Part shown: positions 1-64,000 of the stretch, one piece after another
Layout: the number at the start of each line of letters is the position of its first letter
Numbering within the stretch: position 1 is the stretch's first letter
The notes under the pieces: generated by a model
Seen by the model: the letters and a program-made list of their open reading frames with translations, nothing else
The model's database searches: none
What the model was told of the DNA's origin: nothing
Source: Oribacterium sp. oral taxon 102
GTDB taxonomy: Bacteria; Bacillota; Clostridia; Lachnospirales; Lachnospiraceae
Length of the DNA stretch: 64,000 bases
Assembly (NCBI RefSeq): GCF_013394775.1
Contig: NZ_JABXYT010000001.1
Span: 324,501-388,500 of the forward strand
Direction: 5' to 3'
Made by a program: the position numbers and the translations under genes

Positions 1-423
1 ATCCGAGGGATCGATGCGGAAGTCCTCCCGTACCGGCGTCACGCGGGCATCGAGCCGATGCAGCTCCGAGAGAACGGCATAGAAGCCATAGCTCACATCC
101 GGAAACTGGATGCTGTCCTCGGCAAATGCCATGAAGCAGAGATCCAGCGCCTCATCGGAGCCGGCGGTTGGACAGAAGCAGTCCGCGGAGAGCCCGAGCT
201 CTTTGAAGTGCTGTGCCAGTGCGGCTTTCAGTACAGCGTTGTCCGGATCCTCGTAGAGACGGAGATCTGCGGCCGCAGCGCAGGACAGCGCCGTCTGCAC
301 CTCGGGACCGGGCGGAAAGGGAGATTCATTCGTATTCAGCTTTAGATATTTTCTATCCTTCGGCTGCTCTCCGGGGACATAGGGGCAGAGAGAGCGGTAG
401 CGGGAATTGAGGAAGACTGACAT
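1..423 (-). CDS. hisC: Histidinol-phosphate aminotransferase, N-terminal part (runs off the left edge)
   Basis: PLP-dependent class I/II aminotransferase that converts imidazole acetol phosphate and glutamate to histidinol phosphate in histidine synthesis. Only the first 141 codons are in the window. Reading on the minus strand from ATG at 421-423, with GGAGGG a few bases upstream, gives MSVFLNSRYRSLCPYV and then VPGEQP and KLNTNESPFPPGP, the substrate-contacting N-terminus typical of HisC. A further stretch PTAGSDEALDL fits the PLP-phosphate region that follows. The frame stays open to base 1. The catalytic lysine lies outside the window, so HisC and close relatives such as CobD-type decarboxylases cannot be fully separated, but the NESP motif favours HisC. 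No other his gene is visible; the neighbour on the right is divergent. Confidence 0.85.
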   Translation of the reverse strand, partial: MSVFLNSRYRSLCPYVPGEQPKDRKYLKLNTNESPFPPGPEVQTALSCAAAADLRLYEDPDNAVLKAALAQHFKELGLSADCFCPTAGSDEALDLCFMAFAEDSIQFPDVSYGFYAVLSELHRLDARVTPVREDFRIDPSD

Positions 424-587
424 CTTTCCCTCCTTGCAATCAAACACATGCCTCTTCTTTACAGGGCACATAAGTTTTGCGAGACAACTCGATATCACTT
501 TAATTTGATAATGTGTTATAGTGAACAGCATAACGTATTTTTCATGGCTTGTCAATCGAAAGCTTCTGTGGATTCCGCAATGTGCAA

Positions 588-671
588 AAGTGCAAAACTA
601 TGTGGACAATTCCTGCCGAGCCCGAAAATATGCGGAGAAAGAGAGGCGGCTTGTCCACATTTTCTGCACAA
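588..671. repeat. Imperfect inverted repeat, arms of about 20 bases
   Basis: The left arm ends in TGTGGACAA (601-609) and the right arm begins TTGTCCACA (651-659). Pairing continues outward through GTGCA-AAA against TTT-TGCAC with a few mismatches. In RNA this would be a stem of about 20 bp with a 41-base internal region. There is no T-tract beside either arm, so it is not a plain terminator. Its role is unknown; an operator, a structured RNA or a cruciform are all possible. Confidence 0.5.
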
Positions 672-738
672 ATCCGCTGCTGAGGCAGTGACAGGCACGA
701 GTTGGAGGGACAAAATGGCATGAAAATTCTTTTCCGGC

Positions 739-767
739 TTGCTTTGCGGGAGAGTTTTCTTTATAAT
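739..767 (+). promoter_or_regulatory. Sigma-A promoter of the BMP lipoprotein gene
   Basis: TTGCTT at 739-744, a 17-base spacer, and a perfect TATAAT at 762-767. Transcription would start near 774, leaving a leader of about 75 bases before the ATG at 850. Confidence 0.75.
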
Positions 768-849
768 ATTGATGCATGAGTCCCCGTCAGGCGGCATGGA
801 GCCGCCGTGTATATACGGACGGATACGGCATTTTAGGAGGAAAAGTATC

Positions 850-1965
850 ATGAAGAAGAGAATTCTGGCAGCTGTTATGGCGGCTGCAATGACAGCGTCT
901 CTGGCGGCATGCGGTTCTTCGAATGCGACGAACAGCACGAGCGCGGCGGCTTCGCAGGCGGAGAGCACTGCTGAGACGGCTAAGGAAGAGACGAGTACAG
1001 CCGGAGCAGGTGCAAACAAGGACGCCTCAGATATCAAGATCGGCATCATCACCGATACCGGCGGCGTAAACGACGGTTCCTTCAACAGCTCTGCATGGCA
1101 GGGACTGCAGAGGGCGGAGAAGGATTTCGGGGTGCAGGTGAGCTATCTCGAGTCCCATACGGATGCGGACTACAAGCCGAATATCGAGAACTATGTGGAT
1201 GAGGATTATGACATGATCATCTGCATCGGCTATGCGCTCGCGGATGCGCTGAAGGAGGAGGCGGAGGCGAATCCGGATAAGAGGTTCGCGATCGTGGACG
1301 ATTCCTCTCTCGCAGATGAGGCGAACGTAACCTCTCTGATGTTCGAGCAGGCGCAGGCATCCTATCTCGTAGGCTATGTAGCAGGCAAGACCACGAAGTC
1401 CAACACCGTCGGCATCGTTCTCGGCATGAGCACGGATCTGATGAACCAGTTCGGCTACGGCTATACGGCGGGCGTGCTGGATGCCAATCCGGATGCGAAG
1501 GTGCTGCAGAACAATGCGAATTCCTTCTCGGATACCGCAGTAGGAAAGACCGCAGCCAACAACATGGTCGCACAGGGCGCGGACGTGATCTTCCATGCGG
1601 CAGGCGGCACCGGACTCGGCGTAATCGATGCGGCGAAGGAGGCGGGGATCTGGGCGATCGGCGTAGACTCCGATCAGAGCTCCATCGCACCGGAGACCAT
1701 CCTGACCTCTGCGATGAAGAGAGTGGACAATGCCGTTTATGACGTGGCGAAGGCTACCGCCGACGGCAGCCTGACAGCAGGCGTGAAGACCTATTCTCTC
1801 GCGGACGAGGGCGTGGATCTGGCGCCGACGACCGACAATATTGATCCGGCTGTCCTCAAGGAGGTACAGGAGGTCAAGGCAAAGATCGTTTCCGGTGAGA
1901 TCAGTGTTCCGAAGACCAAGGCGGAGTTCGAGGCGAAGTACGGTGACGTTTACGAGCTCGACTGA
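850..1965 (+). CDS. BMP-family ABC transporter substrate-binding lipoprotein (nucleoside type)
   Basis: Membrane-anchored substrate-binding protein of the BMP/PnrA/TmpC family, 371 aa. The start at 850 follows TAGGAGG; an earlier in-frame start would precede the promoter. The signal peptide ends in a lipobox, SLAACG, with the modified cysteine at residue 21, followed by a Ser/Thr/Ala-rich tether. The mature part has the family features: IGIITDTGGVNDGSFN at its start, GFG-like YGYTAGV, and IFHAAGGTGLGVIDAA, all close to PnrA-type purine-nucleoside binders. The matching ATPase and two permeases lie at 4764-8310, after the yjjI-yjjW pair. A terminator follows this gene, so high lipoprotein expression can be separated from the membrane components. 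The specificity (nucleosides) is inferred from the family. Confidence 0.9.
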   Translation: MKKRILAAVMAAAMTASLAACGSSNATNSTSAAASQAESTAETAKEETSTAGAGANKDASDIKIGIITDTGGVNDGSFNSSAWQGLQRAEKDFGVQVSYLESHTDADYKPNIENYVDEDYDMIICIGYALADALKEEAEANPDKRFAIVDDSSLADEANVTSLMFEQAQASYLVGYVAGKTTKSNTVGIVLGMSTDLMNQFGYGYTAGVLDANPDAKVLQNNANSFSDTAVGKTAANNMVAQGADVIFHAAGGTGLGVIDAAKEAGIWAIGVDSDQSSIAPETILTSAMKRVDNAVYDVAKATADGSLTAGVKTYSLADEGVDLAPTTDNIDPAVLKEVQEVKAKIVSGEISVPKTKAEFEAKYGDVYELD

Positions 1966-1993
1966 TCCGCTGTGTTGCCGGGATTTGCAGAAA

Positions 1994-2021
1994 GCCTCTC
2001 TGCTTCGGCAGATTGCGAGGC
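1994..2021 (+). other. UUCG-loop hairpin downstream of the lipoprotein gene
   Basis: GCCTC-TCTGC, loop TTCG, GCAGA, a 4-base bulge, then GAGGC. It has no T-tract. It may protect the 3' end of the upstream message, with the true terminator about 50 bases further on. Confidence 0.4.
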
Positions 2022-2068
2022 GGTTTGCCTGAAAGCTTACTCGAATTTATAGAAAATATCTGAATTTC

Positions 2069-2101
2069 AGCTCCTGTTTCATAGAGAACAGGAGCTTTTT
2101 G
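2069..2101 (+). terminator. Intrinsic terminator after the BMP lipoprotein gene
   Basis: Perfect 10-bp stem AGCTCCTGTT / AACAGGAGCT with loop TCATAGAG, followed by TTTTT. Confidence 0.9.
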
Positions 2102-2239
2102 TGATATAGTATATAACTGAACGTGATAGCAGTGAAGATGGGGGAAATTGTAAGGCAATGGAGTAATTCGAATTTTTGCTTCATGCCGAGATGTAAAAAC
2201 AGGGTAGTAAGACAGAGGCAGATCAGAGAGGAAGACATA

Positions 2240-3784
2240 ATGAAAGAGCTTTCTATGGAATATGTAGAGCGAATCCGGGAGGAGATGCTGGAGACGGTGA
2301 AGTCCGCGACACTTACGCATGAGCAGAAGGTCGCGACGATGGCGAACAAGGCGGATGCGCTGCTTTTGCCGCTTACCCTCCCGGAGGGACTTGCAGAGCT
2401 CAAGGATCAGCCGATCGAGACACAGTGCATCTGCGACCTCTTCGAGGGAAATGCGCCGCTGCGTCCGCGGTACATCATCCCGGACTATGCGAAGCTGATG
2501 CAAGAGGGCTCGCGATTCCTGCATCTGGAGCCGCCGAAGGATCTCTTCGAAGCGATCAACGCACTGGAGATTTTCTATCGGCATGTGCCCTCGGTCACGA
2601 ATTTTCCGGTTTATGTTGGACAGCTCGACGAGCTGCTGGAACCCTTCGTGCAGAATATCGACGAGACGCTCGCCTACAAGCTGATTCGCCTGTTCTTTAT
2701 CCAGATGGATCGGACGATTCTGGATTCCTTTTCCCACGGCAATATCGGACCGAGAGACACGAAGGCGGGCAGGATCATCCTCCGTGTGATCGCTGACACG
2801 AAGGATGCCGTTCCGAATATGACGATGAAGTATTCTCCGGAGGAGACAGCGGACGAGTTCGGTCTGCTCTGCGTCCGTGCGGGACTTGCCAGCGCGAAGC
2901 CGAGCTTCGCGAACCATGCACTGTTCCGTTCGGAGTTCGGAGAGGACTATGTGATCGCCTCCTGCTATAATGGGCTGAAGCTCGGCGGCGGTGCGTACAC
3001 GCTTTGCCGTCTGATCCTCGGCAATATTGCGAAGCGTGCGAAGGACAGCGAGGATTTCCTGCAAAATCAGCTCCCCTACGTTATGGACATTCAGGCGAGA
3101 TATATGGATGAGCGCATCCGCTTTCTTGTAGAGGAGTCCGGCTTCTTCGAGAACAGCTTCCTCGCGAAGGAGGGCTTCATTCACAGAGACCGATTCTCCG
3201 GCATGTTCGGGCTAGTAGGACTGGCGGACGCGGTGAACCTCCTCCTCGAAAAAGAGGGGAAGCAGGGCCGCTTCGGGCACGATGAGATCGCGACGGAGCT
3301 GGGGATCCGGATCATGGACTGCATCGATGCGTTTAATAAGGAGCACTATAACAGATACTGTGAGGCGACGGGGGGACATTTCCTGCTCCATGCGCAGGTC
3401 GGGATCGCGAGCGATATCTCGGTGACGCCGGGCTCCCGCATTCCGATCGGTGAGGAGCCGGAGAATCTGGTGGATCAGCTGAATATACTAAGTCATTTCC
3501 ACCGTTATTTCCCGTCCGGAACCGGTGATATCTTCCCAATCGATATGACGGTGCATCGGAATCCGGAGTATGTGCTGGATATCGTGAAGGGCTCCTTCCG
3601 GAAGAAGCTCCGCTACCTGTCCTTTTATTCCAGTGATTCCGACGTGATCCGTATCACCGGCTATCTCGTGAAGAAATCCGAGATTGAGAAGCTCGAGCGC
3701 GGAGAGAATGTGAAGCACGATACGACCGCGCTTGGTATGGGGGCGAAGCACAATGGACATATTCTGGAAAGAAAGGTGCGGTAA
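2240..3784 (+). CDS. yjjI: YjjI-family glycyl-radical enzyme
   Basis: Glycyl-radical enzyme of the YjjI (DUF3029) family; the substrate is unknown. From ATG 2240 (GAGAGGAAGACATA just upstream) the protein has 514 aa, matching the roughly 515 aa of E. coli YjjI. I see the expected radical machinery: a candidate active-site cysteine at residue 242 in IASCYNGLKLGGG, and the C-terminal glycine loop RITGY with the radical glycine at about residue 474. An upstream in-frame extension to 2123 lacks a ribosome site. The stop abuts the start of the next gene, its activase. The pair sits inside a nucleoside transporter locus; in E. coli yjjI-yjjW lies beside the deoxynucleoside-catabolic deo operon, so a nucleoside or deoxyribose link is plausible but unproven. 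Confidence 0.88.
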   Translation: MKELSMEYVERIREEMLETVKSATLTHEQKVATMANKADALLLPLTLPEGLAELKDQPIETQCICDLFEGNAPLRPRYIIPDYAKLMQEGSRFLHLEPPKDLFEAINALEIFYRHVPSVTNFPVYVGQLDELLEPFVQNIDETLAYKLIRLFFIQMDRTILDSFSHGNIGPRDTKAGRIILRVIADTKDAVPNMTMKYSPEETADEFGLLCVRAGLASAKPSFANHALFRSEFGEDYVIASCYNGLKLGGGAYTLCRLILGNIAKRAKDSEDFLQNQLPYVMDIQARYMDERIRFLVEESGFFENSFLAKEGFIHRDRFSGMFGLVGLADAVNLLLEKEGKQGRFGHDEIATELGIRIMDCIDAFNKEHYNRYCEATGGHFLLHAQVGIASDISVTPGSRIPIGEEPENLVDQLNILSHFHRYFPSGTGDIFPIDMTVHRNPEYVLDIVKGSFRKKLRYLSFYSSDSDVIRITGYLVKKSEIEKLERGENVKHDTTALGMGAKHNGHILERKVR

Positions 3785-4654
3785 TTGAAGGCGCCTGTCA
3801 ATAAATTGATTCCATTCAGCTCTGTGGATGGTCCGGGCAACCGGACCTCTGTATTTTTGCAGGGCTGTAATTTTAACTGCCGCTACTGCCATAATCCGGA
3901 GACGCGGGCGCTCTGCCAGAACTGCGGGGAGTGTGTGGCGGGCTGCCCGAGCGGCGCGCTCTCCTTCGCGCCAGCTTCGGGGGAGAACGGCGGACGGAAG
4001 AATCGGGTGCGCTTCGAGCTCTCGCGCTGTATCGGCTGCGATCACTGCATCAGGGTCTGCCGACACAATGCGAGTCCCCGTATCCGCTGGATGGAGCCGG
4101 CAGAGGTTTATGCCGAGGTGCAAAAAAATGTCCCGTTTATTCGCGGGGTCACGGTCTCCGGCGGAGAATGCACCCTCTATCCGGTGTTTCTTCGTGAGCT
4201 TGGCAGACTCTGCCTCTCCGATGGGCTTTCGTATCTGCTGGATTCCAATGGGAGCTATGATTTTTCGGAGGATTCGGCGGGGCTGCTTCCGTATATCGAC
4301 GGCGTCATGCTGGATGTCAAGGCATGGTCAGGGGGGGATCATTTCCGGGCTGCCTATGTGGGGAATGAGGCGGTGAAGAAAAATATGCGGTATCTCGCGG
4401 GGCAGGGGAAGCTCACAGAGGTGCGTACCGTAGTGGTTCCGGGGCTTTTCGATGCGGAGGAGACGGTACGGGAGACAGCGCGGGCGCTCCTGCCGTATCT
4501 TGCGAAGCAGCCGATCCGCTACAAGATCATCGCATACCGTCCGATGGGCGTCCGGGAGGAATACAGGGTTTATCGGAGTCCGGACGCGGAGACGCTGCAG
4601 AGACTCGCCGGCATTGCGCGGCAGGAGGGCATGGAGGATATCGTGCTGATTTGA
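3785..4654 (+). CDS. yjjW: YjjW-family glycyl-radical enzyme activase (radical SAM)
   Basis: Radical SAM activase, 289 aa, expected to abstract hydrogen from the YjjI glycine to install the radical. The radical-SAM cluster is GCNFNCRYCHNPE (Cys 28, 32, 35). An inserted ferredoxin-like segment follows, with CQNCGECVAGC and CIGCDHCIRVC, which should hold two extra 4Fe-4S clusters as in other GRE activases. SGGECTLYP is the SAM-binding GGE motif. The likely start is TTG at 3785, directly after the yjjI stop, with AGAAAGGTG as ribosome site inside the yjjI end; the two genes are therefore translationally coupled. The Cys-rich insert and position make the pairing with YjjI secure. Confidence 0.88.
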   Translation: MKAPVNKLIPFSSVDGPGNRTSVFLQGCNFNCRYCHNPETRALCQNCGECVAGCPSGALSFAPASGENGGRKNRVRFELSRCIGCDHCIRVCRHNASPRIRWMEPAEVYAEVQKNVPFIRGVTVSGGECTLYPVFLRELGRLCLSDGLSYLLDSNGSYDFSEDSAGLLPYIDGVMLDVKAWSGGDHFRAAYVGNEAVKKNMRYLAGQGKLTEVRTVVVPGLFDAEETVRETARALLPYLAKQPIRYKIIAYRPMGVREEYRVYRSPDAETLQRLAGIARQEGMEDIVLI

Positions 4655-4763
4655 AATATCGAAGACACTTAGGGCAGGGCGGAATCCGGAGTGTCTTTTA
4701 GGATATACAGTATGCGATTGGTGGTGCCGAGGTTTTTGGCATGGGGTTTAATGGAGGAAAGCC

Positions 4764-6323
4764 ATGAAACAAAGCAATATGGACGAAGGGCAGATCGTCA
4801 TCGAGATGCGCGAAATCGTGAAGAAGTTCGGCGATTTCGTCGCGAACGATCACATCAACCTGAAGCTGCACAAGGGGGAGGTGCTCGCGATCCTTGGGGA
4901 GAACGGTGCGGGAAAGTCCACACTGATGAATGTGCTCTACGGGATGTACCGTCCGACGGAGGGACAGATCCTCGTGAACGGGCAGCCGGTCAGCATCGAC
5001 AATCCGGAGAAGGCGATCGAGCTCGGAATCGGGATGGTGCATCAGCACTTCATGCTCGTGCAGCCCTTCACTGTGACGGAGAATATCGTACTCGGTGCAG
5101 AGCCGATGAAGGGCCTGCGGGTTGATCTCGGGACGGCGCGGCAGAGGATCCTGGAGCTGTCGGATAAGTATAACCTGCGGGTTGATCCGGATGCGCGGGT
5201 CGAGGATATCAGCGTCGGGATGCAGCAGAGGGTAGAGATTCTGAAGGTGCTCTACCGCGGCGCGGATATCCTGATTCTGGACGAGCCGACGGCGTCGCTG
5301 ACGCCGCAGGAGATCGATGAGCTGATGGAGATCATCCGCAATCTGACAGCGGCGGGCAAATCGATCCTTATCATTACCCATAAGCTTCGGGAAATCAAGA
5401 CCTGCTCGGATCACTGCACGATCATCCGGAGAGGCAGGTATATCGACACCGTGCGGGTGGAGGACTGCTCTGAGGACGAGCTGGCAGCAATGATGGTAGG
5501 GCGGCAGGTCAATTCCCGTGTCGAGAAGAAGCAGCAGGAGGCGGGAGAGCTGGTGCTTGAGGTACGGGATCTCCGCGCACGAGACTACCGTGGCGTGGAG
5601 GTACTGAAGGGGCTGAATCTGGAGGTGCATGCGGGGGAGATTCTGGGACTTGCCGGCATTGACGGAAACGGGCAGTCCCAGCTCGTCGAGATTCTGACCG
5701 GACTCGGCAAAGCGACCGAGGGAAGCGTGAAAATGGGCGGAGAGGACGTGGTAAACCGAACGCCGCGCTATATCTTCGAGCGGGGGATCTCCAGCATTCC
5801 GGAGGATCGGCAGAAGCATGGACTGGTGCTGGACTTCTCGGTCTCTGAGAATCTGATCCTGCAGAACTTCGGACAGGAGCCGTATTCCCGGCACGGTATC
5901 CTGAACAAGCGGAAAATGCGGGAGCATGCGACGGAGCTGATCGAGAAGTTCGATATCCGCCCGACCGGCTGCGAGGAGCGCCTCGCGGGGCAGCTTTCCG
6001 GCGGAAATCAGCAGAAGGTCATCATTGCCCGGGAGGTCACGAATGACAAGGAGCTGCTGATCGCCTTCAACCCGACCAGAGGACTTGATGTCGGTGCAAT
6101 CGAATTTGTACACAAGTATCTGGTGGAGCAGAGAAATAAGGGGAGGGCGATTCTGCTCGTTTCCTTCGAGCTCGACGAGATTATGGGGCTTTCCGATCGG
6201 ATCGGCGTTATTTTCGGCGGGCAGATCGTCGGCGAGCTTTCCGGCAGGGAGGCGGACGAGTATCAGCTCGGTCTGATGATGGCAGGCGGAAAAAAGAATC
6301 GGCAGGAGGGTAGGACAGAATGA
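4764..6323 (+). CDS. BMP-type nucleoside ABC transporter, ATP-binding protein (two fused NBDs)
   Basis: Cytoplasmic ATPase of 519 aa with two fused nucleotide-binding domains, as in RbsA/YufO-type importers. The first domain has Walker A GENGAGKST near residue 47, signature ISVGMQQRVEI and Walker B LILDEPTA. The second has the degenerate Walker A GIDGNGQSQL, signature LSGGNQQKV and FNPTRGLDVG in place of DEP. These are the usual asymmetries of this family. The start at 4764 follows TGGAGGAAAGCC. The 3' end overlaps the next permease (ATGA at 6320), so the ATPase and both permeases are one operon. It partners the BMP lipoprotein at 850-1965. Confidence 0.92.
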   Translation: MKQSNMDEGQIVIEMREIVKKFGDFVANDHINLKLHKGEVLAILGENGAGKSTLMNVLYGMYRPTEGQILVNGQPVSIDNPEKAIELGIGMVHQHFMLVQPFTVTENIVLGAEPMKGLRVDLGTARQRILELSDKYNLRVDPDARVEDISVGMQQRVEILKVLYRGADILILDEPTASLTPQEIDELMEIIRNLTAAGKSILIITHKLREIKTCSDHCTIIRRGRYIDTVRVEDCSEDELAAMMVGRQVNSRVEKKQQEAGELVLEVRDLRARDYRGVEVLKGLNLEVHAGEILGLAGIDGNGQSQLVEILTGLGKATEGSVKMGGEDVVNRTPRYIFERGISSIPEDRQKHGLVLDFSVSENLILQNFGQEPYSRHGILNKRKMREHATELIEKFDIRPTGCEERLAGQLSGGNQQKVIIAREVTNDKELLIAFNPTRGLDVGAIEFVHKYLVEQRNKGRAILLVSFELDEIMGLSDRIGVIFGGQIVGELSGREADEYQLGLMMAGGKKNRQEGRTE

Positions 6324-7387
6324 AACAGAAGATTTTGAACAGCTCGATGCTGTATACTTTGATCTCCATCGTGATCGGCTTCCTCATCGGCGCGCTGCTG
6401 CTCAGCGTGATTGGCGTCAGTCCGGCGGTGGCGTACGGAAAGCTGCTGAGCGGCGTGTTCAGCAAGCCGAAGTTCATGGTTTACAGCGTCGTCTATGCGG
6501 CCCCGCTGATTTTCACGGGGCTCTCCGTCGCCTTCTCCTTCCGGACAGGCGTCTTCAACATCGGCGCGGAGGGGCAGTACGTCATGGGGGCGATTACCGC
6601 TGCGGTAGTGGGACTGCTCTTTCCGATGCCGCCGGTTCTGCATGCGCTGGTCTGTCTCCTTGCGGCGGCTGCCGCAGGAGCGCTCTGGGGCGCAGTGGTC
6701 GGATTTCTGAAGGTGAAGAAGGGGATCAATGAGGTGCTCTCCTATATCATGTTCAACTGGCTTGCTTTCTATCTGTCGAACTATATCGTGAACCGGAAGG
6801 CGATCCACACCGAGCAGGGCGCAGAGGCGTCGAAGAATATCCTCGAGTCAGCCGTGATCCGTATGCCGGCAGCTGCTGTGAAGCTGACCGGCTGCACAGA
6901 TCTCCACTGGGGCGTCGTGCTGGCGCTCCTCGCTGCGGTCGTGATGTGGTTCGTGATGACGAAGACCACCTTCGGCTATCAGCTCCGTGCGGTGGGCTTC
7001 TCCAGAACGGCGGCGGAGTATGCGGGCATCAGTTCCAACCGGGTTTTCATGCTGTCCATGTCGCTCTCCGGCGTGCTCGCGGCGCTCGGCGGGGCGGTAC
7101 AGATCCTTGGGATGTCCAACCGTGTCGCGCAGTACGCGGCGCAGGAGGGCTATGGCTTTCAGGGAATCACGGTCGCGCTGATTGGCTCGACCAATCCGAT
7201 CGGCTGTATTTTCTCGGGACTCTTTTACGGCGCGATGAAGTACGGCGGCAATAAGCTGACCGTCGTAAACGTACCGACCGAGGTCGTGAATATCATCATG
7301 GGGACGATCGTCATTTTCATCGCCATCGCGCCGGTATTCAAGATGCTGCTGCTTAGGGCTTTTGCGAAGAATGGAGGGAAAAAATGA
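6320..7387 (+). CDS. BMP-type nucleoside ABC transporter permease 1
   Basis: Integral membrane permease, 355 aa, of the BPD_transp_2 family (YufP-like). Hydrophobic segments occupy most of the chain, and the family motif FRTGVFNIGAEGQYVMGA is present near residue 75. The ATG overlaps the stop of the ATPase gene, and the stop overlaps the start of the second permease by four bases, indicating coupled translation of a heterodimeric channel. The neighbouring ATPase and lipoprotein suggest nucleoside import. Confidence 0.9.
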   Translation: MKQKILNSSMLYTLISIVIGFLIGALLLSVIGVSPAVAYGKLLSGVFSKPKFMVYSVVYAAPLIFTGLSVAFSFRTGVFNIGAEGQYVMGAITAAVVGLLFPMPPVLHALVCLLAAAAAGALWGAVVGFLKVKKGINEVLSYIMFNWLAFYLSNYIVNRKAIHTEQGAEASKNILESAVIRMPAAAVKLTGCTDLHWGVVLALLAAVVMWFVMTKTTFGYQLRAVGFSRTAAEYAGISSNRVFMLSMSLSGVLAALGGAVQILGMSNRVAQYAAQEGYGFQGITVALIGSTNPIGCIFSGLFYGAMKYGGNKLTVVNVPTEVVNIIMGTIVIFIAIAPVFKMLLLRAFAKNGGKK

Positions 7388-8310
7388 TGATATATCTCGG
7401 ATTGCTGATCAATGCGATGCTGATCGCGACGCCGCCGCTCCTCCTCGCGGGACTCGGCTCCTGCTTCTCGGAGCGCTCGGGCGTCATCAATATCGGCATC
7501 GAGGGAATGATGACGCTGGGCGCCTTCGTGGGCGCGGCGGTCGCTTACTTTACGGGGAACGGCTGGATCGGCTTTCTCGCCGGCGGACTCGCCGGCGCGC
7601 TGCTCGGCGTGATCCACGCCGTGGTCTGCATCAGCCTCCATGCGGATCAGACTATAGCCGGAACCGCGATCAACTTCATCGGACCGGGCTTCGCGATTTT
7701 CCTCTGCAAGGCGATCTTCGCGAACTCCTCTGATACGCCGGCGCTGGATACCGCGTCGAAGCTTCCGAAGATGTTCGTCGGCAGGTTTCCGGCGGGCTCC
7801 TTTGGCTACAATGTCATTTCCACCTATCCGGTGGCGTATCTGAGCTTCGCGGTGGTGGCGCTGCTCTGGTTTGTATTCTTCAGGACTCGCTTCGGTATGC
7901 GGCTGCGTGCTGCGGGGGAGCATCCGGAGGCGTGTGAGACGCTGGGAATCAATGTGTATCGTGTGCGTTATGCCTGCGTCATCCTCTCCGGCTTTCTCTC
8001 CGGGCTGGGCGGCGCGTTCGTGACACTCGCGACGGTATCTCAGTTTCGTCCGGCGGTCATTGTCGGGCAGGGCTTTATCGCCATCGCGGCGGTGATCTTC
8101 GGAAAGTTTACGCCGCAGGGGACACTGGTGGGCTGTCTGATCTTCGGGCTATGCAACGGGCTGAAGGCGCTGCTCGGCGGCTCCAATGCCATCTCCCCGG
8201 ATTTGCTTTCCATGATCCCCTATATCGTGACGCTGCTCACGCTGATCTTCTTCGTCGGCGCAGGGCATGTTCCGGCGGCGAACGGGAAGGTTTTTGTGAG
8301 ATCCAAGTAA
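7384..8310 (+). CDS. BMP-type nucleoside ABC transporter permease 2
   Basis: Second integral membrane permease, 308 aa, of the BPD_transp_2 family (YufQ-like). It has the paired motif SERSGVINIGIEGMMTLGAF near the N-terminus and GLGGAFVTLA further on. It starts within the last codons of permease 1 (AAAATGATGA). It closes the transporter operon; after it comes a new promoter for the ABC-F gene. Confidence 0.9.
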   Translation: MMIYLGLLINAMLIATPPLLLAGLGSCFSERSGVINIGIEGMMTLGAFVGAAVAYFTGNGWIGFLAGGLAGALLGVIHAVVCISLHADQTIAGTAINFIGPGFAIFLCKAIFANSSDTPALDTASKLPKMFVGRFPAGSFGYNVISTYPVAYLSFAVVALLWFVFFRTRFGMRLRAAGEHPEACETLGINVYRVRYACVILSGFLSGLGGAFVTLATVSQFRPAVIVGQGFIAIAAVIFGKFTPQGTLVGCLIFGLCNGLKALLGGSNAISPDLLSMIPYIVTLLTLIFFVGAGHVPAANGKVFVRSK

Positions 8311-8359
8311 GCGGTGCGGCATAGTCAGGGCTTCCCGGCTCCGGCGGGAGGGAATAGCC

Positions 8360-8388
8360 TTGCAATTCCCGAGGTTTTCCGCTATAAT
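8360..8388 (+). promoter_or_regulatory. Sigma-A promoter of the ABC-F gene
   Basis: TTGCAA at 8360-8365, 17-base spacer, perfect TATAAT at 8383-8388. The start would be near 8395, leaving a leader of about 105 bases that contains the hairpin at 8406-8435. Confidence 0.8.
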
Positions 8389-8405
8389 GTGCGAGGCTGA
8401 GACAG

Positions 8406-8435
8406 CGAGAGAGGCAGCGGCTGCTGCCTCTCTCG
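8406..8435 (+). promoter_or_regulatory. Strong hairpin in the 5' leader of the ABC-F gene (possible attenuator)
   Basis: Perfect 13-bp stem CGAGAGAGGCAGC / GCTGCCTCTCTCG with loop GGCT, beginning about ten bases after the predicted start. No long T-run follows (TTCGTATGG), so simple termination is doubtful. It may be the tail of the transporter operon or a leader element of the ABC-F gene. Confidence 0.55.
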
Positions 8436-8499
8436 TTCGTATGGAGCAGCTTCTCCGCGGGGTGAGGGAGCGCGTATTTTCAGGGAAAGGAAGATTGGG

Positions 8500-10137
8500 A
8501 TGATTGCAGCAAGTAATGTTACCTACAGAGTGGGGAAGAAGGCGCTTTTCGAGGAAGTAAACATTAAGTTTACCGAGGGAAACTGCTATGGCGTGATCGG
8601 CGCGAACGGTGCAGGAAAGTCTACCTTCCTGAAGATTCTCTCCGGTGCGCTGGAGCCGAGCTCCGGTGAAATCGTGAAGACGCCGGGGCAGCGGCTTTCT
8701 GTGCTGGAGCAGGATCAGTTCAAGTATGACCGCTACAGCGTCATCGATACGGTAATCATGGGGAATCAACGGCTCTATGAGATCATGAAGGAGAAGGATG
8801 CGCTCTACGCGAAGCCGGATTTCTCGGATGAGGACGGGATCCGCGCGGCAGATCTCGAGGCGGAGTTCGCGCAGATGGACGGCTGGAACGCCGAGGCAGA
8901 TGCAGAAACCATGCTGAACGGGCTGGGGATCGCGACAGAGCTGCATCATAAAGAGATGAGCGAGCTGAAGGGCGCGGAGAAGGTTAAGGTGCTTCTCGCG
9001 AAGGCGCTGTTCGGAAACCCGGATATCCTCCTCCTGGACGAGCCGACCAACCATCTGGATCTGAATTCGATCGAGTGGCTGGAGGACTTCCTGATTAACT
9101 TCGAAAATACCGTCATTGTCGTATCCCATGACCGCTACTTCCTGAACAAGGTATGTACAAATATCGCAGACATCGATTACGGCAAGATTTCCCTCTTTGC
9201 CGGAAACTATGACTTCTGGTTCGAATCCTCTCAGCTGATCGTCCGGCAGCAGAAGGAGGCGAATCGAAAGAAGGAGGAGAAGATCAAGGAGCTGCAGGAG
9301 TTTATCCAGCGTTTCTCTGCCAATGCCTCGAAGTCGAAGCAGGCAACCTCCCGTAAGCGGGCGCTGGAGAAGATTGAGCTGGAGGACATCAAGCCCTCCT
9401 CCCGGCAGTATCCGTACATCCAGTTCAAGCCCTTCCGGGAGATCGGAAACGATGTGCTGGAGGTCAGAAATCTCACGAAGAGCATCAACGGCGTGAAGGT
9501 GCTGGACAATATCAGCTTCATCCTGAACCGGGAGGACAAGGTCGCGCTTGTTGGACCGAACGAGCTCGCGAAGACGGTGCTGATGCAGATCCTCTCCGGA
9601 GAAATGGAGCCGGATTCCGGCGATTACAAGTGGGGTCAGACGACGAGCCAGTCCTACTTCCCGAAGGACAATACGAAGGAGTTCAGCTCAGAGGATACGA
9701 TCGTAGAGTGGCTGACGCAGTACAGCCCGGACAAGGATACCCAGTATGTCCGCGGCTACCTCGGACGGATGCTCTTCAAGGGAGACGACGGCGTGAAGAA
9801 GGTCAATGTCCTCTCCGGCGGAGAGAAGGTGCGCTGCATGCTCTCGAAGCTGATGATCAGCGGAGCGAATGTCATCATTCTGGACGAGCCGACCGACCAC
9901 CTCGATATGGAGGCGATCTCCGCACTGAATGACGGATTGCGGAACTTCCCGGGCGTCATTATCTTTGCTTCGCGCGATCATCAGGTTGTGGAGACGACGG
10001 CGAACCGGATCATGGAGATCATCGACGGGAAGCTGATCGACAAGCTGACGACTTATGACGAGTACCTCGCTTCGGACGAGGAGATCAAGAAGCGGTTTAC
10101 CTTTACGGTATTCGATGAGGACGCGTCGGATAACTGA
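8500..10137 (+). CDS. ABC-F family ATPase (YkpA/YbiT-like)
   Basis: Soluble ABC-F protein, 545 aa, with two ATPase domains, no membrane segment and a linker of basic and acidic helices between them (about residues 245-300), as in ribosome-acting ABC-F translation factors. Domain 1 has Walker A GANGAGKST and Walker B LLLDEPTNHLD, but its signature is LKGAEKVKV rather than LSGGE. Domain 2 has a normal signature LSGGEKVRC and DEPTDHLD, but an irregular Walker A, GPNELAKTVL. The SRDHQVVETTANRIMEI ending is typical of the YkpA/YbiT group. Start ATG 8500 follows GGAAAGGAAGATTGGG. It has its own promoter and terminator. A role in translation or antibiotic tolerance is a family inference. Confidence 0.85.
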   Translation: MIAASNVTYRVGKKALFEEVNIKFTEGNCYGVIGANGAGKSTFLKILSGALEPSSGEIVKTPGQRLSVLEQDQFKYDRYSVIDTVIMGNQRLYEIMKEKDALYAKPDFSDEDGIRAADLEAEFAQMDGWNAEADAETMLNGLGIATELHHKEMSELKGAEKVKVLLAKALFGNPDILLLDEPTNHLDLNSIEWLEDFLINFENTVIVVSHDRYFLNKVCTNIADIDYGKISLFAGNYDFWFESSQLIVRQQKEANRKKEEKIKELQEFIQRFSANASKSKQATSRKRALEKIELEDIKPSSRQYPYIQFKPFREIGNDVLEVRNLTKSINGVKVLDNISFILNREDKVALVGPNELAKTVLMQILSGEMEPDSGDYKWGQTTSQSYFPKDNTKEFSSEDTIVEWLTQYSPDKDTQYVRGYLGRMLFKGDDGVKKVNVLSGGEKVRCMLSKLMISGANVIILDEPTDHLDMEAISALNDGLRNFPGVIIFASRDHQVVETTANRIMEIIDGKLIDKLTTYDEYLASDEEIKKRFTFTVFDEDASDN

Positions 10138-10155
10138 CGCTTTCCCTTTCGGCAT

Positions 10156-10183
10156 CGGCACGAAACGTGCCGGTGTCTTTTTG
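10156..10183 (+). terminator. Intrinsic terminator of the ABC-F gene
   Basis: Stem CGGCACG / CGTGCCG with an AAA loop, followed by GTGTCTTTTT. Confidence 0.85.
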
Positions 10184-10288
10184 GATTCAAATTCCCCAAA
10201 CCACCTGCGCTGCAAGAGGTGCCTGTACTGATCTATGTTTAACAATGGGTGAATGTGGTGCGGAAGGTGGGATCTTTATCAGCGTCCT

Positions 10289-11173
10289 TCACAGCATCCC
10301 CTGCTCCTTCAAATTGATGAACAGCTGCATTTCCCGGGTGACCCATTTGTCCTTGTGGTAGAAGAGCTGTCGGTACATCGTCATATCGAAGCCCTCGACC
10401 GTAAGCTCTACGAGCTCACCTCTCCGGAGCGGCTCCTCGACCGCGAAGTACGGCAGGAAAGAGAGCACCTTGTTTTCCCGGATCAGACGGATGATGACCT
10501 CGGTGTCCTCGGTTTCGAAGAAGGGGCGGATGCTCATATTCTGCGCGGCGAGCCGCTGCTCGAGGGCATAACGATAGTTGGAGTCCTTCTCTGTCAGGAA
10601 GAAGGGCTGCCGAACCAGCTCGGAAAGGGTGAGGGTACCATGTCTGGCGATCTCTGCCTCCGGAGAGGCGACGAAGACCACCGGCTCCCGCTCCTCGAGC
10701 AGCTTGACCCAGCTCTGCCCATAGATCTGCCGATCCAGAAAGTAAGCGAGATCGATCTGGTTATGCTCCATCATTTCTGTGAGCTCTCTCGGAGAGCCGG
10801 TGTGAAGCTCCAGAGAGATCTCCTTGTGATTTTCATAGAAAAATTTGATGATCGGAGGAAATTTAAAGCTGAGGAGAGATTCCAGCGTACCGATCCGGAG
10901 CTTCCGTTCCTGCTGCATCGGATTTCCGAGCGCGATGTGGACGTCGTCTACCTTTCGGAGGATCTCATTGGCATATTGCAGGAATTCCTGTCCCGGCGGT
11001 GTCAGCTCCACATGGCGTCCGACCCGGTCGAAGAGCCGGGTATTGAACTCCTGCTCGAGCTGCCGGATCTGTATCGTCACGGCGGCCTGTGTATAGCCGA
11101 GCGCCTCCGCCGCCTTCGAAAAGCTCTGCAGCTCGACGATCTTGATAAATGAATTCAACTGTCTGATTTCCAT
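10289..11173 (-). CDS. LysR-family transcriptional regulator
   Basis: DNA-binding regulator of 294 aa. The N-terminal winged helix-turn-helix is clear: MEIRQLNSFIKIVELQSFSK, then AAEALGYTQAAVTIQIRQLE, and LFDRVGRHVELTPPGQEFL. The C-terminal part is a LysR substrate-binding domain beginning about residue 90. The ATG at 11173 lies inside the end of the ybaK-like gene, overlapping it by 19 bases on the same strand, so the two are co-transcribed. LysR proteins usually regulate a neighbouring divergent gene, but the next gene to the right of the pair is lit/hflX, with no obvious metabolic link. The effector is unknown. Confidence 0.88.
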   Translation of the reverse strand: MEIRQLNSFIKIVELQSFSKAAEALGYTQAAVTIQIRQLEQEFNTRLFDRVGRHVELTPPGQEFLQYANEILRKVDDVHIALGNPMQQERKLRIGTLESLLSFKFPPIIKFFYENHKEISLELHTGSPRELTEMMEHNQIDLAYFLDRQIYGQSWVKLLEEREPVVFVASPEAEIARHGTLTLSELVRQPFFLTEKDSNYRYALEQRLAAQNMSIRPFFETEDTEVIIRLIRENKVLSFLPYFAVEEPLRRGELVELTVEGFDMTMYRQLFYHKDKWVTREMQLFINLKEQGML

Positions 11174-11700
11174 GTTTTTTCCTTTCCGCTGCCTTCCGAG
11201 CAGGCACAGGGCGTATCGATGATGAGATCCGCGAAGCTGCCGTGAATATAATCTGAAAGATCCTGCGGAGAGAGGAAAATCTGTTCTCCCCGCTGCCCTG
11301 CGCTGACTCCGATTTGCGGAAGAGACTCTGCCGAGCAGTGCAGATAGCTCGGAAAGCTCTTCTTCATTCCGATCGGGGAGCAGCCGCCGCGGATATAGCC
11401 GGTGAGCGGCAGGAGCTCCTTCAGGGGAAGCATTTCTACCTTTTTATTGCCGGATATTTTTGCGAGCTTTTTCAGATCAATCTCCGCATCCACCGGGATC
11501 ACCGCGACGAGATAGCCGCTCCGATCACCGTGGAGGACGAGCGTCTTGAAGAGCAGCTCGTGGGGAACTCCCAGACGATCCGCGGCATGGCTGCCGCTGA
11601 GATCCGATTCATCCACAGGGTACGTCCGGTGCGTATATGGAATTTTCGCCTTGTCCAGAAGGCGCATCACATTGGTCTTGACTTCTTTTTGCTTTGCCAT
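11155..11700 (-). CDS. YbaK/EbsC-family aminoacyl-tRNA deacylase
   Basis: Protein of 181 aa of the YbaK/ProX-like domain family, probably hydrolysing mischarged Cys-tRNA(Pro). Features include NVMRLLDKAKIPYTHRTYP, the conserved region LFKTLVLHGDRSGYLVAVIP, and the GGCSPIGMKKSFP loop that carries the catalytic lysine region of YbaK. Length fits the family (about 160 aa) plus a short tail. ATG 11700 follows AAAGGAGACGTC. It is the first gene of a minus-strand pair with the LysR regulator and faces away from the Lit-like gene. Confidence 0.87.
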   Translation of the reverse strand: MAKQKEVKTNVMRLLDKAKIPYTHRTYPVDESDLSGSHAADRLGVPHELLFKTLVLHGDRSGYLVAVIPVDAEIDLKKLAKISGNKKVEMLPLKELLPLTGYIRGGCSPIGMKKSFPSYLHCSAESLPQIGVSAGQRGEQIFLSPQDLSDYIHGSFADLIIDTPCACSEGSGKEKTWKSDS

Positions 11701-11755
11701 GACGTCTCCTTTAAGCTATACTGTCCAGGGGATATGCTTTTTTCATCCCTGTTGT

Positions 11756-11816
11756 CCTGTCAGATGCCGGAATATCCGCTCGTGTAAACACGGCGTCTAT
11801 TCCGTCGCCTGACAGG
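11756..11816. repeat. 61-base imperfect palindrome between divergent ybaK-like and lit-like genes
   Basis: Arms 11756-11774 and 11798-11816 agree at 16 of 19 positions (CCTGTCAG..CGGAATA against its complement). The interior carries a second small hairpin CGTG-TAAA-CACG (11781-11792). The right arm contains the -35 box of the lit promoter. A cruciform or operator for a regulator acting on both directions is possible. Confidence 0.55.
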
Positions 11817-11838
11817 GGACTGATACACTGATTATACT
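11809..11838 (+). promoter_or_regulatory. Promoter of the Lit-like gene, giving a near-leaderless message
   Basis: CTGACA at 11809-11814, 18-base spacer, TATACT at 11833-11838. The predicted start (about 11845) is only a few bases before the ATG at 11849, and no Shine-Dalgarno sequence precedes that ATG. Confidence 0.55.
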
Positions 11839-11848
11839 ACTAAAATTT

Positions 11849-12565
11849 ATGAATGGCACAAAAATGAAAAAAATATTTTATTCAATATTGAGCGTTTTGT
11901 TTTCTCTTCAGCTTCTCTTCATTCTCCTGATCAGCTCCTTCGAGGCGGTGTGCTATTGGATGCCGGGATATTACGAGCAGGAATTCCGAAAATATCAGGT
12001 GGCGGAGGAGATGGCGGCATGGACAGGGGAGAAGATTTCCTATGAGTCGCTGGACGAGGTTATCCGACAGACGATGCGCTACCTCAGAGGGGAGCGGGAG
12101 AATCTGATCGTTCCGGTCGAGATCAACGGCAGGGAGCAGGAATTCTACAATGAGAACGAGAAGGGACATATGGCGGATGTGCGCCTGCTCTTCCTGCGAA
12201 GCATCACGCTCCGCGCGCTTGCCTGTCTGAACTGTTTGGCGATTCTCGCATTTCTGATCATTCTGGAGCACCATAGAGCTCTCACGATCCTCGGGGGAGG
12301 CTTCCTCCGAACCGGTGCCGTGCTTCTCTTGCTTGCGTTGCTGCTGGGGGCGGCGACGGCGAACGACTTCACGAGGTACTTCACGATCTTTCACGAGATC
12401 CTTTTCCGACAGGGGAATTGGCTTTTCGATCCGAGACAGAGCCGCATGATCAATATGCTGCCGGAGGGATTTTTCTCGGATACGGCGCTTCGCATCCTGC
12501 TGGTTTTTCTGGCAAGCACGGCGCTTTTCGGTTTTGTCGGATTTATTGCATCGAGGAGGAAATGA
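11849..12565 (+). CDS. TIGR01906/DUF1461 membrane protein, Lit-like lipoprotein intramolecular transacylase
   Basis: Integral membrane protein, 238 aa, of the TIGR01906 (DUF1461) family. The characterised Firmicutes member is Lit, which moves an acyl chain within diacyl lipoproteins to give the lyso form. I see four hydrophobic segments (about residues 9-33, 118-137, 148-170, 208-232), an extracellular-type loop with YLRGERENL, and the conserved C-terminal block FTIFHEILFRQGNWLFDP followed by INMLPEGFF, where the family's key histidine lies. The first ATG (11849) has no ribosome site; a second at 11864 has none either. The stop overlaps the hflX start (ATGA). The family is confident; Lit activity is inferred. 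Confidence 0.8.
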   Translation: MNGTKMKKIFYSILSVLFSLQLLFILLISSFEAVCYWMPGYYEQEFRKYQVAEEMAAWTGEKISYESLDEVIRQTMRYLRGERENLIVPVEINGREQEFYNENEKGHMADVRLLFLRSITLRALACLNCLAILAFLIILEHHRALTILGGGFLRTGAVLLLLALLLGAATANDFTRYFTIFHEILFRQGNWLFDPRQSRMINMLPEGFFSDTALRILLVFLASTALFGFVGFIASRRK

Positions 12566-13869
12566 GAAAAATGCTGGAGTGCAGTCAAACGAAGCGGCAT
12601 AGAGCAGTACTGGTAGGAGCCGGCATTGCCGGAGAGGAGGGACTTGCAGTCGATATGGAGGAGCTGCGGGGGCTCTGTGAAGCGTGTGATATAGAGCCGG
12701 TCATGGAGCTCACGCAAAATCTTCCCAGGGAGGACAGCGCATACTATATCGGCTCCGGCAAGGTCGCAGAGCTCCGGCAGGCGCTGTTCCTCTGCGAGGG
12801 GGATCTCGTGGTGGTGAACAATACCCTGAGTCCCTCCCAGCTCGCGAATCTCGCCCATGATCTGGAGGTGGAGGTGATCGACCGAACGAATCTGATCCTG
12901 AATATCTTCGCAGAGCGGGCGCGTTCGAAGGAGGCGAGGATGCAGGTTGACTATGCGAAGCTGAAATATATGCTGCCGCGTCTCGTGGGGCTCAGACAGA
13001 ATCTGTCCAGACAGGGCGGCACCGGCGGATCCATGTCGAACAGGGGCTCCGGGGAGACGCAGATCGAGCTGGATCGCCGACATATCGAGAAGCAGATGGC
13101 AGAGCTTCGGAGAGGGCTTCGCGAGATCGCCCGGAATCGGGAAACGCAGCGAAAGAAGCGCCGGCAGTCGGATCTTCCGTTGGTAGCGCTGGTGGGCTAT
13201 ACCAATGCCGGCAAGTCCACTCTGATGAACCGGCTGCTGCGCTGTTTCTCCGTGGAGGAGGAGAAGCAGGTGCTGGCAGAGAATATGCTTTTCGCGACGC
13301 TGGATACGACTGTGCGGCGGATCTCGCCGAAGGGGCAGCGGGACTTCCTGCTGTCGGATACCGTGGGCTTCATTAACAGGCTGCCGCATGATCTGGTGGA
13401 TGCCTTTCGCTCCACGCTGGAGGAGGCGCTGTATTCGGATCTGCTCCTGCAGGTGATCGACTATTCCGATCCGAATTACCGGATGCACATGGAGGTTACG
13501 GAGCGGACGCTCCGGGAGCTGGGCGCAGGACACATCCCGCGGCTCTATGTGATGAACAAGTCGGATGTGAAATTCTCGGAAGCGGAGCTTCCGCTGCTGC
13601 GCGGCGACAGGATCTACGTTTCTTCGAAGCATGGAATCGGAATGGAGGAGCTGCTGCAGGAGATCGAAAGGAAGCTTTCGGAGGGCTGGTTCACGGTGGA
13701 GCTCCGAATCCCCTATGACAGAGGCAGCGCGGAGAATTTGCTGCGGGAGAAGGGGCGGGTTCGTAGCACGAAGTACGAGGAGGACGGCATCCATATCGTT
13801 GCGGAGCTGAATCAGGAGCTGCTGCAGCGCTGTAAGGAATTTCTGATTGGAATTGTGCAGGGGGCATGA
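12562..13869 (+). CDS. hflX: GTPase HflX
   Basis: Ribosome-associated GTPase of 435 aa. The N-terminal HflX domain contains YYIGSGKVAEL and the glycine-rich segment RQGGTGGSMSNRGSGETQIE. The GTPase domain has G1 GYTNAGKST, G3 DTVGF and G4 NKSD. The start at 12562 overlaps the stop of the Lit-like gene by four bases and has GAGGAGG a few bases upstream; a longer in-frame reading to 12418 would begin inside the upstream gene with no ribosome site. HflX splits stalled or stressed ribosomes. Coupling to the Lit-like gene is probably a transcriptional convenience. Confidence 0.93.
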   Translation: MRKMLECSQTKRHRAVLVGAGIAGEEGLAVDMEELRGLCEACDIEPVMELTQNLPREDSAYYIGSGKVAELRQALFLCEGDLVVVNNTLSPSQLANLAHDLEVEVIDRTNLILNIFAERARSKEARMQVDYAKLKYMLPRLVGLRQNLSRQGGTGGSMSNRGSGETQIELDRRHIEKQMAELRRGLREIARNRETQRKKRRQSDLPLVALVGYTNAGKSTLMNRLLRCFSVEEEKQVLAENMLFATLDTTVRRISPKGQRDFLLSDTVGFINRLPHDLVDAFRSTLEEALYSDLLLQVIDYSDPNYRMHMEVTERTLRELGAGHIPRLYVMNKSDVKFSEAELPLLRGDRIYVSSKHGIGMEELLQEIERKLSEGWFTVELRIPYDRGSAENLLREKGRVRSTKYEEDGIHIVAELNQELLQRCKEFLIGIVQGA

Positions 13870-13970
13870 TACAATGACAACAGTTCAAGTGGCTTAGCTG
13901 AACGGTTCCCTACAAATAGTATGCCAAAGGGATATAGGAAAGCAGGACTTCAAGACAGGAGGAAAAGAAG

Positions 13971-14252
13971 ATGAAGAAGGTGACCTTTTTTTATATCGAC
14001 GGCTGTCCGTACTGCGCGCAGGCGCGCAAGGCGAGAGCGGAGCTGATCGCGGAGAACCCGGTGTACGCGGGAGTAGAATTTGACGAGATTGAAGAGCATG
14101 CCAATCCGGAGATCGCAGAGCAGTATGACTACTGGGCGACCCCATCCATGTTTATCGACAAGGAGAAGCTCTATGAGAGCCACTTCGGAGAGAAGTACGA
14201 TGAGGCGAAGCAGCATGTCAGAGAGGTGCTGGACAGAGCGTTGGAGGCATAA
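13971..14252 (+). CDS. Glutaredoxin-like thiol-disulphide oxidoreductase
   Basis: Small cytoplasmic thioredoxin-fold protein, 93 aa. The redox motif CPYC is at residues 12-15 after a beta strand (VTFFYIDG), and the cis-proline loop is ATPSMFID. This is a typical size for bacterial glutaredoxin-like proteins. ATG 13971 follows AGGAGGAAAAGAAG. It is about 100 bases after hflX and is followed by its own terminator. The reducing partner is not visible here. Confidence 0.85.
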   Translation: MKKVTFFYIDGCPYCAQARKARAELIAENPVYAGVEFDEIEEHANPEIAEQYDYWATPSMFIDKEKLYESHFGEKYDEAKQHVREVLDRALEA

Positions 14253-14270
14253 TTTTCCGTGATATACCGT

Positions 14271-14302
14271 CGCTCGTGCCCGAAGGGGAGCGAGCGATTT
14301 TC
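14271..14302 (+). terminator. Intrinsic terminator of the glutaredoxin-like gene
   Basis: GC-rich stem CGCTCGTGCCC / GGGGAGCGAGCG with one mismatch and a short loop, followed by ATTTTC. From here to 14525 I see no supported gene. Confidence 0.6.
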
Positions 14303-14525
14303 GTCCGCAGAAAGCGCCTTCCCCCTGCAAAGGAAAAGCTCTCCTCCGGCAGAAGCAATTGTCTTCTCCTGCTCCTTTCTCATCGCAAGCTGTCCGGCCC
14401 AATATTCCGTATCATACGTTTTGGGCAAGGTCTGCGGGATGCTGTCCCGGAGGGGGATTTTATAGATTGATTCTGCTGAACCCCCTTCGTCTCTGCAATG
14501 CAGCGGATGATGACGGGAGAGTCTC

Positions 14526-15125
14526 TTAATAGGGTATAGCATCTATGATTTCTCCGTTTTTATCCGTCGTAATTTCCCATATCTCATCGTCGTAGGGGCT
14601 GTTTCCGTCACAGCCTCCGGAGAGCATGCTCAGATTTTCCGCATTGCCGTCCTTACTTATAATATAGGGGACGGCAATGCTGCTTCTCGCTGCAAGCTCT
14701 CCGGATTCGGAAAGCTCTACCCGATTCAGCCAGAGGAGGAACTGCCCACTCGCGTAATCTCCCTCTTTGCAGGATCCGCCATATCTGTTTTTCGGGACCC
14801 ATGCGTAAAAGGTCTCATTCCTGATGAGATCTCCCTCCTCAGGCTCATCCTTCAAAAGGACTTCGTCGGCTGCTTCCGGATCGGCCAGCGTAGCGTATTC
14901 TGCATCCTCTGCCGCAGAAGATCCGGCAGTTTCATATTCTGTGCGTTTTTTTTCAAACCGATCCCGGAGCACTTTTTTATTATCGGCAGCCTGCCCGGCG
15001 GAATAATCCGCCGGAGCGTGCTTCTCCTTATTCTCTGATTTTTGCGCGCAGCCGGATAAGCCTGAAAAGCTCATGACCACTGCGCCTGCTATCAATATGC
15101 TTTTCCATTTTAAGTATCTGTTCAT
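14526..15125 (-). CDS. Uncharacterised lipoprotein
   Basis: Secreted lipoprotein of 199 aa; I do not recognise the family. From ATG 15125 (GGAGAAGTGAG just upstream) the N-terminus is MNRYLKWKSILIAG with a lipobox GLSGCAQ. Then comes a charged, low-complexity stretch (roughly residues 30-90, rich in E, K, A, D), then a compact domain with ETFYAWVPKNRYGGSCKEGDYASGQ and NRVELSESGELAARSSIAVP. The pair of cysteines (SGGCDG and GGSCKEG) may form a disulphide. A 21-codon upstream extension to 15188 lacks a ribosome site and would bury the signal peptide. Confidence 0.7.
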   Translation of the reverse strand: MNRYLKWKSILIAGAVVMSFSGLSGCAQKSENKEKHAPADYSAGQAADNKKVLRDRFEKKRTEYETAGSSAAEDAEYATLADPEAADEVLLKDEPEEGDLIRNETFYAWVPKNRYGGSCKEGDYASGQFLLWLNRVELSESGELAARSSIAVPYIISKDGNAENLSMLSGGCDGNSPYDDEIWEITTDKNGEIIDAIPY

Positions 15126-15445
15126 CTCACTTCTCCTCTTACCGGAAATGACGCGCAGGCTGCTTGATGTCACAGAAGCTTTCCTCATGCAGCTTACTTA
15201 TACAATACCATGATATGACAATGGAATCCACCCGTTTCGATAGAGGCTGTAGCTGCTTCGCGGCTTTCGCATTGCGGACAGGGAAGCTATCGCATTTTTG
15301 GATAGGTTTGTTTTTTAGCTTATCTCAGGCTCAGCAGTAAAGTGAAATGTTAAAAAGAAAAATCCCGCCGGAAGCTCGGCGGGATGAAATGAACAGATCA
15401 GTACTGAATTATACCATATCTTTTATAGATCCAGAATACAAAGTC
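15126..15445. other. Intergenic stretch between two minus-strand genes
   Basis: No coding region is supported. It contains the terminator of the surface-protein gene (15352-15385) and must contain the promoter of the lipoprotein gene, but I could not pick a convincing -35/-10 pair. Confidence 0.5.
15352..15385 (-). terminator. Intrinsic terminator of the surface-protein gene
   Basis: Stem ATCCCGCCG (15362-15370) with CGGCGGGAT (15377-15385) and a 6-base loop; on the minus strand it is followed by TTTTCTTTTT. Confidence 0.92.
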
Positions 15446-18211
15446 CTATCCCTTGTCCGTACGGTATCGTTTTTTCCAAAGCAGGCTCACTGCAAGGAAT
15501 ACAGCGGACAGCAGCATGACGAAGAAATCTGCGGGGATATGTGAAGCATCCGAGGTATGCATCTTCCTGCTTGCACCCCTGACGTCAGGAGAAATCGACG
15601 GCCCCGCTGTCTCCTGCGGTCTGTCTGCACCGAGAAGCTCCTGCTTCAGTACAGACGGAGGAACAGGGCGATTTGCTCCCTTATGCGATCCGCCGCCACC
15701 GCCACCGCCTGAATGATGATCTGACGGGATATCGGACGGGGTCGGGATATCGGACGGGGTCGGGATATTCGACGGGGTCGGAATATTCGACGGGGTCGGC
15801 GGGTCAGACGGAACCGGGGGCTTCGGCGGATCCGGCTGCTTCGTATTGGTGATGGTGAAGCCATCCTCCATGCTTCCTGTTACAGCTCCGATATAGCCGG
15901 CTGCCGGCTCCTCCCGCACTGTATAACGAATCTCACTCCCGCTCGCGGTATACTTCCGCAGATTTCCGAAGCTTCCGCTCCAGCCGCCGGCGGCATTCAG
16001 TTCAATGCTGTCTCCGGTGGGCTCCTCATTCCGAAGGAGATACACTCTCACGAGATCCAATGCCGCGCCGACCCAGCTCTTTTTCACCTTGACAGAAACC
16101 TTGATCGGCTCATCGGTGATGGTTTGCAGCGCTCCGCCGTCCGAGGAAACCGTCAGGGTAAACTCCTCCTCATTCAGATGATATCCTGAGGGAGGGGTTT
16201 TCTCCTTTACCTTATAGTTTCCCTGCGGCAGCACATCCGAGGTTACGGTACCGTCTGCACCGGTGGTCAGCTCGAAGCTCGTCCCGTCCGGCCTGGTTAC
16301 GGTAAATACAGCACCCTCGAGAGGAATACTGTGCTCCTCCGCATCGACCTTTGTCAGCTTGATCCTGCTGGCGAGACTTCCATCCGCGTTTCCGCCTGCA
16401 TCTGCAGCTTTGAACTTTGCACTTTTTTTAACCTCTATATCATTATCCGCTGTCAGCACAGCATTATTCTGCTGCACCCGGCCGTTCTCCAGCGTCGTCC
16501 GATACATAAGTATATAGCTTTGCGTCCCGATATCCCCCAGCGTAAGCGTGAACGATTTTCCATCCGGAGAGAGCACAAGCTTATCGGAAATATCGACAAC
16601 CTCTCCCCAGCTCGCTATAGAGGCATCCTCCCTGTACACGACCTTCTGCAGCTTGAACTGCTCCGTCGTTTGCACTTCCGGGAGGGAGGAGGGGGGGAGG
16701 TAGTGTCCGTTGTTTGTCTGCAGCGCATCTTTGATTACGACATTTTTAAGGTTCTTCCCCTCCTGGTTGATCCGCATGACCCATTTCACGACTCCGGGAT
16801 TCCCCTTCAGATTCTCTCCCCATTTCGCCAGAATATCCTTTACCGGAGGATTCGGCTTGACGATAACAGAGGGCACCGTTGAAGGATCCGCCGGCACAAT
16901 GCCGCCGTTCACCTTAAGCTCAATCTTGTGGGTTTCATTTACCTTGATTGCCTGCTGGTTAAAGTAGGCTTTCAGATGCATATTACCCTTAAGGTCATAT
17001 TTATTATTCGCATCCTCAAGAAAAACCACATGGATATTCCCGCCGCCGGATGTCGCAGATAGATTATTCCGAGTCACACTTGCTCGTGCGATGGCATGCC
17101 CATCCTTATCCAGAAGGTCGAAATCTCCGATGGTTGCGCCATTGGTCAGATTCACCTCCCTGGGGATCTCCACATCGAAGAAATCCCCCGTATGAACCGT
17201 CTCCGGCACCTCCCAGTCTATGTTCAGGCTGAACCCGGCTCCGATCGTCAGCTCCGTTACAGGATCCTTATTCTCCCAGTCCCGAAGCTCAAATTTCGTG
17301 ATCACGGCATTTACGCTCCTGGGCGCGCCCAGCGGCAGCCTCTTCGGCACCGTCAGCGCATAGGGAGAGAATGCGGATACATAAGCTGTCAGCGTGAGAC
17401 TTTCCGCGTCCTCCTCTACCGGAATCGTCTCGACCTCCTCGGGTGCGTCGCCGAAATGATACAGCGTCAGCGCTCCCGCTTCCCTTGCTCTCGCAAGAAA
17501 TGCGGAGCCGGCAGCAAGCGTAAATGTGAGCCTGACATCCTTTTCCGGCTGGACATTTTCTCCGTTTGCGTCAGTGAAGCTGATATCAAAGCCCAAAAGC
17601 TCTGCCTCGGAAAGTCCCGCCCTCTCGGAGAGCTGCTCTGAAAGCGTCTCCTTTTCTGTGCGGTTCAGCGCAGCAATCCGCGGGCTCGTCCCCTCCGGGA
17701 AGCTTCCCTCCGGTGCCATAAGGGAAAGCGTCACACCTTCCTCTGTCTTTTCTCCGGTGATCGGCTCTGTATTCTGCGGCACTGCATTGCCCTGTGTGGA
17801 AGCATCCGCCGCAGTTTGTAGCGGGGTTGCCTCCGGAAGTGCGGAGCCCTCTGCAATCAAAGCCGCTGCAGCTGTCTCCTGCTCCGTACTGTCCTGCTTC
17901 TTTTCGGAATTCTCCTCATTTTCACAGGTCGGCTGCTCCGATTCTGTACTTTTTGACTGTTCCGTCTGCTCTGTATATTGCACAAGAGTGGTTTGCGCCT
18001 GCCCGTCCCCGCTTTGTTTTTCAGCTGCTGTGCCCTGCTCCGCTGCAGCCGACTCCTTCGGCTGAGAGGCCTGCTCCCTCGCCGCAGCCTGCACCACCTC
18101 CGCTTTCTCATCCGCGATCGCGGCCGTCGTGCTCTGCAGCATAAGTCCTGCCGCAAGTGTAACCGTCATCAGCCAGGCAAAAAACCTGTTTCGCCTCTTC
18201 TGTCTCTTCAA
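15446..18211 (-). CDS. Large surface protein with Cna-B/SpaA-like repeats and a C-terminal membrane anchor
   Basis: Putative adhesin or pilin-like wall protein, 921 aa. The best start is TTG at 18211, with AAGGAGG six bases upstream; a TTG nine codons earlier has no ribosome site. Order: basic signal peptide (KRQKRRNRFFAWLM..); a Glu/Gln/Ala/Thr-rich segment; an Ig-like collagen-binding-type region; a SpaA/prealbumin-like domain with LEGAVFTVTRPDGTSFELTT; and a Cna-B domain with YTVREEPAAGYIGAV. A Pro-rich stalk of tandem IPTPS(N/D) hexapeptides and a Gly run follow, then a hydrophobic segment with a basic tail (FFVMLLSAVFLAVSLLWKKR). No LPXTG motif is present, so sortase anchoring is uncertain. 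Lys-Asn isopeptide bonds are likely from the folds. Confidence 0.82.
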   Translation of the reverse strand: MKRQKRRNRFFAWLMTVTLAAGLMLQSTTAAIADEKAEVVQAAAREQASQPKESAAAEQGTAAEKQSGDGQAQTTLVQYTEQTEQSKSTESEQPTCENEENSEKKQDSTEQETAAAALIAEGSALPEATPLQTAADASTQGNAVPQNTEPITGEKTEEGVTLSLMAPEGSFPEGTSPRIAALNRTEKETLSEQLSERAGLSEAELLGFDISFTDANGENVQPEKDVRLTFTLAAGSAFLARAREAGALTLYHFGDAPEEVETIPVEEDAESLTLTAYVSAFSPYALTVPKRLPLGAPRSVNAVITKFELRDWENKDPVTELTIGAGFSLNIDWEVPETVHTGDFFDVEIPREVNLTNGATIGDFDLLDKDGHAIARASVTRNNLSATSGGGNIHVVFLEDANNKYDLKGNMHLKAYFNQQAIKVNETHKIELKVNGGIVPADPSTVPSVIVKPNPPVKDILAKWGENLKGNPGVVKWVMRINQEGKNLKNVVIKDALQTNNGHYLPPSSLPEVQTTEQFKLQKVVYREDASIASWGEVVDISDKLVLSPDGKSFTLTLGDIGTQSYILMYRTTLENGRVQQNNAVLTADNDIEVKKSAKFKAADAGGNADGSLASRIKLTKVDAEEHSIPLEGAVFTVTRPDGTSFELTTGADGTVTSDVLPQGNYKVKEKTPPSGYHLNEEEFTLTVSSDGGALQTITDEPIKVSVKVKKSWVGAALDLVRVYLLRNEEPTGDSIELNAAGGWSGSFGNLRKYTASGSEIRYTVREEPAAGYIGAVTGSMEDGFTITNTKQPDPPKPPVPSDPPTPSNIPTPSNIPTPSDIPTPSDIPSDHHSGGGGGGGSHKGANRPVPPSVLKQELLGADRPQETAGPSISPDVRGASRKMHTSDASHIPADFFVMLLSAVFLAVSLLWKKRYRTDKG
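15722..15810 (-). repeat. 18-base tandem repeats in the stalk of the surface protein
   Basis: About five units close to GGGATATCGGACGGGGTC, each coding a hexapeptide IPTPS(N/D). Copy number could change by slippage or recombination without breaking the frame, altering stalk length. Confidence 0.75.
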
Positions 18212-18393
18212 GGAAACCTCCTTATACTCTGTCCGCAAGCCTCTACGGTACAGTCTAAAAATTGAAAATACAGGCTCTTTTCACCGAAGCCTGTGAAATG
18301 GAATCTCTTTGCTTTATTCTATATTTTATCTGTCAAAAAGTCCAGAAACAGTATGATATAATATAAATAAAATTGATACTTTTTATTTTTTCA

Positions 18394-18450
18394 TAGCAAT
18401 CGTTTCTGTTTCAGCGAATTGCGAAGGGCACCTCTGAATTGCTACGGAAT
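18394..18450 (+). repeat. Dispersed repeat, copy 1 (upstream of recD2)
   Basis: About 55 bases beginning AGCAATCGTTTCTGTTTC that match a second copy near 25592-25650 at most positions. It lies between the AT-rich region and the recD2 ribosome site, in the 292-base gap separating the divergent surface-protein and recD2 genes. Function unknown. Confidence 0.55.
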
Positions 18451-18503
18451 CGGAGCATTATGCGATAACAGAAGAAGTTCTGCGGAAGGAGGCAGCAGAG
18501 CAT

Positions 18504-20720
18504 ATGAATCATCTGCGCTGCGTTGTGGAGCGCATCACGTATCAGAATGCAGAAAACGGCTACTCTGTCATCAAATGCCGGGCGAAAGGATATCAGGATC
18601 TGGTGACGGTGGTTGGCGCCATGCCGGATGTGCATGTGGGGAGCGTTCTGTATCTCGGCGGAAGCTGGCGGATCGACGCGAAGTACGGCAGACAGTTTTC
18701 CATGGAGACCTTCGAGGAAACGCTCCCGGCGACCGTCTACGGCATCGAAAAATATCTGGGCAGTGGTCTGGTGAGGGGTGTGGGACCGAAGTTCGCTGGC
18801 CGCATTGTGAAGCAGTTCGGTGCGGATACCCTCAAGGTCATCGAAGAGGCCCCGGACCGGCTTCTTGAAGTTACCGGTATCGGCAGGCTTCGGGTAGAGC
18901 GCATTAAGAAAAGCTGGCAGGAGCAGAAGGAAATCAAGAACATCATGCTGTTTTTGCAGAGCCATGACGTCTCCACATCTCATGCCGCCAAGATTTATAA
19001 AACCTACGGCAACAACAGTATCAAGGTGGTGCAGGAGAATCCTTACCGCCTGGCGGATGACATCTGGGGTGTCGGCTTCAAGACGGCGGATAGCATCGCG
19101 GAAAAGATGGGCTTTGACCATGAGAAATACGTCCGTCTCCGCAGCGGCATCCTGTACACTCTGAATAAGCTCTCGGATGACGGTCACTGCTATGCCACAC
19201 GGGAAATGCTCTTGAAGACCGGTGCGGAGCTTCTGGCTGTGGAGGACAATGTGCTCTCCGTAACGCTGGAGGAGATGATTCGTGCAGAGGACGTCATTAC
19301 GGAGCCGATTCCGCTTCCGAAAGATGCAGCGCCGGGTGCCGCACCGGAGAAGGCCATCTATCTTCCTCCCTTCTATTTCTCGGAGATCGGTACGGCAAAA
19401 CGCCTGGGCGCGATCTATGGAAATGCGGAAGGCATTCATGTGAATCCTGCAGGCCTTGCCGAGCGCATCAGCCGCCGCACAGGCATGCAATACGATGAGA
19501 TCCAGATGCAGGCGATCCTGACGGCAGTTCAGAGCAAGGTTCTGGTGCTGACGGGCGGACCGGGCACCGGAAAGACCACTACGACGCTTGGAATCATCAC
19601 GGCCTTCCGGGAAGCCGGCGCGAAGATTCTGCTGGCTGCACCGACCGGCCGGGCAGCGAAGCGCTTGTCCGAGGTGACCGGAATGGAAGCAAAGACAATA
19701 CATCGGCTGTTGGAGGTGAAGCCGTCGGAGGGGTATCAGAAAAATGAAGAGAACCCGTTGGAAGGCGATGTGCTGATCGTGGACGAGTGCTCTATGATCG
19801 ATATCATACTGATGTACAATCTCCTGAAAGCGATTCCGGATACAATGACGGTGATTCTGGTCGGTGATACCGATCAGCTTCCCAGCGTCGGCGCGGGAAA
19901 CGTGCTGCGGGACATCATCGACTCCGGAAGCTTCCCGGTTTCCCGTCTCACCCGGATCTTTCGGCAGGCGCAGACCAGCCGGATTATCATGAATGCCCAC
20001 CGCATCAACAGCGGCAGGATGCCCGACATCAGCAACGGCGTGAAGAGCGATTTCTTTTTCATGGATATGGAAACCCGGGCGCAGAAGAAGGGACTGGATC
20101 CGGAGGACAGTGCCGTTTTGGCAGAAGAAGCGGCACAGACCATTTCCGAGCTTGTAGCTGCCAAGCTCTCCGGCTATTACCGAACCCCCTCCGCAGAGAT
20201 TCAGGTTCTGACTCCCATGCAGCGCGGCGTGGTCGGTGCAGCAAATCTGAATCAGGCATTGCAGCAGGCACTGAACCCCGGCGATCAAGGCTTAAAGCGC
20301 GGCGGATATCTCTTTAAAGCCCGAGATAAGGTGATGCAGATTCGCAACAATTATGATAAAGAAGTCTTCAATGGGGATATCGGCGTCATCGAGTCCGTGG
20401 ATCTGGAGAAACGGGAACTGACGGTTCGTTTTGATGATCGTTCCGTAACCTATGACGTGACAGAGCTGGATGAGCTTGTGCTTGCATATGCTGCCACGAT
20501 CCATAAATCTCAGGGCTCGGAATATCCTATCGTCGTAATCCCGATTCTCATGAACCACTACGTCATGCTGCAGCGGAACCTCATTTATACCGGGATTACG
20601 AGAGCGAAGAAGGTGCTCGTGCTGCTCGGAACAAAGAAGGCGCTCGGCTATGCCGTGCGGAATGTGACCGTCAGCAAACGGAATACCATGCTGAAGGAGC
20701 GGCTGCAGAGGCTACCTTGA
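18504..20720 (+). CDS. recD2: RecD2-type ATP-dependent DNA helicase
   Basis: 5'-3' DNA helicase of superfamily 1B, 738 aa, matching the usual length of about 740 for the RecBC-independent RecD2 group. The N-terminal part has the tandem helix-hairpin-helix-like region (YLGSGLVRGVGPKFAGRIV, EVTGIGRLRVERIKKSW). The motor has Walker A GGPGTGKTTT, motif II VDECSMID, GDTDQLPSVG, and the C-terminal AATIHKSQGSEYP with YTGITRAKK. ATG 18504 follows GGAAGGAGGCAGCAGAGCAT, a slightly long spacing. It is a stand-alone gene in genome maintenance; a hairpin at 20758-20785 may end its transcript. Confidence 0.93.
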   Translation: MNHLRCVVERITYQNAENGYSVIKCRAKGYQDLVTVVGAMPDVHVGSVLYLGGSWRIDAKYGRQFSMETFEETLPATVYGIEKYLGSGLVRGVGPKFAGRIVKQFGADTLKVIEEAPDRLLEVTGIGRLRVERIKKSWQEQKEIKNIMLFLQSHDVSTSHAAKIYKTYGNNSIKVVQENPYRLADDIWGVGFKTADSIAEKMGFDHEKYVRLRSGILYTLNKLSDDGHCYATREMLLKTGAELLAVEDNVLSVTLEEMIRAEDVITEPIPLPKDAAPGAAPEKAIYLPPFYFSEIGTAKRLGAIYGNAEGIHVNPAGLAERISRRTGMQYDEIQMQAILTAVQSKVLVLTGGPGTGKTTTTLGIITAFREAGAKILLAAPTGRAAKRLSEVTGMEAKTIHRLLEVKPSEGYQKNEENPLEGDVLIVDECSMIDIILMYNLLKAIPDTMTVILVGDTDQLPSVGAGNVLRDIIDSGSFPVSRLTRIFRQAQTSRIIMNAHRINSGRMPDISNGVKSDFFFMDMETRAQKKGLDPEDSAVLAEEAAQTISELVAAKLSGYYRTPSAEIQVLTPMQRGVVGAANLNQALQQALNPGDQGLKRGGYLFKARDKVMQIRNNYDKEVFNGDIGVIESVDLEKRELTVRFDDRSVTYDVTELDELVLAYAATIHKSQGSEYPIVVIPILMNHYVMLQRNLIYTGITRAKKVLVLLGTKKALGYAVRNVTVSKRNTMLKERLQRLP

Positions 20721-20757
20721 AAAATGGCACGGCATCCTGCTGCGGCCACAGTAAAAT

Positions 20758-20788
20758 TGGCTGTGCCATAAATTTGGCACGGCCATTT
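20758..20788 (+). terminator. Hairpin after recD2 (probable terminator)
   Basis: 11-bp stem TGGCTGTGCCA / TGGCACGGCCA with one G-U pair and loop TAAATT, followed by only TTT. The short T-run makes it a weak terminator candidate. Confidence 0.5.
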
Positions 20789-20928
20789 GGGAATGCCTGA
20801 TTTATTGGCAGAAGCGATCCTGTTAAAATAAAAATGAAAGGGAGGCTGCACGATACAACGGGGCGGCCCGGAGCCCTGGAAAAGGATTGTCCGGATCTTT
20901 GTCTTGATCTATGGAAGGGAGGAGCGGA

Positions 20929-21411
20929 ATGGCAAAATTCTGTAGGTACTGCGGCGCACCATTGACGCCGAAAGCGAAGTTCTGTAGCAAATGCGGAAAA
21001 CAAATTACCGAGGTACAGGCGGCAAAGTCAGGTGACGTTCAGACGGCTCCTGTCCGGAAAGAAAAAAACGGAAAGAAAACGATCAGCATGATTGCGCTGC
21101 TGCTTGTTTTGCTGGTCTCGGGAAGCGGTGCAGCATTGTATTTTGCCTTTTTCCGAGCGGAAGCGTTTAAGGGAAAAACGGAGCAGGTCTATGATGCAGA
21201 ACAAGCGGGCACGATACTGGATTATGCGAGAAGGCTGGAGAAAGCAGGCAACTACCAGGCGGCGGAAGCGGTCTATTCTCTGCTTCCGAAGGGTATCGGT
21301 GCAGATCTGATAGAAAAAGAGAAGGAGAAGATCCCTCCTATGCAGGCGCAGGAGGAGCTGGAAAAGCTGGACAAAATATTTGGCTCCCGGACAGGAGGTG
21401 AGGGGAAATGA
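20929..21411 (+). CDS. Zinc-ribbon membrane protein
   Basis: Protein of 160 aa. It opens with a double zinc knuckle, FCRYCGAPLTPKAKFCSKCG (residues 4-23), then a basic linker and one transmembrane segment (about residues 50-72, ISMIALLLVLLVSGSGAALY). The C-terminal part is helical and charged, probably outside the membrane. ATG 20929 follows GGGAGGAGCGG; an earlier ATG at 20911 has no ribosome site. The stop overlaps the start of the secreted protein gene (ATGA at 21408), so the two are made together. Such zinc-ribbon anchors are common and their function is usually unknown. Confidence 0.75.
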   Translation: MAKFCRYCGAPLTPKAKFCSKCGKQITEVQAAKSGDVQTAPVRKEKNGKKTISMIALLLVLLVSGSGAALYFAFFRAEAFKGKTEQVYDAEQAGTILDYARRLEKAGNYQAAEAVYSLLPKGIGADLIEKEKEKIPPMQAQEELEKLDKIFGSRTGGEGK

Positions 21412-23339
21412 GAAAAACAGTTACCGTGTTCTGGAGTGTTCTGCTTGCCATGGCTTTGACGGTGCAGCCTGTCCATGCAGAAGCTCCCACGACCGATGGG
21501 GAGAGGGAGGAATCCGCGCTGCTGTTGTCTGACGATTCGGAGGTGCCGGCAGAGGGGGAGGAATCTCCGGTGCCGGATGATATATGGGACGGTGCGTATA
21601 CGGAGTTTAAGGGACCGGATGGTCAGGTAACGACCGTATTTGACAACGGCAGTGTAGTGACAGAATACCGCGACGGCAGTGCAGAGGGTGTAGATTACAG
21701 GGGAAACCGGCATTTCAAGGACAGCGAAGGAAATCACACCGTGCGGACTACGAGCGGCGAGTCTGCGACAGAGTATAAGGATGGCAGGCGTTCCTATACG
21801 GATAAGAACGGGATCACAACCTGTATCAATACGGATGGGAGTGCTTCTGAAACCTACGAGAATTACGGCATCGTGATCGAATACGACGCCGAAGGGGAAA
21901 GAACCGGTATAGGCTTTGTCGGAAGCAATGAGAGAATCCCTGCGGACGAGGACGGAGATTTCGAGGAGGGCGCGATAAAGGGGCCGAACGGCGCGTCACT
22001 TACATACAGTGCGGAAGAGAGCCATATGGTCGCAGTCGCCCCGAGCGGGCGAATATTGGATTATACCATCTCCGGCTCTCCGAACAGCAAGGACGGGCAG
22101 CAGGAAACTTTAGAAATGAAGGATCCGGATGGAACACATAGCGTCTTTGAACGAAAAACGACCACTCGCCTCGGAGCTGACAGGATGCCTGCCGGAACAA
22201 GAGAGAGCGTTTACGGATACACGGCCACTCCGGATGGAGACAAATATGAGCAGGAATGGAGCATTGTCCGCGATAAAGAGGAGAACCCCACAGCAATTGA
22301 GAAGAATGTACAGCAGTGGAACAGTGCAGATGGATCGACCCTCTGGTTTGACGGAAACAGCCAGGCTATGGCGTTCAGAAATCCCACGACAGGCGAGACT
22401 ATGGTTACGGATGGGAAAGGCCGGCTCGTAGAGCTGAAAACGGATACCGTTCGGTGGAACGCATCCTACAATGAGGACGGGGACATCATAGCCGCTGACT
22501 TCACGGATTCGGAGGAGGGACTGGAGATCGCTGTGAGACCGGATGGCGGCGGAAGCCTCACGACTATCACGGATTCGAAAGAGGGGATAGAGATTGTCAG
22601 CAGACCGGATGGCAGCGGAAGCTTCACGACGCCGGAGGGGGTCTACACTTCGGATGGAGAAGGCAATGCTTTCAAGGATGGAGTGCAGATCATGAAGGAT
22701 GGCGAATTCCTCCCGGGCTATGAAACATACGGAAGAGTCCCCGAGAAGAAGGCAGCGGACAGCAGCACACCAGATGACGATGCGCAGGATTTCGGAGAAA
22801 CAGATACGCAGGGAGGATTTTTGCCAAAGGAAGCATCCGAAGAGGCGGAAGGGCAGTCAAAGGCATCGCAGCCGGATGAAAAGGCAGGACAGACGGCGGC
22901 ACCGCAGACGGATGAGGTCGGAGGCAGCTACAGCATGACGACGGTTGACTGCTATGGCACAACGGATACGTTTCCTGCGAGGGTGGTTCTCTATGCGGAT
23001 GGAAGTATGGAACTGCGTTTTGCGCAGCATATGACGACCATCGGTGATGATTTCAGCATGTCGCTTGACATGGAACATACCGGTCCGGAAGAGTGCCTGA
23101 AGGGAACCTTTGATCAGGCGTCCAATACCTTCATCGGGATGGGAGATAAAAAAATAGAAATGCATACGGACGAGCAGACGGGCATATCCATACCTACGAC
23201 GTCATTCTGGAACATGTTCCCGACCAAAATAAAATTTGACCCGTCCTTTGCTTCCGCCTCCGGCTCGCTGGCAGAGGGGGAGGTCGTAATGGGCGTACCG
23301 ATCACAGTGCAGATCACCATGAAAAGAGAAGGAGGTTAA
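21408..23339 (+). CDS. Secreted protein rich in short DG-type repeats, family not recognised
   Basis: Exported protein, 643 aa, with a classic signal peptide (MRKTVTVFWSVLLAMALTV, cleavage after VHA). Residues about 50-400 consist of short, irregular beta-hairpin-like units with the pattern aromatic-x-DG-x-x-T/V (for example TTVFDNGSVVTEYRDGSAEG, then YKDGRRSYTDKNGITTC). They resemble YD- or MORN-like strand repeats without matching either well. A pair of closely similar units (EIAVRPDGGGSLTTITDS, EIVSRPDGSGSFTT) shows internal duplication. An Ala/Gln/Asp-rich linker (about 430-505) leads to a C-terminal domain of about 130 residues. Translationally coupled to the zinc-ribbon protein upstream. 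Function unknown. Confidence 0.7.
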   Translation: MRKTVTVFWSVLLAMALTVQPVHAEAPTTDGEREESALLLSDDSEVPAEGEESPVPDDIWDGAYTEFKGPDGQVTTVFDNGSVVTEYRDGSAEGVDYRGNRHFKDSEGNHTVRTTSGESATEYKDGRRSYTDKNGITTCINTDGSASETYENYGIVIEYDAEGERTGIGFVGSNERIPADEDGDFEEGAIKGPNGASLTYSAEESHMVAVAPSGRILDYTISGSPNSKDGQQETLEMKDPDGTHSVFERKTTTRLGADRMPAGTRESVYGYTATPDGDKYEQEWSIVRDKEENPTAIEKNVQQWNSADGSTLWFDGNSQAMAFRNPTTGETMVTDGKGRLVELKTDTVRWNASYNEDGDIIAADFTDSEEGLEIAVRPDGGGSLTTITDSKEGIEIVSRPDGSGSFTTPEGVYTSDGEGNAFKDGVQIMKDGEFLPGYETYGRVPEKKAADSSTPDDDAQDFGETDTQGGFLPKEASEEAEGQSKASQPDEKAGQTAAPQTDEVGGSYSMTTVDCYGTTDTFPARVVLYADGSMELRFAQHMTTIGDDFSMSLDMEHTGPEECLKGTFDQASNTFIGMGDKKIEMHTDEQTGISIPTTSFWNMFPTKIKFDPSFASASGSLAEGEVVMGVPITVQITMKREGG

Positions 23340-23514
23340 TGATGATCCTGCTTTTATCCGGCACTTCGAGATACCGCTCATCACCTCGGAATTCATACAG
23401 ATTTCTACAGCCGGTGACTGCAGCCTTGGCCTGTATTTCCAAACGATATGGCACCACGCCACCCATCGGTTTCACAACACCGTAAAAGTCAGAGAGAAAG
23501 CTTATGGCAGACAT
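23314..23514 (-). CDS. Possible small protein, unrecognised
   Basis: A 67-codon frame starting MSAISFLSDFYGVVKPMGGV, convergent with and overlapping the last 26 bases of the secreted-protein gene. The composition looks protein-like and the frame is open further upstream to 23661, but there is no clear ribosome site and I know no family. It may be a gene remnant. It occupies most of the gap between the secreted-protein gene and the tRNA terminator. Confidence 0.25.
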   Translation of the reverse strand: MSAISFLSDFYGVVKPMGGVVPYRLEIQAKAAVTGCRNLYEFRGDERYLEVPDKSRIIINLLLFSW

Positions 23515-23591
23515 AATTATCAGCGCATAAAAGACGCTTTCTCTGCTGGAAAGAATTTCTCTCCGACAGGAGATTCCCCCTAATTTATATG

Positions 23592-23624
23592 AAAAAGCGG
23601 TAATGATTTTGTTGTCATTACCGC
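23592..23624 (-). terminator. Intrinsic terminator downstream of tRNA-Arg
   Basis: Perfect 10-bp stem GCGGTAATGA (23597-23606) with TCATTACCGC (23615-23624), 8-base loop, followed on the minus strand by TTTTTC. Confidence 0.9.
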
Positions 23625-23634
23625 TGGAAATGGA

Positions 23635-23706
23635 TGTTCCCTGCGGGAATCGAACCCACAACTAGTGCTTAGGAGGCGCTTGTTATATCCATTTAACTAA
23701 GGGAAC
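23635..23706 (-). tRNA. tRNA-Arg (anticodon CCT)
   Basis: Read on the minus strand the cloverleaf closes: acceptor GTTCCCT/AGGGAAC, D-arm GTTA/TAAC, anticodon loop CTCCTAA, T-arm GTGGG-TTCGATT-CCCGC, discriminator A, 72 nt in all. One C-A mismatch sits in the middle of the anticodon stem. CCA is not encoded. It decodes AGG. The terminator lies 11 bases downstream. Confidence 0.92.
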
Positions 23707-24050
23707 AAATGCTGTATTTCCGGGCTTTTTCGGCCCTTTGGCTACGGTTGCCATATCTATGAATCAAATCACTTGGTGATGAAATTCCATTCCTTTTTAC
23801 TCTGACGTTTTTGTTCTTTTCCGGAAGGAATCGAACTTTAAGGCTATCACTTCTTAACCTACGTCGGGTTCAGCCGTGGCTTAACCCTGGGAGACGGCCC
23901 CGCTATCCTGCTGTGTATGGAAACGCAGCGCTCTGCAACATCGTTAATACTAGCACAGGCGATGCGGGAAAGCAAGGTAAAGTGTGGAAAAATCATTGCG
24001 GGAGACAGGCGTATGAAATGTGGATTGTGCCGTCTCATTTATTGCAATTT
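23707..24050. other. Gap without a recognisable gene
   Basis: The stretch between tRNA-Arg and the methyltransferase gene holds no coding frame I can support on either strand. A GTTCGATTCC sequence on the minus strand (near 23827) recalls a tRNA T-arm, but no acceptor or anticodon arms can be built around it. The tRNA-Arg promoter should lie just right of 23706. Confidence 0.5.
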
Positions 24051-24653
24051 CTATTTCTTCGTCATGAAAGCCACGGCACAGGGGATGCGCCCCGAAGCAA
24101 GCTGCATTTTCACATCTGGATATCCGGCATTCAGGAAGAATTGCCGGTAGCTGTCCTGGTCAAACTGCCGCTTGAATGCGGCACCTGCTTTTCCTGCGGC
24201 CCGGGAAAAGCGGCTGGCTCTACCCTTCTGATCCCGATTCAGGTAGGTGGGGAGGATCAGCATTCCGTCAGGCTTGCAAACTCGGTTCAGCTCGTGAAGT
24301 GCTTTCAGGGGTTCATCCAACAAATGGAGCACATTCCCTGCGACCACCTTGTCGAAGGTGTTGTCCGGGAAATCCAGCGACAGAATATTTGCCTGCTGAA
24401 ACCTTATATTTTTGAAAGCGGCGCAATTTTTCCCGGCACGCTTCAGCATTCTCGGCGCAAAATCTGTCGCGATAAGTGACGCGCACTTTCCTGCAATCAC
24501 AGTGCTTAGCAGCCCTGTTCCGCAGGCGCATTCCAGCACATGGTCTTCTGGCTCAATCAGATCGCTTATGATTTTTTTCAGTGCCCTATGCGTTTTCCTG
24601 TTGATGACATTGACGAATATGTCATATACGCCTGCCACGTTATTCCAAAACAT
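24051..24653 (-). CDS. SAM-dependent class I methyltransferase
   Basis: Cytoplasmic methyltransferase of 200 aa (Methyltransf_11/UbiE-like fold). Motif I is VLECACGTGLLS near residue 40, the acidic residue after strand 2 is in IATDFAPRML, and NTFDKVVAGNVLHLL is motif post-I/II. The N-terminus MFWNNVAGVYDIFVNVINR is typical of UbiE-like small-molecule methyltransferases. No substrate can be named. The gene lies downstream of the DUF134-NifX gene on the same strand with an 85-base gap, so co-expression is possible; a link to metal or metalloid handling is speculation. Confidence 0.82.
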   Translation of the reverse strand: MFWNNVAGVYDIFVNVINRKTHRALKKIISDLIEPEDHVLECACGTGLLSTVIAGKCASLIATDFAPRMLKRAGKNCAAFKNIRFQQANILSLDFPDNTFDKVVAGNVLHLLDEPLKALHELNRVCKPDGMLILPTYLNRDQKGRASRFSRAAGKAGAAFKRQFDQDSYRQFFLNAGYPDVKMQLASGRIPCAVAFMTKK

Positions 24654-24738
24654 TCTCTATGCTTCCTCGCTTTTCACTGCCTTCTCAAAAAAAGTAACAG
24701 TTCCGGTAAGCCATGAGCAATTCGCTGGAACAGAAACA

Positions 24739-25452
24739 TCAAACTCCCTTATGCTCTCCGCAGCCGTGTTCTCCGCAGTGATGCGCTTCACTGTGATGGG
24801 AGCAGTTCGCTTCAGCATTCTCGGGGAGCGTGCCGGAGAGAAGCCGGCGTACCGCTTCGTCCGCATTCCCGCTGATTCCGGCATACAGCCGGATGCCCGC
24901 TTCCTGCATCGCCATCTGCGCACCGCCGCCGATGCCGCCGCAGATCAGAACATCCGCCGAGACCTGCCTAAGGAAACCGGCAAGCGCGCCGTGGCCTTGC
25001 CCCTCGGTGCTGACGATCTGCTCTTTCTGCACCGCGCCGTTCTCGATGTCATAGAGCTTGAACACCTCTGTATGACCGAAGTGCTGAAATATCGTTCCGT
25101 TTTCATATGTTACTGCTACTCTCATCTGATTCCTTCCTTTCGGGGATATCCCTGTTGCTGCGTCCGCATCGTCGAAGCGGTAATTGCCGCCGGAAAAACG
25201 GATTTCCTTTCCATTCACGAGCGCGTCTGCGAGCTTCCTTCTGGCAGCGTCATAAATGGCGGTAACTGTCGTCCGAGCGACCTGCATCTGCGCAGCTGCC
25301 TCCTCCTGCGTCTTCCCTGCCCAATCGACAAGACGGATCGTCTCATACTCATCCAGGCTCAGGATGACAACCTCGTTTGCGCCGTCATCCGGCGAGAAGC
25401 TCCAGAAGTCCGGATAGCCGCGGATCCGCCTGCATTTCTGTGGTCTTGGCAT
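24739..25452 (-). CDS. DUF134-NifX/NifB domain fusion protein with His/Cys-rich tail
   Basis: Protein of 237 aa with two parts. Residues 1-95 are a DUF134 domain: MPRPQKCRRIRGYPDFWSF, then LDEYETIRLVDWAGKTQEEA and AAAQMQVARTTVTAIYDAAR, a sigma-like helix-turn-helix. Residues about 108-215 are a dinitrogenase iron-molybdenum cofactor binding domain (NifX/NifB-like): MRVAVTYENGTIFQHFGHTE and DVLICGGIGGGAQMAMQEAG. The last 20 residues form a metal-binding-like tail with five His and three Cys (CSHHSEAHHCGEHGCGEH). The combination suggests a metal- or cluster-sensing transcriptional regulator. Its promoter carries a duplicated sequence that could be its own operator. No nitrogenase genes are in the window. 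Confidence 0.85.
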   Translation of the reverse strand: MPRPQKCRRIRGYPDFWSFSPDDGANEVVILSLDEYETIRLVDWAGKTQEEAAAQMQVARTTVTAIYDAARRKLADALVNGKEIRFSGGNYRFDDADAATGISPKGRNQMRVAVTYENGTIFQHFGHTEVFKLYDIENGAVQKEQIVSTEGQGHGALAGFLRQVSADVLICGGIGGGAQMAMQEAGIRLYAGISGNADEAVRRLLSGTLPENAEANCSHHSEAHHCGEHGCGEHKGV

Positions 25453-25469
25453 ACGCTCCCTCCAATTTT

Positions 25470-25513
25470 ACTTATGTCAAAAACATCATAACGCCGATTC
25501 TGACTTATGTCAA
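25470..25513 (-). promoter_or_regulatory. Promoter of the DUF134-NifX gene with a duplicated operator-like sequence
   Basis: On the minus strand: TTGACA (25508-25513), 17-base spacer, TATGAT (25485-25490). The 11-mer TTGACATAAGT occurs at 25503-25513 and again at 25470-25480, 33 bases (about three helical turns) apart. One copy covers the -35 box and the other the transcription start. This layout suits repression by a regulator bound to one face of the helix. Confidence 0.7.
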
Positions 25514-25591
25514 TAATGTGAGAATAATTCAAGCATAAAGATCTATTTGGCAGATGCCTTTATTCGCCATTCGCTGAAATTCTATTGCAAA

Positions 25592-25650
25592 GTTTACAGC
25601 AATCGTTTCTGTTTCGGCAAATTACGAATGGCTTACCTGAACTGCTGCAG
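25592..25650 (+). repeat. Dispersed repeat, copy 2 (upstream of the opp-like cluster)
   Basis: Begins AGCAATCGTTTCTGTTTC and matches the copy at 18394-18450 for about 55 bases. Its outer end CGAATGGC can pair with GCCATTCG near 25566-25575, so it may be half of a larger fold. The rest of 25514-25747 holds nothing else I can identify. Confidence 0.5.
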
Positions 25651-25747
25651 GATGTGAGAAAACAAAGCGGCACATAGGATGCGTGCTTGCTTTTTTCAAA
25701 AGATAGTACAAAAACGATTCAAAACAATAGAAAACAATAGAAATAAA

Positions 25748-25776
25748 TTGACAACAAGAATCAAAACACCTACACT
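25748..25776 (+). promoter_or_regulatory. Sigma-A promoter of the peptide-transporter cluster
   Basis: TTGACA at 25748-25753, 17-base spacer, TACACT at 25771-25776. The leader to the ATG at 25852 is about 70 bases and ends in AAGGAGGG. Confidence 0.72.
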
Positions 25777-25851
25777 ATAACTATAAATAAGAGGAGCAAT
25801 CCTCTGATTTGGGACATAATACACAAAAATCATATTTGCAAGGAGGGTATC

Positions 25852-27540
25852 ATGAAAAAGAAACAAGCGTTGGCATTGGCTGTTTCCGCGCTGCTGACGG
25901 TATCGGCGCTCGCGGGCTGCGGCTTCACCGGCAGTACGGCTTCGACAGGCAGTACACCGGCGGCCTCCGGCAGCGCTGAGACAGGGAGCGCCGCGGAAGA
26001 GGGGACGGAGAAAGCGAGCCCGGCTGCGGAGAAGATCCTGAGCGTCGCGGTAGACGCGGAGGTCAAGACGCTGGTGCCGTGGGCGGCTTCGGAGAATCAG
26101 GCGTTCCTCGTCGTGAATCAGGCGCAGGAGGGACTGTTCCGGATGGATGAGAATAATATTCCGCAGCCGGCGCTCTGCGAGAGCTATGAGCTTTCCGATG
26201 ATAAGCTGAGCTATACCTTCCATCTGCGGGATGGAATCCAGTGGAGCAACGGAGAGGCTGTTACAGCATCGGACTTTGTCTTCGCGTGGCTGAAGCAGAT
26301 GAGCTCGGATGCGACGAACGGCTACAGCTTCATTATGACGGACTATATCGTGAACGGGAACGAGTACAATGAAGGCAAGGCGAAAGCGGAGGAGGTCGGC
26401 GTCCGTGCGCTTGATGAGAAGACGCTGGAGGTGAAGCTGAAGAATCCGACGCCGTATTTCCTGAATCTGACCACCATGATTATGTTCTTCCCGGTTAATG
26501 AAGCATTTTTCGAGCAGCAGGGCGCGAAGTTTGACCTGAGTCCGGAGAATATGCTCTTCTGCGGCCCCTATCGGATCACGGAATACGACCCTGCGGTCGG
26601 CGTGAGCTATGTGAAAAACGAGAAGTATTGGGATGCCGGTAATGTAAAGGTGGAAAATGCGAGAGTCCGCGTCATGAAGGATGCTTCCGCAGCGCTGAAT
26701 GCCTATCAGGCAGGCGAGCTTTCGCAGGTGAAGCTGACCTCCTCTGATGTTGCGGCAAATGAGAGCAGTCCGGAATTTTCCAAGACAGTGGATTTCCGTA
26801 CCAGCTATCTGCAGTTCAATCTGACGGATCCGGTGCTCGGCAATACGAATATGCGGAAGGCAGTGTCTCTTGCGATCGACCGGCAGACGCTCGTGCGCAG
26901 CATTCTGGCAGACGGCTCCGCAGCAGGAACGGGACTGATCGCGGATGGTATGATGGGAGACGGCAAGAAGACCTTCCGGGAGCTGAACGGAGAGGTTTCT
27001 CCCTATAATCCGGAGGAAGCGAAGAAATATTATGAGAAGGCAGTAGAGGAGCTCGGCAAGGCGCCGGAGTCTCTGACCGTGCTGATCGGAGACGATTCTG
27101 TGCTGAAGACGGTCGCAACCTTTGTGCAGAGCGAGCTGGAGAAGAATCTCGGGCTGAGGGTCGAGATCGATACCAAGACCATGCAGGGCAGAGGCGAGCA
27201 GATGGATGCCAACAATTACCAGATGGGCATTACCGCATGGGGCGCAGATTATGACGATGCAATGACCTATCTGGATCTCTGGACCAACGGTACGCCGTAC
27301 CGCGGAAATTATAAGGATGCGGAGTACAATGCAATCATTGCGGATGCGAAGGCGCAGACGGATGACGCGGTACGTCTTCAGGATATGCTGGATGCGGAAA
27401 AGAAGCTCTGCGCTGCGGACGCGGTGGTAGCGCCGATCTTCCATAGAGGCAGCGCGACGCTGACGAAGCCGGATGTGAAGGGGCTGATTACGCATCCGAT
27501 CGGCGTACCCATGGAGTTCAAGTACGCGTATTTTGAGTGA
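25852..27540 (+). CDS. Oligopeptide-type ABC transporter substrate-binding lipoprotein
   Basis: SBP family 5 (OppA/DppA-like) lipoprotein, 562 aa. The signal peptide ends in SALAGCG with the lipid-bearing cysteine at residue 23, then a Gly/Ser/Ala/Thr tether. The mature domain has family-5 features: VDAEVKTLVPWAASENQAF, LREGI-like FHLRDGIQWSNGEAVTASDF and VRKAVSLAID-like NMRKAVSLAIDRQTLV. ATG 25852 follows AAGGAGGGTATC. It is the first gene of the cluster that continues with both permeases, both ATPases, a fucosidase and peptidase-like genes. Family-5 binders can also take glycans, so the true ligand may be a glycopeptide or a fucosyl oligosaccharide. Confidence 0.9.
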   Translation: MKKKQALALAVSALLTVSALAGCGFTGSTASTGSTPAASGSAETGSAAEEGTEKASPAAEKILSVAVDAEVKTLVPWAASENQAFLVVNQAQEGLFRMDENNIPQPALCESYELSDDKLSYTFHLRDGIQWSNGEAVTASDFVFAWLKQMSSDATNGYSFIMTDYIVNGNEYNEGKAKAEEVGVRALDEKTLEVKLKNPTPYFLNLTTMIMFFPVNEAFFEQQGAKFDLSPENMLFCGPYRITEYDPAVGVSYVKNEKYWDAGNVKVENARVRVMKDASAALNAYQAGELSQVKLTSSDVAANESSPEFSKTVDFRTSYLQFNLTDPVLGNTNMRKAVSLAIDRQTLVRSILADGSAAGTGLIADGMMGDGKKTFRELNGEVSPYNPEEAKKYYEKAVEELGKAPESLTVLIGDDSVLKTVATFVQSELEKNLGLRVEIDTKTMQGRGEQMDANNYQMGITAWGADYDDAMTYLDLWTNGTPYRGNYKDAEYNAIIADAKAQTDDAVRLQDMLDAEKKLCAADAVVAPIFHRGSATLTKPDVKGLITHPIGVPMEFKYAYFE

Positions 27541-27628
27541 GAAAAGAATGCGATAGCGAGGATCTGCGCCGCGGCACGTCATGCACCTGTACTGCGGCAC
27601 AGACACAGAATGACGTCAGAGGAGTTCC

Positions 27629-28567
27629 ATGCTGAAATACATATCAAAACGTGTGCTCTATATCTTCATTACGCTGTGGATCATCATCACCTGTACGTTT
27701 TTCCTGATGAAGAATCTTCCGGGAACGCCCTTTGACGCGGAGCGCTTCGCCATCATGTCTCCGGTGCAGCAGGAGCAGATCCTGAAGCTCTACGGTCTGA
27801 ACGATCCCCTGCCGGTGCAGTATCTGAAATATCTCGGCAATATCCTGCATGGGGATCTCGGAACCTCCTTCACCTATGTGAATCAGAATGCGGGAGCAGT
27901 CATTGCGGGACGTCTCGGACCCTCCTTTCTGATCGGCGCGCAGGCGGTGCTTCTGGGGCTCGCGGTCGGTCTGGTGCTCGGGATCCTCGCGGCCTGGCGG
28001 CACAACAGCATGATCGACTATTTCACGATGCTTCTCGCGGTGCTGGGCGTTTCCGTCCCGAACTTCGTCGCGGCGGCGCTGCTGCAATATTTCATCGGGC
28101 TGAAATGGGGGATCCTTCCGGTCGGCTTCTGGACGGACTGGCGCTGCTCGGTGCTTCCGACCATCGCGCTCTCATTCAGCGCGGTTGCGCAGGTTGCCCG
28201 CTTCATGAGGACGGAAATGCTGGATGTACTGAATCAGGATTATATCATCACGGCGAGGGCGAAGGGGCTGAACCAGTGGGAGATTCTGATCCGGCACGCG
28301 ATCCGGAACTCTATTCTTCCCGTGGTGACCATACTCGGGCCGATCGTCATTAACCTCCTGACCGGCTCTCTTGCGGTAGAGAATGTATACAGCATTCCGG
28401 GAATCGGCAGCCTCTTCGTGGACTGCATAAAGGGAAACGATTACCCGGTGATCATGGGGATCACGATTTTCTACGCCGCCTTTTATATGTTTGTCATCCT
28501 GATCGTCGATCTCCTGTATTCTGTGATCGATCCGCGGATACGGCTGTCCAGAGATATGGAGGAGTGA
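27629..28567 (+). CDS. Oligopeptide-type ABC transporter permease (OppB/DppB-like)
   Basis: Inner-membrane permease, 312 aa, with the N-terminal MLKYISKRVLYIFITLWIIITCTF-type first segment and about six membrane spans. The EAA loop motif (ITARAKGLNQWEILIRHAIRN) is the coupling helix that contacts the ATPases. ATG 27629 has AGAGGAG upstream. Three bases separate its stop from the next permease gene. It forms the pore together with the DppC-like protein. Confidence 0.92.
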   Translation: MLKYISKRVLYIFITLWIIITCTFFLMKNLPGTPFDAERFAIMSPVQQEQILKLYGLNDPLPVQYLKYLGNILHGDLGTSFTYVNQNAGAVIAGRLGPSFLIGAQAVLLGLAVGLVLGILAAWRHNSMIDYFTMLLAVLGVSVPNFVAAALLQYFIGLKWGILPVGFWTDWRCSVLPTIALSFSAVAQVARFMRTEMLDVLNQDYIITARAKGLNQWEILIRHAIRNSILPVVTILGPIVINLLTGSLAVENVYSIPGIGSLFVDCIKGNDYPVIMGITIFYAAFYMFVILIVDLLYSVIDPRIRLSRDMEE

Positions 28568-28570
28568 GAG

Positions 28571-29494
28571 ATGGAAGATAGAATGCTTGATCGTGCGCTC
28601 TTTGTCAGAGCCCGCGTGGATGCGGCAGAGCGGGAGCATATCGCCGCGCCGGCATCCGGCGTACTGATGGATGCGTGGTGCCGCCTGCGGAAGAATCGGG
28701 CGGCAGTGCTTTCCCTTTTGATTCTGATTCTGATCCTTCTTTTCGCCCTGCTGGCACCGGTTTTCAGTCCGTACAGCTTCAAGGAGACGAACTACGATGA
28801 CATTTACGCGCCCATGTCGCCGGCTCATTTCTTCGGGACGGATCAGTTCGGACGGGATCTCTTCGTCAGAACCTGGATGGGCTGCCGGATCTCCCTGATG
28901 ATTGCGACGGTGGCGGCACTTCTGGATCTTCTTGTCGGCGTGGGCTACGGCGCAGTTTCCGCGCTGCTCGGCGGCAGGGTGGATGCTGTCATGCAGCGCT
29001 TCATTGAAATTCTGGTGGGGATTCCCCATCTGATCATCGTGATCCTCTTCCTCATGACCTTCCCGGCGGGGGTGGGCACGATCATTGCGGCGCTCTCCAT
29101 TACGGGCTGGGTGAATATGGCGCGTCTGGTCAGAGCGGAGATCCTGAAGCTGAAAAATCAGGACTATGTCCTTGCTTCCCGGGTACTGGGGAGCAGCGAC
29201 TCCTATATCATACTGCATGATCTGATTCCGAATGCGGTGAGCGTTATCGTCATTAACGTCATGTTCACGATCCCAGGTGCGATCTTCACGGAGGCGTTCC
29301 TGTCCTTTATCGGAATCGGGCTGGCGGAGCCGCAGGCCTCGCTCGGGGTTCTGATCAACAACGGCTATCAGGTGCTTCGGAACTATCCGCACGTGATGAT
29401 CGCCCCGGCGCTGGTCATCGTCCTCATTATGGTCTGCTTCAGCATTCTCGGAGACGGACTCAGGGACGCGCTGGATCCGCAGATGAGGAGATAG
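28571..29494 (+). CDS. Oligopeptide-type ABC transporter permease (OppC/DppC-like)
   Basis: Inner-membrane permease, 307 aa. It has the N-terminal cytoplasmic extension typical of OppC, then the RKNRAAVLSLLILILILLFA-like first span and the motif HFFGTDQFGRDLFVR that marks DppC/OppC proteins. The coupling motif is YVLASRVLGSSDSYIILHDL. ATG 28571 follows GGAGTGAGAG. Directly followed by the first ATPase gene with a 9-base gap. Confidence 0.92.
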   Translation: MEDRMLDRALFVRARVDAAEREHIAAPASGVLMDAWCRLRKNRAAVLSLLILILILLFALLAPVFSPYSFKETNYDDIYAPMSPAHFFGTDQFGRDLFVRTWMGCRISLMIATVAALLDLLVGVGYGAVSALLGGRVDAVMQRFIEILVGIPHLIIVILFLMTFPAGVGTIIAALSITGWVNMARLVRAEILKLKNQDYVLASRVLGSSDSYIILHDLIPNAVSVIVINVMFTIPGAIFTEAFLSFIGIGLAEPQASLGVLINNGYQVLRNYPHVMIAPALVIVLIMVCFSILGDGLRDALDPQMRR

Positions 29495-29503
29495 GAAGGG
29501 GCT

Positions 29504-30526
29504 ATGAAGGACATACTGCAAATCAGGAATCTCACAATCGACATCAAGACGCAGAAGGGAACCGTCCATGCCGTCCGCGGCGTGACGCTTACGCTGGGCG
29601 AGCAGGAGACGCTGGCGCTGGTCGGGGAGTCCGGCTGCGGAAAATCCATGACGATGAAGGGGGTAATGGGGCTGCTGCCGCAGAGCGGCAGAGTGACGGA
29701 GGGCTCTATTCTGTTCAACGGCAGGGAGCTGACGCAGCTTTCCGAGCGGGAAATGCAGAGGGTTCGCGGCGGGGAGATCTCCATGATTTTCCAGGATCCG
29801 ATGAGCTCTCTGAATCCGACGATGCGGATCGGAAGGCAGATCGAGGAGATGCTTCGGAAGCATCGGAAGGAAATGAACGGATCGGCACGGAGAGAGCGGG
29901 CGCTTTCCCTGCTTTCTCTCGTCGGGATCTCCAATCCGGAGACCAGATACCGCCAGTATCCGCACCAGCTTTCGGGCGGGATGCGGCAGAGGGTCGTGAT
30001 CGCGATCGCGCTCGCCTGCGAACCCAAGGTGCTGATCGCGGATGAGCCGACGACTGCGCTGGATGTCACGATTCAGGCGCAGATCCTCGATCTCATGCGG
30101 GAGCTGCAGAAAAAGATCAAAACCTCCATTATCCTCATTACCCACAATCTGGGCGTCGTTGCCAATATCGCGGATCGGGTCGCGGTCATGTACGGAGGGA
30201 AAATCGTGGAGACGGCAGAGGTTGACGCGCTGTTCCGCCGGCCCTGCCATGAATATACGAAGGCGCTGCTGCAATCCATTCCGAAGCCGAAGCAGACGGG
30301 TGCACTGTGCTCGATTCCCGGTACGCCCCCGGACCTGATGGCGCCGCCGGAGGGCTGCCCCTTCGCCGCGAGATGTACGAGGACAATGCTGGTCTGCGAG
30401 CGGTATATGCCGGATGCCTATCCCTGCGGGGAGGGGCATGAAGCGCTGTGCTGGGCGCTGGATCCGCGTGCGGACGGGGCTATGGACGCGGAGCAGGAGG
30501 ACGGGAGCCGGAGGACTACAGGATGA
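29504..30526 (+). CDS. Oligopeptide-type ABC transporter ATPase (OppD/DppD-like)
   Basis: ATPase subunit, 340 aa. Walker A GESGCGKSM, Q-loop MIFQDPMSSLNPTMRIGRQI, signature LSGGMRQRVV, Walker B VLIADEPTTALDV. The C-terminal oligo/dipeptide domain with CPFAARCTRTMLVC supplies cysteines that in OppD/DppD relatives bind an iron-sulphur cluster. The stop overlaps the start of the second ATPase gene (ATGA at 30523). Confidence 0.92.
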   Translation: MKDILQIRNLTIDIKTQKGTVHAVRGVTLTLGEQETLALVGESGCGKSMTMKGVMGLLPQSGRVTEGSILFNGRELTQLSEREMQRVRGGEISMIFQDPMSSLNPTMRIGRQIEEMLRKHRKEMNGSARRERALSLLSLVGISNPETRYRQYPHQLSGGMRQRVVIAIALACEPKVLIADEPTTALDVTIQAQILDLMRELQKKIKTSIILITHNLGVVANIADRVAVMYGGKIVETAEVDALFRRPCHEYTKALLQSIPKPKQTGALCSIPGTPPDLMAPPEGCPFAARCTRTMLVCERYMPDAYPCGEGHEALCWALDPRADGAMDAEQEDGSRRTTG

Positions 30527-31527
30527 AGAAGCAGGAGGAGGCGCTGATCGAGGTCAGCCATCTGAAAAAGTATTTCAATGTCGGGCGCCGCCGCATGCTG
30601 AAGGCGGTGGACGACATTTCCCTTATGATATACAGAGGGGAGACGCTGGGGCTGGTTGGGGAATCCGGCTGCGGCAAATCTACCTTCGGAAGGACGCTCA
30701 TTCACCTCTATGAGCCGACGGGAGGAAGCGTATGCTATGACGGACTGCGGATCGAAGGCACGCTCCCTGCGGAGAAGCGGCATGCGCTGAGCAGGCGAAT
30801 GCAGATGATCTTTCAGGATCCCTATGCCTCTCTGAACCCGAGACGGAAAATCCTCGACATCGTCGCAGAAGGGATCGACGCACATCAGCTCGCCTCCGGC
30901 AGAGCGGAGAGGACGGAGAGGGTTCTGGAGCTGCTCCGGAGAGTCGGACTGCAGCCGGAGCATGCAGACCGCTTTCCACATGAATTTTCCGGCGGACAGC
31001 GGCAGCGGGTCGGGATCGCGAGGGCACTCGCCGTAGATCCGGAGTTTATCGTCTGCGATGAGCCGATTTCCGCGCTGGATGTTTCCATTCAGGCGCAGGT
31101 CGTGAACCTTCTGGAGGAGCTGCAGAGGGAAAGGGGGCTGACCTATCTCTTCGTTGCGCATGATCTCTCCATGGTGAAGCACATCAGCCGGCGGATCGGC
31201 GTGATGTACCTCGGCTCGCTGGTGGAGCTTGCGGAGAGCGAGGAGCTCTTCGAGAATCCGCTGCATCCCTATACGAAGGCGCTGCTGTCCGCGATTCCGT
31301 TTCCGGATCCGACGCTGGAGAAGACGAGGTCGCGGATCATGCTGGAGGGGAGTCTCCCCAGTCCGATCGGGCTTCCGGAGCAGTGCAAGTTCTGTTCCCG
31401 CTGCGCGGAACGCTGTGAAGAATGCCGGGAGAGGATGCCGGGGCTCAGGGAGGTATCCCCCGGGCATTTCGTGGCGTGTGTAAAATATGGGAGAAGCGCG
31501 GAAGGAGAGAGGGATGTATCGGTTTGA
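30523..31527 (+). CDS. Oligopeptide-type ABC transporter ATPase (OppF/DppF-like)
   Basis: Second ATPase, 334 aa from ATG 30523, which overlaps the OppD-like stop and follows GGAGCCGGAGG. A longer frame to 30448 would lie inside oppD and add 25 Gly/Arg-rich residues unlike the family. Walker A GESGCGKSTFGRTL, Q-loop MIFQDPYASLNPRRKILDIV, signature FSGGQRQRVGIARAL, Walker B FIVCDEPISALDV, and the C-terminal cysteine cluster FCSRCAERCEEC. Its 3' end overlaps the fucosidase gene by 14 bases, tying transport and glycosidase expression. Confidence 0.92.
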   Translation: MKKQEEALIEVSHLKKYFNVGRRRMLKAVDDISLMIYRGETLGLVGESGCGKSTFGRTLIHLYEPTGGSVCYDGLRIEGTLPAEKRHALSRRMQMIFQDPYASLNPRRKILDIVAEGIDAHQLASGRAERTERVLELLRRVGLQPEHADRFPHEFSGGQRQRVGIARALAVDPEFIVCDEPISALDVSIQAQVVNLLEELQRERGLTYLFVAHDLSMVKHISRRIGVMYLGSLVELAESEELFENPLHPYTKALLSAIPFPDPTLEKTRSRIMLEGSLPSPIGLPEQCKFCSRCAERCEECRERMPGLREVSPGHFVACVKYGRSAEGERDVSV

Positions 31528-32881
31528 GGAAGCAGCATACCGGAAGCGGATGCGCTGGTATGAGGAGGCGCGCTTCGGGATGTTTATTCATTTCGGGCTT
31601 TATGCGATCCCCGCGCGGGGAGAATGGGTTCGGAGTGAGGAGGAAACGGAGGAGCGCGAGTATCTTAGGTATTTTTCGGAGTTTCAGCCGGATCGGCTTG
31701 ATATGCGGGAATGGGCGCGCCTTGCGAAGCGGGCGGGGATGTGCTATGCCGTTATAACGGCGAAGCATCATGACGGCTTCTGCCTCTATGACAGTGCGCT
31801 CACGGAATTCAAGTCCACGAAGACCCCCTGCGGGCGGGATTTCGTCCGGGAATTTACCGAAGCGATGCGGGAAGAGGGAATCCGGGTCGGACTGTATTAT
31901 TCGCTGCTGGACTGGCATCATCCCGACTACCCGCATTACGGGGATAAATTTCATCCGCTTCGCCACTGTGCGGGCTGCGGCAATGAGGGGCGCGATTTCA
32001 ACGCCTATCTCGAATATCTGCACGGGCAGGTACGGGAGCTTTGCAGCAATTACGGCAGGCTCGACCTGCTCTGGTTTGACTTCTCCTATGAGGAAATGCG
32101 CGGCGACAGGTGGAAGGCGGCGGAGCTGATGGATATGGTTCGTACCCTGCAGCCGGAGGTCATCGTCAATAACCGGCTGGAGGTCAGCGGCGAGGGCTAC
32201 GGCTCGCTGCAGGCGGGGAAGCCGAGCGCCTATCACGGAGATTTCGTCACGCCGGAGCAGATGATCCCGCCGGAGGGGATCCGGGACATTCATGGGAGGG
32301 GGATCCCATGGGAGGCCTGCATCACCATGAACCGGAGCTGGGGCTATACGGAGCAGGACCGGAGTTATAAGCCGGCGGGCATGCTGATCCGGAAGCTGGC
32401 CGAATGCGTTTCCAAGGGTGGAAATCTGATCCTGAATGTCGGACCGGATGCCCGGGGGCGGATCCCGGAGGAGGCGCGGCAGAGACTGCTCCGAATCGGC
32501 GACTGGATGCGGGAAAATGCGGAGAGTATCTATGGCTGCGGCGATGCGGGATATCCGAAACCGGAATACGGCAGATATACGAGAAAGGGAAATACGCTGT
32601 ACTATCACATCCTCGAGGACACCGCAGGTCCTCTGCCGCTGCCCGGGGTGAAGCGGGATACGGTGGAGTCGATCCGATGGCTCTATTCCGGCGCGGAGCT
32701 CCCGATCTCCCGAAGCTGGGTACACAGCGATTATCCGGATATCGTATTCGCGGATACAGGGACGGACGGGCTTCTTCCGGATCCGGACGATACGGTGATT
32801 GCCGTGCGGCTCCGGGATACAGGCTCTGCGGATGCCGCTCCGGAGGAGCAGGGAGGAGAGGACGACCATGTTTCTCAATGA
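31514..32881 (+). CDS. Alpha-L-fucosidase (GH29)
   Basis: Glycoside hydrolase family 29, 455 aa, without a signal peptide, so probably intracellular. The start ATG 31514 follows GGAGAGAGGG. Motifs: ARFGMFIHFGLYAIPARGEW, VITAKHHDGFCLYDS, and LLWFDF with the likely nucleophile Asp at residue 189, plus the C-terminal GGNLILNVGPDARGRIP. It releases L-fucose from fucosylated glycans. It overlaps oppF by 14 bases and the deoR gene by 14 bases, so it is translationally embedded in the transporter cluster. This implies that fucosylated material enters through the Opp-like system. No fucose isomerase or fuculose kinase is in the window. Confidence 0.9.
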   Translation: MYRFEEAAYRKRMRWYEEARFGMFIHFGLYAIPARGEWVRSEEETEEREYLRYFSEFQPDRLDMREWARLAKRAGMCYAVITAKHHDGFCLYDSALTEFKSTKTPCGRDFVREFTEAMREEGIRVGLYYSLLDWHHPDYPHYGDKFHPLRHCAGCGNEGRDFNAYLEYLHGQVRELCSNYGRLDLLWFDFSYEEMRGDRWKAAELMDMVRTLQPEVIVNNRLEVSGEGYGSLQAGKPSAYHGDFVTPEQMIPPEGIRDIHGRGIPWEACITMNRSWGYTEQDRSYKPAGMLIRKLAECVSKGGNLILNVGPDARGRIPEEARQRLLRIGDWMRENAESIYGCGDAGYPKPEYGRYTRKGNTLYYHILEDTAGPLPLPGVKRDTVESIRWLYSGAELPISRSWVHSDYPDIVFADTGTDGLLPDPDDTVIAVRLRDTGSADAAPEEQGGEDDHVSQ

Positions 32882-33641
32882 GCGGAGGGCAGAGATTGAG
32901 GCGCAGCTCCGCGCGGAGGGGAGAGTCCTCGTGAAGGAGCTGGCAGAACGGTTTTCCGTGACGGAGGACTGTATCCGGAAGGATCTGAAGGCGCTGGAAA
33001 ACAACGGCAGCCTGAAACGGATCTATGGCGGCGCGGTTCTCTCCCGGGACTATCCGCTGGAGAGGGATGTGGTAAATCGGAGGAATTTCCACATTGAACA
33101 GAAAAGACGGGCAGCGCGGAGAGCATTTGCTTTCCTGCAGAGCGGAGAAACCATCTTTCTGGATGTCTCGACGACCAATATGGAGCTGGCGGGGCTGATC
33201 GCCGCATCTACGCTCCGGCTCACGGTGGTCAGCAACATGGTAGACATCCTGCAGATCCTTTCGGAGAACCCCAAGCTCACGGTGATTGGAACCGGCGGTG
33301 CGTTCTACGCCGGCGTGAACGGCTTCCTCGGTGCGGAGTCGATTCGGCAGATCCGGCAGTACAGCTTCGAAAAGGCGTTTCTCGGCTGCTGCGGCATCGA
33401 TTTCACGGATCGTGCATTCACAACGCTGGGTGCGGAGGACGGACTCTGCAAAAGGGCGGCGATAGAATGCAGCCGGCATAAGTATGTTGTGATGGAACGG
33501 GAGAAATTCTATTTTAATGAGAATTACAGATATGCGCATCTGGACGATGTCAGCGGCATCATTACCGATGCGCTTCCGGATCGGGAATTAAGGGAGCTTC
33601 TGACCGCGAATGAGGTCGAGCTGTATTCTGGGACGGAATAA
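32868..33641 (+). CDS. DeoR/GlpR-family transcriptional regulator
   Basis: Sugar-phosphate responsive regulator, 257 aa. The N-terminal DeoR helix-turn-helix is LNERRAEIEAQLRAEGRVLV then ELAERFSVTEDCIRKDLKAL, with KRIYGGAV as the wing. The C-terminal DeoRC sensor domain has FLDVSTTNMELAGLI, VVSNMVDIL and KAFLGCCGID. ATG 32868 lies within the last codons of the fucosidase gene. A DeoR regulator inside a glycosidase cluster usually senses a phosphorylated sugar from the same pathway and represses the operon. No operator could be assigned by eye. Confidence 0.9.
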   Translation: MFLNERRAEIEAQLRAEGRVLVKELAERFSVTEDCIRKDLKALENNGSLKRIYGGAVLSRDYPLERDVVNRRNFHIEQKRRAARRAFAFLQSGETIFLDVSTTNMELAGLIAASTLRLTVVSNMVDILQILSENPKLTVIGTGGAFYAGVNGFLGAESIRQIRQYSFEKAFLGCCGIDFTDRAFTTLGAEDGLCKRAAIECSRHKYVVMEREKFYFNENYRYAHLDDVSGIITDALPDRELRELLTANEVELYSGTE

Positions 33642-33686
33642 ACGGGAGGGGGAGGCGGTGTGACCGGAGAAGGGGAAAAGAGGGCG

Positions 33687-34478
33687 ATGCAGCTGGAAAT
33701 CTGCGTGGACAGAGTCGAGTCGGCGGAGGCGGCGGAGAGGGGCGGTGCGGACCGGATCGAGCTCTGCGGCAATCTCGTGATCGGCGGGACAACACCGGAT
33801 CCGGAGCTTTTCCGTATTCTTCGGGAACGGCTGCGAATTCCCATTCATGTCATGATTCGGCCGAGATACGGGGACTTTTGCTATACGGAGGAGGAGTTCC
33901 GGATCATGTGTGAGAATATCAGAGTCTTCCGGAGCCTGGGTGCGGATGGCATCGTGTGCGGCGCACTGCGGCCGGACGGAACGCTGGATACGGAAAGGAT
34001 GCGGGAGATGATCCGCCTCGGTGCGGGCGGGAAAATCACGCTGCACCGCTGCTTCGATCTCTGCCGGGATCCCTTCTCGACGCTGGAGCAGGCAGCAGAG
34101 CTGGGGGTGGATATCCTCCTCACCTCCGGCCAGCGGGAGAGGGCGGAGGATGCGACGGAAATGCTTCGGGCGCTGCGGGAGAGGGCGGCAGGGCGGCTCC
34201 TGATACAGGCGGGAGCCGGTGTGAATGCGGGAAACATTGAGAGGATCTGCGGCGCAACCGGGATTACGGCATACCATATGTCGGGGAAGATTCTCCGGAA
34301 CAGTCCGATGTGCTATCGGAAGGAGGGCGTAAGTATGGGGATTCCATCCATCGGGGAGTATGAGATCCCGGAGACGGACGAGTTAGAGGTGAAGGAGGCG
34401 CGCCGGGCGCTCAACAGGATCTCCGGTGCGGGCTGGAGCGGTTTCTGCGAGGGAAGGAAAGGATGGTCGGGGCTATGA
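33687..34478 (+). CDS. cutC: CutC-family TIM-barrel protein
   Basis: CutC-family protein, 263 aa from ATG 33687. The start is chosen because the family begins directly with LEICVDRVESAEAAERGGAD; a GTG at 33660 with a good ribosome site would add nine residues. Family motifs: RIELCGNLVIGGTTPD, IHVMIRPRYGDFCYTEEE, ITLHRCFDLCRD and DILLTSGQ. CutC was linked to copper homeostasis in E. coli, but that role is disputed. Here it lies between a fucosidase-linked DeoR regulator and a transglutaminase-like protein. Its 3' end, beyond the conserved core, overlaps the next gene by up to 16 bases. Confidence 0.87.
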   Translation: MQLEICVDRVESAEAAERGGADRIELCGNLVIGGTTPDPELFRILRERLRIPIHVMIRPRYGDFCYTEEEFRIMCENIRVFRSLGADGIVCGALRPDGTLDTERMREMIRLGAGGKITLHRCFDLCRDPFSTLEQAAELGVDILLTSGQRERAEDATEMLRALRERAAGRLLIQAGAGVNAGNIERICGATGITAYHMSGKILRNSPMCYRKEGVSMGIPSIGEYEIPETDELEVKEARRALNRISGAGWSGFCEGRKGWSGL

Positions 34479-37018
34479 GAGAGATTTTTTCGGAGGAAAG
34501 CCTGAGAAGAATAGACCGGAGCTTTTCGGAGCAATGCAGGAGGTTTCCGGCGCTGTTTTCGGCGGTAAGGGAAAGGCTTTCGGAGTCGGATCGGAATACG
34601 GCGGCAGCGATGCGGTATTTGTACGCGTCGATGCCGCTGTCTGATGCTGCGAGCTATCCCTTCGAGACCTTTCTGGACTATGCCCGCTGGGGCGTGCGGC
34701 TCCGCGAGAGCAAGCAGGCGGTGCGGGCACTTCCGGAGGAGCTGTTCTTTCCCTATGTGCTGCAGCATCGGGTCAATGAAGAGGAGATCCTGCCCTGCCG
34801 CAGGCTGTTCGGAGAGGCGCTGGAGAAGCGGCTCCGGGAGCGCGGCGTTCCGGAGGCGGAGCAGGAGTTAGCAGTGAAGGAAATCAATTATTGGTGCGCG
34901 GAGCAGGGGTGCTACCGGAGCGGCGATGCGCGGACGCTGGCGGCGCTCAGCTTCTATCGGAGAGGCTATGGGAGGTGTGGGGAGGAATCTGTATTTGCGG
35001 TAAATGCGATGCGCGCCTACGGCATCCCGGCACGGCAGGTATATGTTCCCCGCTGGTCGCATTGCGAGGACAACCATGCGTGGATCGAAATCTATGCGGG
35101 TGGAAAATGGCATTTCACGGGAGCCTGCGAGCCGCTGGAAATCTTAGATCGGGGCTGGTTCAATGAAGCCGCCTCCCGCGCCATGCTGGTGCATTCACGC
35201 TATTTCGCGGCGGGACTTCCCTGGGAGAGCGGAGAGGGAAAGGATGGCAGAGAAGTTCTTCCGGGAGAGGAGTGCATCGGCAAAGAGGGAATCGCCACGA
35301 TGCTGAACCAGCTTCCCCGCTATGCGCTGACGAGGCAGATCCGGCTCCGCGTACTGGACCGGGCGGGATGTCCGCTTCCCGGGGCGATGCTGTCTCTGGA
35401 GCTCCTGAACGCGGCGGAGTATGCGCCCATCGCGGAGCTCGTGACGGGAGAAAACGGCGAAGCCTGCTTCACGACGGGGCGTGGTTCGCTTCTCGTGCGG
35501 GCGCGTTTCGGAGGAGAGGAAAGGTCTGCGCTTCTCGATGTGCGGACAGAGGATACGCTGACACTTCGGTTCGGGGAAGAGAGCCGTGAGGAGGCGTGGA
35601 GGGCGCTGGATTTCTTTGCACCGCAGGATGCGGAGGTAAACACGGGGGGAGAAACGGAGGCACAGCGCGTCGAGGGAAAACGACGGCTGCAGCGCTGTCG
35701 GGAGAAGCTTGCCTTGGAAAAGGGAAATTACCGGAATCCTGCGTTAATGGAATTTTTGAGGAAGCCGTGCCCTGAAGAGAGGCAGGAGATCCTTTCCTGC
35801 CTCTCTGAAAAGGATCTCACGGATATAGAGGCAGAGGTTCTGGAGGAGTGCTTCACAGAGGCGCAGCCCTATCGGGAGGGTCTGGAGCGTGAAGCTTTCA
35901 TCCGCTATGTGCTGAATCCGCGAGTCGAGGATGAGATCCTGCGTCCGCATCGTCGTGTGCTTTTCCATGCCTTCTCGGAAGCAGAGCGTGCGCTTTTCCG
36001 GAGAGAGCCGGAGCAGCTCTGGGCGCGGATCGATACGGAGATTCGTTCCTTCCCGGAGCGGGAGCGCCTGAGTGTGGTGACGCCGCCCGCCGCCTGCTGG
36101 CGCAGCAGGACAGGCAGCGAACGATCGAAGCAGATTCTCTTCGTCGCGGCGGCAAGAAGTCTGGGGATCCCGGCGCGGCTCCGTCCCTCAGACGGTGCGA
36201 TGGAATGCTGGGATCGGGAGGCAGAGGACTTCTGCCCGATCCGGAGAGAGGAGCGGACAGAGAGCTGGCTTCTGTTCCGAAAAAAGCCGGGAGAGAAGCT
36301 GCAGTATGCGCAGCATTGGACCGTGGCGAGAGAGATGGGAGGCGGCTATCGCACGCTCCGTCTGGAGGATAGAGTCTGGAAGGGGGATACGCTGGAGCTT
36401 CCGGCAGTCCCCGGAAGCTATCGCATCGTGACGGAAAACCGCCTGCCGAATGGCAATATCCATGCGATGGAGCTGTTGTTTCGGCTCGATGCCAGACAGC
36501 GGAAGCCTGTGCAGCTTCAATACAGGGATGCAGAGCTCGGAGAGATGCTGGAGCACATCCGTCTGCCGGAATTTGTGCTGGAGACGGAGGATAGCAGAGA
36601 GGAGCGGGCTTCGATACTTATGGCAGAGGGAAAGCAGGCATTTCTCTGGCTGGAGCCCGGCGCGGAGCCGACAGAGCATATCCTGAACGAGCTTGTGGAG
36701 CGGACAGCGCGGCTTTCACGCTTTTCCGCGCGACTGCATTTGATCCTGCAGGATCCGGGGGCATTGGAGGATGCGCTGCTGCTCAGAGTGAGAGAGTTGC
36801 TTCCGGGGGCACGGATATGGTATGATCGCGTACGGGAGCAGGCGGAGAGGATCTCCCGCAGGATGTACGTGGAGCCGGACAGCCTGCCTCTGATTCTCGT
36901 TACGGATGAGCCGCTGATCGGGATCTATGCCGTGTCCGGCTACAATGTCGGCAGCGGCGACCTGCTGCTTCGCATTATGGAGGAGGGACAGCAGGCTTTC
37001 GGATATGAGAAACGCTGA
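34463..37018 (+). CDS. Transglutaminase-like protein with an internal, degenerate second copy
   Basis: Protein of 851 aa without signal peptide or membrane span. The start is ambiguous: ATG 34463 or the ATG four codons on (34475). Residues about 60-230 form a transglutaminase-like thiol fold: nucleophile region GYGRCGEESVF (Cys near 172), histidine in DNHAWIEIY and the acidic position in FTGACEPLEILDR. Residues about 470-610 repeat this layout (IRYVLNPRVEDEILRPHRR compared with FPYVLQHRVNEEEILPCRR), but the cysteine position reads GSERSKQIL, so the second copy should be inactive. Between them is a beta-rich, Ig-like segment. It overlaps cutC by up to 16 bases and precedes the dipeptidase gene. 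A peptide- or protein-processing role is inferred. Confidence 0.78.
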   Translation: MVGAMREIFSEESLRRIDRSFSEQCRRFPALFSAVRERLSESDRNTAAAMRYLYASMPLSDAASYPFETFLDYARWGVRLRESKQAVRALPEELFFPYVLQHRVNEEEILPCRRLFGEALEKRLRERGVPEAEQELAVKEINYWCAEQGCYRSGDARTLAALSFYRRGYGRCGEESVFAVNAMRAYGIPARQVYVPRWSHCEDNHAWIEIYAGGKWHFTGACEPLEILDRGWFNEAASRAMLVHSRYFAAGLPWESGEGKDGREVLPGEECIGKEGIATMLNQLPRYALTRQIRLRVLDRAGCPLPGAMLSLELLNAAEYAPIAELVTGENGEACFTTGRGSLLVRARFGGEERSALLDVRTEDTLTLRFGEESREEAWRALDFFAPQDAEVNTGGETEAQRVEGKRRLQRCREKLALEKGNYRNPALMEFLRKPCPEERQEILSCLSEKDLTDIEAEVLEECFTEAQPYREGLEREAFIRYVLNPRVEDEILRPHRRVLFHAFSEAERALFRREPEQLWARIDTEIRSFPERERLSVVTPPAACWRSRTGSERSKQILFVAAARSLGIPARLRPSDGAMECWDREAEDFCPIRREERTESWLLFRKKPGEKLQYAQHWTVAREMGGGYRTLRLEDRVWKGDTLELPAVPGSYRIVTENRLPNGNIHAMELLFRLDARQRKPVQLQYRDAELGEMLEHIRLPEFVLETEDSREERASILMAEGKQAFLWLEPGAEPTEHILNELVERTARLSRFSARLHLILQDPGALEDALLLRVRELLPGARIWYDRVREQAERISRRMYVEPDSLPLILVTDEPLIGIYAVSGYNVGSGDLLLRIMEEGQQAFGYEKR

Positions 37019-37073
37019 CCGCCTATACTGCCGGACAGGGGACTTATACAGTAATCCAGGGAGGAATTTGCTT

Positions 37074-38561
37074 ATGTCATGCACAACCATTCTCGCGGGG
37101 AAAAAAGCGACCTATGACGGGTCTACTTTTGCTGCGCGCAACGAGGATTCGGGCTCCGGCTCTTTTATGCCGAAGAAATTTATCGTGGTCTCTCCGTCGG
37201 AGCAGCCCGGCAAGTACAGATCCGTGCTTTCGCATGTGGAGATCGAGCTGCCGGAGCACCCGATGCGCTATACTGCCATGCCGAATGCGACGGAAAAGGA
37301 GGGGATCTGGGCTGCGGCAGGCGTGAATGAGGTGAATGTTTCCATGACGGCGACAGAGACCATCACCTCGAATGAACGGGTGCTCGGCGCGGATCCGCTG
37401 GTTCGCTACCTGCCGGAAAAGGACGGACAGGAGGAGCAGGCGGGCGGCATCGGAGAGGAGGATATCGTCAGCATTACCCTGCCCTATATCCGGAGCGCGC
37501 GGGAGGGCGTAGAGCGGCTCGGAATGCTGCTGGAGAAGTACGGCACTTATGAGATGAACGGCATCGCCTTTCAGGATATGGAGGAGGTCTGGTGGCTGGA
37601 GACGATCGGCGGGCATCATTGGATCGCGAAGCGTGTGCCGGACGACGCCTATGTGATCATGCCGAATCAGCTCGGTATCGACAGCTTCGACCTCGCGGAT
37701 GCGCTGGGAGAGAAAAAGGCGCATATGTGCTCGGCGGATCTCCCGCGCTTTATTGAAGAGAATCATCTCTCGCTTTCCTTCGACGGGACATTAAACCCGC
37801 GGGAGGCCTTCGGAAGCCATTCCGATGCGGATCATATCTACAATACGCCGCGCGCCTGGTTCATTGCGAGATATCTGAATCCGCACAGCTTTCGCTGGGA
37901 TGGGGAGAATGCCGATTTCCGCCCGGAATCGGACGATATTCCGTGGAGCTTCGTGCCGGAGCGGAAGCTCACGGTAGAGGATGTGAAGTATGTATTGTCC
38001 GCGCATTTTCAGGGCACGCCATATGATCCCTACGCCAAATATGGAGATCCGGCGAAGCGCGGCTGCTTCCGCCCGATCGGCATTAACCGAAACAATTTCC
38101 TGAGTCTGGTGCAGCTCCGCCCGTCTCTGCTCCCGGAGCTTTGCGCGATCGAATGGGTCGCGTTCGGTTCCAATGTGTTCAATGCCTTTGTGCCATTCTA
38201 TGCCAATGTGAACAGGACGCCGGACTATATGGCGAACACGGGGGAGAGGGTCACGACAGAGAACTTCTATTGGGCGAACCGTCTGCTCGGCGCATTGGCG
38301 GACGCACAGTTCAGCCTCTGCAAATCGCATATCGAGCGCTATCAGGCGGCGGTGCCCATAGAGGGCTACCGCATTCTTCATGAATATGACGAGAGAATCG
38401 GCGCCGGAGACGTCCGCGGCGGGGATGCGGTGAAGCTGCTTGAGGAAGCCAATGAGCGGATCGCCGTCATGGTTCAGGAGAAAACGGACGATACGCTGGA
38501 TAAGGTACTCTATGAGGCGAGCTGCCAGATGAAGAACGGCTTCTCCCGCTCCGACGCATAA
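37074..38561 (+). CDS. C69-family dipeptidase
   Basis: Peptidase family C69 (PepD-type) Ntn-hydrolase, 495 aa. The start ATG 37074 follows CAGGGAGGAATTTG, and the N-terminus MSCTTILAGKKATYDGSTF matches the family, whose nucleophile is the cysteine exposed after removal of the first residues. ARNEDSG and EVWWLETIGGHHWIAKRVPD are further family blocks. It would cleave dipeptides brought in by the Opp-like transporter. It ends the 12.7-kb co-directional cluster. An upstream in-frame extension starts within the transglutaminase gene and lacks a ribosome site. Confidence 0.9.
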   Translation: MSCTTILAGKKATYDGSTFAARNEDSGSGSFMPKKFIVVSPSEQPGKYRSVLSHVEIELPEHPMRYTAMPNATEKEGIWAAAGVNEVNVSMTATETITSNERVLGADPLVRYLPEKDGQEEQAGGIGEEDIVSITLPYIRSAREGVERLGMLLEKYGTYEMNGIAFQDMEEVWWLETIGGHHWIAKRVPDDAYVIMPNQLGIDSFDLADALGEKKAHMCSADLPRFIEENHLSLSFDGTLNPREAFGSHSDADHIYNTPRAWFIARYLNPHSFRWDGENADFRPESDDIPWSFVPERKLTVEDVKYVLSAHFQGTPYDPYAKYGDPAKRGCFRPIGINRNNFLSLVQLRPSLLPELCAIEWVAFGSNVFNAFVPFYANVNRTPDYMANTGERVTTENFYWANRLLGALADAQFSLCKSHIERYQAAVPIEGYRILHEYDERIGAGDVRGGDAVKLLEEANERIAVMVQEKTDDTLDKVLYEASCQMKNGFSRSDA

Positions 38562-38647
38562 AACGTATAGATCCGTCAGCCGCTCCGCAGCTTCTGCAGG
38601 GAGAGAATGCAGGCGGCTGATGGAGACACAAAAAGTTCACAATTCTA

Positions 38648-38674
38648 TTAGCACTCGTCTATTGACAGTGCTAG
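38648..38674 (+). promoter_or_regulatory. CIRCE element (HrcA operator)
   Basis: TTAGCACTC, nine bases, CAGTGCTAG: matches the CIRCE consensus TTAGCACTC-N9-GAGTGCTAA with two differences in the right arm. It overlaps the -35 box of the hsp20 promoter, which would let HrcA block polymerase. Confidence 0.9.
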
Positions 38675-38690
38675 CAGCCTGTGCTATAAC
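38662..38690 (+). promoter_or_regulatory. Sigma-A promoter of hsp20
   Basis: TTGACA at 38662-38667, 17-base spacer, TATAAC at 38685-38690, interleaved with the CIRCE element. The leader to the ATG is about 80 bases and ends in AAAGGAGG. Confidence 0.88.
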
Positions 38691-38776
38691 AGACAGCGTA
38701 AGGAAAAGAAAAGGATTTCTCTTACAGAAGCAGTACAGCAGTAATCGTACAACAATAAGATAAAGGAGGTTTTCAT

Positions 38777-39217
38777 ATGATGTACATGCCTAGCATTTTT
38801 GGAGAGAGCTTATTCGATGATTTCTTTCGCGATCTGGACGGCAGCTTCGCGGCGAAGCCGTTGTATGGGAAGCGGGCGAAGAACCTGATGAAGACCGACA
38901 TTCGCGAGACAGAACAGGGCTACGAGCTCATGATAGATCTGCCCGGATATAAAAAGGAGGATCTGAAGCTCGAGCTGAAGGACGGCTATCTCAGCATCTC
39001 TGCCGAGAAGCATACAGAGTCTGAGAAGAAGGACGAGAATGGAAAGATGATCCGTCAGGAACGGTATTCCGGTTCCGTACAGAGAGGCTTCTTTGTGGGA
39101 GACGGTGTCCGGGAGGAGGACATCAGGGCGAAGTTTGAGGACGGCGTTCTGAAGCTGGATATCCCGAAGAAGGAGGTCAAGGCGCTTCCGGAGCACAGAT
39201 ACATTGAGATCGGCTGA
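38777..39217 (+). CDS. Small heat-shock protein Hsp20 (alpha-crystallin family)
   Basis: ATP-independent holdase chaperone, 146 aa. The alpha-crystallin domain runs from about residue 40 (MKTDIRETEQGYELMIDLPG) to 135, with KDGYLSISAEKH and the conserved ending DGVLKLDIPKKE, which is the A-x-x-x-G-V-L signature region. The N-terminus MMYMPSIFGESLFDDFFRDL is typical of clostridial Hsp20. ATG 38777 follows AAAGGAGGTTTTCAT. Control by HrcA through CIRCE is clear from the promoter. The IS element at 39279 begins 60 bases downstream, inside what looks like the terminator. Confidence 0.94.
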   Translation: MMYMPSIFGESLFDDFFRDLDGSFAAKPLYGKRAKNLMKTDIRETEQGYELMIDLPGYKKEDLKLELKDGYLSISAEKHTESEKKDENGKMIRQERYSGSVQRGFFVGDGVREEDIRAKFEDGVLKLDIPKKEVKALPEHRYIEIG

Positions 39218-39280
39218 GTCAGCCAAAGTTGAACAAACATAATCAGTCTATTTGAGCATAAGAAAAGGGGCTGTGAAGTG

Positions 39281-39328
39281 TACCGACCCCCAATTGTTAG
39301 ACGATAATCTAACGATTGGAGGTCGGTA
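39281..39328 (+). promoter_or_regulatory. Left-end hairpin of the IS, sequestering the orfA ribosome site
   Basis: 21-bp stem (39281-39301 with 39308-39328, one mismatch and one G-U pair) and a six-base loop CGATAA. The 3' arm contains GGAGGT, the orfA Shine-Dalgarno sequence. Transcripts entering from outside would fold and hide it; transcripts starting inside the element would not contain the 5' arm. The same hairpin is in copy 2 (49386-49433). Confidence 0.75.
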
Positions 39329-39333
39329 TTTTT

Positions 39334-39912
39334 ATGGCTAAATATAGCTATGAATTTAAGAAACAGATTGTTCTAGAATACTTGAAAGGCGATGGTTCAT
39401 ATCTCTGTCTATCGAATAAGCACGGTATATCCAACCAGGCTCAATTACAAAAATGGGTAGCTGCCTATAAAAAGTTTGGTGATGATGGTTTAAAAAGATC
39501 ACGCAATCAAAAGATTTACTCTTTCGAAGAGAAGTTTTCTATAGTAGAGTCTTATTTAACAAGTGAACTCTCATATCAGGAGCTGGCTCTACAAGTTGGG
39601 ATTAATAATCCTGCGTTGGTTAATCGATGGGTCAATGAGTTTAAAGCTGCCGGGCCTGATGCTTTGAGAACGCACAAGAAAGGCCGAAAGAAAACATTGA
39701 GTAAATCAAAAGACAGTAAGCGAGCTCAGGAAATCCAGGAAGCTAAGGTTGATACCAGTGCAGAGCACGTCCGGGAACTAGAGGATGAACTTCTTAAGCT
39801 CCGTATTGAGAATGCTTTTTTAAAAGAACTGAGGAGGCTGCGTTTAGTGGACAAAGCAAAAATGAGAGATGCGCACGGATCATCTTCAGTCTCCGAAGAC
39901 AGTTCAAACTGA
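39334..39912 (+). CDS. IS3-family transposase OrfA (copy 1)
   Basis: Helix-turn-helix protein of 192 aa, with two HTH domains (YLKGDGSYLCLSNKHGISNQ, then SYQELALQVGINNPALVNRW) and a C-terminal leucine-zipper-like coiled coil (VRELEDELLKLRIENAFLKE). ATG 39334 is nine bases after GGAGGT. A slippery heptamer T TTT TTA (39816-39822) lies in the correct phase near the coiled-coil end. A -1 shift there joins OrfA to the orfB frame, which is open through the junction, to give the OrfAB transposase. Confidence 0.9.
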   Translation: MAKYSYEFKKQIVLEYLKGDGSYLCLSNKHGISNQAQLQKWVAAYKKFGDDGLKRSRNQKIYSFEEKFSIVESYLTSELSYQELALQVGINNPALVNRWVNEFKAAGPDALRTHKKGRKKTLSKSKDSKRAQEIQEAKVDTSAEHVRELEDELLKLRIENAFLKELRRLRLVDKAKMRDAHGSSSVSEDSSN

Positions 39913-39935
39913 AAGACCTTCTCTCATACACCGAG

Positions 39936-40754
39936 ATGCCAAAGGCAACCTACATGTATTGGCAGAAACGATTTGATTGTGAAAATCCAGATCAGGAGCT
40001 TGAAAATAAGATACTGGAGATTCGTGAGCAGAATAAGGACTATGGCTATCGAAGAATGACCGGTGAACTTAAGAACCAAGGTTATACTGTTAACAAGAAA
40101 AAAGTTCAGCGCATCGTGCAGAAACTAAACTTACAGGTCACATCCTTCAGACATAAAAGTCGTAAATACAGTTCGTACAAGGGTAAGGTTGGAACTGTTG
40201 CACCTAACAGAATACGTAGACGTTTTAATACTTGCATACCTCATCAGAAGATCACAACAGATACAACAGAGTTTAAGTACTATGAGATAGATGGCAAGGG
40301 TCGCATGACAATGCATAAGTTATATCTCGACCCCTTCATGGATATGTTCAATGGTGAAATCATAAGCTTTGGCATAGATAATCGGCCATCAGCCAGGAAT
40401 ATATTAGATGCACAGGTTGAAGCAATCAGAATGACTTCTGATTGTCAGTACCGCAGAACATTCCACTCGGATCAAGGATGGGCTTATCAGATGAAGGCAT
40501 ATGTAAACAATCTTAAACAGGAAAAGATCTTCCAGAGTATGTCCCGAAAAGGTAACTGCCATGATAACTCTGTCATGGAAAACTTCTTCGGCTTATTGAA
40601 ACAAGAAATCTACTATGGTGTTGTCTACTACAGTTACGAGGAACTGAAATCTGAAATAGAACGCTACATTAAGTACTACAACGAACGAAGAATTAAAGAG
40701 AAACTAGGTTGGAAGAGTCCTGTTCAATACAGACTCTCCCTTCTGGCTGCATAA
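39936..40754 (+). CDS. IS3-family transposase OrfB, DDE catalytic part (copy 1)
   Basis: Catalytic half of the transposase, 272 aa from the first ATG; in the cell it is probably made as a -1 frameshift fusion with OrfA. The rve-type DDE residues are visible: first Asp in TTDTTEFKYY, second in FHSDQGWAYQ, Glu in NFFGLLKQEIYYG, with the IS3-typical NERRIKEKLGWKSP near the end. No internal stop, so the element may still be active. Confidence 0.9.
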   Translation: MPKATYMYWQKRFDCENPDQELENKILEIREQNKDYGYRRMTGELKNQGYTVNKKKVQRIVQKLNLQVTSFRHKSRKYSSYKGKVGTVAPNRIRRRFNTCIPHQKITTDTTEFKYYEIDGKGRMTMHKLYLDPFMDMFNGEIISFGIDNRPSARNILDAQVEAIRMTSDCQYRRTFHSDQGWAYQMKAYVNNLKQEKIFQSMSRKGNCHDNSVMENFFGLLKQEIYYGVVYYSYEELKSEIERYIKYYNERRIKEKLGWKSPVQYRLSLLAA

Positions 40755-40794
40755 AAAGAGGGGCTGTCGCACAAATTGTGCGGCAGCCCCTCTT
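40751..40794 (-). terminator. Terminator of the LacI-type regulator gene
   Basis: 19-base arms AAGAGGGGCTG.. (40756-40774) and (40776-40794) with one G-U pair; on the minus strand they are followed by TTTTTAT. The same GGGGCTGTCGCAC motif stands after the PfkB gene at the other end of the island. Confidence 0.85.
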
Positions 40795-40805
40795 GGGTAT
40801 AAAAA

Positions 40806-42788
40806 CTAAACCCCCAACTCTTCCGGCAGTGCCTCAAAGAAAATATCCTTCCAGGCGCGTTTCAACTGTTTTTCATGAACTATATAAGGCTGTACTCCAA
40901 TATATTTTGGAACGTTATCACTGACCAGGGATTTAGCGACTGCAAGAGCAACAGCTTTTCCCTGGTCATATGGTCTCTGGGTGCTGAGCCCTTTTACAAA
41001 TCCTTGATTCATTTCTTGCGCAATCTCGAAATCCAGATCCGTGGTAAAGACAGCGATATCCGTCCGGTTCAAAGTTTTTAAGGCCTTGATGGCAAGAAGG
41101 GCCGGCCTGTCCCAGCTGACGTAAAGTGCCTGAATATCCGGATGTTCTGTGACCATTTCCAGACATACTTTGTAGGCATTTTCAATTTGAATAAATCCCT
41201 TTCTGGCAGTGATTTCAATGTTGGGATAGGACTCCCGCAATATTTTTTCGGCATAGTTATCACGCTCAGTAGTGCCGTAAAACATGGCACCGTGGATGAT
41301 AAAACCGACTTTAGCATGAGTTTTATCCTTCAGATATTCACCGATCATGCGCCCTGTGTTAGTGCCGTTTTCCCGTTCGTTGACGGAGATACAGGAGACA
41401 TAATCGTTGCGGTTGAAATTTTGCGGAACGTTGCTCAGAAAAACCAACCGTGTCATCCTGGACAGCTCCTGAAAGGCGGGGCCGGTTTCTACATCATCAC
41501 TGGGAATAGCGATTACCGCATCCGGATGCTGCATTTTGATGCTTTCAAGCTGCATGTTCTGGAGTGCCGGATCGAAATGGGCATCCATGGTAGAAATAAT
41601 GTCTATGCCATATTGTTCCAATTCATCCCGGATGCCTTTCTGGTGAAGGGCTGCCCATGCGGTTCCCGTATAGTGAAATGAGACGGCAACCTGGTAATGG
41701 CCCTTTTTCAAAAGTGCTTTTTCTTCTGTGGAGAGAGAAATGCTGTCCGGTGAAACTGCCTGCTCGCCCAGGGGACCGTTATCGATTATACGGGTGGAGT
41801 CACGCAGAACCAGATGAATATCGGCATACCGGGCAAGAGGGGATGCGGGGAGATGGTTGATACGGTCGAATAGTGCCTGTGATGCCAGTTCTGCCATCTG
41901 GCGGATATCTCTGTGAATACAGGATAGCGGCGGCGCAGTCAATTCACACCAGAGCATATCATCAAATCCGATGATGGAAATGTCACGAGGACAATCTTTT
42001 CCCAGTTCCCGAAGTGCCTTGAGCAGGAACATGGTCAGTCGGTTGCCGCCGGTGATAATGGCGGTAGGAAGATATCGGCTGATGCTTTTTTGGATGTTCA
42101 GGCTGATGAGATCGTAGGACTGATACAGACTTATCTCAGCGATGCAGGAGCTGCTCAGAGTCCGGTTGGCACACAGCAAGGCTTTTTCATATCCGGCAAT
42201 TTTTTCCTGTTTGGCAAGACTGTCTGCTTTTTCCACAAGAAACAGTACATTTTCGTGGCCGCTTTCAAAAAAATATGAGGTAGCAGATTGAAAGGCGGCA
42301 TGATAATCAAATAAGATTCTGGGAGTGGTATCATCATAAATATAACGCTCAACACAGATAAAGGGGATCCCTGATTCATAAAGAAACGAATAGTCAGAAG
42401 GATTGCTGCTGGTGGGCGAGAAAAAAATACCGATTGTTTTGGCACTGGAAATCAGGCTTTTCAGTATACTTTGTTCTTCCTCCAGATTGTCGTTGCTGAC
42501 AGCTGTGTAAAACTGGTACCTCTGGCTGGTTGCGTAAGCCTGCAGCTGGTTGCAGAGATCGCAGTAGAGAGCGCTTTTTATGTTTGGAAGAACGGCAACA
42601 ATCTGGGAACTGCGTCCGCTTCGTATTTTTTGTACTTTCTTTTTGATTTTTTCCGAATATCCACTTTCTTCAATGATAGCTTCGATTTTATCCACTAGTT
42701 CCGGGCTGACATAGCGGGTATGGTTGATAACATGTGAGACTGTAGCGATGGAGACACCGGCCCTGGCAGCAATTTCTTTAATTGTCAT
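40806..42788 (-). CDS. LacI-family regulator with two tandem sugar-binding domains
   Basis: Transcriptional regulator of 660 aa, about twice the usual LacI length. Residues 1-55 are a LacI helix-turn-helix (MTIKEIAARAGVSIATVSHV). Residues about 65-345 are a LacI-type periplasmic-binding-like domain ending with ISIIGFDDMLWCELTAPPLS. From about residue 375 a second binding-protein-like domain follows (HYQVAVSFHYTGTAWAAL, PDAVIAIPSDDVETGPAF, and a C-terminal DLDFEIAQEMNQGFVKGL), closer to RbsB-type binders. ATG 42788 with AGGGGGAA is preferred; a 13-codon extension has no ribosome site. It is divergent from the transporter operon, and two TTTACGTAAA palindromes in between are candidate operators. 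Confidence 0.85.
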   Translation of the reverse strand: MTIKEIAARAGVSIATVSHVINHTRYVSPELVDKIEAIIEESGYSEKIKKKVQKIRSGRSSQIVAVLPNIKSALYCDLCNQLQAYATSQRYQFYTAVSNDNLEEEQSILKSLISSAKTIGIFFSPTSSNPSDYSFLYESGIPFICVERYIYDDTTPRILFDYHAAFQSATSYFFESGHENVLFLVEKADSLAKQEKIAGYEKALLCANRTLSSSCIAEISLYQSYDLISLNIQKSISRYLPTAIITGGNRLTMFLLKALRELGKDCPRDISIIGFDDMLWCELTAPPLSCIHRDIRQMAELASQALFDRINHLPASPLARYADIHLVLRDSTRIIDNGPLGEQAVSPDSISLSTEEKALLKKGHYQVAVSFHYTGTAWAALHQKGIRDELEQYGIDIISTMDAHFDPALQNMQLESIKMQHPDAVIAIPSDDVETGPAFQELSRMTRLVFLSNVPQNFNRNDYVSCISVNERENGTNTGRMIGEYLKDKTHAKVGFIIHGAMFYGTTERDNYAEKILRESYPNIEITARKGFIQIENAYKVCLEMVTEHPDIQALYVSWDRPALLAIKALKTLNRTDIAVFTTDLDFEIAQEMNQGFVKGLSTQRPYDQGKAVALAVAKSLVSDNVPKYIGVQPYIVHEKQLKRAWKDIFFEALPEELGV

Positions 42789-42900
42789 AAAATTCCCCCT
42801 GATAGTTTGCGTGTGATTTACAGTCATTTTGAAATACGATCGATTTTCTAGTAACTAGTATAGCACAAAATGAAAAATGAAACGATATTCAAAATAAAAA

Positions 42901-42910
42901 TTTACGTAAA
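42901..42910. promoter_or_regulatory. Candidate LacI-type operator O1
   Basis: Palindrome TTTACGTAAA, upstream of the transporter promoter and near the regulator's own promoter. Its partner lies 167 bases away, about 16 helical turns, which would allow looping by a dimer of dimers. Confidence 0.55.
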
Positions 42911-42997
42911 AAATAAAAACCGAGTGTAGAAATTCATAAATTCACATAAAACAAGATGGTTATATCGCTGAAATTAGTGCACTTTACCAGAAAACTA

Positions 42998-43027
42998 TTG
43001 ACGGAAGTTGCTTGAAAGGAGTAATAT
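42998..43027 (+). promoter_or_regulatory. Promoter of the sugar transporter operon
   Basis: TTGACG at 42998-43003, 18-base spacer, TAATAT at 43022-43027. The predicted start is about 30 bases before the second palindrome, which would then act as a roadblock operator. Confidence 0.6.
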
Positions 43028-43064
43028 TTAGCTATCAGACAGGAGAACTCCTTCAGAAGAAGAA

Positions 43065-43080
43065 AATTTTACGTAAAATT
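43065..43080. promoter_or_regulatory. Candidate LacI-type operator O2
   Basis: Perfect 16-base palindrome AATTTTACGTAAAATT in the leader of the transporter operon, containing the same TTTACGTAAA core as O1. Confidence 0.6.
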
Positions 43081-43138
43081 AAAAATGGAACGAAAACATT
43101 TATTATCAGAGTGATAGAAAAACAGGAGGATTAAATTC

Positions 43139-44164
43139 ATGAAAAAAAGTCTTAGATTCACAGCAGCAGGTCTTTCCGTATGTATGATGGCAGCTATGTT
43201 AGCAGGATGCGGTTCTTCTAGCAGTGCGACAACTGAAGCGGCAGCAGATTCCGCAGCAGAAACAGAAGTAAAAGATGGAGAAGCTAAAAAGGGCGATTTA
43301 TCTTTTGCATTCTGTACCAATACACTGAACAATACATTCCAGAGCTCCATTGATGCAAAACTTAGCGAGCTGTGCAAGGAGAATGGAATTGCCTATACCT
43401 GTCTGGATCCGGATTACGATCTGAATAAGCAGCTGAGCCAGTTATCTGACTGTGCAAACAGCGGATATGATGCAGTATTTGTTATCCCGGTTGATTCTGC
43501 AGGTATTACTTCCGGATTAGCAGAGATTTCAGAAGCAGGCATTCCAATTTTCAATGTAGATACAGCTGTTATTGATGATGATATTGACCAGTTTGTAACA
43601 CAGTTTGCTGGAACCAATGCATATATGGCAGGTCAGCTGGTTGGCGAGCAGATGACGAAGGATTATCCGGATGGAGCTAAAATTGCAGTTCTGGATTTCC
43701 CGTCCAATGAAAGCTGCGTAGACCGTGTAAATGGCTTCCTTGAGGGCTTAGGTGATCAGAAAGACAAATTTGACATCGTAGCACAGCAGGATGGCGGTGC
43801 TGCACTGGATCAGTCCATGGGACTGGCTGAGGATATTATCACAGCAAATCCGGATCTGGAAGCATTCTTCTGTATCAATGACCCGTCTGCACTGGGTGCA
43901 GCAGCAGCCATTAAAGCAGCAAACAAAACAGGAGAAATTGGTGTATATAGCATCGATGCATCTCCGGATGGAAAACAGGCACTTCTGGATGGCGAATTTA
44001 CAGCAGTTGCATGCCAGGTTCCGCTTCAGATTGCAGAATATGCATTTGATGCAGCTGAGAAATATGTAGGCGGCGATACTGAGCTGGGTGAAAAGAAAGT
44101 ATATCTGGATTCTCATCTGGTAGAGAAGGAAGAGGCTGAGAAGACTCTGAGCGATTGGCAGTAA
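43139..44164 (+). CDS. Sugar ABC transporter substrate-binding lipoprotein (RbsB-like)
   Basis: Lipoprotein of 341 aa, Peripla_BP_4/RbsB type. Lipobox AMLAGCG with the lipid cysteine at residue 24, then a Ser/Ala/Glu tether. The binding domain starts at about residue 53 (LSFAFCTNTLNNTFQSSID) and includes YDAVFVIPVDSAGIT and FFCINDPSALGAAAAIKAA with the typical hinge strands. First gene of the operon, after AACAGGAGGATTAAATTC. The ligand is probably fructose or a short fructoside, judged from the GH32-like enzyme and kinase downstream. Confidence 0.9.
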   Translation: MKKSLRFTAAGLSVCMMAAMLAGCGSSSSATTEAAADSAAETEVKDGEAKKGDLSFAFCTNTLNNTFQSSIDAKLSELCKENGIAYTCLDPDYDLNKQLSQLSDCANSGYDAVFVIPVDSAGITSGLAEISEAGIPIFNVDTAVIDDDIDQFVTQFAGTNAYMAGQLVGEQMTKDYPDGAKIAVLDFPSNESCVDRVNGFLEGLGDQKDKFDIVAQQDGGAALDQSMGLAEDIITANPDLEAFFCINDPSALGAAAAIKAANKTGEIGVYSIDASPDGKQALLDGEFTAVACQVPLQIAEYAFDAAEKYVGGDTELGEKKVYLDSHLVEKEEAEKTLSDWQ

Positions 44165-44290
44165 TATCCGGATGTTTCTGCAGGCGTTCTGGCCGGGAAC
44201 GGCAGAAACGGATCGTAAAAAAACGATAAAACAGACAAATGCGGCGATGGTTTCATTGCCGCATTTCTATAAAGAAATACGGAGGGTTTT

Positions 44291-45799
44291 GTGGGAAAAA
44301 CAATTCTGGAAATGATAGACATAAAGAAAAGTTTTTCCGGGATCTATGCATTATCAGGGATCAATTTTTCCCTGGAAATGGGCGAGGTTCATGCGCTTTT
44401 AGGAGAGAACGGAGCGGGAAAATCGACGCTTATCAAGGTCCTTGGAGGAATTTATAAGCCGGACAGTGGAAAAATCAGAATCAATGGTCAGGATGTGGAG
44501 ATAAATGGTGTTTCCGATGCACAGGAAAAAGGAATCGGAATCATTCATCAGGAGATTGTGTTGGTGCCGTATCTGACAGTTGCACAGAATATTTTTCTGG
44601 GAAGAGAAATAAAGACAAAGTTTGGCACTGTGGATATGAAAGAAACAAACCGCAGAGCCGGAGAGATGCTGGCGAATCTGGGTGTGAATATTCAGCCGGA
44701 TACACTGGTAGAGACATTGACCATTGCCCAGCAGCAGATGGTGGAAATTGTAAAAGCAGTTTCCTTTGATGGAAGAATTATCGTAATGGATGAACCGACT
44801 TCGTCACTTTCCAACGATGAGGTGGAGCAGTTATTTGGCATTATTGAGAGATTAAAAGAGAAACAGGTAAGTATTATATATATTTCCCATCGTATGGAGG
44901 AATTATTCCGGATTTCGGATCGGGTTACCATCATCCGGGATGGCGCTTATGTGGGAACAAAGAAAACATCGGAAACCAATGCCAATGAATTGGTTGCGAT
45001 GATGGTAGGACGCGAGCTTCAAAGTTTTTATGCAAGAGATTACAATGATTTGGAACAGGCAGAAACTGCACTGGAGGTAAAGAATCTGACCTGTGAAGGT
45101 GTATTTTCGGATATTAGTTTCCGGGTTAGAAAAGGAGAAATCCTTGGATTTGCAGGTCTGGTGGGAGCCGGACGAAGCGAGATCATGGAATGTATCTTTG
45201 GAGCCAGAAAATATCAGAGTGGCAGCGTCCTTTTAAAGGGGAAAGAAGTTCATTTTTCAACTCCGATTCAGGCAATCAAAGCAGGAGTCGGTCTGGTACC
45301 GGAGGACCGGAAAAAACAGGGTCTGGTACTGGGAAATACGGTTGGATTCAACCTGACATTAGCTTCTATTGATTCCTATATCAATGGAGTGGCGATCAGC
45401 GATCGGAAATGTCAGGAAGTGATTGATTATTATAAAGAGAAACTTCGTATCAGGGCAGTGGCAAACCGGGTGGAACTGGTGGAAGCAGGAAGCCTTTCCG
45501 GTGGAAATCAGCAGAAGATTGTTCTCGGAAAATGGCTGGCAATTAAACCGGATGTGCTTATTCTGGATGAACCGACCAGAGGCGTAGATGTAAATGCTAA
45601 ATTTGAGATATATTCGGTTATCAATGAACTGGCAAAAGAAGGAATAGCAATCATTATGGTATCCAGTGAATTACCGGAAATCATCAATATGTGCGACAAC
45701 GTATGTATTATTAAGGCCGGTAAGATGCCAGGAATGCTTGGAAAAGATGAGCTGGATCAGGAAAGAATTATGCAGTTTGCAGCGGGAGGCGAAGAATGA
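44291..45799 (+). CDS. Sugar ABC transporter ATP-binding protein (RbsA-like)
   Basis: ATPase with two fused domains, 502 aa, RbsA/MglA type. GTG start at 44291 after ACGGAGGG. Domain 1 has Walker A GENGAGKSTLIKVL and Walker B IIVMDEPTSSLSN. Domain 2 has the degenerate A-loop GLVGAGRSEIME, signature LSGGNQQKIVLGKWL, and LILDEPTRGVDV. The stop overlaps the permease start (ATGA). The 126-base gap before the gene, compared with tight coupling after it, fits higher expression of the binding protein. Confidence 0.92.
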   Translation: MGKTILEMIDIKKSFSGIYALSGINFSLEMGEVHALLGENGAGKSTLIKVLGGIYKPDSGKIRINGQDVEINGVSDAQEKGIGIIHQEIVLVPYLTVAQNIFLGREIKTKFGTVDMKETNRRAGEMLANLGVNIQPDTLVETLTIAQQQMVEIVKAVSFDGRIIVMDEPTSSLSNDEVEQLFGIIERLKEKQVSIIYISHRMEELFRISDRVTIIRDGAYVGTKKTSETNANELVAMMVGRELQSFYARDYNDLEQAETALEVKNLTCEGVFSDISFRVRKGEILGFAGLVGAGRSEIMECIFGARKYQSGSVLLKGKEVHFSTPIQAIKAGVGLVPEDRKKQGLVLGNTVGFNLTLASIDSYINGVAISDRKCQEVIDYYKEKLRIRAVANRVELVEAGSLSGGNQQKIVLGKWLAIKPDVLILDEPTRGVDVNAKFEIYSVINELAKEGIAIIMVSSELPEIINMCDNVCIIKAGKMPGMLGKDELDQERIMQFAAGGEE

Positions 45800-46785
45800 T
45801 GAACGAAAAGAAATCGACAGCAGGCAATTCTATATTGTCTGTGTTTACAGGAAATACGGGAATTATTGGAGTACTTGTGATTTTGTGTGTGATTGTTGCT
45901 CTGGCAACGGATAAATTCCTGACACCTGGCAATATTATTTCCGTACTCAGACAGATTTCAATCAACACATACATTGCATTGGGAATGACATTAATTATTA
46001 TTCTTGGACATATCGATCTGGCAGTAGGAGCGATCGTGGCGATGAGCGGTACCTTAACCGTTGGTTTCGTTGTAAACCAGGGAATGCCGATTGGCGTGGC
46101 AATTGCAGCCGGAATTGCAATCGGAATCCTGGCTGGTCTGATTGATGGTGTAGTTGTATCGAAATTCCGGGTTCCGGCATTCATTATTACCATGGCAATG
46201 ATGAATGTCTGCAATGGTATTGCCTATGTCTATTCAGGCGGACAGTCTACCCGTATTACAGATAAATTCTTTATTGCAATCGGTACAGGATATCTGTTTA
46301 ACATCATTCCTCTTCCGGTAGTATATATGATTATTTTAATTGCAGTCTTCAGCTTTCTGCTTTCAAAGACAAAATTTGGTACTTACGTATATGCGATTGG
46401 TGGAAATAGAGAGGCAGCACGTCTTTCGGGTGTTCCGATTAAAAAAGTAGAGATTATCGTATTTACACTTTCAGGAGCATTGGCTGCCTTTGCCGGTCTG
46501 GTGTTAGCGTCCAGAATGTATTCCGGACAGCCTTCAGTCGGAAGCGGCTATGAGATGGATGCGATTGCAGCCTGCGTACTGGGTGGAACATCCATGGCAG
46601 GCGGCCGCGGACGCATCAGCGGCACTGTTTTTGGAGCAATGGTAATTGGTATTATTTCCAATGGTCTGAACCTGATTGGTGTCAGCTCCTATTGGCAGCT
46701 CATTGTAAAAGGCCTGATTATTGCCTGCGCAGTTGTTCTGGATTCCCAGAAAGGAAATCTGGCACTTTTAAGAAAGAAGAAATAG
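45796..46785 (+). CDS. Sugar ABC transporter permease (RbsC-like)
   Basis: Membrane permease, 329 aa, BPD_transp_2 family, about nine to ten hydrophobic spans. Family motifs: GMTLIIILGHIDLAVGAIVA, and GGNREAARLSGVPIKKVEII as the cytoplasmic coupling loop, and AACVLGGTSMAGGRGRISGT. It starts inside the end of the ATPase gene; a second ATG follows immediately. The homodimer should form the channel for the RbsB-like binder. Confidence 0.92.
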   Translation: MMNEKKSTAGNSILSVFTGNTGIIGVLVILCVIVALATDKFLTPGNIISVLRQISINTYIALGMTLIIILGHIDLAVGAIVAMSGTLTVGFVVNQGMPIGVAIAAGIAIGILAGLIDGVVVSKFRVPAFIITMAMMNVCNGIAYVYSGGQSTRITDKFFIAIGTGYLFNIIPLPVVYMIILIAVFSFLLSKTKFGTYVYAIGGNREAARLSGVPIKKVEIIVFTLSGALAAFAGLVLASRMYSGQPSVGSGYEMDAIAACVLGGTSMAGGRGRISGTVFGAMVIGIISNGLNLIGVSSYWQLIVKGLIIACAVVLDSQKGNLALLRKKK

Positions 46786-46811
46786 TTTTTTGATAGAGAA
46801 GGAGAGCAGAT

Positions 46812-48287
46812 ATGGACTTTTTCAGAAAAATGTCATTTGCGGATTCCACCGGTGATGCGATTCCGTTTTATCATGAAGGCAAATATCATATTTTTTCACT
46901 GACATCCCCGCCAGGAACCACGGTATATCCGGCGAGATTGCGTACTACCTGGAGCCACTCCGTTTCAGAGGATCTGGTGCACTGGGAGGAGCTGCCGACG
47001 GCACTGTATCCGGGTGAGGGCGATGAGCCGGATGCTTCCGGTGTATGGACGGGTTCTGTTATCTACGGCGAAGGAAAGTATCATGCATTTTATACTGGAT
47101 ATTGCCTGACCGCTGAGTATCAGCAGACGATTTGCCATGCGACGAGCGAGGACGGTATTACCTGGACGAAGGATGCGGCAAACCCGGTTATCACGCCGAT
47201 GATAGAGTTATATGAAAAGCTTGACTGGCGCGACCCCTATGTATTTTATAACGAGGAAGATAAATGTTACTGGATCCTGATTTCAGCCAGAAGACTGGAT
47301 ATGCCGGTTACAAGAAGAGGCTGTATCGTGCTGTATCGTTCGAAGGATCTGGTAAATTGGGAGTACTATGGTTCGTTATATTCGGCAGGCAACACCAATT
47401 GTCCGGAGTGCAGTGAGATGTATAAAATAGGTGATACCTGGTATCTTTCCTACTCCCGTTTTTCCGAATTCGTGAATACCATCTATCGTACATCCAAGTC
47501 TCCATTTGGACCGTGGAAAAAGACAAAGAAGGATGGCATCGGAGGACGCCGTTTCTATGCAGCAAAATCCATGCAGGATGATAATGGACGCCGTTTCTAT
47601 TTCGCCTGGGCACACGATCGGGCGGAAAACAGTGACCGCGGTGAGTGGTACTGGGGCGGAACCTTCTGTATTCCTCATGAGGTAGTTGCAACGGAAGATG
47701 GTCAGCTGGATGTGAAGCTTCCGGAAGAATATGTAGCCTGCTTTAGGGAAAAGGTTGATTGGAAATATCTTCCGGTTATGGGAGAATATAAGCTCTATGG
47801 AGATACAACCGTTGAACTGGATGGCTGTGGAACAACTTCATATGGTTTTCTGGAACAGCCGGAAGAAAAGTTTCTGTTTACAGGTACGGTTATTCCCAAA
47901 GAGGCAAATGATTCCTTTGGCATTTTGTTAAAATCAGATCGGGAGGCAAGCGGATGCCTGTTCCTGGAGTTTGATGTGGCCATGCAGCGTGTATCGCTTC
48001 TGTCCCTGCCGATGGGAGTGGATCCGTTCTGGGAGCAGTCCTGTCAGGCAGTTCCGAAGGCAACCGAACCGGGACCGGATGGCGTGCGCGTGGCAGAGAA
48101 AACCTTTGCCATCGAAAATGGTGCGGCGATTGACGTTAAGATTTCGGTGGACCATGACATGGTAGAAGTGTTCGTGGACGAGCAGGTGGCATTTACCTAT
48201 CGTATTTTCCGGAAACCGGAGTATGAAATCGGTCTGCTGGCACAGGATGCGAAAGTAGAATTTGCAAATATAGCGATTCGGAAGTAG
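46812..48287 (+). CDS. GH32-like glycosidase (probable fructosidase), atypical N-terminal motif
   Basis: Glycoside hydrolase of clan GH-J, 491 aa, with no signal peptide, so intracellular. I see the five-bladed propeller landmarks: WRDPYVF (transition-state Asp, residue 141) and NCPECSEMY with the acid/base Glu at residue 199. A C-terminal beta-sandwich (about 330-491) follows, with DHDMVEVFVDEQVAFTYR. The canonical GH32 WMNDPNG is missing; the equivalent place reads FADSTGDAIPFYHEGKYH, with Asp15 as the likely nucleophile. It is thus a divergent GH32 or GH32/43-like member. The kinase next door and the ABC importer suggest it splits an imported short fructoside. Confidence 0.8.
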   Translation: MDFFRKMSFADSTGDAIPFYHEGKYHIFSLTSPPGTTVYPARLRTTWSHSVSEDLVHWEELPTALYPGEGDEPDASGVWTGSVIYGEGKYHAFYTGYCLTAEYQQTICHATSEDGITWTKDAANPVITPMIELYEKLDWRDPYVFYNEEDKCYWILISARRLDMPVTRRGCIVLYRSKDLVNWEYYGSLYSAGNTNCPECSEMYKIGDTWYLSYSRFSEFVNTIYRTSKSPFGPWKKTKKDGIGGRRFYAAKSMQDDNGRRFYFAWAHDRAENSDRGEWYWGGTFCIPHEVVATEDGQLDVKLPEEYVACFREKVDWKYLPVMGEYKLYGDTTVELDGCGTTSYGFLEQPEEKFLFTGTVIPKEANDSFGILLKSDREASGCLFLEFDVAMQRVSLLSLPMGVDPFWEQSCQAVPKATEPGPDGVRVAEKTFAIENGAAIDVKISVDHDMVEVFVDEQVAFTYRIFRKPEYEIGLLAQDAKVEFANIAIRK

Positions 48288-48303
48288 AATTTTGTGAGAG
48301 ACA

Positions 48304-48351
48304 AATGGATGTGGCTGGCTGCCTGGAAGAGGGCTGGCTGGCACATCCATT
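48304..48351 (+). other. Hairpin between the glycosidase and kinase genes
   Basis: Arms AATGGATGTG (48304-48313) and CACATCCATT (48342-48351) enclose a GGCTGGCT-rich loop. No T-tract follows. It could lower kinase expression relative to the upstream genes or stabilise the message. Confidence 0.5.
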
Positions 48352-48376
48352 GTACATATAACTTGTAATACGGAGA

Positions 48377-49348
48377 ATGATTCGTATGAGAATAAAAGCG
48401 GATATCACAGCGCTGGGAGAGCTTCTGATTGATTTTACTCCAGCAGGCGTTTCACAACAGGGAATGCGTCTGTTTGAGCAGAATCCGGGAGGTGCACCGG
48501 CCAACATGCTGGCAGCCGCTGCTAAGTTTGGATTAAAAACAGCGTTTATCGGAAAAGTGGGCCGGGATATGCATGGTGATTTTCTGAGGGAAACCCTTGT
48601 GAAAGCCGGGATCAATACAGAAAATCTCATACAGGATGACAGGTATTTTACTACATTGGCCTTTGTCAGTCTGAAAGAAAACGGAGAGCGGGAGTTTTCA
48701 TTTTCCCGTAAACCGGGAGCAGATACACAGCTTTGCATGAAAGAAGTTGATAAGAGTATTTTGGAAAATACAAGAGTTTTTCATGTTGGTTCCCTGTCTC
48801 TGACCGATGATCCATCCCGGACGGCAACCTATGAAGCACTCAATCTGGCCAAGAGCAGCGGTGCCCTTATCTCCTATGATCCAAATTACCGGGCAGCGTT
48901 GTGGAGCGATGCAGAGACAGCCCAGCTTCGGATGCAGTCGGTGATCTCCTATGTGGATATCATGAAGATATCAGATGAAGAGACGGCGCTTCTGACTCCT
49001 TATGAGGATCCGGAAGAAGCACTTCGATACCTGATTCGTCAGGGGGTTCGATTGGCAGCAGTTACCCTTGGCCGGGATGGTGCATTGATTGGAAATGCAA
49101 ATGGAATTGTAAAAGCAGAAGGTTTTTCATCTCAGGTGGTGGATACAACCGGTGCCGGAGATTCCTTCTGGGGCGGTTTCACTGCATCTTTCCTTCAGGC
49201 AGAAACAGAACCGGAACACCTGACCCGCGGACAGATGATAGAATTTGGCCGTGTGGGAAATGCGGTGGCAAGCTTGTGCGTGGAACACCGCAGCGGAATC
49301 TCGGCTATTCCGGAGATGGAGGAGATTAAAGAGAGGCTGGGAAAATAG
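48377..49348 (+). CDS. PfkB-family sugar kinase (probable fructokinase)
   Basis: Carbohydrate kinase of the ribokinase/PfkB family, 323 aa. Signature 1 region GGAPANMLAAAAKFGLKTAF, signature 2 DTTGAGDSFWGGF with the catalytic Asp, and the N-terminal ITALGELLIDF. The N-terminus resembles bacterial fructokinases (ScrK/FrK of PfkB type). Start ATG 48377, or ATG 48386 three codons on; neither has a strong ribosome site. It would phosphorylate the sugar freed by the GH32-like enzyme. It ends the operon; its terminator is split by the second IS copy. Confidence 0.88.
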   Translation: MIRMRIKADITALGELLIDFTPAGVSQQGMRLFEQNPGGAPANMLAAAAKFGLKTAFIGKVGRDMHGDFLRETLVKAGINTENLIQDDRYFTTLAFVSLKENGEREFSFSRKPGADTQLCMKEVDKSILENTRVFHVGSLSLTDDPSRTATYEALNLAKSSGALISYDPNYRAALWSDAETAQLRMQSVISYVDIMKISDEETALLTPYEDPEEALRYLIRQGVRLAAVTLGRDGALIGNANGIVKAEGFSSQVVDTTGAGDSFWGGFTASFLQAETEPEHLTRGQMIEFGRVGNAVASLCVEHRSGISAIPEMEEIKERLGK

Positions 49349-49438
49349 AATAAAATTAAGAAGGGGCTGTCGCACTAAATGAATGTACCGACCCCCAATT
49401 GTTAGACGATAATCTAACGATTGGAGGTCGGTATTTTT

Positions 49439-50017
49439 ATGGCTAAATATAGCTATGAATTTAAGAAACAGATTGTTCTAGAATACTTGAAAGGCGATGG
49501 TTCATATCTCTGTCTATCGAATAAGCACGGTATATCCAACCAGGCTCAATTACAAAAATGGGTAGCTGCCTATAAAAAGTTTGGTGATGATGGTTTAAAA
49601 AGATCACGCAATCAAAAGATTTACTCTTTCGAAGAGAAGTTTTCTATAGTAGAGTCTTATTTAACAAGTGAACTCTCATATCAGGAGCTGGCTCTACAAG
49701 TTGGGATTAATAATCCTGCGTTGGTTAATCGATGGGTCAATGAGTTTAAAGCTGCCGGGCCTGATGCTTTGAGAACGCACAAGAAAGGCCGAAAGAAAAC
49801 ATTGAGTAAATCAAAAGACAGTAAGCGAGCTCAGGAAATCCAGGAAGCTAAGGTTGATACCAGTGCAGAGCACGTCCGGGAACTAGAGGATGAACTTCTT
49901 AAGCTCCGTATTGAGAATGCTTTTTTAAAAGAACTGAGGAGGCTGCGTTTAGTGGACAAAGCAAAAATGAGAGATGCGCACGGATCATCTTCAGTCTCCG
50001 AAGACAGTTCAAACTGA
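49439..50017 (+). CDS. IS3-family transposase OrfA (copy 2)
   Basis: Same 192-aa protein as in copy 1: two helix-turn-helix domains and a C-terminal coiled coil, with the same hairpin-masked GGAGGT before the ATG and the same T TTT TTA slippery site. Without an intact orfB it cannot make a full transposase, but free OrfA often acts as an inhibitor in IS3 elements. Confidence 0.88.
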   Translation: MAKYSYEFKKQIVLEYLKGDGSYLCLSNKHGISNQAQLQKWVAAYKKFGDDGLKRSRNQKIYSFEEKFSIVESYLTSELSYQELALQVGINNPALVNRWVNEFKAAGPDALRTHKKGRKKTLSKSKDSKRAQEIQEAKVDTSAEHVRELEDELLKLRIENAFLKELRRLRLVDKAKMRDAHGSSSVSEDSSN

Positions 50018-50040
50018 AAGACCTTCTCTCATACACCGAG

Positions 50041-50141
50041 ATGCCAAAGGCAACCTACATGTATTGGCAGAAACGATTTGATCGTGAAAATCCAGATCAG
50101 GAGCTTGAAAATAAGATACTGGAGATTCGTGAGCAGAATAA
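50041..50141 (+). pseudogene. Truncated orfB of IS copy 2
   Basis: The first 33 codons (MPKATYMYWQKRFDREN..) match copy 1, then the frame is cut by the IS starting at 50142. The DDE domain is missing and is not found on the other side of the second element, so a deletion accompanied or followed the insertion. Confidence 0.9.
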
Positions 50142-50336
50142 TGGTCCTATGTCAAGAAAAAGTACAAGTTAAAAATAACCTTTTTCGCTGATACTCCGCT
50201 GTTTATCCTACCGCCCTTCATGACAGTCACAGATCAGACTGTCATTCCGGTTGGTGTATGAGTACAATAATTCCCGCTAAACAGCATTAACAGTTTCAAA
50301 TGCTCTGTATCAGTGACTTACACACCGGATTATCTC

Positions 50337-51223
50337 TCAGCTTACGAGCTTGAGAGACTCCTCCAGTTTCTCCAGGTATTGCTCCTCATACTGACCCGGT
50401 GAGCAGTAATCACAATGACTATGGAGCCTCACTGTATTATAGAAAGTTTCAATATACTCAAATACAAGACGATAAGCATGTTGATAATCAAGTATCACAA
50501 ATCGATTGATCCATTCTCTCTCTTAATGAGTGCATGGAACGATTCGATGCATGCGTTATCCCAAGGATATCCCTTTGGGGAATAACTATTAATAAAGCTT
50601 GCAGTTGCATCTTTGAAAGCATCCGAAACATACTGTGATCCGCGATCATTGTGAAATACAAGCGGTTTGTCAACATGACGCTTTTGCTTTGCCAGATTGA
50701 CACAGTCGACAACATGCTGCGCTTCCAGGGTCGTGCTGAGGACCCAGGCGATGATTTTCCGTGAAAACAGATCCATAATACTAGTCAGGTACACAAAACC
50801 AATCACAGTAACAATATAAGTGATATCGGAAACCCATACAGCATTTGGCTCTGCCGGATTAAATTGCTGCTGCAGTATATTTTTTAATTTTGTACTGAAG
50901 TCAGAATCTATGGTTGTCCGGGTATATGGTTTTATCCATTGAGCCTTGATACCCATCTGATGCATGTAGGTGCCCACAGTCCGCTCGGAAATGGATTCAC
51001 CATCTTTATGAAGCTGCACCGTGATTTTGGGTGCCCCGTAGTTTTGATGGGATTTATCATATATTCTCTGGATTTTTTGTTTCATCGCTTCTCGACGCTT
51101 CTCTGTGTCGGAAGGGACACGCTTCTTCCAGGAAGCATAACCGGATCGTGAAACACCCAGATATTTCAGTATCCCGCTGACAGAGACCCGGTGTTTCACC
51201 GGAAATTGATGAACTTCCTCCAC
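50337..51223 (-). pseudogene. Transposase OrfB of the second IS3 element, frameshifted
   Basis: IS3-type DDE transposase: SDITYIVTVIGFVYLTSIMD (first Asp), FHNDRGSQYVSDAF (second), [13 protein letters not shown] (Glu). Directly after HALIKRE the run AAGAGAGAGAATGG shows (GA)4; removing one GA unit restores the expected ..[19 protein letters not shown].. and the frame then runs to a stop at 50337-50339. As it stands, the frame ends at 50495. The orfB frame is open upstream into orfA, with a slippery run of A residues (51280-51286 on the complementary strand) for -1 frameshifting. Confidence 0.85.
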
Positions 51224-51255
51224 GTATTCAGCAGTTGCTGTATATATGGCCAGTG

Positions 51256-51549
51256 TCAGTTTCCCAGGATACCGATGGCTTTTTTTAATACTTCAAGTGC
51301 GTCCTTTGTATCTCGTAATTCTCGCTGAAGCCTGGCGATTTCCTTTGCCTCGTCGCTGGAATAATTGCCGGCTCCGCGGGTTGGGACCTCACCATCGTTC
51401 TCCTTTGCCTTCTTGATCCAGGACTTTAACGCAGAAATACTGACATTGAGATTACTGGCTGCTGCCTGGTAAGATAGTTCCGGATGCTCCTTTTTGTAGC
51501 GAACTGCATCCTCCTTGAATTGTTGGGTATATACCGTTCCTTTTGCCAT
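51256..51549 (-). CDS. Transposase OrfA of the second IS3 element
   Basis: HTH protein of 97 aa: YTQQFKEDAVRYKKEHPELS, then YQAAASNLNVSISALKSWIK, then a coiled coil ending LEVLKKAIGILGN, typical of IS3-family OrfA. The start ATG 51549 follows AGGAGGGAAAAGAGTC. The end of the coiled coil overlaps the A7 slippery run used to enter orfB. Confidence 0.88.
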   Translation of the reverse strand: MAKGTVYTQQFKEDAVRYKKEHPELSYQAAASNLNVSISALKSWIKKAKENDGEVPTRGAGNYSSDEAKEIARLQRELRDTKDALEVLKKAIGILGN

Positions 51550-51626
51550 GACTCTTTTCCCTCCTGTTCTTTCATGGTACATGATTTATCAGGAAAAGGT
51601 CATTCTTATTTTGTACTATTTATATG

Positions 51627-52235
51627 CTAGCTCCAAATCTGCACATACTCGTACAAACCGCTCGCCGCCCAGAAGCTGTCTCGCTGATAGCGTTTGATCT
51701 GGTTAAAGGCTTCCCGGATGGCAACGCCCCGGCGTTTCAGCTCCACATGGACGAGGGGCAGACCGTTGACTAAAATTGTCATATCGTAGCGAGTATCGTG
51801 CTTCCCCTCAGATTCTTCATACTGGTTGATAACCTGCAAGCGGTTGTTGTGAATATTCTTTTTATCTATAAGCTGAATGTTCTTAGAAGTTCCATCATCC
51901 CTGCGGAGTACCTTTACATGGTCGGTCTGGATGGTACGGCTTTTCTCAATGATTCCCTCGTTGGCATTGGCAAGGGTCTCCGTAAGGAAACGCTTCCACT
52001 CGCTGTCAGTAAAGGTGTAATCGTTTAAACGCTCCAACTGCCGCCTGAGGTTAGCAATCAGACTGTTCTCATCATGGATGGTAAGGTACTCGTACCCTTG
52101 CGTAGTCAGCAGCCGGATGAACTCTTTTTCAAGAGCCGCTTCACTCTGAAAGCTGTCAGAGCGTGAGTTTTCCGGCGTATATTCAGCAACTACGGTGCTC
52201 TCATTGCTTGCGGCAATGATGTTATAAGCGCTCAT
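51627..52235 (-). pseudogene. hsdR: hsdR fragment: N-terminal about 200 codons of a type I restriction subunit
   Basis: The protein starts MSAYNIIAASNESTVVAEYT and has the HsdR N-terminal nuclease domain: FIRLLTTQGYEYL, NDYTFTDSEWKRFL, then NRLQVINQYEE, DMTILVNGLPLVHVELKRRG and IREAFNQIKRYQRDSF. The D..ELK pair is the PD-(D/E)XK catalytic signature. After YEYVQIW the sequence runs into the IS end at 51635 and stops within two codons. The helicase motor and C-terminal region (about 800 residues) are absent from the window. Without the motor, restriction by this subunit cannot work. Confidence 0.9.
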
Positions 52236-52255
52236 GCAGCATCCTCCTCGTTTCT

Positions 52256-52806
52256 TTATTTTTGCTGAAAGGTCAGCAGTTTATCTCGGTAAAATTCGTA
52301 TTGCTTTGTTCGTGCTTCAATCTCGGCGGGCAAGCCAGAAGTCAGATCGTTGCAAAGAGCGTCAAAGCGGTCAAGAAATCCCACAATCCTTTCTTGTTCG
52401 CTGATAGACGGGAGAGGAATGGGAATACTGTTCAGATTCTTCTGATTCAGCTTTGGCTGCGCTCCACCCGAAATATATGGAGAAAGGTCGATAGAGTTCA
52501 GATAGAACTCGACATACCTTCTTGTTGCGTAACAGTCAAACTTCAACACATGGGCATGGTTGTTTACCCAGTTTTTCCCCGAAATAGAGAACGCAATCGG
52601 TGTGCTTCTCGCTACAAGGTTGTTGCCATCCTCTGATATAAGCAAGTAGTCTCCATCGAAGATATAACTGCTCACATAGTCCACAATGCCGGAAGCGCCA
52701 TAATAAGGGTATTCACCAGCTTCACGGTTTCCGCTTGTAACAGGCTTTCTCCTGCTGTCATGGTTTTCCGAAATTGCATTCAAAGTAACAGTGACATAAC
52801 CAAAAA
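52256..52806 (-). pseudogene. Detached HsdS specificity half (one target-recognition domain)
   Basis: About 175 residues: a TRD (AISENHDSRRKPVTSGNREA, YYGASGIVDYVSSYIFDGDY, ISEDGNNLVARSTPIAFSIS) and the conserved helical spacer (IPIPLPSISEQERIVGFLDR, KQYEFYRDKLLTFQQK). It has no proper start; the open frame continues upstream through TVTL into the 25-base direct repeat that borders the IS481-like element. Collapsing that element and one repeat copy puts it in frame with one of the three exit frames of the octamer tract in hsdS. So it was probably a downstream third recognition domain of that gene. Confidence 0.8.
52782..52806. repeat. 25-bp direct repeat, left copy, abutting the IS481-like element
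   Basis: Identical to 53876-53900. Each copy touches the outer base of an inverted repeat of the element, as a target-site duplication would. Core: GTAACAGTGACATAACC. Confidence 0.9.
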
Positions 52807-53875
52807 TGTAGGTTTGTCAAACATATGTTACACCCCACTGAATAAACTCTCTTAGGACGACGGCGGGGGATTTCCAGCCAAGGGGACGCATCGGAAAGTT
52901 GTTGTAATCCCTCCGGTTATACAGTTTGAGCTGCCTGGAGAAGTCCTCAAAGGAGTAGAAGGTGTGCGTGGCATAGAAACGCTCGTTGTCTTTTCGGTGA
53001 CTTCTCTCGACCTTTCCGTTATGCCTTGGGGTAAACGGTCGGATCTGCTTGTGCCGGATCCCATGCTCGGCCAGACGTTTTGGGAATAGAGTCAGGTTTG
53101 AAGAGGAATTGGCTATGAAGCGCTTTGTGAATTCCGGTCCGTTGTCCGTCTGGACGCATTCAATCGGCAGCGGAAAGGCCTTCAGCAGATGCTCCAGAAA
53201 AGCAGCGGATGTGTAGGTATTATGCTCATCAAAGGACTCCACAAAACGCCAGCGGGAGTATTCATCGATCGCCGTGTACTGGTAGAATTTCTGCCCTTTG
53301 GCTTTGTTAACCAGACAGACTGCCGGAACGTATTTTACATCAATTTGGAACCGCTGGCCGGGATAGAGCATTTGCTCGTAGGGCTTAGGTACATACTTAG
53401 GGTTCTGCGGCTTGACTGCCATGATTCCCTGGCGCCTGAGAACGCGATAAAGGCCGGTAACAGAGCGTTTGTAGCCGCGCTGCATGAGCTTTACCCAGAA
53501 GGTGACAAGGCCGGCGCTTTGGTTCCTGCGGCGCATGTCGGAGATGAGCTTCAACTCCTCCGGGGTATGCTGGTTGGGATGACTGTGGGGGCGCCTGGAT
53601 CGGTAACTGAGAGACTCCCAGGAGCCGTCATAGCGTTTCATCCAGCGGTAGATAAACTGTCGGTTAACGCGATAACGGACCGCAGCTTTGGTGACACCAT
53701 GTTTTTGTGCGTAACGGATAAGAGATAGCCTAAAGCGCATATCCTGTGTTATAGTAGCCACAACGGAAGACCTCCTTATGTTTGGATTTGTTTGTGGTGA
53801 ACTAACTTTAACACAAGACAGGCTCTTCCGTTTTTTTATTTAGTTGTGATGTAACACATGTATTGTAATCCTACA
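52807..53875 (-). mobile_element. IS481-like insertion element in the hsdS region
   Basis: 1069 bp. The ends are imperfect inverted repeats starting TGTAGG on both sides and sharing ACAT(A/G)TGTTACA inward (left 52807-52833, right 53849-53875). It contains one transposase gene on the minus strand. Exact 25-bp direct repeats flank it. Confidence 0.85.
52817..53761 (-). CDS. DDE transposase, IS481-like
   Basis: Single-frame transposase, 314 aa. N-terminal HTH (RYAQKHGVTKAAVRYRVNRQ, FIYRWMKRYDG) and a second one (ELKLISDMRRRNQSAGLVTF). Catalytic rve core: first Asp in FQIDVKYVPAV, second in CVQTDNGPEF, Glu in RHNGKVERSHRKDNE. The coding end reaches into the left terminal repeat. No stop or frameshift, so the element may be functional. 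Confidence 0.9.
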   Translation of the reverse strand: MATITQDMRFRLSLIRYAQKHGVTKAAVRYRVNRQFIYRWMKRYDGSWESLSYRSRRPHSHPNQHTPEELKLISDMRRRNQSAGLVTFWVKLMQRGYKRSVTGLYRVLRRQGIMAVKPQNPKYVPKPYEQMLYPGQRFQIDVKYVPAVCLVNKAKGQKFYQYTAIDEYSRWRFVESFDEHNTYTSAAFLEHLLKAFPLPIECVQTDNGPEFTKRFIANSSSNLTLFPKRLAEHGIRHKQIRPFTPRHNGKVERSHRKDNERFYATHTFYSFEDFSRQLKLYNRRDYNNFPMRPLGWKSPAVVLREFIQWGVTYV

Positions 53876-53900
53876 AAAGTAACAGTGACATAACCAAAAA
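53876..53900. repeat. 25-bp direct repeat, right copy
   Basis: Identical to 52782-52806 and directly adjacent to the right terminal repeat of the IS481-like element. Confidence 0.9.
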
Positions 53901-53918
53901 CATATTGACACAGCCGAA

Positions 53919-55367
53919 TCAGCGCATTATAATTGTCTGTTTGTCTGTTTGTCTGTTTGTCTGTTTGTCTGTTTGTCTGTTTGTCTGTTTGTCTGTTTGT
54001 CTGTTTGTCTGTTTGTCTGTTTGTCTGTTTGTCTGTTTGTCTGTTTGTCTGTTTGTCTGTTTGTCTGTTTGTCTGTTTGTCTGTTTGTCTGTTTGTCTGT
54101 TTGTCTGTTTGTCTGTTTGTCTGTTTGTCTGTTTGTCTGTTTGTCTGTTTGTCTGTTTGTCTGTTTGTCTGTTTGTCTGTTTGTCTGTTTGTCTGTTTGT
54201 CTGTTTGTCTGTTTGTCTGTTTGTTAAGATTGTCTTGCCAGTTGCGGCGTAAGTCAAGAGGGCATCACGATAGAACTCATACTGCTTTTGTCTTGCTTCG
54301 ATCTCGGCAGGGAGACCGATTTTCAGGTCAGAACAGATAGCATCGAAGTTGTCGAGAACATTGACAATACGGTTTTGAATTTCAAGCGGCGGAACAGGTA
54401 TCTGTATCGTATCAAAGCTCTTTTGATTCAAATTGTTCCTATCACTTATAGTCATTGACGCAATATCTTGTTTGCATTTATGGGAATTCAGATAATGACA
54501 AAGGAAATATGGATTAACCCGTGCAGTATCCTTGATTCTCGTCGTTATTGTAGTAAACCCAATTGCACCATCGTATTCATCATCAATTACAGCCGATGTC
54601 CCAACATCACCTGTATGGACGGTTATAATATCGCCCTTACGCAAAATCTTCTTCTTGTTTTTCTGTGCAAACTCCTTGCTAATATATTCGACAGTTTTCA
54701 GTACAATTTTATTCTGTTGAATATCAGAATTGTGCAAAAGAATTACGCCGTTTTCTCTTTTGTGCTGACTGACAGAAGTAGCAAGTCCTATGCTTGTCTC
54801 AGCTATATCAGAAATGGTAAACAGCTCGACATCATAGCTGTATGTCAGCAGCTTGTCCCGATAAAACTCATACTGCTTCTTTCTCGCTGTAAGCTCCGTG
54901 AAATTGTCCAGAATACGGACAATTTCACTCTGCACAGGCAGAGGGGGAACGGGGATTTCAAGTTGCTCAATTGATGCCCTTGACAATCTTGGGATACTGG
55001 CTTTTCGAACTCTCGATTTAATTTGTGGCTGAATCCTTAGAAGCGCATGATACAGGTATCTACTGGAAATATCTTCTCTGCATACCATTGGATAGCAGTC
55101 ATCAGCAGCCCAAAATTTTACGGAACTGAAGCCAATTTCGCCAGCCGCACCTGCCCCAATAACAAAGGCGGTATTTTCTGGGTAATTATAATCCGTATGG
55201 TATCCAAGAGGGGTCATGCTGTTTTAAAACACGGGATAGCCACAGTCGTTTGAAAGTTGATCTCGAACCAGTCTTTTCCCCCGTTCGATTGAAACCGCTA
55301 CGCCCAGCTTTTTATACTCCACCCCATCCGGGCAGTATTGCTGAATCAGTTCATCCAGCTTACTCAT
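53919..55367 (-). pseudogene. hsdS: HsdS type I specificity subunit with a stop at codon 48 and a 3' octamer tract
   Basis: The natural start is ATG 55367, overlapping the rhuM-like stop: MSKLDELIQQYCPDGVEYKK, a standard HsdS opening. Codon 48 is TAA (55224-55226) in ..GYPVF-stop-NSMTPLGYHTDY, where a Gln codon would complete the usual sequence. The next ATG (codon 51, 55217) could allow a shortened product. After the stop the frame holds TRD1, spacer ARKKQYEFYRDKLLTY, TRD2 (IAETSIGLATSVSQHKRENG) and spacer ARQKQYEFYRDALLTY. It then runs through 36 octamers, coding QTDKQTNR over and over, and ends QTIIMR. TRD1 start and function are therefore doubtful. Confidence 0.88.
53933..54224. repeat. 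Simple sequence repeat: 36.5 copies of TTGTCTGT
   Basis: Uninterrupted octamer array, 288 bases for 36 full units plus TTGT, reading ACAGACAA on the coding strand of hsdS. Since 8 is not a multiple of 3, each gained or lost unit changes the exit frame. All three frames are open inside the array and encode the same eight-residue cycle. Confidence 0.97.
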
Positions 55368-56458
55368 TTGTCCTCACCATCCTTCCCGGTTTCTGTTTCA
55401 ATCGCTTCCGGCAGGCTCTGCGCTGCTTCTTCCAGTAATATCCTGTCGAAGTCGCTTTGATACAGCTGATCCTGCACGATGCGATACTTTTCAAACTCGC
55501 TCAGGGCGTGAGCCTTGGCAAGCTCTGCGGATATCTTTCCGGCATCCTGCAAAACCTCTCTGTCCCACACGGTGAGAAAGCCATCGAGCCGCTTCTCCCA
55601 ATCTGCCATTGTCATCGGAATGTGCCGCTCTGCCTGTGCTTCTGCCAGATCCAGATATGCCGAAACAATGCGTCCCAACTGGGAAAGCTCCTTTTCGGTC
55701 AAGTAGTTTTTCGCTACCACAACATCATAGGCATGAATTTTGCTTTTTGGCGAGCCGTCCCATGTGGTAAGCCCCATGTGTTCCTTTCCTGCATCTGCTT
55801 GGTTGTAGATAACCTCGGCTGCTGTTTGCCCATGAACACTGTAATGCAATTTGTTTTGCACCGCTGCAAAAAAGCGTTTTGTAGCCGCTGCAGAAGGGTC
55901 ATAGTCCAAAGCTGTGGCATAAATATCGGTGATTTTCTGGTAGAATTTTCGTTCCGAAAGACGAATCTCACGGATTTTTTCCAGCTGCTTTTCAAAATAT
56001 TCTTTTGTCAGCACTGTTCCACCATTTTTCAGACGGTTATCATCCATAACCCAGCCTTGAATGGTGTAATCTTTTACAATATAGTTGACCCATTTTCTAA
56101 ACTGCACCGCTCGCTCGTTATTCACCTTGAAGCCAACCGAAATAATCATTTGCAGATTATAATGGTTTACTTCACGAGCAACCTCACGGGAACCTTCCGT
56201 TTGAACTATCCGATATTTTCGGATAGTTGCCGATTGTTCCAATTCTGAATCAGAATATATTTTTTTAATATGGTCATTGATGGTTCGTACATCCACATCA
56301 TACAAAGCGGCCATCATTTTTTGCGTCAGCCAGATGTTTTCGTTCTCGTAACGCATCTCTATGCTTTTTTCGTCTGCACCTGTGGAGGCAACAAATGTCA
56401 GATATTCCGCAGCGGAGGAACGAACGATGCTGATTTCACGCTTGTCCTTCTTCATCAT
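55364..56458 (-). CDS. RhuM-family protein within the type I R-M locus
   Basis: Protein of 364 aa of the RhuM (virulence RhuM/SPI-3) family. Features: IWLTQKMMAALYDVDVRTIN and DHIKKIYSDSELEQSATIRK (a DNA-binding-like start), HYNLQMIISVGFKVNNERAV and QFRKWVNYIVKDYTIQGWVM (family core), then a C-terminal helical region with GLTTWDGSPKSKIHAYDVVV and AKNYLTEKELSQLGRIVSAY. The start overlaps the hsdM stop (ATGA at 56455-56458) and the stop overlaps the hsdS start, so it is an integral member of the operon. RhuM genes are often found inside type I loci; their role is unknown. No damage is visible. Confidence 0.87.
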   Translation of the reverse strand: MMKKDKREISIVRSSAAEYLTFVASTGADEKSIEMRYENENIWLTQKMMAALYDVDVRTINDHIKKIYSDSELEQSATIRKYRIVQTEGSREVAREVNHYNLQMIISVGFKVNNERAVQFRKWVNYIVKDYTIQGWVMDDNRLKNGGTVLTKEYFEKQLEKIREIRLSERKFYQKITDIYATALDYDPSAAATKRFFAAVQNKLHYSVHGQTAAEVIYNQADAGKEHMGLTTWDGSPKSKIHAYDVVVAKNYLTEKELSQLGRIVSAYLDLAEAQAERHIPMTMADWEKRLDGFLTVWDREVLQDAGKISAELAKAHALSEFEKYRIVQDQLYQSDFDRILLEEAAQSLPEAIETETGKDGEDK

Positions 56459-57489
56459 CCCACCTCGATCTCTGCAATAATCTTTGCTATTTCATCACGA
56501 AGAACCTGTTCACGGGCAACGATTTTTTCGATCTCAGCGTTAAGCTCCACAATGTCGATTTTCTCTCTGTTGTCCTCGGCTTCCACATAGGTGGAAACAG
56601 AGAGATTATAATCATTGTCCGCAATTTCTTCATAGCCTGCCAGATGAGAGAAGTGTGCTTCCTCGGATCGATTGGCAAAGGTGTCCACGATTCTTTCGAT
56701 GTTCGCCTGTGTCAGCTTGTTGTTGTTCGTTACCTTGATACACTCAGCGGAAGCGTCAATAAAAAGGGTTTTGTTGTCGGCTTTGCCTTTTTTCAGCACC
56801 ATAATGCAGGTCGCAATAGAAGTTCCAAAGAACAGATTGCTCGGCAGTTGGATAATGCAATCAATAAAGTTGTTGTCGATCAGATACTTTCTGATTTTCT
56901 GTTCTGCACCGCCACGGTACATAATGCCGGGGAAGCAGACGATTGCTGCTGTGCCGCCTGTTGCCAGCCATGAAAGGGAGTGCATGATAAAGGCAAGGTC
57001 GGCTTTAGACTTCGGTGCGAGAACGCCAGCCGGAGAAAAACGAGGAACGTTAATCAGCAGAGGGTTGTCATCGCCAGCCCACTTGATGGAATAGGGAGGG
57101 TTGGAAACGATCAGCTCGAACGGTTCATCGTCCCAATGCTGCGGTGCGGTCAATGTATCCTCACAGGCAATGTCAAACTTATCAAAGCCAACATCATGCA
57201 GGAACATATTGATACGGCAAAGGTTGTAAGTAGTGATATTGATTTCCTGCCCATAAAAGCCATTTCTAACGGCATCTCTGCCTAAAACTTTCTCTGCTTT
57301 CAGAAGCAGGGAGCCAGAGCCGCAGGCGGGGTCTATCAAGACGTTATCTTTGATACAAAGGTTATGTGCGGAATCAGCCCTGAAACCGCGCACTTTCTGG
57401 GCTTTTCTGCGTTTTGGCACACCGAAAGAGGTGCGTCTTTCCGGTATGAAATTGTAAGCTGTTGCTGTTGCTGTGCTCAAAAGCGACAC
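56455..57489 (-). pseudogene. hsdM: hsdM, 5'-truncated type I DNA methyltransferase
   Basis: N6-adenine methyltransferase subunit. Motif I DPACGSGSLLL and the catalytic IVSNPPYSIKW are present, as is the C-terminal helix region (AEIEKIVAREQVLRDEIAKI). But motif I lies only about 50 residues from the first possible start, where HsdM normally has some 150-200 residues before it. The first 46 residues here (MSLLSTATATAYNFIPERRT..) do not resemble HsdM. The N-terminal helical domain that contacts HsdS is missing, so activity is unlikely. GTG 57489 follows GAAAGGG. The break lies near 57350-57490. Confidence 0.82.
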
Positions 57490-57542
57490 CCCTTTCTGTA
57501 ATCGTTAAAAAGTATAAAATCGTTAAAAGATATCACGGCTGT

Positions 57543-58097
57543 TCACTTTAACGGCAGCACCATCAAAATGTCATCGCTATATGTCCCATCATCATATTTG
57601 TTCGCATCTGGTATACGACCATACTCCTTAAAGCCCAGGCTTTCATAAAGATGATAAGCCCCGTCATTTCCGCCAACCACAGTCAACTCAGCCTGTTCAT
57701 ACCCTTGATCTTTTATCTTTCGGATCAGGACTTCCATCAAGAGTCTTCCCAAGCCAAAACCCGTATACTTCTGAAACAGAGCAATCCCTATACCCGCACG
57801 ATGTTTTATCCTGCGGCTACTTGTTTTTCCCTCAAAAGAACAGTTTCCCGCATACTCGCCATCAACGAACGCGAGTATCAATAAGCCGTTCTCAGATTCA
57901 TTGTGTTCCTTAATAAAAATAAGCTCGTCTTCCGTAGTGTATTTGACTTCATCCGGCGCACACATCAAAAACCTTGTCTCTCCTGTGACGGTTTTCAGAT
58001 AGTCAATCAGCATATTGGCATCATCAGCAGTTTCATTTGCACTGCGTAGCAATATCTCTTTTCCGTCCAGCTCGTATTTTTCTTCGGATAAAATCAT
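57543..58097 (-). CDS. GNAT-family N-acetyltransferase
   Basis: Acetyltransferase of 184 aa. The acetyl-CoA motif is in AGIGIALFQKYTGFGLGRLLM (Q/R-x-x-G-x-G variant) with the following ELTVVGGNDGAYHLYESLGF, which is the usual motif B (N..A..LYE..GF). The N-terminal part LDGKEILLRSANETADDANM is RimJ-like. Starts one base after the stop of the GNAT-TIM fusion gene. The substrate is unknown; relatives acetylate amino sugars, antibiotics or protein termini. Confidence 0.85.
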   Translation of the reverse strand: MILSEEKYELDGKEILLRSANETADDANMLIDYLKTVTGETRFLMCAPDEVKYTTEDELIFIKEHNESENGLLILAFVDGEYAGNCSFEGKTSSRRIKHRAGIGIALFQKYTGFGLGRLLMEVLIRKIKDQGYEQAELTVVGGNDGAYHLYESLGFKEYGRIPDANKYDDGTYSDDILMVLPLK

Positions 58098-58098
58098 T

Positions 58099-59538
58099 TT
58101 ATTCAGTCTCCAATCTCTGATGACCAGCCAGCCACATAACCGATTTTTTTAATGCTTCTATAGTTTTGGTTTCCAGTACACATCTGGCATTCCTTCTCCC
58201 TGCCAGCTTCAGCCTGTCCAAAAGATCAATCTCCCCATCTCCGAGAGCCAGGTGATTCTTCGGCGGCTTTTCTGATCCGTCATGAATATGAAAATGTATC
58301 AGATGCTCCTGATGTTCCCTGATAAACGGAACATCCTTCTCACCGATTGACTTGGAATGTCCAATATCCCAGGTCAAACCGAACTTTGGACTTTTAAGCA
58401 GATAATTGATGGCCTTTTTCTCGTAATCCCGGAATCCATCCGTGTTCTCAATGACAATCATCACATCGCTGCCATCGATCCATTCTTCGCATTTGGTACG
58501 AAAATCAGCAATGGACATCATATAAGTGTCGAAATCACGATCATACATTTGTACCTTCCGATCAGGTAAAGTAATGTATATGCCGTGGTTCATGTGCATA
58601 TTAAGAGTAAACGGCTGACTGCTGTCTCCATACTGATCGCGCAAGAACAACAACTTTTTTGCCACCGCAATTGACCGGCGAACTGTTTCCAGATATGCAT
58701 TTGACACCAGCCTATTGAAGTCAGCAATGTTCAGATTCTCGTCAAGATGGATGGTATAGTAGATTCCTGCTTGTTCCGCTATCTTAACCAGAGGATCTAT
58801 ATGCTCCAGCCGATCCACCTGATACTCTGGGAAATTCATATTCAGTTCAATGAATTTGAGACCAAGACTACTGCAAAGTGCTCCATTATCTTCCAGTGTC
58901 TTATTCTCAATAAGTGTCGGCATCCTGAACTGTATCATCCTATTATCCTCCAGATCATACTGAACATTATTATTCTCTTCACCATCTTTCTTACAGCGAT
59001 TTTCAGCCACAAGTTTTGTCCATCCATTCACATCTGCTTCCTTGATTACTTCCCTCTGTAGTTTCATTACGGCGATTACTTCTTCGCCATCCATTTCACC
59101 AGTTTCGGTAAATCCAAATGAACTATATAATCGACGTGCAACGTCATTCTCAGGCTCATAAGATAGCCAGCAATACTCAGCCTCTCCGCAAGGAAATGCC
59201 CTGATAAAGTCTAAAGCAAGTTTAACGGCTTCCTTGCCAAATCCTTTTCCTTGATAAGCCTTATCAATCATAAGCCTCCACAGGTTATAGTTTCCTTTAG
59301 CTATCTCTGGCGCATCGTCCCAATAATCATCGATATCAAAACCTATCATAAGAAATCCAACCGGCACATCACCATCATAAATGCCAAATGGAAATGCATA
59401 CCCATTTGCTGTAATTGCTGTATAAGCCTCAACTATGCTTGTATCATTGCTCGCCACAAAACTTTTCTGGTCATCCAAAACCTTCAGTTTCAGAAGCTCC
59501 CATACGTTTTTTACATTGACTTTCTCTAACCTAAGCAT
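58099..59538 (-). CDS. Fusion of a GNAT acetyltransferase with a sugar-phosphate isomerase-like TIM barrel
   Basis: Protein of 479 aa from ATG 59538 (a GTG four codons earlier is possible). Residues about 1-155 are a SpeG/PaiA-like GNAT domain: WRLMIDKAYQGKGFGKEAVK is the acetyl-CoA loop and NDVARRLYSSFGFTETGEMD motif B. A charged linker follows (RCKKDGEENNNVQYDLEDNR). The rest is an AP-endonuclease-2/xylose-isomerase-like TIM barrel: LGLKFIELNMNFPEY, MIVIENTDGFRDYEKKAINY, FGLTWDIGHSKSIGE and HFHIHDGSEK with metal-ligand Glu, Asp and His. An internal ATG at 58938 (MIQFRMPTL) has GGAGG eight bases upstream, so the barrel may also be made alone (279 aa). Substrates unknown. Confidence 0.8.
   Translation of the reverse strand: MLRLEKVNVKNVWELLKLKVLDDQKSFVASNDTSIVEAYTAITANGYAFPFGIYDGDVPVGFLMIGFDIDDYWDDAPEIAKGNYNLWRLMIDKAYQGKGFGKEAVKLALDFIRAFPCGEAEYCWLSYEPENDVARRLYSSFGFTETGEMDGEEVIAVMKLQREVIKEADVNGWTKLVAENRCKKDGEENNNVQYDLEDNRMIQFRMPTLIENKTLEDNGALCSSLGLKFIELNMNFPEYQVDRLEHIDPLVKIAEQAGIYYTIHLDENLNIADFNRLVSNAYLETVRRSIAVAKKLLFLRDQYGDSSQPFTLNMHMNHGIYITLPDRKVQMYDRDFDTYMMSIADFRTKCEEWIDGSDVMIVIENTDGFRDYEKKAINYLLKSPKFGLTWDIGHSKSIGEKDVPFIREHQEHLIHFHIHDGSEKPPKNHLALGDGEIDLLDRLKLAGRRNARCVLETKTIEALKKSVMWLAGHQRLETE
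58936..58956 (-). promoter_or_regulatory. Internal ribosome site and start for the TIM-barrel part
   Basis: CTGGAGGATAATAGG followed by ATG (58936-58938) inside the linker of the fusion. The spacing is ideal, and the residues after the ATG are where stand-alone family members begin. Confidence 0.5.
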
Positions 59539-59564
59539 ATGCGTTCTCACTTCTTCTTTTTCGG

Positions 59565-61064
59565 TTATTCCGATACATTCAGAATATACTTCCCTTTTCC
59601 TTTTCCTTGTATAGCTTTAATCAGACCATTTTCCTCCATCATCTTCAAAACCAGCCTCGCTTTTGTGGTCTGGCAGGAAAGAATCCTCATCACCTCTTTT
59701 GACGAGATCACCTGCAGGATATCCACTTCTTCGATAATCAGCCCTGCATCCGCAGCGTCCTTAGAAGATACCTGACCTTCTATTTCTCTCTTTTTCATTA
59801 TCTCAATCAACGCGTCCTTTCCTTGAATCGACGCGTCGTTTCTCTCAATCGACGCGTTTTCAGCCTGAATCGACGCAGCATCCGTCGATTTACCTTCAAA
59901 GGACGCGCTCATCACCGTCGTTTTGAGGATGAAAGTGCTGTTGTTGAAGACCGGATCGGGCAAACCGACTGCCTCCAGTTCCTTGCACATCCTGTCAACG
60001 CCCTCGCCGTATTCCTTCACATATCCATAATCCTTCAGGAATGCGGCAATCTTCGGATTCCGGGAGAAGTGGGTGTAACGGATATTTTCTTTCTTCACCA
60101 TACCGGCAAAGGTACCAGGGCTGTCCACTTCCAGCCGGTCATCGAACATCTTGATCTGAATATCCGTGCCCTTGATGGCATAGTCGCGGTGGGTAGCTGC
60201 GTTAACCACGATCTCGGTGCGGACGAACTCGCTGTATTCTTCCTCAGTGACGAAAATGCCATCATGACCAAGATAGGTCTTCTCCTTCATCTGGATCTTG
60301 ATGAAATCGACAGCTTTTTCCACCTGCTCCAGGATACGACCTTCAAAGATTACGTCCTTGACCACGTTCATATCCTTGCCCACCTTAGCCTCTGTGCCGT
60401 CATAGCGAATAAAACGGATAAACGCACGAGGGAAGAACAGCTGTGGATTTTTGCCAAACAGCAGGATTGCAGCCACGGAAACCTGATCCCTGCCATCCTT
60501 CACGGTGACGAACTTCTTATTCTCCCGGACATATTCCTCCGGTGACTTGCTATAGCCAATCCGCCTGCAGTAGCTCCGCACAAAGTCCAGGTCGAGATCG
60601 TCGATGGAAGCATCCGCCACAGGCTCGTCCTCGTAATATCGCACACCCTTAGCGTACATCAGCGTCATGCGGTCATTGAAATCCAGCTTCTTGCTTTTAT
60701 CCCCGACACGAAGGAATGCCTCGTCCGCCTGATTGGCATGGAGAAGCGGACTGGCTTCAATATGCATCAGAAGCACATGATCCGGCTGTCCTTTGTAGTT
60801 TGTGCATTCCACCATCTCCGTGGTTATCGGAACCGTCGGATTGCAGAAATCTATCGGTGTCCGCAGGATCTCGTTCAGCTGCTCCTCATGGTAATCAACG
60901 CCTTCAATCCTGCGATGCTTGTCTGAGATGCCGATGGCAATCGTGCCGCCGTCCGCATTGGCAAAAGCACAGATGGTATCCGACAGATCTGCCGGTTTGA
61001 TCTGTATGCTCTTGCGGTCAAATATTTGCTTCTCGTTCTTTTTAAGAACTTCATCTATCGTCAT
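59565..61064 (-). CDS. AlbA_2 (Schlafen-like) ATP-binding protein
   Basis: Protein of 499 aa. Residues about 15-125 are an AlbA_2/Schlafen domain: FDRKSIQIKPADLSDTICAF, ANADGGTIAIGISD and EEQLNEILRTPIDFCNPTVP. The middle part is the HATPase-like C-terminal region seen in these proteins (RTEIVVNAATHRDYAIKGTD, KMFDDRLEVDSPGTF, then GYVKEYGEGVDRMCKELEAV). Residues about 395-420 consist of heptad-like units ASIQAEN-ASIERND-ASIQGKD from a 21-base tandem repeat. A C-terminal winged helix follows (ISSKEVMRILSCQTTKARLV). ATG 61064 follows AGGTGACGGCTA. Such proteins are reported as regulators and as parts of defence islands. Confidence 0.83.
   Translation of the reverse strand: MTIDEVLKKNEKQIFDRKSIQIKPADLSDTICAFANADGGTIAIGISDKHRRIEGVDYHEEQLNEILRTPIDFCNPTVPITTEMVECTNYKGQPDHVLLMHIEASPLLHANQADEAFLRVGDKSKKLDFNDRMTLMYAKGVRYYEDEPVADASIDDLDLDFVRSYCRRIGYSKSPEEYVRENKKFVTVKDGRDQVSVAAILLFGKNPQLFFPRAFIRFIRYDGTEAKVGKDMNVVKDVIFEGRILEQVEKAVDFIKIQMKEKTYLGHDGIFVTEEEYSEFVRTEIVVNAATHRDYAIKGTDIQIKMFDDRLEVDSPGTFAGMVKKENIRYTHFSRNPKIAAFLKDYGYVKEYGEGVDRMCKELEAVGLPDPVFNNSTFILKTTVMSASFEGKSTDAASIQAENASIERNDASIQGKDALIEIMKKREIEGQVSSKDAADAGLIIEEVDILQVISSKEVMRILSCQTTKARLVLKMMEENGLIKAIQGKGKGKYILNVSE
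59804..59887 (-). repeat. Four 21-base tandem repeats within the AlbA_2 gene
   Basis: Units starting at 59804, 59825, 59846 and 59867, each with a core close to AATCGACGCG, encode a heptapeptide (D)ASIxxxx. In-frame copy changes would lengthen or shorten the linker before the winged helix. Confidence 0.8.
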
Positions 61065-61080
61065 TAGCCGTCACCTGCCT

Positions 61081-61818
61081 TTAAAATATAATTGAGATAT
61101 CGCCATGAAGCGCAATTCTGATAATTCCTATTATCACCAGGTGCGCCGGATAATACACATAGAAAAACCATTTCATTCTCTTCCACTTTCCACGCTCGCC
61201 ATTATACTGTGCGAGAATCGGAATCGTAAGGAATGTGAACATCTGCAGAGCCCCATACAGCTTGTCAAGGAACAGGAAATATACCGCCGCATAGATAAAG
61301 CTCCATAAAACGATATCCCTCGCCTGCAGCTTAAACTTTCCCCTATGAACATGCAGGCCAAATGGGCACATGACCGCAATGCTCGACCAGTCCGAAGGAA
61401 AGGAGATCAGGCATATCGCAATGATGCTTATAATCTTAACCCACTGTGGTATTCGATCCTGATTGCATATCCAGATCAAGACTGCTGCCCATGCCAGAGA
61501 CCACATAACACTTGTTTGATTAAATGTACCTGTAGATAACGGCAGGAAGGGTATGCCGAATGCAAAGTCATATGCAAAATGCGATATGACGGCAAACAAG
61601 AACAACCTGCCGATGTATTTACCCATGTTTCTGGTATAATGGCAGCCTTCCACAATGAAGAACCACATGATAGGAGCCGTGAGCCTGCCGATGATATGCA
61701 ATACAAATACATACCACACCGCCTGTGTTCCCGGAAAGAAAGCCCACGTCAAATGATCTATCGTCATGGCAACAATAGCAATCAGCTTTATTTGATTTGC
61801 GTTGAGCTTCTTTTCCAT
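61081..61818 (-). CDS. TraX-family membrane protein
   Basis: Polytopic membrane protein, 245 aa, about seven to eight hydrophobic segments. The TraX family signature is near the start (IKLIAIVAMTIDHLTWAFFP) with APIMWFFIVEGCHYTRNMGK and YIGRLFLFAVISHFAYDFAF. ATG 61818 follows GGGAGATTCAAGT. TraX of F plasmid acetylates pilin; chromosomal relatives in Firmicutes have unknown acceptors. Sits between the AlbA_2 gene and the DUF262/DUF1524 gene on the same strand. Confidence 0.87.
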   Translation of the reverse strand: MEKKLNANQIKLIAIVAMTIDHLTWAFFPGTQAVWYVFVLHIIGRLTAPIMWFFIVEGCHYTRNMGKYIGRLFLFAVISHFAYDFAFGIPFLPLSTGTFNQTSVMWSLAWAAVLIWICNQDRIPQWVKIISIIAICLISFPSDWSSIAVMCPFGLHVHRGKFKLQARDIVLWSFIYAAVYFLFLDKLYGALQMFTFLTIPILAQYNGERGKWKRMKWFFYVYYPAHLVIIGIIRIALHGDISIIF

Positions 61819-61862
61819 ACTTGAATCTCCCGTTAAGAATTTTGTTTCATATCCACTAAATC

Positions 61863-64000
61863 TTACTTCGCTATGTACGGCACAATCACATCGTAGAACT
61901 TCTTCGTCCAGTCAGCATGGAAGTTTGCCATCTGAAGCCAGTCAGTCTCATTCTCTATGCTGACATTATTCAGCTGTATATATACCTTCGACGATTTGAT
62001 ATCATCGCCTCTATTCCACTGAAGGGCAGTTCCCAGTTCCGACTCAATCTCTGCCTTGTGCGTGTAAAGGCTATCGAAGGCGTTCTTGTTTTCCTGCTTG
62101 TCGCTTCTGCTGAAAACGACCTCCGCACGGGCTGCATCATAATTTGCTACGCAGCAAAGATAAAAACCACCTATCCCAAAGAAGCCATTAATCCAGTTAT
62201 CTCTGGACGGATTCACATTGGAGAAGGAGCCTCCTTCACCATGTGCCTTCTGGATGACCGGAAGGGCATATGTCCAGTATTTCCTTCTGAGCTCATATCG
62301 GCTTCCAGGCTCGTCTGAGTTAGATTCGTTTTCGTCCCGTAGATAAAATACCAGATCTGCCGGTTCCTCATCATATAGTTTAAACAGCCGGTTCAGGACG
62401 GAAAGCTTACTTGCTGTGCTTGTGTTCGTCCATACATAAATGCCGTCACCCACTTCCAGAGACTTCGTGAAAGCGTCTTTATTTGTGCTGAAATGGAGAG
62501 CAATATTCTCCTCATCTGAAAGAGCCAGCTTAGTGATTACCGATTTATCCTCATCGTACAGAATCTGTATCACCTTCTGGAACATCTCCACCCAGCTTGA
62601 AACCGGCTGCTCCGTGTTCTTAAATGTAAACTTCGCTATCAGCCTTCCGGTCAGTTCATCCTCGTCTTCAAGCGTATATGTATCAAGTTGCTTTTCTTCC
62701 GGTTTATAATCCGTACTCGGCATAGACCAGATATCCAGAGCCCTGCCTGTAAGATACTCACTGCGCTCTTCAAGTTCCGCAAGCGTCCACTTGTCCTTTT
62801 TTCCAATCCAGGTATTCATGCGGATGCCACTGTCATCAAAACCATTCTCCATAGTTTTCTTTTCTGTGAAGGAGCTGTTGCTGTATTTTGAGTTGTAGGC
62901 AGTCAGCGTCAAATTGGCAATCCTATGTAGCCACTGCTCATGAATCTGTTCGTAATCTTCGCCAAGCTCTTTCTGCCATATAGGCGTAAGGTGCTGTGGC
63001 ATAATATGCTCAATCGAATACGTACCGTCATCGCAATGGCGATACACATCCTTATCCTCAGAGGTGCCGAAGTTTTCGATACGTTCGAGGATATATATTT
63101 TGTTTTTGCTGTTCATCAGATACACTGCCCTGTCTGCAAACGCAGCGGCAAATTCCTCGTCCTCCGGGAAGCGGGCACGCTCTTTCTTGGACAGCAGCGC
63201 AAATTTAAGCTTTTCAACGTAATTATCATCTGTACCATCGTATCTGATAATCTCCCGATGAAGCATCAGGAAAATCTTATTCAGAGCATTCGTAGGAAGA
63301 TCGCACATCGTCCTTCTGAAAAGATAGTTTTCTGTTGTCAAGAAGATATCTGTAACCTGGCTGAGCGTAATCTTGTTCTCGTTGTATAGTCTCAGTACCT
63401 CCAGGAAGCACGGCCTCGTGACCGTTGTTTCCAGCCTGTTCAAACGTGCAATACAGGCATCAAGTGCTTTGTTGCCCGTACTGCTTCCCAGAAGGATCTG
63501 ATACCGTTTTGCGTATGCCAGCATTTCAGCTAACAGAGGCTCTGTTTCTATATTTCCAAGCTCCACATAATCTTTGAAATTGGTGTAAATTTTCTTCTGC
63601 TGCGGAATAGCCTGCTGCTTCACGCTTAAATAATCCCTGATGAATGCACTGACATCATATTTCGTACAAACCTCAATCTTGTTCCAGTATTTCTCGTAGA
63701 AGTCTTCCTGCTCCTTAGAAGGCAAGCCCATCAGGATGAAGTTCCTGATCTTATCACCTTCACTAAGGTCAAGCCCTGTCGAGTTCAGACTCTCGAAAAT
63801 CAGCTGCGGATTGTCGTCCATATCCAGCCGGATGTTTATAATCTCCAGACAGCAGATTGCGTCATAAAGCTGGTCGATGGTGATTTCCTGTTTCTGAATG
63901 CGGTCATAAAAATAATCGTAGTTCACAGTCAGATTGGATTCGCGGATATGCTCCGTTGGATCAGAGAACAGCTTCCCGAATGCCGTCTGATCATTCTTTA
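61863..64000 (-). CDS. DUF262/DUF1524 protein (GmrSD-like nuclease), runs off the right edge
   Basis: At least 712 codons; the frame is open through 64000, so the start and the DUF262 DGQQR-type catalytic region lie outside. A GTG at 63926 is not the start, because the reading continues upstream (AFGKLFSDPTEHIRESNLTV). Visible parts: the DUF262 helical region (NPQLIFESLNSTGLDLSEGD, KIRNFILMGL), then DUF1524 with the HNH-like YSIEHIMPQ and RIANLTLTAYNSKYSNSSF (about residues 300-370 of the visible frame). A C-terminal DUF4268-like domain follows (SRYELRRKYWTYALPVIQKA). Family members include GmrSD, which cuts modified phage DNA. Defence is an inference from domain content and neighbours. Confidence 0.88.
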   Translation of the reverse strand, partial: KNDQTAFGKLFSDPTEHIRESNLTVNYDYFYDRIQKQEITIDQLYDAICCLEIINIRLDMDDNPQLIFESLNSTGLDLSEGDKIRNFILMGLPSKEQEDFYEKYWNKIEVCTKYDVSAFIRDYLSVKQQAIPQQKKIYTNFKDYVELGNIETEPLLAEMLAYAKRYQILLGSSTGNKALDACIARLNRLETTVTRPCFLEVLRLYNENKITLSQVTDIFLTTENYLFRRTMCDLPTNALNKIFLMLHREIIRYDGTDDNYVEKLKFALLSKKERARFPEDEEFAAAFADRAVYLMNSKNKIYILERIENFGTSEDKDVYRHCDDGTYSIEHIMPQHLTPIWQKELGEDYEQIHEQWLHRIANLTLTAYNSKYSNSSFTEKKTMENGFDDSGIRMNTWIGKKDKWTLAELEERSEYLTGRALDIWSMPSTDYKPEEKQLDTYTLEDEDELTGRLIAKFTFKNTEQPVSSWVEMFQKVIQILYDEDKSVITKLALSDEENIALHFSTNKDAFTKSLEVGDGIYVWTNTSTASKLSVLNRLFKLYDEEPADLVFYLRDENESNSDEPGSRYELRRKYWTYALPVIQKAHGEGGSFSNVNPSRDNWINGFFGIGGFYLCCVANYDAARAEVVFSRSDKQENKNAFDSLYTHKAEIESELGTALQWNRGDDIKSSKVYIQLNNVSIENETDWLQMANFHADWTKKFYDVIVPYIAK

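Follow-up and report, generated by a model that had tools for sequence, protein, structure and literature searches.

A tandem-repeat array in an hsdS gene of Oribacterium sp. oral taxon 102, very probably the fossil of a switch for a third recognition domain

The 3' end of an hsdS gene in Oribacterium sp. oral taxon 102 carries a long run of 8-bp repeats, and a third target recognition domain (TRD) lies detached behind it, which raises the question whether changes in repeat number once decided if the HsdS protein carried two or three TRDs. We analysed the locus within a 64,000-nt stretch of genomic DNA, referred to as the window, and compared it with relatives from other genomes. The gene set in the window is that of a Type I HsdS (type IC-like), with Methylase_S TRDs and linked hsdM and hsdR genes, the latter two present as remnants. 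It comprises the following features (CR, conserved region):

50495..51582, minus strand: genes of an IS3-type element directly after the hsdR remnant (orfA 51256-51582, orfB 50495-51223)
51627..52235, minus strand: hsdR remnant, in which only about the first 209 residues are matched in the window in comparison with HsdR of genome G016
52256..52806, minus strand: detached third TRD (TRD3) and the conserved region at its C-terminal side; omitting the IS481-like element along with one of the 25-bp repeats brings it into frame with the linker
52782..52806, no strand assigned: first copy of the 25-bp direct repeat AAAGTAACAGTGACATAACCAAAAA, a probable target-site duplication
52807..53875, minus strand: IS481-like element of 1069 bp with a transposase ORF at 52817-53761
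53876..53900, no strand assigned: second copy of AAAGTAACAGTGACATAACCAAAAA, likewise a probable target-site duplication
53890..53919, minus strand: conserved linker IRLCQYVFGY directly after the array, with the stops of the other two frames at 53919-53921 and 53927-53929
53919..55217, minus strand: main hsdS ORF of 432 aa, containing the rest of TRD1, CR1, TRD2, CR2, the array and the exit QTIIMR-stop (present frame-off state)
53933..54224, minus strand: octamer array within hsdS, with 36 full units of ACAGACAA on the coding strand and each of the three frames encoding QTDKQTNR
55227..55367, minus strand: N-terminal piece of hsdS beginning MSKLDELIQQYCPDGVEYKKLG, in the same frame as the main ORF and severed from it by the stop codon at 55224-55226
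55364..56458, minus strand: RhuM-family gene between hsdM and hsdS
56455..57489, minus strand: hsdM remnant lacking its 5' part, with residues 47-344 matching 276-573 of the G016 HsdM (81%)

The 432-aa ORF represents only part of hsdS, and the position of the single stop codon separating it from the N-terminal piece is read through in relatives such as P0001. Both parts of the coding region were recognised by the Pfam family Methylase_S (PF01420), the hsdS body in two stretches with an E value of 6.7e-39 and the detached TRD3 with 4.3e-25. The nearest solved structure for TRD3 is the HsdS of EcoR124II (7bst_A, E 1.5e-28), which is also the best solved match for TRD1-TRD2. With an in-frame stop codon, truncated hsdM and hsdR genes and an insertion element in front of TRD3, the window does not contain a functional hsdS; this copy is a fossil that is dead today, with its switch stuck in the short frame.

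The original prediction of a 36-unit octamer array at the 3' end of hsdS proved to be correct, with 36 perfect units forming an exact run from 53933 to 54220 and TRF reporting a single array at 53933-54224 of period 8, 36.5 copies and 100% match. Frame translation confirmed that the array is open in all three frames and encodes one peptide cycle, an automatic outcome for any unit length not divisible by 3. As in repeat-mediated phase-variable genes, a unit of such a length (8 bp) is located inside an ORF. The three exits were likewise found as described, namely QTIIMR-stop (stop codon at 53919-53921), RQL-stop (53927-53929) and DNYNALIRLCQYVFGYVTV, and the last of these remains open up to the TRD3 stop at 52256 if the IS481-like element is skipped together with one of the 25-bp repeats. 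All sites with at least three octamer units in this genome fall inside the array, which is known from this one genome. We rejected the octamer as a family trait because, of the 397 family genomes searched, only that of the window contains at least four consecutive units, and the units of other members differ.

The element that separates TRD3 from the rest of hsdS had been named IS481-like, and this label fits a transposase score of 219.9 bits against the NCBIfam model IS481 (NF033577), for which the cut-off is 224. At both ends it carries related sequences in inverted orientation that start with TGTAGG, and because the 25-bp repeat brackets an element with such ends, it looks like a target-site duplication. 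Two partial copies (98% identical) are present elsewhere in the genome and share the right end with the 1069-bp element.

A scan of 84,980 species genomes for the linker pattern yielded 96 matches (95 stretches and the window), which were reduced to 82 members including the window. A conserved-region test dropped 13 of the matches (L060, L066, L067, L071, L090, L091, L092, L097, L115, L120, L121, L126 and L128), and L052, which passed this test but is spurious, was removed by hand. L060 is an apparent true member missed by the test. The members come from taxa including Faecalibacterium, Gemmiger, Blautia, Peptostreptococcus and relatives of Fusobacterium. The same layout without the IS is present in G016 and G014, two genomes of the same genus as the window. 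Apart from L046 and L105, which have at most five bases before the linker, sequence is in view there in 80 members; 77 of these carry a perfect tandem array immediately before TRD3, and no perfect array was found in the other three (L062, L069, L086). The units are mostly 4 bp long (62 arrays), followed by 5 bp (8), 2 bp (5), 7 bp (1) and 8 bp (1, the window), and units of 1, 3 or 6 bp are absent from the 77 arrays. Arrays of at least 16 bp and at least three copies occurred 70 times at this site, compared with only 22 in the remainder of these 590,654 bases, and 19 of these 22 have period 12. Tandem repeats in hsdS of the same family include the TAEL repeats of EcoR124I and EcoDXXI (Type IC), 12-bp units that alter the spacing of the half-sites; they preserve the frame, whereas the array described here shifts it. 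An hsdR-like gene follows downstream in 68 of 69 loci with room to see it, and an hsdM-like gene precedes in 25 of 26. Several metagenome contigs begin or terminate at the array. On visual inspection the linker resembles the N-terminal region of HsdS (LI[KR]xL...G), both being predicted helices before a TRD, but we do not claim that it derives from there, given an HHalign probability of only 20 over 13 columns.

The expectation that one unit number in three gives the long form agrees with the frames of the family, where, of the 53 arrays that could be scored, 17 have TRD3 in frame and 36 out of frame, although most loci stem from metagenome-assembled or draft genomes, where misassembled repeat lengths would likewise yield one third in frame. 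These counts include L103 and L127, before whose resolution they stood at 16 on and 35 off (n=51), the three phases splitting 16/20/15; 24 of the 77 arrays were left unscored. Both states are represented among intact commensal carriers, Faecalibacterium prausnitzii APC923/61-1 having TRD3 in frame and APC923/51-1 having it out of frame. In each of the 77 arrays, both frames that do not lead to TRD3 stop within the exit, before the I[KR]L codons are complete, compared to an expectation of 26.5 of 77 by synonymous recoding and 12.5 of 75 from same-length stretches of TRD3 ORFs. The original prediction had also considered that relatives without the IS might carry a stop in every frame; this is not the case in G016 and G014, where one of the three frames leads from the array into the third TRD without interruption.

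TRD3 itself has been kept intact. Among loci with the end of the TRD3 frame in the available sequence, this frame is uninterrupted in all 15 that are frame-on and in 30 of the 31 that are frame-off, the single exception being the window. The mismatches at the three codon positions of TRD3 in off loci are 0.24/0.16/0.55, and every one of the 31 pairs has its highest value at the third position, a pattern which may partly date from earlier positions because TRDs move between positions. TRD3 is drawn from the same pool as TRD1 and TRD2 (64 of 78 match). The number of repeats is not constant in the family either, as proteins identical over TRD1-TRD2-CR2 vary in array length: 18 of 23 such groups differ after CR2, 12 of them cleanly and 6 with at least one protein whose linker was unrecognised, and one clean group (P0002/P0004) differs in TRD3 as well. 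Long and short forms are both present in 7 groups of identical TRD1-TRD2-CR2, so variable repeat number and both states are found at the protein level; these long and short proteins derive from different contigs, no TRD3 is visible in the sequences of the short ones, and 12 of 240 proteins were left unclassified. P0067, a candidate for a two-TRD gene with the array between the TRDs, was rejected because its sequence begins inside CR1 and represents a partial gene.

Taken together with the layout TRD1-CR1-TRD2-CR2-[tandem array]-linker-TRD3-CR3 followed by hsdR, slippage at the array most likely toggles between a two-TRD and a three-TRD HsdS, and the window is very probably the fossil of such a phase-variable Type I specificity gene. 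The number of repeat units, which have lengths not divisible by 3, would change by slipped-strand mispairing, the presumed cause of the differences in array length. In one phase of three, translation would cross the array into TRD3 and produce an HsdS of about 590-640 aa with three TRDs, whereas stop codons just past the array would terminate the other two phases as a complete ordinary two-TRD HsdS of about 380-470 aa. The long form would pair TRD3 with TRD1 or TRD2, adding or swapping a methylation and restriction target. In-frame relatives contain three TRDs in one chain, each followed by a conserved region, as seen in the AlphaFold2 model of P0121 (pTM 0.48), where residues 2-402 resemble a whole HsdS and residues 421-624 a further TRD; the model of P0002 reached a pTM of 0.44 with low confidence in TRD3, and neither model decides which halves pair.

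A change of specificity in the long form is suggested by analogy with three known systems. In the Type I system NgoAV of Neisseria gonorrhoeae, the available part of the source describes a change of repeat length in hsdS that fuses or separates a downstream recognition domain and thereby alters the specificity (GCAN8TGC vs GCAN7STCA; PMC9577141). That switch uses a polyG tract and alternates between one TRD (208 aa) and two, the tract lying after the first TRD of a half or full HsdS, whereas the arrays of 2-8 bp units described here follow TRD2 and CR2 of a complete two-TRD HsdS, in the window as well as in the classified long and short proteins, toggle a third TRD and are followed by stops in both other frames. 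A three-TRD HsdS with conserved regions flanking each TRD is represented by JHP1422/JHP1423 (M.Hpy99XV) of Helicobacter pylori, for which methylation of two sites via different TRD pairs is reported; its own TRD2 and TRD3 are identical, and the part of the report available mentions no repeat array switching TRD3 (PMC3936762). Closest in mechanism is the Type IIG enzyme JHP1272 / HP1353-HP1354 of the same species, where, according to the same portion of that report, an additional TRD at the C-terminus is toggled by a second homopolymer tract, altering the motif from GGWTAA to GGWCNA (PMC3936762), yet this is a single-chain enzyme rather than an HsdS. Inverting hsdS loci such as SpnD39III, as far as the accounts available describe them, share the random switching of Type I specificity but employ inverted-repeat recombination instead of slippage.

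The switch may be real and the long HsdS inactive or dominant-negative, making it an on/off rather than a specificity switch, which we consider improbable. The predicted models (pTM 0.44 and 0.48) leave room for this reading by not settling how the third half pairs, but an inactivating tail would have no need to retain the character of a recognition domain or to be swapped among TRD kinds, as TRD3 is, and the three-TRD JHP1422 is active on two sites, according to the part of the report at hand (PMC3936762). It appears unlikely that the array mainly switches hsdR, with read-through of TRD3 coupling hsdR translation and frame-off cells restricting less, an effect which could also act in addition. 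The estimated hsdR start lies at most 27 nt from the TRD3 stop in 34 of 67 measured loci, but gaps of 73-2451 nt in the other 33 show that tight coupling is not general, and this proposal leaves unexplained why TRD3 is kept complete, varied and drawn from the TRD1/TRD2 pool. Very unlikely, in our judgement, is a TRD3-CR3 translated on its own as a separate half-HsdS behind a merely unstable junction, even though half-HsdS subunits are able to dimerise and work, as stated in the accessible part of one study (PMC6158711), and the models predict a self-standing module made up of TRD3 and the helix before it. An independent start was rejected because the linker contains no conserved in-frame start codon across the 82 members: in 5 of them the first start codon within a span of 15 codons is an ATG, and GTG, TTG or ATG occupies the V codon in 41. 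A separate half-HsdS would also explain neither the avoidance of multiples of 3 in unit length nor the dual stops. Neutral expansion in a decaying gene that never was a switch is scarcely credible. The window copy is indeed broken in hsdM, hsdS and hsdR and holds the sole octamer among 77 arrays, but the relatives adjoin hsdR (68/69) and hsdM (25/26) and possess open TRD3 frames, arrays, dual stops and both protein forms; such expansion may still account for the present great length of the window array.

Concerning repeats in hsdS more generally, a 2020 survey (Atack et al.), as cited in the part of PMC7394358 available, found simple sequence repeats with potential for phase variation in 7.9% of hsdS genes, the third TRD being unmentioned there. 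We found no description of a repeat array toggling a third HsdS TRD in the open-access literature, a search outside which this key survey of Type I repeats lies, nor in the accessible portions of PMC3936762, PMC3077401, PMC7557576, PMC7394358, PMC13076061, PMC9577141, PMC12707154, PMC6700114, PMC12456177, PMC6241649 and PMC6158711.

There is an even chance that the arrangement represents a general module of anaerobic Firmicutes, Fusobacteria, Treponema and Fibrobacter, consisting of a 2/4/5/7/8-bp array, a dual-stop exit, a helical linker I[KR]LxQYVFGY and an exchangeable TRD cassette behind a complete HsdS. About one third of the lineages would then contain the three-TRD form with TRD3 competing with TRD1 or TRD2, one locus would yield two sets of motifs and thereby epigenetic population types, and array length would set the tether of the third domain. 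Frame-off genes of this kind resemble pseudogenes with an orphan TRD behind them, which is a warning for annotation. The finding opens two testable questions, the target of a three-TRD HsdS and the existence of phase-variable methylomes in commensals. If the switch is true, individual cells could alter at random the set of DNA sites that they mark or cut, and common gut anaerobes would need no recombinase to hedge their DNA marking and their restriction of phages.

The original prediction of an array of 36 units was correct: perfect octamers of ACAGACAA occupy positions 53933-54220 on the coding (minus) strand of the Type I hsdS gene, and the array extends to 54224. Three consecutive units occur nowhere else in the window's genome, and four consecutive units were found in only one of 397 family genomes, which is the window's own. 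Translation bore out the three predicted open frames with distinct exits, namely QTIIMR-stop, RQL-stop and a third one continuing onward. An IS481-like element of 1069 bp, flanked on each side by a 25-bp direct repeat, separates the array from a further recognition domain (TRD3). After removing this element and one repeat copy, the third exit does run into the detached domain, staying open via IRLCQYVFGYVTVTLNAISENHDSRRKP up to the TRD3 stop. Two partial copies of the element (98%, same right end) are present at G000:C1:646564-647143 and 1508749-1509256 of the same genome.

The Type I locus of the window is dead. Its gene order is hsdM, rhuM, hsdS, hsdR; the HsdM match is limited to residues 276-573 of the HsdM of the same-genus genome G016, only about the first 209 residues of HsdR are matched in the window with G016 HsdR as reference, hsdS carries an in-frame stop inside TRD1, and TRD3 is severed by the IS. 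The 36 units leave the gene in the short reading frame, which ends after the array. An IS3 element following the hsdR remnant is adjoined by an ORF of 198 aa on the opposite strand (49421-50017), which by eye resembles an IS3-type orfA. Elsewhere, the window contains a proline-rich, frame-keeping 18-bp tandem repeat (15725-15799) near the C-terminus of a surface-protein-like ORF of 930 aa (15446-18238), and a 21-bp in-frame repeat (59802-59876) in an ORF of 499 aa (59565-61064), reading ASIERNDASIQGKDALI in the protein.

Searching 17 genomes of the genus at the protein level revealed the same layout without the IS in two of them, G016 and G014; the prediction had proposed to look for IS-free relatives. 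G016 shows the order hsdM, another gene, hsdS with a terminal CAGA array, LIQYVFGY plus TRD3 in another frame, and hsdR, while G014 retains the array and TRD3 and has partly lost the front part of hsdS. Both arrays consist of tetramers (ACAG), and the octamer of the window may derive from such a unit.

We recast the conserved linker peptide behind the array as a DNA pattern and ran it over 84,980 species genomes, yielding 95 stretches. Together with the window, 83 passed a conserved-region test, and 82 members remained after dropping the spurious L052. A perfect tandem array is present at most 70 nt before the linker in 77 of the 82 members; two have almost no sequence in view ahead of the linker, and L062, L069 and L086 lack a perfect array there. 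Unit lengths are 4 (62 arrays), 5 (8), 2 (5), 7 (1) and 8 bp (1, the window), and none of the 77 has units of 1, 3, 6 or any further length up to 12. Counted over 590,654 bases of these loci, window excluded, 70 arrays of at least 16 bp and at least three copies lie at the site versus 22 elsewhere, 19 of the latter being of period 12, mostly copies of a frame-keeping 12-bp unit like CGGAGCTTACAG. Where enough flanking sequence is available, sequence resembling hsdR lies behind 68 of 69 loci and sequence resembling hsdM ahead of 25 of 26. By record title, the carriers include Lachnospiraceae, Faecalibacterium, Gemmiger, Peptoniphilus, Peptostreptococcus, Treponema and Fibrobacter, and Fusobacterium-named long proteins contain the linker variant IIKLFMYIFGY. 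Several metagenome contigs (L043, L056, L058, L065, L077, L094 and L112, among others) end or start within about 100 bases of the array, which places the two hsdS halves on separate contigs, and the L080 array contains an N run.

The frame into TRD3 was on in 16 arrays, off in 35 and not scorable in 26, and the three phases were represented by 16, 20 and 15 of the 51 scored arrays. Longer stretches settled L103 as on and L127 as off, giving 17 of 53 on, consistent with the predicted one phase in three for the long form. This fraction by itself is no proof of switching, because repeat lengths misassembled in draft genomes would yield the same value. In all 77 arrays, both non-TRD3 frames are closed by a stop before the I[KR]L codons at the head of the linker have been passed, a count in which the loci share descent and the I[KR]L residues are fixed by the scan pattern; recoding the peptides of these exits synonymously with TRD3 codon usage predicts 26.5 of 77 (maximum 42 in 20,000 draws), and same-length stretches of TRD3 ORFs predict 12.5 of 75. 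The dual stops are encoded in six layouts and 61 distinct 15-base contexts, and we read this exit as selected for a clean ending of the short form.

Where the TRD3 frame ends within the available sequence, all 15 on loci keep it intact, and so do 30 of 31 off loci, the exception being the window. Among 29 off loci, the third codon position was the most divergent in all 31 pairs of 60-98% amino acid identity (0.24, 0.16 and 0.55 for the three positions). For 64 of 78 TRD3 sequences, similar domains exist at position 1 or 2 (51 with at least 50% identity), and the relative proteins P0002 and P0004 are identical over TRD1-TRD2-CR2 and differ in TRD3. Together, these observations indicate that TRD3 is a swappable recognition domain which is read at least sometimes. 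The third TRD of another relative, P0057, resembles the second of the window (..ETNIGLATSV..HNSDIQ..), as if a TRD had moved between positions.

Two protein searches, each represented by its best 120 matches, gave 149 long, 79 short and 12 unclassified proteins among the 240 matches listed. These matches contain 23 groups identical over TRD1-TRD2-CR2, of which 18 vary behind CR2 (12 cleanly) and 7 include both long and short forms. The F. prausnitzii strains APC923/61-1 and APC923/51-1 are on and off, respectively, and differ in their TRDs.

Slippage would shift the phase of the array, and one phase of three would append TRD3 to HsdS. Precedents exist for each element of this switch taken singly. 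According to PMC3936762, H. pylori JHP1422 has three TRDs in one HsdS, as in the long form here, and methylates two sites via different TRD pairs, while JHP1272, a Type IIG enzyme, toggles an extra TRD by means of a homopolymer tract, thereby altering the motif. NgoAV alters its motif when a change in its polyG tract fuses a second TRD (PMC9577141), whereas the family described here has a third TRD and arrays of 2-, 4-, 5-, 7- or 8-bp units. By analogy with these three systems, the most probable effect of the long form is to add or exchange a target. The open-access literature searched gave no description of the combination of a complete HsdS, a frame-shifting array, a dual-stop exit, a conserved linker and an exchangeable third TRD across several phyla. 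A 2020 survey, cited in PMC7394358 as reporting repeats in 7.9% of hsdS genes, may include members. Many of the same hsdS genes (L034, L035, L038, L041, L063, L103 and others) also carry an in-frame 12-bp tandem repeat such as CGGAGCTTACAG well upstream of the frame-shifting array, and one hsdS gene would thus hold two sorts of repeat variation.
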